Shown here piece by piece: positions 1-38,778 of a stretch of DNA of 38,778 bases. The notes beneath the pieces were generated by a model, which was not told the DNA's origin, ran no database searches, and saw nothing but the letters and a program-made list of their open reading frames with translations. This DNA is from Verrucomicrobiota bacterium. GTDB lineage: Bacteria; Bacteroidota; Bacteroidia; Chitinophagales; UBA8649. Both the position numbers and the translations under genes were made by a program. The stretch is from NCBI GenBank assembly GCA_017853115.1, contig JAFMKE010000005.1:1-38778 (forward strand), written 5' to 3'. The number at the start of each line of letters is the position of its first letter. The first letter of the stretch is position 1.

Positions 1-3
1 AAC

Positions 4-603
4 CTACCCTTTGATGTAAACTATTTTCTTCGTATCGAAAAAATCTTCCTTGTAATAGCTTGAGATATTCTGCACTTTAGCCCGATAGCCAACAGCCTTC
101 AGCTCGTCATTTAAGTCGCCTCCTTTAAGAAAAAAGTACTCCGTTTGATCTTTCTCTTTTAAATGCTTAGTCCAGTCCAATAGCTTTTTAGTAGGTGCCA
201 CCGCTCTTGACACGATATAATGATATTTGCCATTCAAGCTTTCTACTCGAGCTTGTTCCGCTCGCACATTTTCCAAGCCAACAGCTTCAATCAATTCATT
301 AACTACACGAATTTTCTTTCCAATACTATCCACCAAATGAAATTTACATTTTGGATAATAGATAGCCAAAGGAAGACCCGGGAAACCACCACCTGTACCC
401 AAATCCAGAACACGTTTATCTCTTCCAAAACGCTTCAACTTTGCTATAGCCAGTGAATGGAGTACATGCTTTACCTCAAATGCATCAATATCTTTTCGGG
501 AAATAACGTTAATCTTTTCGTTCCACTCACGAACAGCTTCACCCAGCTTGTTGAACTGGTCCAATTGCTTGGGACTTAACTCAGGGAAATATTTTTCAAG
601 CAT
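4..603 (-). CDS. rsmG: 16S rRNA (guanine527-N7)-methyltransferase RsmG
   Basis: Class I SAM-dependent methyltransferase that makes m7G527 in the 530 loop of 16S rRNA. The 199 aa length is usual for the family. The SAM-binding motif I is plain as VLDLGTGGGFPGLPLA around residues 65-80, and the family segment HVLHSLAIAKL precedes it. The C-terminal half contains YHYIVSRAVAP, the conserved RAVA stretch of RsmG. It starts at an ATG only 2 bases after the stop of the upstream ECF sigma gene, so the two are almost certainly co-transcribed as the end of a glycosyltransferase-sigma-rsmG unit. In many phyla this gene sits beside oriC with gidA, but nothing here suggests an origin. Identification is confident. 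Confidence 0.95.
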   Translation of the reverse strand: MLEKYFPELSPKQLDQFNKLGEAVREWNEKINVISRKDIDAFEVKHVLHSLAIAKLKRFGRDKRVLDLGTGGGFPGLPLAIYYPKCKFHLVDSIGKKIRVVNELIEAVGLENVRAEQARVESLNGKYHYIVSRAVAPTKKLLDWTKHLKEKDQTEYFFLKGGDLNDELKAVGYRAKVQNISSYYKEDFFDTKKIVYIKG

Positions 604-605
604 GC

Positions 606-1211
606 TTAATACTTGTCATCGTGACCATCCAACAATTTAGCCAGAAAGTCTTTGGCTCGACTTAAGCGAACTTTAACTGTACCCAATGGGATTTGTAACT
701 GATCCGCTATTTCTTCGTACTTCAACTCTTCAAAGTAGTATAAATTAATTAACTCTTTGTACTTATCATCAAGCGAATTAATTACCTCTCGCATAATTGC
801 ACTTCGCTGTCCTTTTAACATTGCCTCCTCGGGGTCGGCTTTCTCATCCACCAAGGTCGTACTCACTGAGGCACCCTGATCCCCATCATCTTCGAAGATA
901 TTTACATCCAAAGAAGTGGTTGAAAGCTTCCGTTTTCTTAAATGATCAATCGCATTATTACTCGCAATTCTAAACAACCAAGTAGAAAAGGCATAGCTGT
1001 TATCGTATTTATCCAAGCTGCGAAATGCCTTAGTGAAAGCCTGCATGGTTAAGTCTTCTGCGTCGTCCTTATTACTAACCATTTTTAAAACGGTGAAGTA
1101 CACCGCCTTTTTGTACTTGTTCATTAAAGTAGCATACGCTAACTGATCGTTTCTATTTAAGATACGTTCTACAAGATATTTGTCTATCAACTTTTGATCA
1201 GCTCCAGCCAT
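606..1211 (-). CDS. ECF-type RNA polymerase sigma factor
   Basis: A 201 aa sigma-70 family protein with only regions 2 and 4, the ECF layout. Region 2 covers about residues 20-95 (DAEDLTMQAFTKAFRSLDKY, then STWLFRIASNNAIDHLRKRK, which resembles the -10 recognition helix). Region 4 covers about 130-195 and ends in a helix-turn-helix, LKYEEIADQLQIPLGTVKVR. An acidic linker (EDDGDQGASVS) joins them. The gene overlaps the end of the glycosyltransferase by 14 bases and lies 2 bases before rsmG. No anti-sigma gene with a membrane segment is next to it, so activity may be controlled by expression level or by a distant partner. Which promoters it recognises cannot be told from the sequence. Confidence 0.9.
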   Translation of the reverse strand: MAGADQKLIDKYLVERILNRNDQLAYATLMNKYKKAVYFTVLKMVSNKDDAEDLTMQAFTKAFRSLDKYDNSYAFSTWLFRIASNNAIDHLRKRKLSTTSLDVNIFEDDGDQGASVSTTLVDEKADPEEAMLKGQRSAIMREVINSLDDKYKELINLYYFEELKYEEIADQLQIPLGTVKVRLSRAKDFLAKLLDGHDDKY

Positions 1212-2298
1212 TATTTGCTTTTAGCGCTTTAAAATGATTGAAAATTAAAAATACCACCCAAAAAAAATCAAGAAACAAAATATTTCCTATTATCCTTCGG
1301 TTTTGAAGCATCTGTAAATTTCGGTAGTTAAACATAACAAAGATGATCCACTTAGCCAAATATATGGATAAAACAGTTGTCCACTCAAAGTCGTTGATTA
1401 AAAACAAGAATAGAGCAAAATAAAACAATATCGACAAGAATGGGAATCCACCTACTAAAATGATTTTCAACAAATTATAATATTTAGCTGTACTGTAATG
1501 CCGTTGCTTTTGTTTCATCCATTCACCAAACGAGCTTGGAGGAAGAGTGTATACCAAATTATCCAAATCAAGTGTAATCATCGTATTGGAGCGGGTGGCC
1601 ACTTCAGCTAGCAACAAATCATCATCACCACTTAGCGTTCGATTACTTTTTTGAAAAACTCGTTCGTTCAAAATCGCCTTTCGGTAGGCGATGTTTCGAC
1701 CAACTCCCATGTACGGAATTCCGATAAATGCAAATGAGAGATATTGAAGTGCAGTTAGCGTTGTTTCAATCTGAATAAATTTATTTAATAAACCCTTACG
1801 CTTTTCATAGGGTGAATACCCTAATACGATATCAACCCCTGGTTTAAACCTTGAGAGCATCTTTGCTAGATGTCGCTGACTAATTGGATAACAATCAGCA
1901 TCACTAAGCACTACAAAATCATAACTACTCTTTTCAATCCCTGCTAATAGCGCTCTTCGTTTTCCTTTAAGATTGCTGAGCTGCTTTGGAGCCAAGTGAA
2001 TCACCTTTACAGTAGGATATTTTTTTTGAAGAGCGAGTAAGACCTCAGCCGTTTGGTCAGCAGAGCCATCATTTACCACAATCAACTCAAACTCAACACC
2101 TGTTTGTTTTATCCAAATAGGTATAAATCTGGATAAATTTTCAGCCTCATTTTTAGCACAAATAATAAGACTTACTCCTTGTTTTTCATCATCGTCAAGG
2201 GTGCTTTGTTTAGCTAAGCTTAAACAACTGAATATTAAATAATAACTTAGCAGCCCAAAGAAGACAATAAGTGTAAAAATGAGCAAAGGGACAGCCAT
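1198..2298 (-). CDS. Family 2 glycosyltransferase, membrane anchored
   Basis: A 366 aa GT-A fold glycosyltransferase. The N-terminus is a single hydrophobic span (MAVPLLIFTLIVFFGLLSYY). The catalytic domain follows with VSLIICAKNEAENL, ELIVVNDGSADQT and VVLSDADCYP (the metal- and nucleotide-sugar-binding Asp residues), then a QxxRH-type motif in MKQKQRHYSTAKYY typical of processive GT2 enzymes. Two or more C-terminal membrane spans follow (FPFLSILFYFALFLFLIN). The frame is open upstream to 2358, but the ATG at 2298 places the hydrophobic anchor first, as in relatives, and avoids a long overlap with tgt. Its start codon overlaps that of divergent tgt by 2 bases. Likely role is in cell-envelope or exopolysaccharide synthesis; the sugar and acceptor are unknown. 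Confidence 0.85.
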   Translation of the reverse strand: MAVPLLIFTLIVFFGLLSYYLIFSCLSLAKQSTLDDDEKQGVSLIICAKNEAENLSRFIPIWIKQTGVEFELIVVNDGSADQTAEVLLALQKKYPTVKVIHLAPKQLSNLKGKRRALLAGIEKSSYDFVVLSDADCYPISQRHLAKMLSRFKPGVDIVLGYSPYEKRKGLLNKFIQIETTLTALQYLSFAFIGIPYMGVGRNIAYRKAILNERVFQKSNRTLSGDDDLLLAEVATRSNTMITLDLDNLVYTLPPSSFGEWMKQKQRHYSTAKYYNLLKIILVGGFPFLSILFYFALFLFLINDFEWTTVLSIYLAKWIIFVMFNYRNLQMLQNRRIIGNILFLDFFWVVFLIFNHFKALKANNGWS

Positions 2299-3427
2299 GA
2301 AATTTGATTTACAGCACAAAGATAAACTTTCCAATGCAAGAGCGGGGACAATTACCACGGATCATGGAGTTATCGAAACACCCATATTCATGCCGGTCGG
2401 CACCATTGGCAGCGTAAAAGCCGTTCATTTCAGAGAACTTGAAGAAGAGATTCATGCACAAATTATATTAGGAAACACCTATCATTTATACTTACGTCCG
2501 GGATTAGATATCATTCAAAAAGCTGGTGGTTTGCATCGTTTTATTGGCTGGGATAAACCCATGTTAACCGATAGTGGTGGTTATCAAGTTTATTCCCTTT
2601 CAGGCACAAGAAAAATCAAAGAGGAAGGCGTAAAATTCCAATCGCATATTGACGGCTCTCGACATTTGTTTACTCCTGAAAATGTAATGGACACCCAACG
2701 AGTTATTGGTGCGGATATCATCATGGCCTTCGATGAATGCACCCCCTACCCTTGTGAAAAGAATTATGCCAAGGCATCGATGAACATGACTCATCGTTGG
2801 TTAGATCGTTGTATCAGACGTTTTGATGAGACTGAGGGTATCTATGATTATCAGCAGACCCTTTTCCCTATCGTTCAAGGGAGCACTTATCCCGATTTAC
2901 GCAAAGAAAGCGCGGAGTATATTGCCAAGAAAGAAATGCCAGGAAATGCAATCGGTGGCTTGAGTGTTGGAGAGCCTGCTGAAGAAATGTATGCGATGTC
3001 TGAATTGGTTTGTGCCATATTACCAAGTGACAAGCCGAGGTATCTTATGGGTGTAGGAACACCAGCTAATATTTTAGAGAATATTGCTATAGGTATCGAT
3101 ATGTTTGATTGCGTAATGCCGACACGAAACGCCAGGAATGGCATGTTATTCACCAAACAGGGCTTCATTAATATCAAGAATAAAAAATGGGCAAGTGACT
3201 TTAGTCCAATTGATGCAGAAAGTGAGGCTTCAACTAGTCGATATCACTCTAAAGCCTACTTACGCCATTTATTTGTGAGTGGAGAAAGACTGGGAGGACA
3301 AATCGCCTCAATTCAGAACCTCAGCTTTTATCTGTGGTTGGTAGGTGAAGCACGCAAACAAATTATAGCGGGAACTTTTTCCTCTTGGAAAGAAAAAATG
3401 GTTCGGCAAGTAAGTACTAGATTATAA
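2297..3427 (+). CDS. tgt: Queuine tRNA-ribosyltransferase
   Basis: Exchanges guanine-34 of GUN-anticodon tRNAs for the queuosine precursor preQ1. The 376 aa protein shows TDSGGYQVYSL (general acid/base Asp at residue 92), GADIIMAFDEC, GGLSVGEP, YLMGVGTPANILENI and GIDMFDCVMPTRNARNG, which holds the nucleophilic Asp. An in-frame ATG 18 bases upstream exists, but MKFDLQHKD matches the usual family start. Odd feature: the Cys-x-Cys-x2-Cys zinc site is gone. At the aligned place (residues 309-314) the three cysteines are Ser, Ala and Ser, while the His of YLRHL is kept. From memory, other Bacteroidota Tgt proteins may share this. It is followed 33 bases later by the LptG-type permease. Confidence 0.95.
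   Translation: MKFDLQHKDKLSNARAGTITTDHGVIETPIFMPVGTIGSVKAVHFRELEEEIHAQIILGNTYHLYLRPGLDIIQKAGGLHRFIGWDKPMLTDSGGYQVYSLSGTRKIKEEGVKFQSHIDGSRHLFTPENVMDTQRVIGADIIMAFDECTPYPCEKNYAKASMNMTHRWLDRCIRRFDETEGIYDYQQTLFPIVQGSTYPDLRKESAEYIAKKEMPGNAIGGLSVGEPAEEMYAMSELVCAILPSDKPRYLMGVGTPANILENIAIGIDMFDCVMPTRNARNGMLFTKQGFINIKNKKWASDFSPIDAESEASTSRYHSKAYLRHLFVSGERLGGQIASIQNLSFYLWLVGEARKQIIAGTFSSWKEKMVRQVSTRL
2317..2324 (-). promoter_or_regulatory. Candidate -7 element for the glycosyltransferase-sigma-rsmG unit
   Basis: The reverse strand reads TATCTTTG, a perfect match to the Bacteroidota -7 consensus TAnnTTTG, 19 bases before the glycosyltransferase ATG at 2298. It lies inside the first codons of tgt, which is where a promoter must lie because the two divergent genes have no intergenic space. 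No well-spaced TTG -33 element was found, so this is a tentative call. Confidence 0.4.
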
Positions 3428-3460
3428 TTTTAAGAGTTTTGTTAAGAAGCACGATCTGAA

Positions 3461-4537
3461 TTGAAAAAAATAGATTTCTATATCGTCCGAAAATTTCTGG
3501 GTACATTCTTTTTTATCCTAATGCTTTTGGTGCTGATAGCCGTGGTAATTGATATATCTGAGAAGATAGATAATTTTATACGCAGTGAGGCAACTTGGGA
3601 TATGATTGTGCGCCAATACTATTTTAATTTTATTCCACATATTGCCGCTTTGCTCGGACCATTCTTCGTGCTGGTCGCCGTAGTATTTTTTACAGCACAA
3701 CTTGCATCCCGTTCGGAAATTATAGCCATGACAAGCGGAGGAGTTAGTTTTTATCGATTAATGCTTCCTTACTTCTTAGGTGCAGGCATTCTGGGGGGTA
3801 TTCTTTTCTACACTAATCACTATTGGGTGCCTAATGCCAACAAAGGTCGACTAGCTTTTGAATGGGAATATCTAACTACCTGGAAGAACTTTTGGTTAAT
3901 GAATGTACACAGGAAGTTAGATGAAAACACCTATTTGTATTTTGCGCGGTATACCACCGAAACGCATACCGGATTAAAAATGAGTTTGGAGCGTATTGAA
4001 AACAATGAAATTACCTACAAATTAAACTCCGACAAAGCCATTTGGAATGATTCTTTAGAAACGTGGCATATTGAAACCTATACGATTCGAACCTTTGAAA
4101 ATGGCAAAGAATCACTTACATCCGGTCTAGCAATGGACACAGCAATTGATTTTAGGCCGGAGAATATTTCTTTAAAAGTTTCTTCCAAAGAAGAGATGAC
4201 AACACCAGAATTAAAGAAACATATCATTGAGCTGAGAGAAACTGGCCAAAGTAATATAGCTTTTTATGCATTGGAACTTCATCGACGAACTGCCTCCGTT
4301 TTTAGTTTAATTATACTAACCATTATCGGCTATTCTTTAGCCTCGAGAAAAGTACGCGGTGGTCTGGGCCTGCACATTGTTACAGCCATCATCCTCGCTG
4401 GATTGTATGAACTCACGGCAAAATTTACGACCACCTATACCACTAATGCAGGACTAGATGCATTTTGGGGTATTTGGATCCCCAACTTTATTTTTATCGT
4501 TATCGCTGTGATTTTCGTGCGATTTGCCCAAAAATAG
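3461..4537 (+). CDS. LptF/LptG-family permease, LptG-like (YjgP/YjgQ family)
   Basis: Inner-membrane permease of the LptB2FG exporter, which extracts LPS from the inner membrane and passes it to the periplasmic Lpt bridge. The 358 aa protein has the family layout: N-terminal KKIDFYIVRKFLGTFFFILM, membrane spans up to about residue 120, a soluble periplasmic beta-rich domain (about 130-260), and three C-terminal spans ending in NFIFIVIAVIFVRFAQK. The start is a TTG at 3461; no ATG lies between it and the conserved N-terminus. Length and position after tgt favour LptG over LptF. A second, longer family member lies at 26894-28324, so the pair is probably encoded by two unlinked genes. The stop is 7 bases from that of convergent dnaB. 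Confidence 0.85.
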   Translation: MKKIDFYIVRKFLGTFFFILMLLVLIAVVIDISEKIDNFIRSEATWDMIVRQYYFNFIPHIAALLGPFFVLVAVVFFTAQLASRSEIIAMTSGGVSFYRLMLPYFLGAGILGGILFYTNHYWVPNANKGRLAFEWEYLTTWKNFWLMNVHRKLDENTYLYFARYTTETHTGLKMSLERIENNEITYKLNSDKAIWNDSLETWHIETYTIRTFENGKESLTSGLAMDTAIDFRPENISLKVSSKEEMTTPELKKHIIELRETGQSNIAFYALELHRRTASVFSLIILTIIGYSLASRKVRGGLGLHIVTAIILAGLYELTAKFTTTYTTNAGLDAFWGIWIPNFIFIVIAVIFVRFAQK

Positions 4538-4544
4538 ATACCGC

Positions 4545-6086
4545 TTAGAATGGTGTTGAATCATCAAAATCGGGGTTACCTTCATCCTTGTTATTCATTT
4601 TTGAGGGTTTGGTAACGGTATTATTTGAATCAAAATCTTGAGGCAATTCCATAAATGAACTATTAAGGTCAGTGAACTTCGCAAACTGAGGAACAAAACG
4701 AATCTTTACTGTTTTTAAAGCACCGTGTCTGTTTTTAGCCACAATAACTTCTGCAATCCCCCTGCAATCTTGACCTTCTTCATCTTCCGTTATATTATAA
4801 TAATCAGGACGATACAAGAAAATAACCATATCCGCATCTTGCTCTATGGCTCCCGATTCCCTTAAATCGGAAAGCATAGGTCGCTTAGAACCTCCGCGCG
4901 TTTCAACTGCACGGCTGAGCTGTGACAAGGCAATTACAGGTACATTTAATTCCTTTGCGATACCTTTCAGTGAACGAGAGATATAAGATATTTCCTGTTC
5001 GCGATTCCCGCTACCTTTTCCGTCATTTGACCCTGTCATTAACTGCAAGTAATCAATTACAATCATTGAGACATCATGTTTTGCCTTTAATCTTCTGCAC
5101 TTTGCACGCAATTCAAAAACACCAATCGCCGGCGTATCATCTACATAAAGTGGAGCGCTTTGAAGATTATCTATATTCTTAGTTAAATGCTTCCATTCTC
5201 GCTCAAGCAAGGTTCCTTTTCTCAACTTCTCCGAGTCAATTTCCGTTTCCATTGAAATCAAACGGCTTACCAATTGATTGGAAGACATTTCCAATGAAAA
5301 GAAAGCCACAGGTTTTTCCAAATCCACCGATGCATTTCTGGCTAAAGCCAAAGTAAACGCTGTTTTCCCCATGCCGGGACGAGCAGCCAAAATAATTAAG
5401 TCTGATTTCTGCCAACCCGCTGTTAAACGGTCAAGCTCAGTAAATCCTGACCCTACACCGGTGAGTACATCTCCCTCAACAGCACGCAAACGGCGTTGAT
5501 CAATCTCTTCAAGCTCAGCAAGCAATACAGAACTAATTTTCTCTGTATTCTTCTTCATGTTGTTCTCACTTAATTCAAACAACTCACCTTCAGCCTTATC
5601 CAACAAATCGAATACGTCTACTGTGTCGTCGTAAGCATCTTTAAGCACATCACTGCTCACACTGATTAACTCACGTTGTAAATGCTTTTGAGCAATAATT
5701 CTAGCGTGAAACTCAATATTTGCAGAAGACGAGACTTTATTGGTTAAGGAAGCTATAAAGTAAGAACCACCAACCATATCTAAATCACCAGTAAGTTTCA
5801 ATCGCTCATTTACAGTCAATATATCAATGGGTTGATTTTCTTCATAAAGCGATTTCATCGCCCTATAAATTCGAACATGTGCATCGACGTAAAAACTCTC
5901 CGGCTTGATGATTTCCACTACCTTGTCAAAGGCTTCTGATTCTAGCATAATAGCTCCCAGAACAGCTTCTTCAAGATCTCTAGCTTGCGGTAAGACTTTA
6001 GCATTTTCTAAGCCTTCCCCGCGCTTTTCCCTTCCTTTTTTAATGGCTTCACTCAAACGTTTATTAAAATCTTGATTGTCTTTCAT
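4545..6086 (-). CDS. dnaB: Replicative DNA helicase DnaB
   Basis: Hexameric 5'-3' helicase of the replication fork. The 513 aa protein has an N-terminal DnaG-interacting domain (about 33-135, starting PQARDLEEAVLGAIM), a linker, and a RecA-like ATPase with Walker A ARPGMGKTA (235-243), SLEMSSNQLVSRL, and Walker B MIVIDYLQL (341-349). QEISYISRSLKGIAKELN and SQLSRAVETRGGSKRP follow. No intein interrupts it. The C-terminus carries a roughly 28-residue polar extension ending PDFDDSTPF, which resembles the acidic protein-binding tail of SSB (consensus DDDIPF). The upstream gap holds a perfect DnaA box. The 3' end faces the LptG gene with 7 bases between stops. Confidence 0.97.
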   Translation of the reverse strand: MKDNQDFNKRLSEAIKKGREKRGEGLENAKVLPQARDLEEAVLGAIMLESEAFDKVVEIIKPESFYVDAHVRIYRAMKSLYEENQPIDILTVNERLKLTGDLDMVGGSYFIASLTNKVSSSANIEFHARIIAQKHLQRELISVSSDVLKDAYDDTVDVFDLLDKAEGELFELSENNMKKNTEKISSVLLAELEEIDQRRLRAVEGDVLTGVGSGFTELDRLTAGWQKSDLIILAARPGMGKTAFTLALARNASVDLEKPVAFFSLEMSSNQLVSRLISMETEIDSEKLRKGTLLEREWKHLTKNIDNLQSAPLYVDDTPAIGVFELRAKCRRLKAKHDVSMIVIDYLQLMTGSNDGKGSGNREQEISYISRSLKGIAKELNVPVIALSQLSRAVETRGGSKRPMLSDLRESGAIEQDADMVIFLYRPDYYNITEDEEGQDCRGIAEVIVAKNRHGALKTVKIRFVPQFAKFTDLNSSFMELPQDFDSNNTVTKPSKMNNKDEGNPDFDDSTPF

Positions 6087-6149
6087 AATAGTAGTTTAGG
6101 CTTAGGGATCTGAATCCAAAAAGAAATAAAACGAATCGTTTTATACATT

Positions 6150-6157
6150 CAAATGTA
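6150..6157 (-). promoter_or_regulatory. Candidate -7 element upstream of dnaB
   Basis: The reverse strand reads TACATTTG, which fits TAnnTTTG, 64 bases before the dnaB ATG. No clear TTG -33 partner is visible at the expected spacing, so support is moderate to weak. Confidence 0.3.
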
Positions 6158-6232
6158 GAACTTATTCCATGCGCTTACTAATCATTTGACGAAAAAAAAA
6201 GTGAACACGATAAGTTGATAAAAAATGGAAAT

Positions 6233-6241
6233 TGTGGATAA
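6233..6241 (-). promoter_or_regulatory. Perfect DnaA box in the dnaB upstream region
   Basis: The reverse strand reads TTATCCACA, the consensus DnaA-binding 9-mer, in the 187-base gap between the flippase-like gene and dnaB. It overlaps a small inverted repeat (GATAA-TTT-TTATC, 6237-6249). It lies about 76 bases upstream of the putative dnaB -7 element. DnaA control of replication genes is plausible. There is only one perfect box, so this is not an origin on its own. Confidence 0.5.
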
Positions 6242-6273
6242 TTTTTATCGCACCACTTTGAGTAAATGCTGAA

Positions 6274-7251
6274 TTACAACATCCGACTAGCTTCTTTTTT
6301 ACCGATAATAAAAAAATAATACCCCACAAGGGCAGGAATGATTATATTGATAACCCAAATGGCAAAAACTGCTAAAACTACACCTAATTCATTGTTACTG
6401 TGGCGACTAAGAATTAAAACCAAGACATTGCCTTTTACCCCTAAATCGACAAAAGGTACAGAGGGAAACATGGTATGAATCACCAACATTGTACTTACTG
6501 AGGCAAACAGCACTTCAAAAGGTAGGTCGATACCGAAAAAATACAAGAGATAGACATATTGAGAAACATAAACCAGATACCTAAATAGCGTAACTAAAAG
6601 AATCAAGAGTAATTTACTTCTTGGCACTGTATATTCTATGGGGTATTTTTCAGTAAGCTTGCGTAAAAATGAAATATTAGAAACCTTAGTTAATACCCAT
6701 TTAAGATTGAAATAAACCAAGCTAGCAGTGCAAATAACAAGCAAAGCAAAAGGAATGGTATACTTGTCGAGTGTGGGACGTTCAGCAACTATCATAATAG
6801 TTCGACCCCCCATATAAATCCCAATGCTAAACGTAACGATAAATTGAGCAATCCCGCCCCAGTATCCAGCGGTGAGGGACCTTGAACGTGATTCAGCAGG
6901 CATTCGTTTTAACCGACCTAAAAATTCACCAACTCTGTTGGGGGAAACAAATCCAAAAAAGCTACCACAAAGCATACTTTTTAAGGCATCTACAATATCA
7001 AAATCCTCTTGAAACTGGTTAACAAACATCTTCCATTTGGTACTTTCAAGAAATATATTAACCGGCATTAAAAGAATAGCTGCCAACAAAAATGGAAACT
7101 GTCGCCAGCTGAAACTGGATTGAAACGCTTCAATAAGGTTGTATTCACTCGATTTTGAGTCAATTTGCCAATAGATTAATCCACACAATAGCACAAAGAG
7201 TATTACCTTTAAGACGTGTGAGAGCACTTTGTATGCAACTGTTTTTTTCAA
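6274..7251 (-). CDS. Flippase-like integral membrane protein (LPG synthase TM / UPF0104 family)
   Basis: A 325 aa polytopic membrane protein with about eight hydrophobic spans. It has the family pattern seen in the MprF transmembrane half and related lipid flippase-like proteins: FLESTKWKMFV, then MLCGSFFGFVSPNRVGEFLGRLKRM (residues 92-116), and later MLVIHTMFPSVPFVDLGVKGN. Members are thought to move or modify polar lipids; no substrate can be assigned. The start is a TTG at 7251, directly before codons for KKTVAYKVL; no ATG is nearby. It is divergent from ruvC with only 43 bases between starts, and dnaB lies downstream on the same strand after a 187-base gap. Confidence 0.75.
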   Translation of the reverse strand: MKKTVAYKVLSHVLKVILFVLLCGLIYWQIDSKSSEYNLIEAFQSSFSWRQFPFLLAAILLMPVNIFLESTKWKMFVNQFQEDFDIVDALKSMLCGSFFGFVSPNRVGEFLGRLKRMPAESRSRSLTAGYWGGIAQFIVTFSIGIYMGGRTIMIVAERPTLDKYTIPFALLVICTASLVYFNLKWVLTKVSNISFLRKLTEKYPIEYTVPRSKLLLILLVTLFRYLVYVSQYVYLLYFFGIDLPFEVLFASVSTMLVIHTMFPSVPFVDLGVKGNVLVLILSRHSNNELGVVLAVFAIWVINIIIPALVGYYFFIIGKKEASRML

Positions 7252-7294
7252 GGTCAGGGTGTTCTTCGTTAAAGATAATTTTTTCTAATCAAAT

Positions 7295-7855
7295 ATGACA
7301 GGCAAAGAAACCATCATTTTAGGAATTGACCCCGGCACGAGTATTTTTGGCTATGGTGTCATCCGAATAGAAAAAAAGCAAATTCAACTCATTGCCTTGG
7401 GTAGTGTTAACCTGAGTAAATACAGCAATCACCAACTCAAATTAAAATATATTTTTGAACGAGTTCGCTATTTAGTAGATGAATATAAACCAGATTTGTG
7501 TGCCATTGAAGCACCTTTCTTTGGTAAAAATGTCCAATCCATGTTGAAGTTGGGCAGAGCTCAGGGCGTTAGCATGGCGGCAGTACTCACACGAGATATT
7601 CCCATAGAAGAGTACTCCCCGCGTAAAATTAAACAAGCCATAACAGGAAATGGTAATGCAAGCAAAGAACAAGTGGCTGCAATGCTTCAGAGTATCTGCA
7701 AATTCAAAGAAATGCCAAAAAATCTAGATGCAACTGACGGCTTAGCGGTAGCTGTGTGTCATCACTTTCAAACCTCAGGAAGAATACAAGGAAAAACAAA
7801 CAACAAGGGATGGAAGGGCTTCATTCAAGACAACCCTGACCGAATCAAATCCTAA
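7295..7855 (+). CDS. ruvC: Holliday junction resolvase RuvC
   Basis: Dimeric endonuclease that resolves Holliday junctions with RuvAB. The 186 aa protein has the RNase H-like fold and the acidic metal ligands: Asp in ILGIDPGTSIFGYGVI (Asp12), Glu in LCAIEAPFFGKN, and the paired Asp residues in NLDATDGLAVAVCHH near the C-terminus. SMLKLGRAQGV is the usual family helix. A roughly 25-residue basic tail follows. It is a single-gene unit whose stop overlaps the stop of the convergent HIT gene by 2 bases (the shared CTAA at 7852-7855), leaving no room for a separate terminator. Confidence 0.95.
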   Translation: MTGKETIILGIDPGTSIFGYGVIRIEKKQIQLIALGSVNLSKYSNHQLKLKYIFERVRYLVDEYKPDLCAIEAPFFGKNVQSMLKLGRAQGVSMAAVLTRDIPIEEYSPRKIKQAITGNGNASKEQVAAMLQSICKFKEMPKNLDATDGLAVAVCHHFQTSGRIQGKTNNKGWKGFIQDNPDRIKS

Positions 7856-8256
7856 AGGTAATTTTGAAATGCCTTAGCAATATTTTCACTAATTAACTTC
7901 ATCTCCGCTGCATCTATAATCAACTTGGGATTGGCAAAATTTAAATCACCCATTCCATTAATCGGTACTAAATGAATATGGGCGTGCGGAACTTCCAATC
8001 CAATAACCGCCACTCCTATTCGAGTGCATGGGATAACTTCCTTGATAGCTAGTGCCACCTTTTTAGCAAACAATTGCAAACCTGCATACTCATCATCTTT
8101 CAAATCAAATAGATAATCTACTTCCTTTTTCGGAATCACCAAGGTATGCCCTTTTGCTAAGGGATTAATATCCAAAAATGCATAAAAGTCTTTCGTTTCC
8201 GCGATCTTATATGACGGTATCTCCCCCTTTACTATTTTGGAAAAAATACTAGACAT
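7852..8256 (-). CDS. HIT-family nucleotide-binding protein
   Basis: Histidine-triad hydrolase or transferase acting on nucleotide phosphoramidates or related substrates. The triad VPHAHIHLVPI (HxHxHxx) is intact, with ANPKLI a little downstream; the N-terminal half has FSKIVKGEIPSYKIAE and LVIPKKEVDYL. The frame is open to 8355, but the ATG at 8256 gives a 134 aa protein beginning MSSIFSKIV, the normal HIT start, and sits one base after the greA stop. It is therefore translated behind greA in one operon. The N-terminal zinc cysteines found in some HIT proteins are absent (SIFSKIV where others have CIFCKI). Confidence 0.9.
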   Translation of the reverse strand: MSSIFSKIVKGEIPSYKIAETKDFYAFLDINPLAKGHTLVIPKKEVDYLFDLKDDEYAGLQLFAKKVALAIKEVIPCTRIGVAVIGLEVPHAHIHLVPINGMGDLNFANPKLIIDAAEMKLISENIAKAFQNYL

Positions 8257-8257
8257 C

Positions 8258-8728
8258 CTAAAAAGTAATGGAAATGATTTCAAACTCCACCACACCTGCC
8301 GGAACCTGAATTTGGGCTGTTTCACCAACTTTCTTACCCAATAGACCTTTACCAATCGGAGAATCTACTGAGATTTTATTTTGCGACAAATCCGCTTCAG
8401 GTGCAGATACAATCTGGTAGGTAAAAACTTTATTCACCTTAAGATTACGAACTTCGACTTTACTCATCAAAACCACCTTTGAGGTATCCAATTGTGATTC
8501 ATCCAACACGCGTGCCCTTGAAAACGCATCATCCAACTCAGCAATCTTCTTTTCCAATAAGCCTTGAGCCTCTTTGGCTGCATCATATTCCGCATTTTCG
8601 GATAAATCGCCCTTTTCTCTCGCTTCGGCGATAGCTTGCGCAGCTTCTGCCCGTCCCTTGGTCTTTAATTCATGTAATTCAGCCTTTAACTTCTCAAAGC
8701 CCTCTTTCGTTAAGTATATAAAACTCAT
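8258..8728 (-). CDS. greA: Transcript cleavage factor GreA
   Basis: Rescues backtracked RNA polymerase by stimulating cleavage of the RNA 3' end through the secondary channel. The 156 aa protein has the N-terminal coiled coil (about 1-75) with the tip REKGDLSENAEYDAAKEAQ, which carries the Asp and Glu that hold catalytic metal, and a C-terminal FKBP-like domain ending SPIGKGLLGKKVGETAQIQ and VEFEIISITF. The HIT gene follows after one base. The 76-base upstream gap holds a putative promoter followed by a strong terminator-like hairpin, so the greA leader may be subject to early termination. Confidence 0.96.
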   Translation of the reverse strand: MSFIYLTKEGFEKLKAELHELKTKGRAEAAQAIAEAREKGDLSENAEYDAAKEAQGLLEKKIAELDDAFSRARVLDESQLDTSKVVLMSKVEVRNLKVNKVFTYQIVSAPEADLSQNKISVDSPIGKGLLGKKVGETAQIQVPAGVVEFEIISITF

Positions 8729-8742
8729 ATTTGTCGATATTT

Positions 8743-8778
8743 AAAAAACAAAAACGTTTCTACCTGTTGGCAGAAACG
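8743..8778 (-). terminator. Rho-independent terminator between the porV-ompA gene and greA
   Basis: On the minus strand a stem CGTTTCT / AGAAACG (8778-8772 with 8761-8755) encloses a short inner GC stem (CC/GG) and a 4-base loop. A T-rich run, TTTTTGTTTTTT (8754-8743), follows at once. It lies 26 bases after the stop of the PorV-OmpA gene and 14 bases before the greA ATG. It closes the TonB-receptor operon and also sits in the greA leader. Confidence 0.85.
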
Positions 8779-8789
8779 CTCTTGTAATG

Positions 8790-8797
8790 CAAAGTTA
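8790..8797 (-). promoter_or_regulatory. Candidate greA -7 element upstream of the terminator hairpin
   Basis: The reverse strand reads TAACTTTG, an exact TAnnTTTG match, 62 bases before the greA ATG. Transcripts starting here would have to pass the hairpin at 8743-8778. No convincing -33 TTG is seen at standard spacing, so the call is tentative. Confidence 0.4.
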
Positions 8798-8804
8798 ATA
8801 TTTT

Positions 8805-10313
8805 TTATTCAACAGAAAGCTCTACTCTTCTATTTTGAGCTTTGCCTTCTTCTGTATCATTATCTGCGATAGGATCAGCTTCGCCGAATCCTTTCGCTTT
8901 CATTCTGTCTGAATCAATTCCTTTATCCTTCAAGTAAGTTTTCACAGTGAATGCACGTTCTCTTGAAAGTTGTAGGTTGTCATCTTCGTTGCCAACATTA
9001 TCTGTGTATGCCGAGATGCTGAGAAAAGCCTTTTCTTTATCTTTCATAAAATCTGCTAATTGATCCAAAGTAGCTTTTGATTCTTCCGTTAAGTCAGAAC
9101 TACCCGTTTCAAAACTAATAGAAGCTGCAATAGTTTCTATCAATTCAACTTCACTTTTCGATAACTTAATTTTCTTGCCCTTTTTCTTATTTTCAGAGTC
9201 CATGGCATCTTTTCCTTCATCCTCATCACCACAAGGATCTTCTCCATCACCCAAACCGAATCGAAGCCCTATACTGTGTGTTCCACCGAAAGGATCTGAA
9301 GTTCTGTATGAATAATCGATACCCATAGTTGGACCGTTCTCTTTAAATGGAACTTCTACAGACATACCAGCTGAAATTCCGGTATAAGCACTAGTTCTTT
9401 GCTCAGGAACTAAGAGTCCGGGCTCATAGCGATAACCCGCTCTTACCATAAACATCTCTTTGAATCCATATTCAAAACCACCACCAAAATTATCCTTACC
9501 AAAAGTATTTGATGTAAACTGTCCAGTAAGTGTTATTCGATGCAAATTGTATGCACCCGCACATTGATACTCTGGACCTAACCAGAAATCGTAAGACGCA
9601 CCAATCGTTAACTGAGCAGGTAACTCAAATTTTTGAGCCACAGCAGATTGTGTACCTAAGAATTCATTATCACCACGAACACCTCTAAATGTAAATCCAT
9701 CACCACTATATTTCATTGGCGTTCCTAGGTTACGAATACTCACACCAAAACGCAAGTTTTCTTTCTTACCTAATATATACTGAAGACCTGCATCCAAAGC
9801 AAATCCCATTGCACGAATATTTTCTACACTTTCAGAAATTAAACGGATTGTTGCTCCACCATAAATTCTGTTAGAGAAAGTACGCGCAAAGGTTACTCCT
9901 AAGTTTAAGTAACGCGGCTTGAAGGTTCCAAGTCCATTTCCTGGATCAGGATTAGCCTCTGTTGTTCTGAAAAAATCACCAGGACTTAGAGACATCAATT
10001 CAACTCCAACAACGTTATCTTCACCTAACTTACCAGCAAACCCTGCCTGAGTTACTTGGGTTTGGGATCCTTGAAACCATAGCGTTTGCGCTAAGACCAC
10101 ATCCATTTTCTTCACGTGAGCTAAACCGGCTGGATTTAAACGCATAGATTCAACTCCAGTTATACGCGCAGTATACATATCCCAGAAACCCGTTGAACGC
10201 GGCCATCCATTGATTAACAATTGATATGCTCCATTCTCACCAATACGGTCAGGGTTACCTGCGAATACATTAGTGGAAAGTAAAGCTATTACGACTATTA
10301 AAATTCTTTTCAT
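8805..10313 (-). CDS. PorV/PorQ-family outer-membrane protein fused to an OmpA peptidoglycan-binding domain
   Basis: A 502 aa exported protein. Residues 1-18 are a signal peptide (MKRILIVVIALLSTNVFA). Residues about 20-350 form a FadL-like barrel of the PorV/PorQ family, with ESMRLNPAGLA near the N-terminus and repeated beta strands such as PRYLNLGVTFARTF and GIDYSYRTSDPFGGTHSIGL. A charged linker (about 352-380, rich in Glu, Asp and Lys) leads to an OmpA domain (about 388-502) with SISFETGSSDLTEES, SAYTDNVGNEDDNLQLSRER and AQNRRVELSVE. The Asp and Arg that grip diaminopimelate are kept. PorV delivers type IX secretion cargo to the PorU sortase; standard PorV lacks an OmpA tail, so this paralogue may anchor a barrel to the cell wall. 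It is the last gene of the TonB-receptor operon. Confidence 0.85.
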   Translation of the reverse strand: MKRILIVVIALLSTNVFAGNPDRIGENGAYQLLINGWPRSTGFWDMYTARITGVESMRLNPAGLAHVKKMDVVLAQTLWFQGSQTQVTQAGFAGKLGEDNVVGVELMSLSPGDFFRTTEANPDPGNGLGTFKPRYLNLGVTFARTFSNRIYGGATIRLISESVENIRAMGFALDAGLQYILGKKENLRFGVSIRNLGTPMKYSGDGFTFRGVRGDNEFLGTQSAVAQKFELPAQLTIGASYDFWLGPEYQCAGAYNLHRITLTGQFTSNTFGKDNFGGGFEYGFKEMFMVRAGYRYEPGLLVPEQRTSAYTGISAGMSVEVPFKENGPTMGIDYSYRTSDPFGGTHSIGLRFGLGDGEDPCGDEDEGKDAMDSENKKKGKKIKLSKSEVELIETIAASISFETGSSDLTEESKATLDQLADFMKDKEKAFLSISAYTDNVGNEDDNLQLSRERAFTVKTYLKDKGIDSDRMKAKGFGEADPIADNDTEEGKAQNRRVELSVE

Positions 10314-10341
10314 ATGAGTATTTTAAAAAGTTTAAATCAAT

Positions 10342-13300
10342 TTAGAAGTTACTTACATCTGTAGGTCTCATAAATATTGCAGCTTTCACTACAGTTTCAC
10401 CTAAATCAAATGCATCGATATGAATAATATACGATCCACTTCCAATTGGAATTCGTTGTGAATTATTCAAATCCCAAGAAATTGAATTATCTAAGTTAAT
10501 TCCTGAACCCGTTGGTTGACCAGAGCTTAGCTCTTGACGACTAGATTCAGTATTTGCAGCTGTACCAACAGCTCTATCAAACTGACGAACCAGTTTACCG
10601 TCTAAAGTAAAAATACTCACCTGACAACGATCAGGAAGACCGATAATCTTTACTTCATTCGATACTTGGTTTTGTTCATAAGTAGAGAAAGCATAATACG
10701 GATTCGGTACAACTCGAATATTATCCAATGCTGACTCAGCTAATTCCGTTTGGTTCTCTAACGGCTCTAAACCTTCAGTACTGAATCGGTAACGCGGTAA
10801 GCCAAGATTGCCGTCAGGCGTTTGCGTTTCAGAAGTTATGAGTGACTCGAACGGACGCTCGATATTAATATCAATGCGAGTTCTTGTAGGAATATCTGCA
10901 GGATTAACGAATTCATATTCCTCGTCAACTACCGGTATAAAGGTGTAAATAATATCCTCATATACCTCAGCAATAGCAGCTGGTATAACAGCACCTGGAG
11001 CAGGATTAATTGTGTTATTGGTTAATGCACTAAAAGCGGCAGCACCATTGTCATAACGCGTATTGAAAACATATACATAATGCATGCCCCCCCAAATTGG
11101 ATTCTTATATGAATTATCCAAACCAGGAATAGGTGTATTTGCATCTGTGATATCGCTTGTTGGATTCCAAGTATAATCTCTACCTCTGTATGCAGACAAT
11201 TCTGATGATTCACCGAAAGCGATGTTCAGCCTTTCACCTGTTTCCACATTAATTGCATAACCTGGGAATTTACCTATCCGCGGTCCTGTTGCGTCATCTT
11301 GACGCAATGCACCTTTCGGTGTGCCTTGAGCAGTGAAAGCGATACGCTCACCAGTTTCAAATACTATACAATCTGACCACTCATTTGAATTTGGCGTAAG
11401 AACAATAGATACTGTTCTTAACTCATCTAAATTATTTGGTTGATTCCTTACGACGTTATTGATACCAGTAACATCCCAAACATCCCATCTGAAGCCAGGG
11501 CCCCATAAGTATTCAGGTCTATCTTCATCTACAACAGCAGGCAAGCCTACACTTGGGTTTGCATAGTTATTGGCTAAACAATAAGGAGCAATTCCTCCAT
11601 CCAAAATAGTCGCCCCAAACAACGAAGGCGTTGTCAGTGTCGAAGGGTCATAGAAAGTTGTATTTTGATTTAAGTTATCGTATCCATGCGAATCAAAAAT
11701 ATCAGGATATAAACCTCCTTGAGAAGAACCCGCTCTAATCCAGTTTTGCGGCTCAGCAAATCCTTGATCTTTAATGAAAGATAACCATTGAACTGTTGGA
11801 TCCTCAAAAGTTATGGAACTGCTTATCACTCCGTATACATCGTTACCATTGTCTAGATTAGTTCCTTTAGGAGATGGTAGGTTTACATTCACCGAAATAC
11901 CATACTCCTCAATGATTTGTTCGTATTGTCTATCAAATGGACGTTCTGCAAAAATCGTATCAATACGAGAGCCTTGGTCATTGTACACATATATCTTCCA
12001 GAAGCTGCTATCAGCAAATGATAAAGAAGGCACATAAGAAAATGTGGTATCAGTACCAATAACCGTATCAACAGTAAGCTCAAATGATTCAAAAAACAAC
12101 TCAAAATTCACATTTTGCAAATTCAATGGATCTACCACTTTAGCTCGAATTGGATCGAAGCCTAGATCGTATTCTAGGACATCTTCATAATAGAATGGTG
12201 GTTCAAGTACCGCTTGCTCAGATGCTTCTGTCAAGCGAATGGCAAGTCCTCCATTTCCTTGTCCCTCTAATCTGAAAACACTAAGTGGATCGTTTGCTTC
12301 AGCCTGAAGAATAGTACCGCCATTTCTTGAATCGATTACATGCGGTATGGCAGAATATATTTTGAAGTTTCCACGCCCCTGCTTAAATATTTCTAAGTCT
12401 GGCAAAGTTGGAATTGCTGGGAAAGGATTGTAATCAGCCACAGCATACGATACCGCAGCAAAGAAATAACGTTTGTTATTTACTAAGGCACGCTCTCCTG
12501 TTGCAAAGGCATCTTCACTAACTACAATGGTACGAGTAATACCCTCATTTCCACCGGTAACACGCAACTCCGCGTTGTAAGTGCCTGCGTTATTATTTGT
12601 GTAATTATATACGCTCGATATACCATCTTCCAAATCCGCTTGGAAGATTAATCGCGCTTGTCCTTCATCGTTCAAATCTTGCGCGGTAACTCGATCATTT
12701 TTCAACTGATACACTAAATAACCTTGGAATCGGTACAAGGAGTCATTACTTGCCACACCATTATCTGGTAAGGCATGTGCCTCTTGATAAAGCTCTCCAA
12801 AATTGTTAGAGCTAGGTCCATTCACCAAATTAATAATCAACTCCTTACTTAGCTCACGTATTGCCAAAGTTGGCGCATCTGGTCCATCAATAATATCAAA
12901 ATTGTTGTCGAAAAGATTTTGGGCTAAATCATCCGCTATACCTAATTCAGCTTCAATATCAGGCGTTCCGTCATAGTTATCTGGAAACACAGTAACCGCT
13001 CCAATGGTAATACGTTGAGGATCACCCGGCTGAAGTGTAAAAGGACCTGAATTTTGAACAAATCGATAATCCTGAGCTGTCAATGCTGGTGTCCAAGGAA
13101 CAGACCACTGCGTCGGGTCGTTTGGATTACCAGATAAACAGTAATTCGTTAGTATAGTACCACCTAGACCACTACCACCAAATGTAAAAGGAGAACCATC
13201 CTTCCATCGTCCCGTTTGGAAGTTTCTAAACTCAGCCGCATCATCAGGGTCTTGCTGAACATTGTTTCCTGCTGAATTAATAAAGAAAGCGAAAGAAGAT

Positions 13301-14427
13301 AAACCTAATTGGTTTCCATTATCATCTAGTGGACCTTCAAAATAATCAATACCTAAAATAGGTGGATTAGGTCCATATTGGTCATCCACAGGATCTCCAT
13401 TATATAAGAAACCCATTTCTCTAATCGTATCACACCCTACCATATCATCATCGTAATCACCTAAATCAGGATCTACAAATACCCCCATATAAGTTTCAAA
13501 GAGAGGGTTAGGTGATTTTTTAACTATCTCGAAAGTGTAAAATGTCATGTCATTCAATGCATCAGCTGTCTGATATGCAAAAGCAAGACAATTAACTTGC
13601 ACACCCATTGGAGTACCACCTGTACGACCATGAATATTCCCATTGTCGTTAATCACCCAGAAAATCATTTGATCTGCAAAATTCTGAGTTAAAATACCAT
13701 TATCGTCAGATACACCAATAACTGGGAAATCACCTTTCGTTGGATCATAAATATCATTTCCGTCAACATCAAAGAACGGAGCCAAAGTACCCTCATTGTA
13801 ATACTTGTCCGTCTCATTTTCCAAATAGTAAGGATTCCCCTTACCTGGCCATCTTAGAATTTGTAAAGGATCACTATTTGGATCTCCAGCATCTTTTGTA
13901 GCTAATATATCCGCACGAGTTACCGTAACACCAGGGTCAGTAAACAAGGAACGAAATCGAGCAATATCAGGACCGTATACTTTAAAGTGTTCATCAAAAG
14001 TCTGGCACTTGTCAAACGATGCCTCACCAAAATTTCCATAAAGCGGACCAGTAAAGAAATCATGCCCTTGATTTCTATATGTTTGAGCAGCACACTGTAA
14101 ATTACCTCCATTATCCAACCCAGTAAACCATAAAGCTCCTGCAAACAATATATTTATCGGGGTGGCTCCTGAAGCAGGGTCTATCTTTGGAATCTCATAT
14201 TTGGCAGTTTCAACACCATCCCACCAAAAATCACCACCACCAAGAATTCTTGCGCGCACATTATTGATGTCCAAATCAATTTGGCTTGTAGAAGGTGAAC
14301 AATCAAAAACACCTGTTTTACCTCCACCAATTCCTGATTCATTCGAGGTATTTCCAACCAAAAATCTTTCAGCACAAACTATGTTTACCATACTGAGCGC
14401 TAAACCTATTATCCATATTCTTTTCAT
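10342..14427 (-). CDS. Large secreted protein with type IX-like C-terminal domain, function unknown
   Basis: A 1361 aa exported protein that I cannot assign to a known enzyme. Residues 1-19 are a signal peptide (MKRIWIIGLALSMVNIVCA). The body is rich in Asp, Asn, Gly and aromatic residues in beta-type repeats, including Asp-rich stretches (FVDPDLGDYDDDMVG, FFDVDGNDIYDPTKGDFP) that look like calcium sites. The last 130 residues have VVPNPYYAFS, then CQVSIFTLDGKLVRQFD and GSGSYIIHIDAFD. This is the pattern of a type IX (Por) sorting domain or FlgD-like Ig fold, though the sequence runs on past it to RPTDVSNF. It sits 19 bases after the TonB receptor and 28 bases before the PorV-OmpA gene. It probably acts at the cell surface with both. 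Confidence 0.7.
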   Translation of the reverse strand: MKRIWIIGLALSMVNIVCAERFLVGNTSNESGIGGGKTGVFDCSPSTSQIDLDINNVRARILGGGDFWWDGVETAKYEIPKIDPASGATPINILFAGALWFTGLDNGGNLQCAAQTYRNQGHDFFTGPLYGNFGEASFDKCQTFDEHFKVYGPDIARFRSLFTDPGVTVTRADILATKDAGDPNSDPLQILRWPGKGNPYYLENETDKYYNEGTLAPFFDVDGNDIYDPTKGDFPVIGVSDDNGILTQNFADQMIFWVINDNGNIHGRTGGTPMGVQVNCLAFAYQTADALNDMTFYTFEIVKKSPNPLFETYMGVFVDPDLGDYDDDMVGCDTIREMGFLYNGDPVDDQYGPNPPILGIDYFEGPLDDNGNQLGLSSFAFFINSAGNNVQQDPDDAAEFRNFQTGRWKDGSPFTFGGSGLGGTILTNYCLSGNPNDPTQWSVPWTPALTAQDYRFVQNSGPFTLQPGDPQRITIGAVTVFPDNYDGTPDIEAELGIADDLAQNLFDNNFDIIDGPDAPTLAIRELSKELIINLVNGPSSNNFGELYQEAHALPDNGVASNDSLYRFQGYLVYQLKNDRVTAQDLNDEGQARLIFQADLEDGISSVYNYTNNNAGTYNAELRVTGGNEGITRTIVVSEDAFATGERALVNNKRYFFAAVSYAVADYNPFPAIPTLPDLEIFKQGRGNFKIYSAIPHVIDSRNGGTILQAEANDPLSVFRLEGQGNGGLAIRLTEASEQAVLEPPFYYEDVLEYDLGFDPIRAKVVDPLNLQNVNFELFFESFELTVDTVIGTDTTFSYVPSLSFADSSFWKIYVYNDQGSRIDTIFAERPFDRQYEQIIEEYGISVNVNLPSPKGTNLDNGNDVYGVISSSITFEDPTVQWLSFIKDQGFAEPQNWIRAGSSQGGLYPDIFDSHGYDNLNQNTTFYDPSTLTTPSLFGATILDGGIAPYCLANNYANPSVGLPAVVDEDRPEYLWGPGFRWDVWDVTGINNVVRNQPNNLDELRTVSIVLTPNSNEWSDCIVFETGERIAFTAQGTPKGALRQDDATGPRIGKFPGYAINVETGERLNIAFGESSELSAYRGRDYTWNPTSDITDANTPIPGLDNSYKNPIWGGMHYVYVFNTRYDNGAAAFSALTNNTINPAPGAVIPAAIAEVYEDIIYTFIPVVDEEYEFVNPADIPTRTRIDINIERPFESLITSETQTPDGNLGLPRYRFSTEGLEPLENQTELAESALDNIRVVPNPYYAFSTYEQNQVSNEVKIIGLPDRCQVSIFTLDGKLVRQFDRAVGTAANTESSRQELSSGQPTGSGINLDNSISWDLNNSQRIPIGSGSYIIHIDAFDLGETVVKAAIFMRPTDVSNF

Positions 14428-14446
14428 AATAATTCCTCTTTAATTC

Positions 14447-17400
14447 TTAAAAGTTTATCGAAGCACCTAAGTACACACGTCTTGGCGCAGTATATTTATT
14501 TGGCGAATTCACTTTTGCATTATACAAATCTCTGTATGATTGAGGGGATACTGCTGATTCACTTGTTAACTGACCTAAGGCACTTTCCAAGAAACCATCA
14601 TTATCAGGAGAACCAGTGTATCGGTATACATCAACCACATTAGCTGTTCCAATTACGTTATCTATCCATAAGTATACATCAAAGTATAAACGCTTTCCAT
14701 CTTTGTCTTCGTTCTTTTTAGCTAATTCAACAGAGAAGGACTTACTAACTTTCAAGTCCATTCGATAGTTCCAGCCAATTCTCGAACCATTAATGTATCC
14801 TAATGTGGTAGCTCTACCTCCATTAGCTGCATCTGGCGTCACGTTTTCTTGTCGAGTGTAAGGTGTACCTGAACGAGCTTGAGCTAATAAATTGACTCCA
14901 AAATTGGATAAAATCTGTTTTCCTTTTTTGGTTACTGGACCATCATAGTCTTTACCCTCACCGAAACGATAATCAAAACTCACGTTCATCGAATGTCTAG
15001 AATCGAAATCTAGAGGATTAACTGAACGGAAATTCGTTCCAGAATTACGAACCACTTGAATCTGCGTCGCATCATCACTACCCGTTCCCTCAGCAAATTG
15101 TAAGGTATAATTGGCTGTGATTCGAATATTTTTTGTTCTTCGCAAATCATATCCAAACTCAAAACCTTTGGTATTTCCAAAATCGATATTATCAAAAGAG
15201 TAATACAAATTACCTTGCGCTCCATTTACACCATCATAGCGTCTAACCTGAATTTGATCTCTAAACTCTTTGTAGTACGCAGAGAAAGTAATCGCAGAAG
15301 ACGCAGTCACTTTTTGTTTAAATCCTAACTGAAAGTCAACCGTAGTTTCAGGTCTAAGATTCGGATTATTAATCGCAGATGCACCGTTTTGGTCAAAGAA
15401 ATAATAATCTAATGGACTACCAATCGAACGATTCACTCTGAATCCACCACTAATTCGCGATTGTGGTGTCTGAGATAAAACATCGTAGTGAGCAAAGAAA
15501 AGGGCGTTATCTGTAATATTGAATGAAAATTGCAAACGTGGCATGAATACATACTGTGTTTTGTAATCTTCAAACGCCAAATCCAAACGGTAGTTTTCAT
15601 CTCTTGTATTGTCTCCTTGTTCATCCGACTTAACAGGAACAGCCTGACTTGAACCAAGCGAGTTGTAATTTCTTACCTGAACACCTTCCTTGTCATAGAA
15701 AGTATCTCCATCACGATATCCGACTACACTTCCACCTGTTGTTCCATCGCTGGTGTAAACCGCATAATCACCACCAATATTATCTGGTCTATCACCACCG
15801 AACTCGTCCGCAGTTAAGGATCCGAAAACCGAATAAGGATCTTGTAAAACTTGTTGATTCGCATCGTATCGGTCAACACGGAAGCCTAAACGGAAGGTTA
15901 AATCTTTTAACTGAAATTTATCTTCAATGTATCCAGCAGCATACAAAGGCATAAAAGGGGCTATCGGTCTAGTATTTACACCATTCTCATCTCTTTTTTC
16001 CCAGAAATCTGCAAAACTAACTGCACCAGAGGTACGATTACCGTATACATCATAACCTCTATAGTCTCTTTGAACAGGGGTTAAACCATTGTATTCAATC
16101 CCTATCAACTCATCAGGTGAAAAATAGGATATATCAAACGCTTCTAAAGGAAAAGCCGAAACATTAATAAATGAATCCGGAGCAATTCCATTGGCCTCTC
16201 TAAAATTTTCATCGAAATACGATTGGATTCGCTCACCGTCTTCATTGAAAGAAACCGGTGTGTATCCATAATAAATGGAATCGCTAAAGAAAATTGGTGC
16301 ACCATTAACCGGAGTTAAAACCCCATTATTGTAGAAGAAAGGGTTATCTCTATCAAACTCCAAATGATTATTTACATTCGCGTTCGCAGCATCCCATAAC
16401 GATAAAGGAGAAATAGCATGTCTTCTCTGAACAAACTGCTCTGCTTCAATACCAAATGTGATAGAGTGTTTATTTCTACTTTCTGCTCCTGGTTTTAATA
16501 CGTCAAATCCGGAGTTAATTTGGAAACGATATTTCTCATCATCGTTATCTACACCTACACCATTATATTGTCTTCCTGTATTGAACCAAATATTGTAAGG
16601 AATCTCTGCACGCTCACCATTAACCAATGCTAATGAGGCTTGTAAGTCCTGAATACCTCCAGCAATGAAGTTTTGACCTTCTTCGTTCGGCGTACCTGTC
16701 AAATCAAAGAAGGTTTCCGTGTAAGCCGAACCTTGTGCGTTTACATCACTAGGCGTAAAATAAACCTCTGAGTCTGTAAAATTTGAAAGCTCCCAGAACT
16801 CACTATTTTCACTTGGAGAGAAAACCGGTGTACGTACTACATCAAAAGCACCGATATAACCATAATTCCAATAGTCTTTACCATGGCTATCATCTTCATA
16901 CTCCCTCTTATATTTCTCAAAATCAAATTGTACTTCGTAGAAACCATTTTGAATCGGGCCTTGTTTTTGACCTTCTTCTAAATTCTTACTAAAGTTTTGA
17001 GAGAAACGAATAAATGTCTTATAGTTTTGCTCCTTATATAAAGGATTGTTTTCAAAATTCAGCAATGAATACCCTTCAATCCACTGGTGAAACTGTTTGT
17101 AATCCATATTACCACCTATGGTCAAAAATTTGCCATCACCCAAACGAAAATCGAATTTAGCATTTAATCTTGCTTGATTATCCACGGTATTTCGCTTGAT
17201 ATTGTTAACCTCTAGAGAGTCAAAAGTCAAAAGCTCTGCTCGTGTGGTTAAAATACCTTCCTCTGTTAACACAAGTGGTCGCTCTTGAATACTTTCGAAG
17301 ATTTCATCTTTTACTTTATACATGTCAACAGCAGATGGTCTCGGATCTTTTTGTCGTTGAAACTCTCCATTAATTGCATATCCAATAACCGTTTGACCTT

Positions 17401-18181
17401 CATCATTCTTTACAAGAGGACCAGCCAGGTTTACGTTAACTAAATCAAAACGCCATCTATCCAAGGAAGACTGCACTTCAACACCACCAGCTAATTTACG
17501 CGCACCACCTTTAGTTGAGATATTGATTACTCCCGAAGTAGAGTTTCCAAACTTCGCAGAAACACCACCCGTGATAATATCAATTTGTTCAACAGCTGAA
17601 ACCGGAAGGTTAACCGTACCATTTACACGTATACCATCTACATAATAAACGATTGCATCTCCACGACCACCACGAATGTTAATCCCTCCTCCTTTATCTG
17701 ACTGCTGCACACCAGCAGTTGTTGAGGCAATATTTTGAATATTACGTGTAGGTAAATCGGCAATATCCTCTGCAGTAACGGTATTTTTGGAGGACGTTTC
17801 ACCTGCATCAATCAACGGAACCTTATACTGCACTACAACTACCTCTTCAATGATTTGCTCAGAAGGAGATAATCGTTTGTCCATGTATGTGGTTTGGTCA
17901 TTTTTAACAACCACACCCAATTCACGAATAGTCGTGTATCCAATGTTTGAAAATTGTACATCGTACTTACCCGGACTCAATGGTTTAATCGAGTAAAAAC
18001 CATCAAAATCTGTAGTAGCTCCAACACCAGTTGGTTTTCCGTTCTCCACAATTGCTACCGATGCGAAGGGAATACCTTCACCGTTTTCATCAGTAATCTT
18101 TCCACTAATCTCACCACTTTGAGCAAAAAGACCAAGAGAAAGTATGGAAAACACGAGCGCTAAAAAGTAATTTTTCTGCAT
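14447..18181 (-). CDS. TonB-dependent receptor with N-terminal carboxypeptidase-regulatory-like domain
   Basis: A 1244 aa outer-membrane receptor. Signal peptide 1-21 (ends SLGLFAQS). An Ig-like CarboxypepD_reg domain follows at about 24-110 (GEISGKITDENGEGIPFASV, then STYLE DFDGFYSIKPLSPGKY). The plug domain is at about 125-230 (VTAEDIADLPTRNIQNIA, INIRGGRGD, YYVDGIRVNG, VSAKFGNSTSGVINI), and a long 22-strand-type barrel ends RRVYLGASINF with a terminal aromatic residue. TonB-dependent receptors take up large or scarce substrates using proton motive force. No SusD-type lipoprotein lies beside it, so it is not a SusC of a classical polysaccharide locus. It is the first gene of the three-gene operon; the substrate cannot be read from the sequence. 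Confidence 0.9.
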   Translation of the reverse strand: MQKNYFLALVFSILSLGLFAQSGEISGKITDENGEGIPFASVAIVENGKPTGVGATTDFDGFYSIKPLSPGKYDVQFSNIGYTTIRELGVVVKNDQTTYMDKRLSPSEQIIEEVVVVQYKVPLIDAGETSSKNTVTAEDIADLPTRNIQNIASTTAGVQQSDKGGGINIRGGRGDAIVYYVDGIRVNGTVNLPVSAVEQIDIITGGVSAKFGNSTSGVINISTKGGARKLAGGVEVQSSLDRWRFDLVNVNLAGPLVKNDEGQTVIGYAINGEFQRQKDPRPSAVDMYKVKDEIFESIQERPLVLTEEGILTTRAELLTFDSLEVNNIKRNTVDNQARLNAKFDFRLGDGKFLTIGGNMDYKQFHQWIEGYSLLNFENNPLYKEQNYKTFIRFSQNFSKNLEEGQKQGPIQNGFYEVQFDFEKYKREYEDDSHGKDYWNYGYIGAFDVVRTPVFSPSENSEFWELSNFTDSEVYFTPSDVNAQGSAYTETFFDLTGTPNEEGQNFIAGGIQDLQASLALVNGERAEIPYNIWFNTGRQYNGVGVDNDDEKYRFQINSGFDVLKPGAESRNKHSITFGIEAEQFVQRRHAISPLSLWDAANANVNNHLEFDRDNPFFYNNGVLTPVNGAPIFFSDSIYYGYTPVSFNEDGERIQSYFDENFREANGIAPDSFINVSAFPLEAFDISYFSPDELIGIEYNGLTPVQRDYRGYDVYGNRTSGAVSFADFWEKRDENGVNTRPIAPFMPLYAAGYIEDKFQLKDLTFRLGFRVDRYDANQQVLQDPYSVFGSLTADEFGGDRPDNIGGDYAVYTSDGTTGGSVVGYRDGDTFYDKEGVQVRNYNSLGSSQAVPVKSDEQGDNTRDENYRLDLAFEDYKTQYVFMPRLQFSFNITDNALFFAHYDVLSQTPQSRISGGFRVNRSIGSPLDYYFFDQNGASAINNPNLRPETTVDFQLGFKQKVTASSAITFSAYYKEFRDQIQVRRYDGVNGAQGNLYYSFDNIDFGNTKGFEFGYDLRRTKNIRITANYTLQFAEGTGSDDATQIQVVRNSGTNFRSVNPLDFDSRHSMNVSFDYRFGEGKDYDGPVTKKGKQILSNFGVNLLAQARSGTPYTRQENVTPDAANGGRATTLGYINGSRIGWNYRMDLKVSKSFSVELAKKNEDKDGKRLYFDVYLWIDNVIGTANVVDVYRYTGSPDNDGFLESALGQLTSESAVSPQSYRDLYNAKVNSPNKYTAPRRVYLGASINF

Positions 18182-18214
18182 ATCTAATTGTTTAACATTT
18201 TTTTAACAACTTGC

Positions 18215-18243
18215 CAAAGTTAATTAAAATATTAAGAAACAAA
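18215..18243 (-). promoter_or_regulatory. Promoter of the TonB-receptor operon
   Basis: On the minus strand a TTTG (18243-18240) is followed after 17 bases by TAACTTTG (18222-18215), matching the Bacteroidota -33 and -7 elements. The -7 box is 34 bases before the receptor ATG. The inverted repeat ACTCA-TT-TGAGT at 18244-18255 abuts the -33 box and could be a regulator site. Confidence 0.7.
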
Positions 18244-18297
18244 ACTCATTTGAGTGTCAAAAGTTAAAGATTTTATAACAAGGATATGACTTCGCAT

Positions 18298-19227
18298 TTA
18301 TTCGTCGAATGCGGTTAATATTTTTTGGGCCAAAATATCCGCTAACTTCAGCTTGGACTGATGTGTCCAACCCGCCACATGTGTAGAGAAAAGTACTTTT
18401 CGGGTAGCTTGTAAAGCAGCAATTTGTTCTTTTTCTTTGACCGAATATGAAGAAATTTGCTCATTTTCGAAGACATCGATACAGGCTCCCAAGACTTTTC
18501 CCTCAAGAAGCCCTTCGAGGAGGTATTCTTGATTGAGTACTTTTCCGCGCGAAGTATTAATAAGGTAGAATGGTTTATGCATGCGATTGATAAAATCACG
18601 ATTAAGGAAATTTCGCGTATCATCTGTTAGAGGGAGATGAATAGATAAAACATCCACTTCGGAATAAATTTGTTCTAAATCCGCATATTGTGCATAAGGA
18701 CTTTTTGTTGTTTTATATTTATCGTAATACAATACATCAACATCAAAACCACTTAACTTCTTAGCTAGGGCCTGCCCGGTGTTTCCAAAACCAATTAAAC
18801 CTACAGTTTTTCCGCCCAGCTCTTCTCCTCGATTGTCCTCACGATGCCAATCAAAATGAATAACATCTCGGTGCGCGTCTTGAAGCTTATTAAATAAGGC
18901 GAGTAGCATACCAATAGCATGCTCAGCCACCGCATCTCTATTCCCTTCAGGCGAATTGAATACCCGCACTCCTTTTCGGTGCGCTTCATCCAAATCAATA
19001 ATCTCCAAGCCGCTTCCCAACCTGCCGATAACTTTCAAGTTTTTACTTTTAGCCAAAAAATCAGCATCTACATTAATCTTACTGTTAATGACTAAAATAT
19101 CAAAATCAGCAATCACCGCTTCTACTTCCTTTTGGTTAATATTTGGCAAGTAGATTGTTTTCACCCCTGCCGCTTGAAGCTTGTCTATTAATAGTTGATG
19201 AACTTGGTCGGTAATCAGCGCTTGCAT
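18298..19227 (-). CDS. D-isomer-specific 2-hydroxyacid dehydrogenase (phosphoglycerate dehydrogenase-like)
   Basis: NAD-dependent oxidoreductase of the D-2-hydroxyacid family, 309 aa. The N-terminal catalytic segment has KNLKVIGRLGSGLEIIDL, and the Rossmann fold has TVGLIGFGNTGQALAKKL (GxGxxG) followed by an acidic Asp in LYYDKYK. The catalytic set is visible: Arg in LINTSRGKVLNQEYLL, Glu in DVFENEQ and His in FSTHVAGWTHQSKLKL. It lacks the C-terminal ACT domain of long SerA proteins, so it may be a short 3-phosphoglycerate dehydrogenase or act on another 2-hydroxyacid. The start ATG overlaps the rsmA stop by one base, so the two genes are translationally coupled. Confidence 0.85.
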   Translation of the reverse strand: MQALITDQVHQLLIDKLQAAGVKTIYLPNINQKEVEAVIADFDILVINSKINVDADFLAKSKNLKVIGRLGSGLEIIDLDEAHRKGVRVFNSPEGNRDAVAEHAIGMLLALFNKLQDAHRDVIHFDWHREDNRGEELGGKTVGLIGFGNTGQALAKKLSGFDVDVLYYDKYKTTKSPYAQYADLEQIYSEVDVLSIHLPLTDDTRNFLNRDFINRMHKPFYLINTSRGKVLNQEYLLEGLLEGKVLGACIDVFENEQISSYSVKEKEQIAALQATRKVLFSTHVAGWTHQSKLKLADILAQKILTAFDE

Positions 19228-20006
19228 TATTTCTGAGTTGCTATTAGTTTAACTAAATTAAGAAAGTCATCAAGTGATAATTGCTCGGGTCTTAAATTGA
19301 ACAAATCGAGACCTTTAACTTCTTTGTCACGAAGCAGTTGTTTGAGGCTATTTCTAAGGGTCTTTCTTCGCTGGTTAAAAGCCAATTTAACCACTTGCTT
19401 GAAGAGCTGCTGGTCGATATCAAAATCTTGCGCACGTCTTTTCATTACCATCACACCACTCAGCACTTTGGGTGGTGGATTAAATGCTTCACGGGGAACA
19501 TCAAAAAGATACTCAGTCTCATAGTACAACTGAGTCAAGACGCTTATCACCCCATAGGTCTTAGATCCTTCTTTGGCACAAATTCGAGCTGCTACTTCTT
19601 TTTGAAACATCCCGAGCATCAAAGGAATCTTATCTTTATGATCCAGGATATGAAAAACAATCTGTGAGGAAATGTTGTAGGGGAAATTACCCACCACCGC
19701 ATAATTCTTAGCAAAAACATCTTGTAAATCCAGTTGAAGAAAATCTGCTGCTATCACCTTTCCCTTTAACAATGGGTATTCTTTCTCGAGGTGCTCAACC
19801 CAACGCTTATCGAACTCCACCAGTTTATAATCCGTTCGATCTTGGAGTAAGGCACTTAATGCTCCTGCACCAGGTCCAACCTCCAATAAAGGAAGATTGC
19901 CTGCACAAGCAAGTATAGCTTCATAAATTCGCGACAACACCGAGCGATCATTCAGGAAATGTTGCCCTAAAGACTTATTCAACCGGATATCTTGATGTTT
20001 TGCCAC
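19227..20006 (-). CDS. rsmA: 16S rRNA dimethyladenosine transferase RsmA (KsgA)
   Basis: Makes the N6,N6-dimethyl adenines near the 3' end of 16S rRNA (helix 45), a late step of 30S assembly. Motifs include KSLGQHFLND, LLEVGPGAGALSALL (SAM motif I) and VVGNFPYNISSQIVFHIL (motif IV, NxPY). The basic C-terminal RNA-binding domain has VKLAFNQRRKTLRNSLKQLL. The start is uncertain: a GTG at 20006 gives a 260 aa protein with about ten residues before KSLGQHFL, close to E. coli, while a TTG at 20027 adds seven residues. No ATG is available in this region. It overlaps the dehydrogenase by one base and diverges from pepA. Confidence 0.92.
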   Translation of the reverse strand: MAKHQDIRLNKSLGQHFLNDRSVLSRIYEAILACAGNLPLLEVGPGAGALSALLQDRTDYKLVEFDKRWVEHLEKEYPLLKGKVIAADFLQLDLQDVFAKNYAVVGNFPYNISSQIVFHILDHKDKIPLMLGMFQKEVAARICAKEGSKTYGVISVLTQLYYETEYLFDVPREAFNPPPKVLSGVMVMKRRAQDFDIDQQLFKQVVKLAFNQRRKTLRNSLKQLLRDKEVKGLDLFNLRPEQLSLDDFLNLVKLIATQK

Positions 20007-20034
20007 GGATACTAATTTAGGTAACAAATATTGC

Positions 20035-20042
20035 TATTTTTG
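20035..20042 (+). promoter_or_regulatory. Candidate -7 element for pepA
   Basis: TATTTTTG fits TAnnTTTG and lies 20 bases before the pepA ATG, in the short gap to divergent rsmA. The -33 region has no good TTG, so confidence is limited. Confidence 0.4.
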
Positions 20043-20062
20043 TAAACTATTCAAGTAGATGT

Positions 20063-21457
20063 ATGGAACAAATTAAACTAAGTAATAAAAGAAGCAGTCA
20101 GAGTCCTCATCTTCTTTATCTCTCAGATAAACTTTCTCTTGTGGATGGAATGCCGGCATACGCAGCAAAATTCATTGAGGAAGGGAAAGACAAAAACTTT
20201 CTAAGTTTTTCAGGTGATAAAGGGATAATTGCGACCATTAAGGCGGAAGAATCGTTAGAAAAATGTAGACGAGCGGGGCATCAGTTTTTTCAATATGCAA
20301 AAAACGAAAACATTTGGAATTGGAACCTTGAAGGTAAGGCTTCGGAAGAACAAAAACTCGCTTTTCTTGAAGGTCTTGCCTTATCTACCTATACCTTCAA
20401 CAAATACAAGAGTAAAAAAGAAGAGCAGACCATACACATCCATGCAGATGGAATAGATGAATCGAAACTGAAAGAATTGGGGTCTGTTGTAGCTGCTACT
20501 TGTATAGCACGAACGCTGGTGAATGAGCCTCATTGTTTTTTAAATGCGACGCAATATTCGAAGGAGATTAAATCATTGGCCAAAACCTTTGGGTTTTCGC
20601 TGAAGGTATGGGACAAAGAAAAAATAACCAAAGAGAAAATGGGTGGTATACTCGGCGTGAATCGCGGTAGTATTCAAGAGCCTACTTTCAATATTCTCGA
20701 GTACAAACCATCCCATGCTGTTAATAAACAAGCAATTGTTTTAGTAGGTAAAGGTGTTATGTATGATACGGGTGGATTAAGTTTAAAACCGACACCCAAT
20801 AGTATGGACATGATGAAGAGCGACATGGGTGGCTCAGCTGCAGTAGTTGGTGCATTTTGTGCAGTAGCTGCTCAGAAGCTCCCGATTCATCTCGTTGGAC
20901 TTATTCCAGCAACTGATAACCGACCTGGGCTGGATGCCATAGCCCCAGGAGATGTGCTTACCATGTATAGTGGAAAAACGGTGGAAGTATTAAATACCGA
21001 TGCTGAAGGGAGATTGGTATTGGCTGATGCATTGCATTATGCCAAACGTTTAAAGCCTGAATTAGTTATGGATTTTGCCACCCTAACTGGAGCCGCTGCA
21101 CGAGCTTTAGGACCACAAGGAATTGCCTGTATGGGTAATGCTCCAGAAACTACCAAAGATGCTTTAAAAGCGAGTGGACAAGCAGTACATGAACGCTTAT
21201 TGGAGTTTCCGATGTGGGAAGAGTATGAAAGTATGCTGAAGTCCGAAATTGCCGACATCAACAACTTGGGTGGTCCAGTTGCAGGACAAACTACAGCGGG
21301 GATGTTTTTACAACATTTTGTTGATTATCCTTGGATGCATTTTGACATAGCTGGGATGGCCTTTTTACAAAAACCTGATTCATATCGAGGTAAGAACGGT
21401 ACGGGCGTAGGTGTTCGTTTGTTGTATAATTTTCTTAAAAATAGAAGTCAAGCCTAA
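20063..21457 (+). CDS. Leucyl aminopeptidase, M17 family
   Basis: Hexameric dimetal aminopeptidase that removes N-terminal residues from peptides in the cytosol. The 464 aa protein keeps the M17 active site: LVGKGVMYDTGGLSLKP (Lys and Asp metal ligands), MDMMKSDMGGSAAVVGA (Asp) and VLNTDAEGRLVLADAL (Asp, Glu and the catalytic Arg). The C-terminal part ends with GQTTAGMFLQHFV and YRGKNGTGVGVRLL. The N-terminal 150 residues are the less conserved macro-like domain. The stop codon overlaps the pdxA start by one base (TAATG), so the two genes form a coupled pair. Some M17 relatives are cysteinylglycinases, and activity cannot be resolved here. Confidence 0.93.
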   Translation: MEQIKLSNKRSSQSPHLLYLSDKLSLVDGMPAYAAKFIEEGKDKNFLSFSGDKGIIATIKAEESLEKCRRAGHQFFQYAKNENIWNWNLEGKASEEQKLAFLEGLALSTYTFNKYKSKKEEQTIHIHADGIDESKLKELGSVVAATCIARTLVNEPHCFLNATQYSKEIKSLAKTFGFSLKVWDKEKITKEKMGGILGVNRGSIQEPTFNILEYKPSHAVNKQAIVLVGKGVMYDTGGLSLKPTPNSMDMMKSDMGGSAAVVGAFCAVAAQKLPIHLVGLIPATDNRPGLDAIAPGDVLTMYSGKTVEVLNTDAEGRLVLADALHYAKRLKPELVMDFATLTGAAARALGPQGIACMGNAPETTKDALKASGQAVHERLLEFPMWEEYESMLKSEIADINNLGGPVAGQTTAGMFLQHFVDYPWMHFDIAGMAFLQKPDSYRGKNGTGVGVRLLYNFLKNRSQA

Positions 21458-22527
21458 TGCAAGATAAAAAACCTGTAATTGGTATTACCATCGGAGACAT
21501 TAATGGAATTGGTCCCGAAGTTATAATCAAATTACTCTCAGACGATCGAATCTATCAGTTTTGCACCCCTGTCGTTTATGGATCTACTCGTGTATTATCC
21601 TTTTATAAGAAATTATTAAATGATAAACGATTCCGCTACAGTAGTTTGACCGATTGGTCCAAGCTCATGGATAAACAAACGAATGTCGTGAGTACGATAG
21701 TTGATCAGCCTGAGATTGAAGTTGGTAAAGAAACTGAAATTGCTGGCAAGTATGCATTAGATGCTATTAATCAAGCCATTAGCGATTGGAAAGAAGGAAA
21801 GATCGATGCGCTTATCACTGCGCCAATCAACAAACATAATGTGGCCAAAGCTGCGGAAGGTAGTTTCACCGGGCATACAGAATATCTCGCTCGAGAAACA
21901 GGGGCAAAAGACAGCCTTATGATATTATTCGCAGATAACATCCGCATGGGCTTAGTTACCAATCATATTCCAGTAAGCGAGATCAGTTCAAAACTTAATA
22001 AAGAAATTGTCCAGCAGAAAATAGAAATGCTCAATAGAAGCCTTGTTCAAGACTTTTTCCTTAACAAACCTCGAATTGCAGTACTATCATTGAATCCACA
22101 TGCGGGGGATAAAGGATTAATTGGTTCTGAAGAGCTCGAGATTTTAGTTCCTGCCATTAACCAATGCTACCGCAACGGAATTTTAGCCTTTGGTCCTTAC
22201 CCTGCTGATGGCTTGTTCGGCTCGGGCAATTTCAAAAAATTCGATGCCGTGTTAGCTATTTATCATGATCAAGGCCTAGCTCCATTCAAAGCCTTGACGT
22301 TTGACGATGGCGTAAATTTTACTGCTGGTTTAGATATCATTCGAACCTCTCCCGATCACGGAACAGCCTTTGATATAGCAGGCAAAAATTTGGCTTCTCC
22401 GCAATCTATGCGTCAAGCATTATTTGCTGCTCTCGATATTGTAGAAAGTCGCGCGGAATATAAGGAATGGACAGAGGATAAGCTAAAAACCCGCAATCGA
22501 AAAAGTAGATCCAGAAAAATGGATTAA
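21457..22527 (+). CDS. pdxA: 4-hydroxythreonine-4-phosphate dehydrogenase PdxA
   Basis: Oxidises 4-phosphohydroxy-L-threonine in the DXP-dependent pathway to pyridoxal 5'-phosphate. The 356 aa protein has ITIGDINGIGPEVIIKLL at the N-terminus, the metal-binding His in FTGHTEYLA, and LSLNPHAGDKGLIG and YHDQGLAPFKAL with further metal-site His residues. It ends DIIRTSPDHGTAFDIAGK plus a basic tail (RKSRSRKMD). It is coupled to the aminopeptidase by a one-base overlap. Its stop overlaps the stop of convergent def by 2 bases within the shared TTAA (22524-22527). Confidence 0.95.
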   Translation: MQDKKPVIGITIGDINGIGPEVIIKLLSDDRIYQFCTPVVYGSTRVLSFYKKLLNDKRFRYSSLTDWSKLMDKQTNVVSTIVDQPEIEVGKETEIAGKYALDAINQAISDWKEGKIDALITAPINKHNVAKAAEGSFTGHTEYLARETGAKDSLMILFADNIRMGLVTNHIPVSEISSKLNKEIVQQKIEMLNRSLVQDFFLNKPRIAVLSLNPHAGDKGLIGSEELEILVPAINQCYRNGILAFGPYPADGLFGSGNFKKFDAVLAIYHDQGLAPFKALTFDDGVNFTAGLDIIRTSPDHGTAFDIAGKNLASPQSMRQALFAALDIVESRAEYKEWTEDKLKTRNRKSRSRKMD

Positions 22528-23078
22528 TTTGGAAATCTCATTCGATACTTCACATCAATTTTCCCTTCACTAATTCTTCGAAGTCTTTTATTTAGTAACT
22601 TCTTTTTTAGTGGTTTCAAGTGATCGATGAAAAGAATTCCTTCTATATGATCATATTCATGCTGAATGACACGCGCTGTCATTCCGTCGAAAGTCTTGGT
22701 ATGTTCTTTAAAATCTTTATCCAAATACTTGATGGTGATGGTATCTTTACGATAAACGTCTTCTCGAATATCAGGTATACTCAGACAACCTTCTTCAAAA
22801 GCCCACTCTGTTCCAGTTTCCTCAATCATCTCTGCATTGATAAACACCTCACGGATTCCTTTGTCCTCTTCGCCTTCATCCATCATCAAGGTACTATCGA
22901 TAATAAACAAACGAATCGATAAGCCGATTTGAGGGGCAGCTAAACCGACTCCACTTGCTTTCTCCATCGTGTTTTCCATATCCTCGATCAACTGCTTTAA
23001 GTTGGGATACTCCGCATCTATATCATTCGCCACTTGTTTTAAAACAGGGTCGCCATACGCTACAATTGGTAAAATCAT
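22524..23078 (-). CDS. def: Peptide deformylase
   Basis: Removes the formyl group from nascent N-terminal methionine. The 184 aa protein has all three metal and active-site motifs: GVGLAAPQIG (motif 1), EGCLSIPDI (motif 2, Cys ligand) and VIQHEYDHIEGILF (motif 3, HExxH). The N-terminus ILPIVAYGDPVLKQVA is typical. An acidic insertion (MMDEGEEDKGIR, about 77-88) lies between motifs 1 and 2. It overlaps the ruvX stop by one base (TAATG), so it is the downstream member of a ruvX-def pair. Confidence 0.97.
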   Translation of the reverse strand: MILPIVAYGDPVLKQVANDIDAEYPNLKQLIEDMENTMEKASGVGLAAPQIGLSIRLFIIDSTLMMDEGEEDKGIREVFINAEMIEETGTEWAFEEGCLSIPDIREDVYRKDTITIKYLDKDFKEHTKTFDGMTARVIQHEYDHIEGILFIDHLKPLKKKLLNKRLRRISEGKIDVKYRMRFPN

Positions 23079-23491
23079 TATTGTGTTTTTTGCAAGTAAG
23101 TTTGTAAAATTAAGGTCGCACTAATTTCATCAACAATCTCTTTTTGCTGTCTTTTCTTCTTTTTCATTCCAGACATCAGCATACTTTGTTTAGCCATTTT
23201 GGAAGTAAAACGTTCATCTACCCAATGCATGGGAATCGATGGGTATAGGCGGTTCAGTTTTTCCGCAAATTCTTCAATTGCCTCGGCTACCTGAGATTTG
23301 GTATTATCCAGATTCTTAGATTCACCAATCACAAAAGAATCAACTTCTTCTTGGGCCAAATAGTTCTTGATAAAGGCAAAAACATCGTTGGTTGGTACAG
23401 TGGGCAGACCAGTACAAATTAGCTGAAGCGGATCTGTGACTGCCAGTCCTACCCTTTTCTTTCCGTAGTCTATTGCTAAAATTCTTCCCAT
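23078..23491 (-). CDS. ruvX: Putative pre-16S rRNA nuclease / Holliday-junction resolvase-like RuvX (YqgF)
   Basis: A 137 aa RNase H-fold protein of the YqgF family, linked in E. coli to processing of the 16S rRNA 5' end. Motifs: MGRILAIDYGKKRVGLAVTD with the first catalytic Asp, SFVIGESKNLD, then IPMHWVDERFTSKMAKQSM (Asp and Glu), and VDEISATLILQTYL (final Asp). The ATG is separated from the terminator hairpin of the upstream rpmA gene by only the 7-base T-rich run, so the hairpin would lie in its leader if ruvX is read through from rplU-rpmA. I see no good promoter of its own in the 56-base gap. Confidence 0.93.
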   Translation of the reverse strand: MGRILAIDYGKKRVGLAVTDPLQLICTGLPTVPTNDVFAFIKNYLAQEEVDSFVIGESKNLDNTKSQVAEAIEEFAEKLNRLYPSIPMHWVDERFTSKMAKQSMLMSGMKKKKRQQKEIVDEISATLILQTYLQKTQ

Positions 23492-23523
23492 AAAAAATAA
23501 AGGCTCTTGAGTTAAGAGCCTTT
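23492..23523 (-). terminator. Rho-independent terminator after rplU-rpmA
   Basis: A perfect 10-base-pair stem (AAAGGCTCTT at 23499-23508 with AAGAGCCTTT at 23514-23523) closes a 5-base loop. On the minus strand it is followed by A and a run of six T that ends directly at the ruvX ATG. It lies 25 bases after the rpmA stop. The plus strand has only a weak T tract, so it acts mainly for the minus strand. Confidence 0.88.
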
Positions 23524-23547
23524 ACAAATTTAAACGTTTATTGGAGA

Positions 23548-24135
23548 TTAAGCATTCAATTCTTTCGCTTGCTCTATCCATGCATGCCAACCTTCCAAGC
23601 TTGTCATACTATCTTGCGCTTCGATTTCGGCTATTTTTTCATCTGTTAATGCGATTAAATCAGCAAAAGTATTAATACCCACTGCATTCAAGCGCTTGGC
23701 AAATGCTGGACCTACACCATCTAATTTTTTCAAATCATCACCTTTTGAGGCCGCTTTTTTGGCTGCAGTCTTTTTCGGTGCTGCTGCAGGAGCTTCCTCA
23801 ACTGCTTTCTCCGCTTTCGGAGCTACTTCTTTTTTAGGCGCACTAGTTTTCTTAGCTACTTGTTTTTCTACGGTAGCCACATCAACCGGAGTAATAGAAA
23901 TGTAACGCTTATTACCTTTTCTGGTTGAAAAAGTTACTAAACCCGCTTCTTTGGCAAACAAGGTGTGATCCTTGCCCATACCTACACCTACACCAGCGTG
24001 AAATTTCGTTCCTCTTTGACGAACCAATATATTACCCGGAATAGCTGTTTGTCCACCAAACAATTTAACTCCTAATCGTTTACTTTCCGATTCACGTCCG
24101 TTTCTCGAACTACCCTGACCTTTCTTGTGAGCCAT
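23548..24135 (-). CDS. rpmA: Ribosomal protein bL27 with a C-terminal linker and helix-hairpin-helix domain
   Basis: Residues 1-86 are a complete bL27 ([55 protein letters not shown]), whose N-terminus reaches the peptidyl-transferase centre. The protein then continues to 195 aa. Residues 87-131 are a low-complexity Lys/Ala/Pro linker. Residues 132-195 are a compact domain, [20 protein letters not shown] plus [20 protein letters not shown], with a GVGP hairpin typical of HhH nucleic-acid binding. Usual L27 is about 85 residues. In flavobacteria I recall a very similar tail on L21, the adjacent gene, but L21 here is only 101 aa. This suggests that the domain is carried by the partner protein in this lineage. 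It is encoded 25 bases after rplU. Confidence 0.95.
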
Positions 24136-24160
24136 TTCTTTACTTTTTTACCTGTTAAAC

Positions 24161-24466
24161 TTACGATATCTTCTCAATAGAAACTTTCGTTAAATACTGT
24201 CTATGACCATTTTTAACTTTGTACCCTTTTCTTCTCTTCTTTTTGAAAACCAAAACTTTATCGCCTTTCAAATGCTCCACAATCTTGCCGGATACTTTAG
24301 CTTTCAAAGTTGGTGTTCCTACACTAACCTTTTCACCGTCAGCTTTTAATAAAACTTGGTCGAATTCAATCTTATCTCCTTCCTTACCTTCAAGACGGTG
24401 CACAAAAATTTGTTTACCCTCTTCTACTTTGAATTGCTGTCCAGCGATTTCTACTATTGCGTACAT
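24161..24466 (-). CDS. rplU: Ribosomal protein bL21
   Basis: Large-subunit protein that binds 23S rRNA. The 101 aa length is standard for bacteria. It begins MYAIVEIAGQQFKVEEGKQI, and the basic C-terminal motif KKKRRKGYKVKNGHRQYLTK is the L21 signature. It ends shortly after, with no extension, in contrast to the long L21 forms of many Bacteroidota. It is the first gene of the rplU-rpmA operon, with a TACCTTTG promoter element 21 bases upstream and a terminator after rpmA. Confidence 0.97.
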   Translation of the reverse strand: MYAIVEIAGQQFKVEEGKQIFVHRLEGKEGDKIEFDQVLLKADGEKVSVGTPTLKAKVSGKIVEHLKGDKVLVFKKKRRKGYKVKNGHRQYLTKVSIEKIS

Positions 24467-24486
24467 TACTCTTTAATTTTGGCTTG

Positions 24487-24494
24487 CAAAGGTA
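24487..24494 (-). promoter_or_regulatory. -7 element of the rplU-rpmA promoter
   Basis: The reverse strand reads TACCTTTG (TAnnTTTG), 21 bases before the rplU ATG, which predicts a leader of about 15 bases. The -33 region is T-rich without a clean TTG. The 123-base gap to the glycosyltransferase stop holds nothing else that I recognise. Confidence 0.55.
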
Positions 24495-24589
24495 ATTGTT
24501 TTATTTTGAAAAGGAAAATGTTTATCTAAAAAATTAATTGATGTTTTTTCCTTGAACAAATCGCTCCCTGAACGACTTATTGAGCTTAA

Positions 24590-26254
24590 TTAGTCAAGCT
24601 TTTTCTTAAAGAAAACAAATCCATTTTCTTCATAGAGCCACTCAAGCTGTGGATAATCGTCCAAATACCTATCCTTCTTGTCAATTTTAGCAACAAAATA
24701 TACCGGATATTCAACATGTCCTTCCAAGAGATCTTCTTGATTCAAATGAGGCAAATCCTTCGACTTTTCCGCATAAAACAAGGGAGCATAGCTCTTAAAG
24801 CCAAGCGCTTCGATATAACAAAGCTCTTCTACCTTCCCCTGGTAAAAGCGCACTGCAGCGTCTTGGGTATACAAACCAATTCGCGGGATGAAAAGTATCA
24901 CGACCCATTGAATAATCCAGCAGGTAGAAATCAACAAAATAGACACCCCCCATCGCACTTGCTTCAAAGCAAAGAGAATTCCTGCAACAATCAACACACC
25001 AATATAAGCCAATCCATAAATAGACTCCTTGTATGACCAGTAAACGGTAGCTTGTAAATTAGCCACAGCAAAAGGATCCTTATCGCCAATCATGCGAATT
25101 AAGACGTCAATATTTTTACCAAGAACAGGCACAAGGGCAATAGCAACACCCCAAATAATCCCAATAATTAGAAATAATGCCGCATGGTACCAGCGCCATT
25201 TCCGCTTTCCAATAAGTAAATAGTATAAAAAGTAAGTGGCGAAAAAGGTAATGGGAAAATAGGCTAAAGATGAATAATGAATGATTTTAGTTTGAACCAA
25301 GCTAAACACCACGAGTACAACAATCAACAAGCTCCACATCCATCGTTGGAAATTATGCAATAATCCTGTCGAAAAATCATGGTTTTTAATACCGCCAAAC
25401 ATGAAAATTGACGCGGGGAAACACCCAAGCAACAAGACAAGAAAGTGATAAAATATCGGCCCACCATGCCCCGCATCCTGCGTAGTCAATAAATCTACAT
25501 GTCGCTGTATAAAACCTTCTAGGAATCCAGGTCCGTGTACATACCACTCCAAGGCATACCAGGTGGATATGGTAAGTGAACAAATGATACCGAAGTAAAT
25601 CATTTCCCACATGTTGTTTAATCGCCTGAATCGACTAAAAACAAACAGAACAAGGTAGCTTAAAGCAAACAACAAAAAGCCCACAGGCCCCTTAGTCAGA
25701 ACAGCTAAACCAATAAAGAAACCTGAGTAAAATACTGCTCGATTCCGGATTTTTCTTCGCTGCTTTTTCGAGCTAAACTCATCATTTTCTGTGAGTTTGG
25801 TTGCAAAATATATCCCAACAAAGATGAATAAATTAAAGAGCGGATCAATCAAAGCCGACTTAAAGTAAAATTGTGGTAAAAAACACGAGATATAAACCAA
25901 AGCCCAAAGTGCGCCAAAATGCTTATCCTTTAGACGCTTTCCAATAGCCAACAAAGTTAGCATGGTAATAATACCAATCAAGGCATTAGGTAAACGAGCC
26001 GCAAACTCATTAACACCAAAGAAATGCATACTTAAGGCCTGGACCCAAATAAAGAGGGGTGGTTTTTCAGTAAATGCCTCAAAGTCGATCTGCACTTGAA
26101 GATAGTTGCCCGTCAAGAGCATCTCTCGCGCTGACTCCGCAAAATTAATCTCATCCCAATCAAACAACGGTGCATTGCCCAGAAATGGGATAAACAATAC
26201 GGCTCCGATTAGAATGATAAGCAGCTTATACGGTATCTTATCTAGGATTTTCAC
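24590..26254 (-). CDS. Family 39 (ArnT/PMT-like) integral membrane glycosyltransferase
   Basis: A 554 aa polytopic GT-C fold enzyme. The first periplasmic loop has FDWDEINFAESAREMLLTGN, with the acidic catalytic residues, and FTEKPPLFIWVQALSMHFFG, followed by FAARLPNALIGI; this is the ArnT/YkcA-like signature. About eleven hydrophobic spans precede a soluble C-terminal part of roughly 100 residues. Such enzymes move a sugar from a polyprenyl-phosphate carrier to lipid A or another envelope acceptor. The start is a GTG at 26254 that overlaps the PAP2 stop in a GTGA. It is the third gene of the lptF-PAP2 operon. The donor and acceptor are not known. Confidence 0.82.
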   Translation of the reverse strand: MKILDKIPYKLLIILIGAVLFIPFLGNAPLFDWDEINFAESAREMLLTGNYLQVQIDFEAFTEKPPLFIWVQALSMHFFGVNEFAARLPNALIGIITMLTLLAIGKRLKDKHFGALWALVYISCFLPQFYFKSALIDPLFNLFIFVGIYFATKLTENDEFSSKKQRRKIRNRAVFYSGFFIGLAVLTKGPVGFLLFALSYLVLFVFSRFRRLNNMWEMIYFGIICSLTISTWYALEWYVHGPGFLEGFIQRHVDLLTTQDAGHGGPIFYHFLVLLLGCFPASIFMFGGIKNHDFSTGLLHNFQRWMWSLLIVVLVVFSLVQTKIIHYSSLAYFPITFFATYFLYYLLIGKRKWRWYHAALFLIIGIIWGVAIALVPVLGKNIDVLIRMIGDKDPFAVANLQATVYWSYKESIYGLAYIGVLIVAGILFALKQVRWGVSILLISTCWIIQWVVILFIPRIGLYTQDAAVRFYQGKVEELCYIEALGFKSYAPLFYAEKSKDLPHLNQEDLLEGHVEYPVYFVAKIDKKDRYLDDYPQLEWLYEENGFVFFKKKLD

Positions 26255-26901
26255 TGCCTGAAATTACGAATTGTTTTGTTTTTCCATGAAACATAGCCAA
26301 TGCGCTGATATCGATTCAATAGCAACCAGATAAACGCAGCGCTGACTGTCCCGATAATAGCACCCAGATATACATCATAAAAGTAGTGCATAAACAAGAC
26401 CATTCGACTCAAACCAGCGAGAAGAGCGATGGCAAAACAAACAAACTGCATCAATCTGCTCCTTGAAGTTATTGCCAAGGATGCAAAAAAGGCAAAAGCT
26501 GCGGTAGTATGACCGGATGGCGTGCTTAAATTGTACCACAATTGAATTTCACCCGCACACGCGATAAAAACATCTTCGAAGAAATACGCAGGACGATGAT
26601 TGGCGATAAGCCCTTTTAAAGCAAGCGTAACAAGAGAGGCAATCAACCAGGAGGCAAAAACGAAAAAGCCCTTACCAAATCGGAACATAAAAAAAATAAA
26701 AGCGATCGGTAGTAAAACCTGTGGTTCTCCTAAAAGGGTAAGCCAAGAAAACATTTCGTAGCGACTTTCATCAAAATTTTCGCAAAACCAAAGCACCCAA
26801 AGTCCATCGGTATAATTCAATAACAAATGAAGACCACCAACTACTGTAAAAATCAGAAAAGGGATATAAAACCCTGCTGCTCGCCTACTTACTTCAATCA
26901 C
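26251..26901 (-). CDS. PAP2-family membrane phosphatase
   Basis: A 216 aa membrane phosphatase of the PAP2 superfamily with six hydrophobic spans. All three signature blocks are present: KGLIANHRPAYFF (KxxxxxxRP), NLSTPSGHTTAAFAFFA (PSGH) and SRMVLFMHYFYDVYLG (SRxxxxxHxxxD). Family members dephosphorylate undecaprenyl diphosphate, phosphatidylglycerol phosphate or lipid A. With an LPS exporter subunit upstream and an ArnT-like transferase downstream, lipid A dephosphorylation or carrier-lipid recycling is plausible, but that is an inference. The start is a GTG at 26901 within the last codons of lptF (8-base overlap). Confidence 0.88.
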   Translation of the reverse strand: MIEVSRRAAGFYIPFLIFTVVGGLHLLLNYTDGLWVLWFCENFDESRYEMFSWLTLLGEPQVLLPIAFIFFMFRFGKGFFVFASWLIASLVTLALKGLIANHRPAYFFEDVFIACAGEIQLWYNLSTPSGHTTAAFAFFASLAITSRSRLMQFVCFAIALLAGLSRMVLFMHYFYDVYLGAIIGTVSAAFIWLLLNRYQRIGYVSWKNKTIRNFRQ

Positions 26902-28324
26902 GGGAGAATTTATTTTTTAGCGCAAATAGATTTCTGTAAAAGGCTCCCGTAAATATCGGGGAATCATTCTTCGCTTTCCAGGTTAAGAATATCCCAATAG
27001 GCATCAACAAAAAGGTCGACAACCACATACCTTGCCACGGACTCAAGACCATTTGTTCAGCTGTTTTTTCACCCATAATAGAAGTAACAATGTAAATCAC
27101 AAAGAAAATAACCGCCAATAACATAGGCCAGCCAAAACCTCCTCTTTTTATTATTGCTCCAAGAGGAGCTCCGATAAAAAACAATACCAAGCAAGCAACA
27201 GAGAGGGTAAACTTCTGGTGCATATACAAGCGGTATTGAATTAAGTCTTTAAACTTATAACCGAGCATTTCATCCTTGCTCACGATAATATTTTTCATAT
27301 TTCGTGCCTTAATTAATGCTGAATTTAAGACATCGAGTTTCTTATGATATAACAATGAATCGTAGGCTCCATAAAAGTTGCTAGCCAGCCGCTCTTGCTG
27401 AAAAAGTGCGGAGGTATCTCTCTCTGGATTCATGAATACGTAATACCTGCTAATATTCGTCATCATTAAATCACGCTCATTTTCCATTTGAATCAAAACC
27501 GAATCTGCACCATTTTTCAATTGTTTAAGATTGAGCATCCGGTGCAACTTGGTAAAAGCGGTTTGATCTTGCCTTTCTAATTTAAATGCCGACAAGTCAA
27601 ACTGTTTCTCCCAGTGCCTAAATGAGGTAATCATAAGCTTCTGAGGCGTATTGATTTCAATAGGCATGGTTTCTTCCTTGTACTGATGACCATTGTGTAA
27701 GGCTATAGTCATTACCGCTCCATCATTCAAATAGCCAAATTCAGCACTATCCGCTATGACCAGGTGATTATTTCCTCTATTCTCCGAATGATCGTAAATC
27801 ATAATATCATAGACTGTTCGATCATCCTCACTCTTACCGTTTACTCGAATGCTGTAATCTTGGATGTCGTTATTGAAAATCTTTTCCTCAAAAGCTAAGG
27901 CTGGCTTTTGTTTTCGAATATCACTGAGCAAAGTCGAAAACTCTAAGTTGGCAACGGGTAAAACGTTGTTTGAAAAAAAGAAAGCTGAAACGCTCAAGAA
28001 AATCGTTAGAATAATCAAAGGACGCATAAAGCGAAAAAGAGAAATGCCTGAGGCTTTAACCGCAGTTAACTCAAACTGCTCTCCAAAACTACCAAAAGTC
28101 ATAATGGAAGCAACAAGAACAGCCAATGGAAAGGCCATTGGAACTTGCACGGCTGAGGCATAAAACATTAATTCAGCCAACACACTTCCTTCGATACCCT
28201 TCCCGATTAAATCATCGACATACTTCCAAAGAAACATCATGTCGAGGACAAACAAAGCGATACAAAAAGTAAGTAAAAGCGGGCCTAAATAACTTAAAAC
28301 AAGAAGTTTATCAAGCTTTTTCAC
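26894..28324 (-). CDS. LptF/LptG-family permease, LptF-like (YjgP/YjgQ family)
   Basis: Second LPS-export permease in the window, 476 aa. N-terminal spans begin KKLDKLLVLSYLGPLLLTF and include FGSFGEQFELTAVKASGISL, the conserved coupling-helix region that contacts LptB. A long periplasmic domain (about 130-360) has a helical insertion rich in Glu, Arg and Met. Three C-terminal spans start after YRLYMHQKFTLSVACLVLFF and contain GAPLGAIIKRGGFGWPML. The extra length against LptG points to LptF. The start is GTG at 28324. It is the first gene of an operon with PAP2 and GT39, all with overlapping ends. Confidence 0.85.
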   Translation of the reverse strand: MKKLDKLLVLSYLGPLLLTFCIALFVLDMMFLWKYVDDLIGKGIEGSVLAELMFYASAVQVPMAFPLAVLVASIMTFGSFGEQFELTAVKASGISLFRFMRPLIILTIFLSVSAFFFSNNVLPVANLEFSTLLSDIRKQKPALAFEEKIFNNDIQDYSIRVNGKSEDDRTVYDIMIYDHSENRGNNHLVIADSAEFGYLNDGAVMTIALHNGHQYKEETMPIEINTPQKLMITSFRHWEKQFDLSAFKLERQDQTAFTKLHRMLNLKQLKNGADSVLIQMENERDLMMTNISRYYVFMNPERDTSALFQQERLASNFYGAYDSLLYHKKLDVLNSALIKARNMKNIIVSKDEMLGYKFKDLIQYRLYMHQKFTLSVACLVLFFIGAPLGAIIKRGGFGWPMLLAVIFFVIYIVTSIMGEKTAEQMVLSPWQGMWLSTFLLMPIGIFLTWKAKNDSPIFTGAFYRNLFALKNKFSRD

Positions 28325-28362
28325 TGAGTAAAGTTACAACTAAATCTTGTGGGTACTGTGAT

Positions 28363-28743
28363 CTAGGCACCAATGCGCTTACTGAGGGTTTCAATCTGAC
28401 TTTCCCACAATAACTTCTGATCTTCTACATCATCTGCATCAGCAAAATCGGTAATGGTTAGCACTGTATCGTTACTGATTTCAGACTTGTAAATCGCGAA
28501 CTCAAAAAATTCATCGGGATATTCACTGTCCTCCCAGCTATACTTCACGTATCTATCCTCATCAGCGTCTTCCAAAACAGCGTTTTCTTCAAATCCATCC
28601 CACCCAAACGTATACACATCGCCATTCACATCGCAAGTATCGCAAAACCACTGCGCTAAGGACGAGGCGGAAGTCAAAAAATTATATAAAATGGCCGGGG
28701 ATGACCGCACCATAAATTCACATGTATATTTCGTTCTTGCCAT
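28363..28743 (-). CDS. START-like (SRPBCC) domain protein
   Basis: A 126 aa protein of the START-like/SRPBCC fold, found widely in Bacteroidota. It begins MARTKYTCEFMVRSSPAILY, followed by FLTSASSLAQWFCDTCDVNG, a pattern like AHSA1 proteins, and ends in a helix LLWESQIETLSKRIGA. It is strongly acidic in the middle (DADEDRYVKYSWEDSEYPDE). The frame is open to 28818, but the ATG at 28743 gives the usual family N-terminus. It diverges from rpoD across a 183-base gap and precedes lptF by 38 bases. The ligand and function are unknown. Confidence 0.8.
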   Translation of the reverse strand: MARTKYTCEFMVRSSPAILYNFLTSASSLAQWFCDTCDVNGDVYTFGWDGFEENAVLEDADEDRYVKYSWEDSEYPDEFFEFAIYKSEISNDTVLTITDFADADDVEDQKLLWESQIETLSKRIGA

Positions 28744-28804
28744 TTTTATCTTATCATTAGCGCTTGCAATTGTAAATAAATTGTGTCGAAAAAACAAATT
28801 AAAA

Positions 28805-28816
28805 GCACAATTGTGC
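28805..28816. promoter_or_regulatory. Perfect 12-base palindrome in the rpoD / START-like divergent region
   Basis: GCACAATTGTGC is a perfect inverted repeat about 43 bases upstream of the rpoD -33 box. A related half-matching site, TTGCAATTGTAA, lies at 28764-28775, and the two CAATTG cores are 41 bases apart, close to four helical turns. This could be a pair of operator sites for a dimeric regulator. No regulator is identified. Confidence 0.4.
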
Positions 28817-28858
28817 AAAACTTCAGCGTTTCAAGCAATAAAAATCACTTGTCTAGAG

Positions 28859-28889
28859 TTGAATTTCAGTACGTTTTATCGTATCTTTG
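28859..28889 (+). promoter_or_regulatory. Promoter of rpoD
   Basis: TTG (28859-28861), a 20-base spacer, then TATCTTTG (28882-28889), fits the Bacteroidota -33/-7 pair well. The expected transcript start is near 28895-28897, giving a leader of about 30 bases before the ATG at 28927. Confidence 0.7.
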
Positions 28890-28926
28890 ACGACTAATTT
28901 AGAAAATCGCTTAAACTTACTCGGAA

Positions 28927-29796
28927 ATGCGTCAGTTAAAAATCACTAAATCCATAACCAATCGTGAATCGCAGTCTTTGGAAAAATATCTCCAAGAAAT
29001 TGGCAAAGTGGATTTACTTACGCCAGACGATGAGGTAGATTTAGCGCAACGTATTCGTGAAGGTGATCAGATTGCGTTAGAGAAATTGACCAAGGCGAAT
29101 TTACGTTTCGTAGTTTCAGTAGCCAAGCAATATCAAAATCAAGGGCTATCATTGAGTGACCTTATCAACGAAGGAAACTTAGGCTTAATAAAAGCTGCCC
29201 AGCGTTTTGATGAAACGCGTGGTTTCAAATTCATTTCCTACGCCGTATGGTGGATTCGTCAATCCATTTTGCAGGCTTTAGCGGAGCAAAGTCGAATCGT
29301 GCGTCTACCTTTGAATAAAGTAGGCTCATTAAATAAAATCAATAAAGCATTCTCTGAACTTGAACAAACGTTCGAAAGAGAACCAACAGCTGAAGAGTTA
29401 GCCGAAGTACTTGAATTACAAACGTCTGAAGTAGAAACAACTTTGGGTGTGGCTGCTCGTCACGTATCAATGGATGCGCCTTTCGTGGATGGAGAAGATA
29501 ATTCACTGCTTGATGTATTGGAAAATACAAATACAGAAAAAACTGACGGTGAATTAGAATACAAAGATTCTTTACGAAATGAAATTGAACGTTCATTGAG
29601 CACTTTATCCGAGCGCCAGAAAGATGTAATTAAATTATACTTTGGCATTGGTGTTGAGCACCCAATGAGTCTGGAGGATATCGGCATTAAATTTGACCTT
29701 ACCCGAGAGCGTGTGCGCCAAATTAAAGACAAAGCAATTAACAAATTAAGAACTACATCAAGAAGCAAATTATTGAAGGCCTATTTAGGAAACTAA
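28927..29796 (+). CDS. rpoD: Primary RNA polymerase sigma factor (sigma-70/RpoD)
   Basis: The short form of the housekeeping sigma factor used by Bacteroidota (289 aa, no long region 1.1). It opens [26 protein letters not shown]. Region 2 contains [20 protein letters not shown], then [20 protein letters not shown] and [20 protein letters not shown] (-7 recognition). Region 3 follows, and region 4 ends [20 protein letters not shown] (the -33 helix-turn-helix). It has its own promoter and is closed by a terminator at 29833-29870, so it is likely transcribed alone. The promoters listed in this window carry the element that this factor is expected to read. Confidence 0.95.
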
Positions 29797-29832
29797 TTAT
29801 GCTTTTTTACACATAATGTATAATTTTACAGA

Positions 29833-29870
29833 GTCGGATTATTCTAATTGAATTCTCCGGCTTTTCTTTT
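29833..29870 (+). terminator. Rho-independent terminator after rpoD
   Basis: GTCGGA (29833-29838) pairs with TCCGGC (29856-29861, one G-T wobble). After a 2x2 internal loop, ATTC (29841-29844) pairs with GAAT (29850-29853) around a 5-base loop. TTTTCTTTT follows at 29862-29870. It begins 37 bases after the rpoD stop and ends 22 bases before the GAPDH ATG. Confidence 0.8.
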
Positions 29871-29892
29871 ATAATAACCGCAAAAAACCACC

Positions 29893-31347
29893 ATGAATAC
29901 TAGTTTTAATTCTGAATTAAAAAATTGGGTAAATAAAGAAAAACTAGCCTTAGACTTAGTTACTTATGCAAGTAATATCTATTTCGAAAAAAATGTAGAA
30001 CTCGTTCTTTTTAGACGGAATATCGCTGACAAGCGAGTAACTGACGTAATCAACGACCATGCTTACGCCAAGAAATTCGCCAAAATCAACGTTTCGCTTG
30101 AAAATTCGGTTGAATTCGCTAAAGCGCTCAGTCAAATGGATTTGGCTCCAGCTAAAATCGATTTAGGTCGCTTGGAGAATGAATGGCAGAAAGAAAGTTC
30201 GAACTACCCTGATGTACAAGCGTTTTTAAACGACAAGTTGGCCTTCATGATCGGTCAAGATAAAATCAGCATCAAACCAAAAGATGTGGTCTTATATGGT
30301 TTTGGACGTATCGGTCGATTAGCCGCACGAATACTGAGTGAGCAAATTGGCGTTGGTGGTCAGTTGAGATTAAAAGCCATCGTGGTGCGTAAAAAAGGGG
30401 ATGATGATATTATCAAACGAGCAAGTTTACTGCGAAAAGATTCTGTCCATGGCAAAATAGCAGGTACTGTGGAAATTGACCATGAAAACGAGCGCTTGTT
30501 GGTTAATGGCAATGCTATTCAAATGATTTACGCCAACCACCCTAGCGAGATTGACTATACCAAATATGATATTGAAGATGCATTAGTAATCGACAATATG
30601 GGTATATGGAAAGATAGAGAGGCCTTATCCCAGCATTTTGAAGCCAAAGGAGCGAGTCAAGTGCTATTGACAGCACCAGCGGGTGATGATATCGAAAATG
30701 TGGTATATGGAATCAACCATAAGGGCGTAGATATCGATAATGAGACGATATTCTCTGCGGCATCATGCACAACGAATTGTATCGCCCCAGTGATCAAACT
30801 TGTAGAAGACAAATATGGCATTGAAGATGGACACATTGAAACGATCCACGCCTATACCAACGACCAAAATTTGATTGATAACATTCATAAAAAGCCGCGT
30901 AGAGGCAGAAGTGCCGCGTTGAACATGGTACTAACCTCAACAGGTGCAGCAAAGGCAGCTATCAAAATTTTCCCTTTCTTAAAAGGTAAGCTGACTGCCA
31001 GTGCAGTGCGAGTACCTACGCCCAATGCCTCAATAGCTATCCTTGCCTTAAACCTCAAAAACAAAGTAGAAGGCGGTGTAGAGGAAATGAATGAATTGTT
31101 CCGTCAGGCTTCATTAACAGGCAACCTGGTTGAACAAGTAGGCTATGCTGCTTCAGCTGAACATGTTTCAACGGATGTTGTTGGTAATACTAACGCTACC
31201 GAAATCGATAGCTTGAATACTATCGTTTCTGAAAATGGTAAACGTACCGTTGTATATGCATGGTATGATAATGAGTTTGGGTATACTAATCAGGTTATTC
31301 GATATGCCAAACACATAGCTAAGGTGCGAAGATTAACTTATTTTTAG
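29893..31347 (+). CDS. Glyceraldehyde-3-phosphate dehydrogenase, long form
   Basis: Interconverts glyceraldehyde 3-phosphate and 1,3-bisphosphoglycerate. The 484 aa protein is about 150 residues longer than ordinary GAPDH because of an N-terminal helical extension (1-130). The Rossmann motif is VVLYGFGRIGRLAARIL (132-148), the catalytic cysteine is Cys292 in SAASCTTNCIAPVIK, and TIHAYTNDQ, TGAAKAAIKIFPFLKGKL and WYDNEFGYTNQVIRY complete the active site. Where NAD-specific enzymes have an Asp after the second beta strand, this one reads AIVVRKKGDDD, with Arg and Lys, which may favour NADP(H). Such long forms are common in Bacteroidota and may serve gluconeogenesis, which I infer rather than see. 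No other GAPDH is in the window. Confidence 0.92.
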   Translation: MNTSFNSELKNWVNKEKLALDLVTYASNIYFEKNVELVLFRRNIADKRVTDVINDHAYAKKFAKINVSLENSVEFAKALSQMDLAPAKIDLGRLENEWQKESSNYPDVQAFLNDKLAFMIGQDKISIKPKDVVLYGFGRIGRLAARILSEQIGVGGQLRLKAIVVRKKGDDDIIKRASLLRKDSVHGKIAGTVEIDHENERLLVNGNAIQMIYANHPSEIDYTKYDIEDALVIDNMGIWKDREALSQHFEAKGASQVLLTAPAGDDIENVVYGINHKGVDIDNETIFSAASCTTNCIAPVIKLVEDKYGIEDGHIETIHAYTNDQNLIDNIHKKPRRGRSAALNMVLTSTGAAKAAIKIFPFLKGKLTASAVRVPTPNASIAILALNLKNKVEGGVEEMNELFRQASLTGNLVEQVGYAASAEHVSTDVVGNTNATEIDSLNTIVSENGKRTVVYAWYDNEFGYTNQVIRYAKHIAKVRRLTYF

Positions 31348-31362
31348 TCTGATAGCGGGTGA

Positions 31363-31404
31363 CAGATGTCAGATGTCAGATATCAGATATCAGATAATAG
31401 ATGT
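31363..31404. repeat. Heptamer tandem repeat upstream of ffh
   Basis: Six consecutive 7-base units with consensus CAGATRT (two CAGATGT, two CAGATAT, then CAGATAA and TAGATGT). They sit in the 104-base gap between the GAPDH gene and ffh. The rest of the gap holds a second, looser heptamer motif (GATAATT at 31423-31429 and 31436-31442) and ends at the ffh ATG. The array is probably a noncoding minisatellite that may recur at other loci in the genome. Confidence 0.8.
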
Positions 31405-31451
31405 TGGAGGTCTTAAAGGAGTGATAATTGCGAATTGATAATTAATAAATT

Positions 31452-32783
31452 ATGTTTCAGAGTTTACAAGAGAAATTAGAAGGTGCGTTCAAAAGTTTAA
31501 AAGGTCAAGGGACCTTAACCGAACTGAATGTTGCCTCAACGATTAAAGATATTAGACGAGCTTTGGTTGATGCCGATGTGAACTACAAAATAGCCAAGGA
31601 TTTTACCGATAAGGTAAAAGATGAGGCTATGGGTCAAAATGTCCTTACGGCAGTTTCTCCAGGTCAGTTAATGACCAAAATAGTAAAAGATCAACTTACC
31701 GAGTTGATGGGCGGAACAGCCGCAGAATTCAAACTCGAAGGTAAACCTGCCGTAGTGCTTATTGCCGGACTACAAGGTAGCGGTAAAACCACATTCACGC
31801 ATAAGTTGGCTTTTCATGTAAAAGATAAACTGAAGAAGAAACCACTGATGGTAGCGGGCGATGTATACCGTCCTGCAGCGATAGATCAGTTAAAGACATT
31901 AGGAAGCAGCATCGATATCCCTGTTTATGCTGATGAGGAAAATAAAAACCCGGTAGAAATTGCTCAAAAAGCCATACAATATGCCAAAGACAACAACTAC
32001 GATGTGGTCATAGTAGATACGGCTGGACGACTAGCTGTGGATGAGCAAATGATGAATGAAATTGCGGCAGTTAAAGCGGCTGTAAAACCAGACGAAACTT
32101 TATTTGTAGTCGACTCCATGACCGGTCAAGATGCGGTAAACACTGCCGAGGCATTCAACCAACGAATTGATTTTGATGGCGTTGTTCTTACCAAACTCGA
32201 CGGAGATACACGAGGCGGCGCAGCTTTAACTATCAAATACACTGTAAATAAACCGATTAAGTTTGTTTCAACCGGAGAAAAAGTGGATACCCTGGATGTT
32301 TTTCATCCTGACCGTATGGCGCAGCGTATCCTTGGTATGGGCGACATCATTTCCTTTGTGGAACGCGCACAACAGCAGTTTGACGAGAAACAAGCAAAAG
32401 AACTCGAGAGGAAAATTGCCAAAAACGAATTTGATTTCAATGACTTTGTACAGCAACTGAATCAGATCAAGAAGATGGGCAATATGAAAGACCTCTTAGG
32501 TATGATTCCAGGTATGGGTAAAGCACTTAAAGATGTTGATATTAGTGATGATGCCTTTAGCAAAGTTGAAGCAATCATTCACAGTATGACCCCTGCTGAG
32601 CGAAAAGACCCCTCTTTAATGAATGGAAGCCGAAGAAAGCGTATTGCGGATGGAAGCGGAAATTCAGTGCAAGAAGTAAATCAATTCCTGAAGCAATTCG
32701 AAGACATGCGGAAAATGATGAAGAAGATGCAAAATATGGGTGCTGCCAGCCAGATGATGAAAGGCTTGGGCTTGGGAAGATAA
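31452..32783 (+). CDS. ffh: Signal recognition particle protein Ffh
   Basis: GTPase that, with 4.5S RNA and FtsY, targets nascent membrane proteins. The 443 aa protein has the N domain (1-85, beginning MFQSLQEKLEGAFKSLKGQG), the G domain with LIAGLQGSGKTTFTHKLA (G1), VDTAGRL (G3) and LTKLDGDTRGGAAL (G4 region), and a methionine-rich M domain (about 315-443) that includes MKDLLGMIPGMGKAL, RKRIADGSG and RKMMKKMQNMG. It lies 104 bases after the GAPDH gene, behind the heptamer repeat, and 17 bases before the FAD oxidoreductase, with which it is probably co-transcribed. Confidence 0.97.
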   Translation: MFQSLQEKLEGAFKSLKGQGTLTELNVASTIKDIRRALVDADVNYKIAKDFTDKVKDEAMGQNVLTAVSPGQLMTKIVKDQLTELMGGTAAEFKLEGKPAVVLIAGLQGSGKTTFTHKLAFHVKDKLKKKPLMVAGDVYRPAAIDQLKTLGSSIDIPVYADEENKNPVEIAQKAIQYAKDNNYDVVIVDTAGRLAVDEQMMNEIAAVKAAVKPDETLFVVDSMTGQDAVNTAEAFNQRIDFDGVVLTKLDGDTRGGAALTIKYTVNKPIKFVSTGEKVDTLDVFHPDRMAQRILGMGDIISFVERAQQQFDEKQAKELERKIAKNEFDFNDFVQQLNQIKKMGNMKDLLGMIPGMGKALKDVDISDDAFSKVEAIIHSMTPAERKDPSLMNGSRRKRIADGSGNSVQEVNQFLKQFEDMRKMMKKMQNMGAASQMMKGLGLGR

Positions 32784-32800
32784 TTCGCAAATTACATGGC

Positions 32801-33916
32801 ATGATTAGCTACTGGGAAAAAGTAAGTTTCTTAAATTACGATTATGTCATTGTAGGCGGCGGGATCGTTGGTTTTTCTACCGCACTTAGTCTTCGAGACA
32901 ACTATCCCAAAGCGAGTATATTAGTCTTAGAATCAGGTTTCTTGCCTTCTGGCGCAAGTACTAAAAATGCTGGTTTCGCTTGTGTTGGGAGCCTAAGCGA
33001 AATTATAGAAGATTTGCGCACCCATACCGAAGACGAGGTCTGCGAGCTAGTAAAGCTTCGAAAAGATGGCTTAGAACTGCTAAAAAAACGCTTGGGTGAG
33101 AATAGGATTGGCTACCAAGGCTACGGAAGCCATGAGTTAATTTTCCACCATGAACTTCATTTGCTCGAACACATTAAAAAAATCAACACACTTCTAAGCA
33201 ACATTTATGCTGTTCCAATTTTTGAAGAACGCGCTCAGGATATTTCAAGCTTTGGTTTTTCTTCCGAAGTAAAAACTACCATTTACAATCGCGCCGAAGG
33301 ATCCATTCACACGGGCAAAATGATGAAAAATCTAATAAGTAAAGCCCAATCCCTTGGTATTGAGTACAAGACTAGAAGTCAAGTAGTTGCATTGGACGAA
33401 GATAATACCGGCGTGTTAGTGCATATCAAAGATGAAGAAGGCCGTATCCGTGCAAACAAGGTTTTTATCTGTACCAATGCATTCAGTAAAACACTCCTCC
33501 CCGAGCTCGATTTGAAGCCAGGACGTGGACAAATTTTAATTACCAAGCCTATTCCCGGACTCTCCTTAAAAGGAACCTTTCACTTCGATCAAGGCTATTA
33601 TTATTTCAGGGAAATTGATGGACGCATATTGTTCGGTGGTGGACGAAATATAGATTTTATCAATGAGGAGAGCACCCTTGACGAATTGAATGAAAAAATA
33701 CAGCATGACCTCGAACAAAAACTTCGCCATTTGATTTTGCCGGGCTATGAAGTAGCAATCGATCAGCGCTGGACAGGAATTATGGCTTTCGGACCACAGA
33801 AAAAACCGATTGTACAAGCAATATCTCCTCGAATCTTTGCCGGTGTTCGCTTGGGCGGCATGGGTGTGGCTATCGGAAGTAAGCTTGGAGAGATGTTAGC
33901 AGAACTGGTCAATTAA
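32801..33916 (+). CDS. FAD-dependent oxidoreductase of the DAO family
   Basis: A 371 aa flavoprotein. The N-terminal FAD-binding motif is YDYVIVGGGIVGFSTALSL (GxGxxG) followed by an acidic residue in ILVLESGF. A GASTKNAGFACVGSLSEI segment shows the pattern of D-amino-acid-oxidase/glycine-oxidase relatives. The C-terminal half has KVFICTNAFSKTLLPEL and RWTGIMAFGPQKKPIVQAIS, then GVRLGGMGVAIGSKLGEMLA. Substrate cannot be predicted: amino acids, amines or tRNA-modification intermediates are all used by relatives. It follows ffh by 17 bases. The 168-base gap to the ABC-F gene holds a weak hairpin (33955-33981) without a T run. Confidence 0.82.
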   Translation: MISYWEKVSFLNYDYVIVGGGIVGFSTALSLRDNYPKASILVLESGFLPSGASTKNAGFACVGSLSEIIEDLRTHTEDEVCELVKLRKDGLELLKKRLGENRIGYQGYGSHELIFHHELHLLEHIKKINTLLSNIYAVPIFEERAQDISSFGFSSEVKTTIYNRAEGSIHTGKMMKNLISKAQSLGIEYKTRSQVVALDEDNTGVLVHIKDEEGRIRANKVFICTNAFSKTLLPELDLKPGRGQILITKPIPGLSLKGTFHFDQGYYYFREIDGRILFGGGRNIDFINEESTLDELNEKIQHDLEQKLRHLILPGYEVAIDQRWTGIMAFGPQKKPIVQAISPRIFAGVRLGGMGVAIGSKLGEMLAELVN

Positions 33917-34084
33917 TTCTCCACAGCACCTAAACCATTCATAAGGCATAAACTTAATTACTGAGCATTCCGCAGTGATTAGGATTGAGCAGAAATCTAT
34001 TTGTAAATGATATAATTAAATAGATAAGAAAATTACTTGAATGCTCGCACTACCGGCTAAAGCATTTGTTGAGCTTTTCCCTTA

Positions 34085-35701
34085 CTAAAAAAGCCTTGCT
34101 CTTCTTTCCCGAACTCCCTCATCGGCCATATACTCATCGTAGGTAGTGAATTGCTTATCAATAAATCCACTTGGTCCAAACTCAAAAATTCGGTTGACAG
34201 ATGTTTGCATAAAAGAGTGATCTTGCGTGGTCAATAAAGCCACCCCTTTAAAGTCTTTCACGCCGTTGTTAAAAGCAGTAATGGATTCCAAATCCAAGTG
34301 TGAAGTTGGCTCATTCAACATGATAACATTCGCTTGCTGCAGCATGATTCGGGAAACCATACAACGCACCTTCTCCCCTCCTGATAATACTTTCACACTC
34401 TTGAAACTCTCTTCACCGGTGAACAACATTTTACCTAAGAAGCCACGCACAAATGCTTCCTCTTTATTTTCCGAGTACTGACGCAACCAGTCGATCAAGT
34501 TCGCATCATTTCCTTCAAAATACTTTGAATTTTCATTGGGTAAATACGCATGTTTCACCGTCACTCCCCACTCAAACGAACCTGAAGTGGGCTGCAATTC
34601 ACCACTAAGAATCTGATAAAAAGCATCAGTTGCTCTACTATCCTTCGAGATCACACCCACTTTATCATCACGCGTTAGTGACAAGTTCAATCCAGAGAAT
34701 AAAACTTCGCCATCTTTTTCATAACCCAAGTTGTTTAAAGTAAGCACTTGGTTGCCTACTTCGCGTTCTTGCGTAAAGATGATGGCCGGATATTTACGGC
34801 TCGATGGCTTCATTTCTTCAATGTTAATTTTATCCAAGGCCTTCTTTCTCGAAGTGGCTTGCTTACTTTTTGCCGCGTTTGCACTGAATCGCGCAATAAA
34901 CTCTTTCAATTCTTTAATCTTCTCATCTGCCTTCTTGTTCTTAGCAGCTCGTTGAGCCAGCAACAATTGTGAACTCTCATACCAAAAGGTATAGTTTCCT
35001 GTAAACAACTGAATTTTACCAAAATCGATATCGGCTACATGCGTACAAACGGCATCTAAAAAGTGTCTATCGTGCGAAACTACAATCACGGTATTCTGAT
35101 AATCCGCCAAGAAGTTTTCAAGAAAGGCAATCGTATCAGCATCCAGGTCGTTGGTAGGCTCATCGAGCACCAATACATCGGGCTCACCAAAAATAGCTTG
35201 TGCCAACAAAACACGAATCTTTTCATTGGCCGTCAAATCAGCCATTTTTTTCTCTTGCTTATCCTTAGAAATACCGAGGTTACTTAGTAATTCTGAGGCA
35301 TCGCTTTCCGCATTCCATCCGTTGAGGTCAGCAAATTCAGCTTCCAAATCGCCGGCTCGTAGGCCATCTTCCTCCGAAAAATCAGGCTTAGCATATAAAG
35401 CATCCTTTTCTTGCATAATACTATATAGTACCGTATGCCCCATGATTACCGTTTCTAGGGCAGTATATTCGTCGTATTCGAAGTGATTTTGCTTAAGCAC
35501 AGATAAACGCGCACCAGGCTCAAGGTCAACCGATCCCGAGGTTGGTTCTTGTTCGCCTGTTAATATTTTCAGGAAAGTCGACTTCCCGGCGCCATTCGCT
35601 CCAATCACACCATAGCAGTTGCCTTTCGCGAAAGTCACATTGACTTCATCGAACAAAACTCGTTTACCAAATTGTAAGGAAATATTATTTGCTGAAAGCA
35701 T
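34085..35701 (-). CDS. ABC-F ATPase, YbiT-like, with one degenerate ATP site
   Basis: A 538 aa ribosome-associated type ABC-F protein with two nucleotide-binding domains and a charged linker (about 250-300, rich in Lys). Domain 1 has an intact Walker A (GANGAGKST, 34-42), Walker B (VLVLDEP) and H-loop His210, but its signature is LTANE (156-160). Domain 2 keeps LSGGE (439-443), but its P-loop is GVISKDSRAT (349-358) without the GxxxxGK(S/T) pattern; Walker B is IMLNEP (Asp to Asn463) and the H-loop His is Gln493. Because each site uses the Walker motifs of one domain and the signature of the other, one site is intact and the other wholly lost. E. coli YbiT, as I recall, has a poor first signature too, which supports orthology. 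ABC-F proteins act on ribosomes; none of its neighbours point to resistance. Confidence 0.9.
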   Translation of the reverse strand: MLSANNISLQFGKRVLFDEVNVTFAKGNCYGVIGANGAGKSTFLKILTGEQEPTSGSVDLEPGARLSVLKQNHFEYDEYTALETVIMGHTVLYSIMQEKDALYAKPDFSEEDGLRAGDLEAEFADLNGWNAESDASELLSNLGISKDKQEKKMADLTANEKIRVLLAQAIFGEPDVLVLDEPTNDLDADTIAFLENFLADYQNTVIVVSHDRHFLDAVCTHVADIDFGKIQLFTGNYTFWYESSQLLLAQRAAKNKKADEKIKELKEFIARFSANAAKSKQATSRKKALDKINIEEMKPSSRKYPAIIFTQEREVGNQVLTLNNLGYEKDGEVLFSGLNLSLTRDDKVGVISKDSRATDAFYQILSGELQPTSGSFEWGVTVKHAYLPNENSKYFEGNDANLIDWLRQYSENKEEAFVRGFLGKMLFTGEESFKSVKVLSGGEKVRCMVSRIMLQQANVIMLNEPTSHLDLESITAFNNGVKDFKGVALLTTQDHSFMQTSVNRIFEFGPSGFIDKQFTTYDEYMADEGVRERRARLF

Positions 35702-35738
35702 AGTTTAGGCTATTTTAATGCGTTAAAATTTAAGTGTG

Positions 35739-35746
35739 CAAAGCTA
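35739..35746 (-). promoter_or_regulatory. Candidate -7 element for the ABC-F gene
   Basis: The reverse strand reads TAGCTTTG (TAnnTTTG), 38 bases before the ABC-F ATG and 30 bases downstream of the beta-galactosidase stop. A clear TTG at -33 is not visible. Confidence 0.4.
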
Positions 35747-35775
35747 CGGATTTTTTCAGACCTTAGAAAAAACAC

Positions 35776-38700
35776 TTACCACTTAATCACATACTCCAGC
35801 TTATACTCCCCTTCTTTCAATATATACTTATCGTAAGGTTTTCTTCCCCACGAGTTGTCTCCACCCACCCCAGTCTGACCAAAATCGATATTTAACCAAG
35901 TGTAATCGCGCGTAGGAACATCCAAGGCTGTTTTGCCCGTTTTAACTTCCCCTTCATCGATATCGCTCAAGCTGTGTGGCCAGGCACTAAAGCTAAATCC
36001 CGTGCCGCGAATCTGAATCGTATCCTCCAAAGCCTGAAGCTGCAATGAATAGGTACTCGTTCGATTGCCATACTCTTGCGGTCGGATATACGGCATTTTT
36101 TGTACAAAAAGATTTTCTTCACCATCTACAGTCCGAATAGCAAACGCGTGGTCATCAAACCATTGCCCATCATAACGATCGATATAGTTTTCATAAGGTC
36201 CCATACCGAGATATTGCAAATTTGAATAGTCCTCAGGCAAAATCATGTAGCTTCCAATACGCGGAATCTCATCACTGTTTTTTAAACTGAAATCAAACTT
36301 CACTTTCATCAAGCCATCAGGATAAATGGTATAATCCACACTGTAATATCCCTTCTTTTGAGGCAACTCAAAGGCACTATGAATCACAAGGTAATTGCCA
36401 ATTGGCTCATAACTCAGTTCGATAAGCTCGCTCTCCTGAACAGCTGTTCGCCAGTAAGCCAGCCGTTTATTGGCCTTGTTGCCGTAATCATTATCCGTTA
36501 GCGCACGCCAGAAATTTACTCTTGGTCCCTCAATACACTTGAGCTTTCCATCTACATAAAAATTACTGATTCGCCCTTGGTCGGACAAGTCAAAAGACAA
36601 ACGCTCATTACGTATTTCATAGCCTTTTTCGTTGGCGACCCAGTCAAATTTGCTTTCAGTTTTCGTTGGCGCCCAAACGGGCAATTGCATTCTTCGCAGG
36701 AAGAAGTTTTTCTTATACGAAAACTCATCCTTTTCAATAGAAAAAGTAACTACCGCTGCATTAGAATCCAAGGCCAAATGGATTATAGTATCTGACAAGG
36801 GCTCGCAAGTCAGTGCGTCATAAGTCTGCACATATTCCTCACCTCTTGCAGTCCGCCAAGACATAATACATGTATAATCTTTCAAGTTTTCGGTCTCAAA
36901 ATCATTGATGAATTTGTAGGTATGGTAATCCACCATTTCGATTTGGACTGGACTTTGGGCATTTTTAATCGCAAAAGCACCCGGGTGTAGTTTGCCATCA
37001 GCGGCGATTACGCCATTCGCGCAAAAATTACCATCGCCTTGCAATCCACCGACATAGGGATGATCTTCGGGTTCAAAATGTCCGCCATAAGCCAAGAAGC
37101 GTTCTCCCTGTTCATTGGCTTTCCAAATCCCTTGATCACGCCAGTCCCAGACAAAACCACCTTGCACCCGTGGTTCGCTTCGGATAAAGTCCCACAAGTC
37201 ACTAAAATTTCCTGAGCTATTGCCCATCGCATGCGCATATTCAATCCAGATAAAGGGCTTATCATGATCTTTATCTACCAGCTTCTTCACCTTATCCATA
37301 GGCGCATACATATGGCCATTGAAGTCCGAATGCTTCTCCTTGATGGTATTTAGAAAAAAGTGGCGCTCATTAAATACCGGTCGATTATCCAATTCTTTTA
37401 GCATGTTGTATGCTTCGACCATGGTTTTACCCGTCCCTGTCTCATTGCCAACGCTCCACATAATAATTGAGGGATGATTTTTATCGCGCTGATACATGTT
37501 AAAAATTCTATCAAGCACTGCATCTTTATACTCGGGGTCAATTGCCAGATTATCAAAAGGGGCAAACATCATATAATAATGTCCTTCTACATTCGCCTCA
37601 TCACACACATAGAGTCCAAGCTCGTCACACAAGTCATAAAACATCGGATGATTAGGATAATGGGCCGTTCGGACCGCATTGAAGTTCAGTGCTTTAATAG
37701 CCAACAAATCTTTTCGCAAGCTATCCTCATTGAACACATTTCCCGTATATCCCACAGCATGTCCCCAGTTCGGGTCGTGTTCATGGCGATTAACACCTTT
37801 AATAAGCGCGGTATCGCCATTGATAAAAAACACACCCTCTTTTATTTCCAGGGAACGAAAACCTACTTTTTGCTCAACAGCTTGAATCATGTGGTCAGCT
37901 TCATCCAAAATATCAATGTGCAGCGTGTACAGATATGGATGCTGTGCTGACCAATATGTTACGTTTTGAATCTCACCGATAAAGGAAGTATAACTCCAAC
38001 TATTTGGCGTAAAAGCTTTCTCCGCTCGTCTCTGCCAGACAATGGTTCCATCCCTATCCAACAACTGAGCTTGAACTACATAACTGGACTGCGGATAAGT
38101 CAAGCCATGGGTATACATTTCGAGCGATATACTACCTGTTTGATTAGCGGAATTATAATCACACGCCACTTTAAAATCACCCAAGTTAAGGGCTGGCCGT
38201 TTATACAGATAAACATCCCGTTCGATACCCGCTAAACGCCACATATCCTGGTCTTCAAGGTAGGTGCCATCACAATATTTATAGACCTCCACCGCAATCT
38301 GATTCTCCCCTGCTTTTAAATGCGGTGAAGCCAAAAACGTTGTGGGAAGTTTTGAATCTTCACTATAGCCAAGGTATTGCCCATTGACCCAAACAAAAAA
38401 GCAGGAATTCACTCCACCGAAATGCAGCATAATTTCGTCCTTCGCGGGTGTCCAATCTTCCGGCAAAGAGAAGGTTTTCTTGTAAGAGCCCACCGGATTA
38501 AAATCGCGCGGAACATTCGGTTTATCTGGATTAAAAGGATACTTCCAATTGGTATAAATCGGATAGTCATAGCCGTAAAGCTGCCAGTCACTCGGCACAG
38601 CAATGCTCTCCCACCCTTGTGTATCAAAATTCTCCCGATAAAAATCCACAGGACGCTTTTCAGGTGTTAGGCTGTGGTGAAACAACCACTCACCGTTTAG

Positions 38701-38778
38701 CATGAGGTAATTGGGGTTCTGTGTGATGTGTCGAACATCGTCTTGGGTATCAAAGATAAAATGCGCATGAGACGGCAA
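35776..38778 (-). CDS. Beta-galactosidase, GH2 family (LacZ-like), 5' end beyond the window
   Basis: Retaining glycosidase of family GH2. The 1000 visible residues run from just inside the sugar-binding domain to the C-terminus. Motifs: WKYPFNPDKPNVPRDFNPVG, VNGQYLGYSEDSKLP, KGVNRHEHDPNWGHAV, then the acid/base Glu in MWSVGNETGTG (visible residue 446) and the nucleophile Glu in FIWIEYAHAMGNSSGNF (visible residue 513). The C-terminal LacZ domain 5 includes YLGMGPYENYIDRYDGQW. E. coli LacZ has 1024 residues, so only a few tens are missing at the N-terminus. The real start lies beyond 38778, and a signal peptide cannot be assessed. Related GH2 enzymes may act on other beta-galactosides. No polysaccharide-uptake genes are visible beside it in this window. 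Confidence 0.92.
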   Translation of the reverse strand: MPSHAHFIFDTQDDVRHITQNPNYLMLNGEWLFHHSLTPEKRPVDFYRENFDTQGWESIAVPSDWQLYGYDYPIYTNWKYPFNPDKPNVPRDFNPVGSYKKTFSLPEDWTPAKDEIMLHFGGVNSCFFVWVNGQYLGYSEDSKLPTTFLASPHLKAGENQIAVEVYKYCDGTYLEDQDMWRLAGIERDVYLYKRPALNLGDFKVACDYNSANQTGSISLEMYTHGLTYPQSSYVVQAQLLDRDGTIVWQRRAEKAFTPNSWSYTSFIGEIQNVTYWSAQHPYLYTLHIDILDEADHMIQAVEQKVGFRSLEIKEGVFFINGDTALIKGVNRHEHDPNWGHAVGYTGNVFNEDSLRKDLLAIKALNFNAVRTAHYPNHPMFYDLCDELGLYVCDEANVEGHYYMMFAPFDNLAIDPEYKDAVLDRIFNMYQRDKNHPSIIMWSVGNETGTGKTMVEAYNMLKELDNRPVFNERHFFLNTIKEKHSDFNGHMYAPMDKVKKLVDKDHDKPFIWIEYAHAMGNSSGNFSDLWDFIRSEPRVQGGFVWDWRDQGIWKANEQGERFLAYGGHFEPEDHPYVGGLQGDGNFCANGVIAADGKLHPGAFAIKNAQSPVQIEMVDYHTYKFINDFETENLKDYTCIMSWRTARGEEYVQTYDALTCEPLSDTIIHLALDSNAAVVTFSIEKDEFSYKKNFFLRRMQLPVWAPTKTESKFDWVANEKGYEIRNERLSFDLSDQGRISNFYVDGKLKCIEGPRVNFWRALTDNDYGNKANKRLAYWRTAVQESELIELSYEPIGNYLVIHSAFELPQKKGYYSVDYTIYPDGLMKVKFDFSLKNSDEIPRIGSYMILPEDYSNLQYLGMGPYENYIDRYDGQWFDDHAFAIRTVDGEENLFVQKMPYIRPQEYGNRTSTYSLQLQALEDTIQIRGTGFSFSAWPHSLSDIDEGEVKTGKTALDVPTRDYTWLNIDFGQTGVGGDNSWGRKPYDKYILKEGEYKLEYVIKW

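Follow-up and report, generated by a model that had tools for sequence, protein, structure and literature searches.

A conserved gene unit of a TonB-dependent receptor, a large protein with a PorZ/PorU-like C-terminal domain and a PorV-family barrel in Bacteroidota

In P. gingivalis, PorU is held by PorV and PorZ by PorQ (PMC5562754); the C-terminal domains (CTDs) of PorZ and PorU stay unprocessed (PMC8545088, PMC10202324), and the PorV-like cognate barrels may shield them from cleavage (PMC10202324, PMC8545088). PorZ is a carbohydrate-binding surface protein (PMC8545088). Type A cargo of the type IX secretion system (T9SS) is served by one common PorV, and type B CTD genes have their own shuttle gene directly downstream (PMC12618676).

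The gene triplet analysed here encodes a TonB-dependent receptor (TBDR), a large protein that we call BIG, and a PorV-family barrel, PorV3. It resembles PorU:PorV and PorZ:PorQ (PMC5562754, PMC10202324) in combining a protein with a PorZ/PorU-like CTD with a barrel of the PorV/PorQ family, in genomes that carry a T9SS; it differs in that BIG matches no sortase or beta-propeller model, PorV3 forms a separate clade, a TonB receptor belongs to the unit, and the genuine PorU, PorV, PorQ and PorZ are encoded elsewhere in the genome. PorV2-PorU2 (NF052325, NF052324) likewise sets a PorV-family barrel beside a large CTD protein, but the barrel clade and the partner are different, and there is no receptor in the stretch read. 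In SprB-SprF and Fjoh_3952-3951 (PMC12618676) a substrate gene is followed, as here, by a dedicated shuttle-barrel gene; unlike these type B systems (PMC12618676), the triplet has a PorZ/PorU-like CTD and a barrel that is not of the PorP/SprF kind. SusCD and other receptor-lipoprotein pairs (PMC12578637) share the order of receptor then large surface protein and are present in many copies in some genomes, whereas BIG is neither a lipoprotein nor a SusD, the receptor is outside the SusC/RagA class, and there is an additional barrel partner (PMC12578637). BamG-BamH (PMC12611786, PMC12578637) also pairs a FadL-fold barrel with a large surface protein that it holds; the BAM components were set aside, on published descriptions only, BamH being a lipoprotein and BamG being bound to BamA (PMC12611786, PMC12578637). 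That a CTD protein can come with its own barrel is thus already known in broad terms. We found no precedent for joining such a pair to a TonB receptor, and the literature searched, limited to open-licence papers, yielded no description of the triplet.

The operon and the proposed assembly

In the window (the whole stretch of DNA analysed, 38,778 nucleotides) the genes for TBDR (14447..18181), BIG (10342..14427) and a PorV-OmpA fusion (8805..10313) are three minus-strand open reading frames separated by gaps of 19 and 28 bases, exactly as an earlier note on this DNA had claimed, and they are confirmed as one operon. The strong terminator that it had placed after the last gene is likewise there: an intrinsic terminator with a 17-pair stem and T-tract at 8748..8785 on the minus strand, 3' of the PorV-OmpA gene and before greA. 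The note had also placed a "good promoter" ahead of the receptor. No E. coli-type promoter was found by a promoter scan on the right strand in the gap upstream of TBDR; a Bacteroidota-type pattern, TTTG-N17-TAACTTTG, does match on the minus strand at 18215..18243, 33 bases ahead of the TBDR start in a gap of 116 bases, and its function is inferred. The pattern is common by chance in the window (3 sites against 2.7 expected), so only its position, on the right strand within that gap (about 0.004 expected), is notable. Judged by eye only, each product begins with a Sec-type signal peptide, as claimed, and no lipobox is seen in any of the three N-termini.

The flanks hold GreA, HIT and RuvC on one side (7295-8728) and a dehydrogenase, KsgA, PepA and PdxA on the other (18298-22527), an order kept widely within the class, whether the triplet is present or absent. 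Neither gene neighbourhoods nor Rfam offered a clue to a ligand: no enzyme, metabolic gene, regulator or riboswitch was found near the triplet.

We favour, with moderate confidence and without any experiment, the reading that the operon encodes a single outer-membrane assembly in which BIG, exported by the T9SS, is docked on PorV3 and serves import through TBDR. BIG would be made with a Sec signal, exported via the translocon of the genome's T9SS and handed to PorV3, its own barrel, where it would stay docked by an uncleaved CTD in the manner of PorZ on PorQ and PorU on PorV. Lying beside or over TBDR, it would capture or process a ligand, which the receptor would then import with TonB energy; the job that SusD does for SusC would fall not to a lipoprotein but to a protein that the T9SS exports and a barrel anchors. 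In the window lineage, the OmpA domain of the barrel would also pin the assembly to peptidoglycan. T9SS export and permanent docking of BIG are inferred by analogy with PorU, PorZ and the type B substrates; receptor contact and import are inferred as well. Contact between BIG and the receptor rests on gene order and co-duplication alone; it is the adjacency of the receptor gene to BIG that suggests capture and import.

BIG, its C-terminal domain and its barrel

BIG (1361 aa) is conserved at full length across Bacteroidia. Cys43 and Cys141 are invariant in all 67 rows of the alignment and Cys332 in 65 of them, and the tail carries a strongly conserved K-W-F-G-x-x-R-P-x-D, with Asp1357 present in 67/67. 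The window BIG has no Pfam match and, among curated models, only a weak C-terminal match to PorZ, and 27 orthologues gave nothing against Pfam except weak FlgD_ig matches in four and two single matches at chance level. There is no match to the SusD family, nor, by eye, a lipobox in these 27 N-termini.

The identity of the CTD (residues 1228-1361; 10345..10746, minus strand) emerges from several lines of evidence. The PorZ-model match of the window BIG is confined to this domain and scores 20.5 bits where 260 are needed, over positions 655-751 only. BIG is thus not a PorZ, which has two beta-propellers ahead of its CTD, and it also falls outside the type A CTD family TIGR04183 (11.5 bits, cut-off 23). 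Among the orthologues, 21/27 match the PorZ model (best 8.5e-10), 7/27 the PorU model and 5/27 TIGR04183 (E 0.01). A CTD profile run against the PDB has PorZ (5M11, E 0.004) and PorU (6ZA2, E 0.012) among its few matches, a result that is weak alone because unrelated NHL-repeat proteins score slightly better. An AF2 model of a 1198-aa orthologue, built on the 67-row alignment (mean pLDDT 89.2, pTM 0.74), has PorZ 5M11 as its best PDB match in Foldseek (125 columns, E 2.3e-5), which, from its length and from the sequence searches, we place at the C-terminal domain. Taken together, profiles and predicted structure show the BIG CTD to be homologous to those of PorZ and PorU and nearer to these than to TIGR04183. 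This PorZ/PorU-like domain therefore ties the triplet to the T9SS.

Foldseek matches of BIG to GH94 and GH116 are partial and of low TM-score and are not taken as evidence of enzymatic activity, and a role as a replacement for PorZ was rejected, PorZ being encoded separately in the window genome. In one locus (L094:1253-4897) BIG-like sequence is split over two neighbouring genes of 613 and 589 aa, one corresponding to the N-terminal region and the other to the middle and C-terminal region, and each has a CTD of the same type at its end; the split suggests that BIG consists of two separable modules. In many other proteins, each about 550 aa long, the match is limited to BIG residues 41-500 (G032:C204, G010:C194, G006:C253 and others); judged by these matches, the N-terminal module also exists alone.

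The 502-aa PorV-OmpA fusion combines a barrel (9255..10223, minus strand) with an OmpA-like domain (8829..9113, minus strand). It belongs to the PorV/PorQ family (NF033709), with 135.4 bits against a cut-off of 90, as do the triplet PorVs generally, 27/27 of which match the model; membership of PorV, PorQ or PorV2 proper is not met (73 bits with the PorQ model, cut-off 220). In a tree of 102 rows PorV, PorQ and PorV2 form one clade each and the Bacteroidia triplet PorVs another (100/100), while half of the triplet PorVs from other classes adjoin this last clade and the rest fall on the same side of the tree. Kinship of the triplet PorV, like that of the BIG CTD, is in this sense established.

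The OmpA domain is over its cut-off (PF00691, 81.6 bits, cut-off 27.2) and has, in TDNVG...LSRER, Asp438 and Arg453 of the usual Asp/Arg diaminopimelate motif, from which peptidoglycan binding is inferred. It is nonetheless a lineage-specific accessory: such a tail is present in 6/91 triplet PorVs, all within one clade of 17 rows (6/17), and most of the others are of about 355 aa and lack it. Thus of the PorV-like barrel tethered to peptidoglycan that the earlier note had proposed, the barrel stands and the tether does not, at least as a core part, and the fusion was rejected on this distribution as the defining feature of the triplet. One triplet PorV (L049:5086-7236), with 716 aa, has room for two OmpA-like domains and sits on the longest branch of the PorV tree.

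The window genome carries SprA, a PorU adjoining PorV (split over contigs C179 and C184), PorQ and a true PorZ (G000:C196, 582 bits). PorV2 followed by PorU2, both merely "putative" in NCBIfam, begin at G000:C202:17529 (L035). The operon itself was said to lack PorU, and it does, all of these parts lying elsewhere. The PorZ model has just three matches in this genome: PorZ, a 1692-aa frame near PorV2, which is most likely PorU2, and BIG. With PorV-PorU, PorV2-PorU2, PorQ and PorZ, and PorV3-BIG, each PorV-family barrel over the cut-off therefore has one partner with a PorU/PorZ-type CTD.

The rival that survives best, though we think it unlikely, is that BIG is ordinary T9SS cargo, shuttled by PorV3 from SprA and cleaved at its CTD by PorU, so that BIG is either set free or attached to LPS and in its freed form serves the receptor. 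The CTD does lie within the Ig-like superfamily shared by type A and PorZ domains, SprA and PorU are both at hand in this genome, and some BIG copies have no PorV beside them; yet the domain resembles the PorZ/PorU domains, which are retained, more than it does TIGR04183. A single PorV, moreover, serves type A cargo (PMC12618676), whereas each CTD gene here has a dedicated barrel beside it.

Distribution and duplication of the triplet

A protein search found BIG relatives, full-length and partial and with paralogues included, in 51/61 genomes, nearly all of the same order. The earlier note had held that absence of the triplet from other genomes would refute it. Within the order, TBDR, BIG and PorV stand in this sequence in 29/30 loci with flanks, the thirtieth (L067) stopping at a contig edge inside BIG; most lie in a block of KsgA, 2-hydroxyacid dehydrogenase, triplet, GreA, HIT, RuvC and UPF0104. 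In named genomes (80 loci from Chitinophagales, Saprospiraceae, Flavobacteriales, Crocinitomicaceae, Cryomorphaceae, Bacteroidales and others), 67 of 81 long BIG genes have a receptor before and a PorV after them, and GreA or HIT is also present at 61 of these 67 complete triplets. The remaining copies are second copies, orphans or at contig ends; the receptor is not directly before BIG in 11 of the 81, and some copies have no adjacent PorV.

Three loci (L080:1516-5514, L082:9866-13888, L113:1577-5608) hold an orphan full-length BIG without adjacent receptor or PorV, each following an unidentified open reading frame that ends in a similar HDI[FY]DT.E motif. In three others (L127:4419-13873, L105:9974-17542, L125:1-8168) BIG is in tandem, the second copy lying directly after the PorV of the triplet.

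In an even sample of Bacteroidia, 243/295 species, about four fifths, have BIG (E 1e-60) and 286/295 have SprA. SprA is present in 241 of the 243 BIG-positive species (Fisher p 1e-4, uncorrected for kinship), the two exceptions being drafts: one is 56% complete, and the family of the other includes SprA-positive relatives. It is present also in 45 of the 52 BIG-negative species, and the triplet is therefore not needed for the T9SS. Among the BIG-negative families are several whose genomes are highly complete, and BIG may have been overlooked because it is missing from several well-sequenced families. In three genomes of one such family (f21) GreA directly adjoins the dehydrogenase, so that the triplet is cleanly missing between kept flanks; in one genome of another (f19) a different gene lies between the two.

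Outside Bacteroidia a profile (A1) finds BIG relatives, most of them near 1100 aa long, and a genome often has many. A clean triplet of receptor, CTD protein and PorV, in the same order, was present in 35/39 loci read; as to the exceptions, in L188 and L217 the PorV was absent from the gene calls and found by a separate search, and L178 and L180 are unresolved. These triplets recur in unrelated neighbourhoods, and SprA is present in 20/20 of the genomes tested that carry them. In six of the genomes a PorV gene directly follows 33/39 BIG-type CTD hits, for a chance expectation well below one, and these adjacent PorVs make up 33/60 of the PorV genes over the cut-off there. One genome (G399) has 12 paralogous triplets, whose pairwise distances are correlated between TBDR and PorV (r=0.86), TBDR and CTD protein (0.78) and CTD protein and PorV (0.64), values reached in 0, 0 and 1 of 2000 permutations, respectively; hence the three genes are copied, and then diverge, as a set. 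The triplet is thus shown to be an ancient, co-inherited and co-duplicating unit tied to T9SS-positive genomes. The single surface assembly proposed in the earlier note holds as a genetic unit, docking and contact being inferred.

These data bear on a second rival, rather improbable in our estimate: that the triplet helps, as an accessory module, to build the envelope, for instance by supplying a surface glycan or lipid in the manner of PorZ; the receptor would then import nothing, and TonB energy would drive assembly or release. The single copy in a housekeeping neighbourhood of most Bacteroidia would suit this, as would the binding of carbohydrate by PorZ at the surface (PMC8545088) and the weak likeness of the BIG fold to a supersandwich domain known from sugar enzymes. 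Against it, one non-Bacteroidia genome has as many as 12 diversified copies, which fits ligand-specific uptake better, and a family that keeps its T9SS cleanly lacks the triplet. A third possibility is that the three genes have no functional connection and came together by chance, vertical inheritance having kept them in place. This could account for the synteny of the whole block from KsgA to RuvC in Bacteroidia, and is barely conceivable, being already contradicted by the same-order triplets that duplicate as a unit in unrelated neighbourhoods outside the class, and by flanks that remain where the triplet is missing.

Returning to the docked assembly that serves import, we would extend it, tentatively and with less than even confidence, to a phylum-wide class of outer-membrane import complexes: a TonB-dependent receptor would be served by a surface protein that the T9SS exports and that an uncleaved CTD holds on its dedicated PorV-family barrel. 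Such complexes would be an independent, T9SS-based counterpart of SusCD, usually in single copy in Bacteroidia and elsewhere in a dozen or more copies, each presumably ligand-specific. If true, T9SS secretion and TonB-driven import, two hallmarks of Bacteroidota, would be linked in one unit; a PorV paralogue with its own partner would join PorV-PorU, PorQ-PorZ and PorV2-PorU2; and the idea that cognate barrels protect CTDs (PMC10202324) would become directly testable on many natural pairs.

The receptor

TBDR (1244 aa, Sec signal) has a CarboxypepD_reg extension at its N-terminus (residues 25-104; 17870..18109, minus strand; PF13620, 60.2 bits), then a Plug domain (residues 129-217; 17531..17797, minus strand; PF07715, 48.2 bits), and also a beta-barrel domain (PF00593, 43 bits), all over the Pfam cut-off. 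A sequence search of the PDB returned nothing for TBDR or for BIG. TIGR04056, the SusC/RagA class, gave no match to the window receptor up to E 1, and the triplet receptors of other classes score below its cut-off. The earlier note had denied that the operon is a classical polysaccharide locus or the core T9SS. This is supported: the operon has neither SusD nor a SusC/RagA-class receptor, and the T9SS parts lie elsewhere in the genome. The order of receptor then surface protein and the CarboxypepD_reg extension might point to a SusCD pair of the classical polysaccharide-utilisation kind, but this is scarcely credible: it is contradicted on two defining features, BIG having neither SusD match nor lipobox and the receptor no TIGR04056 match, and enzyme genes are absent nearby. 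The fold comparison runs the same way: the AF2 model of TBDR (mean pLDDT 85.8) has no SusC among its top 50 Foldseek matches, and its nearest solved folds are siderophore-type TonB receptors, PfeA, FhuA, FpvA and similar.
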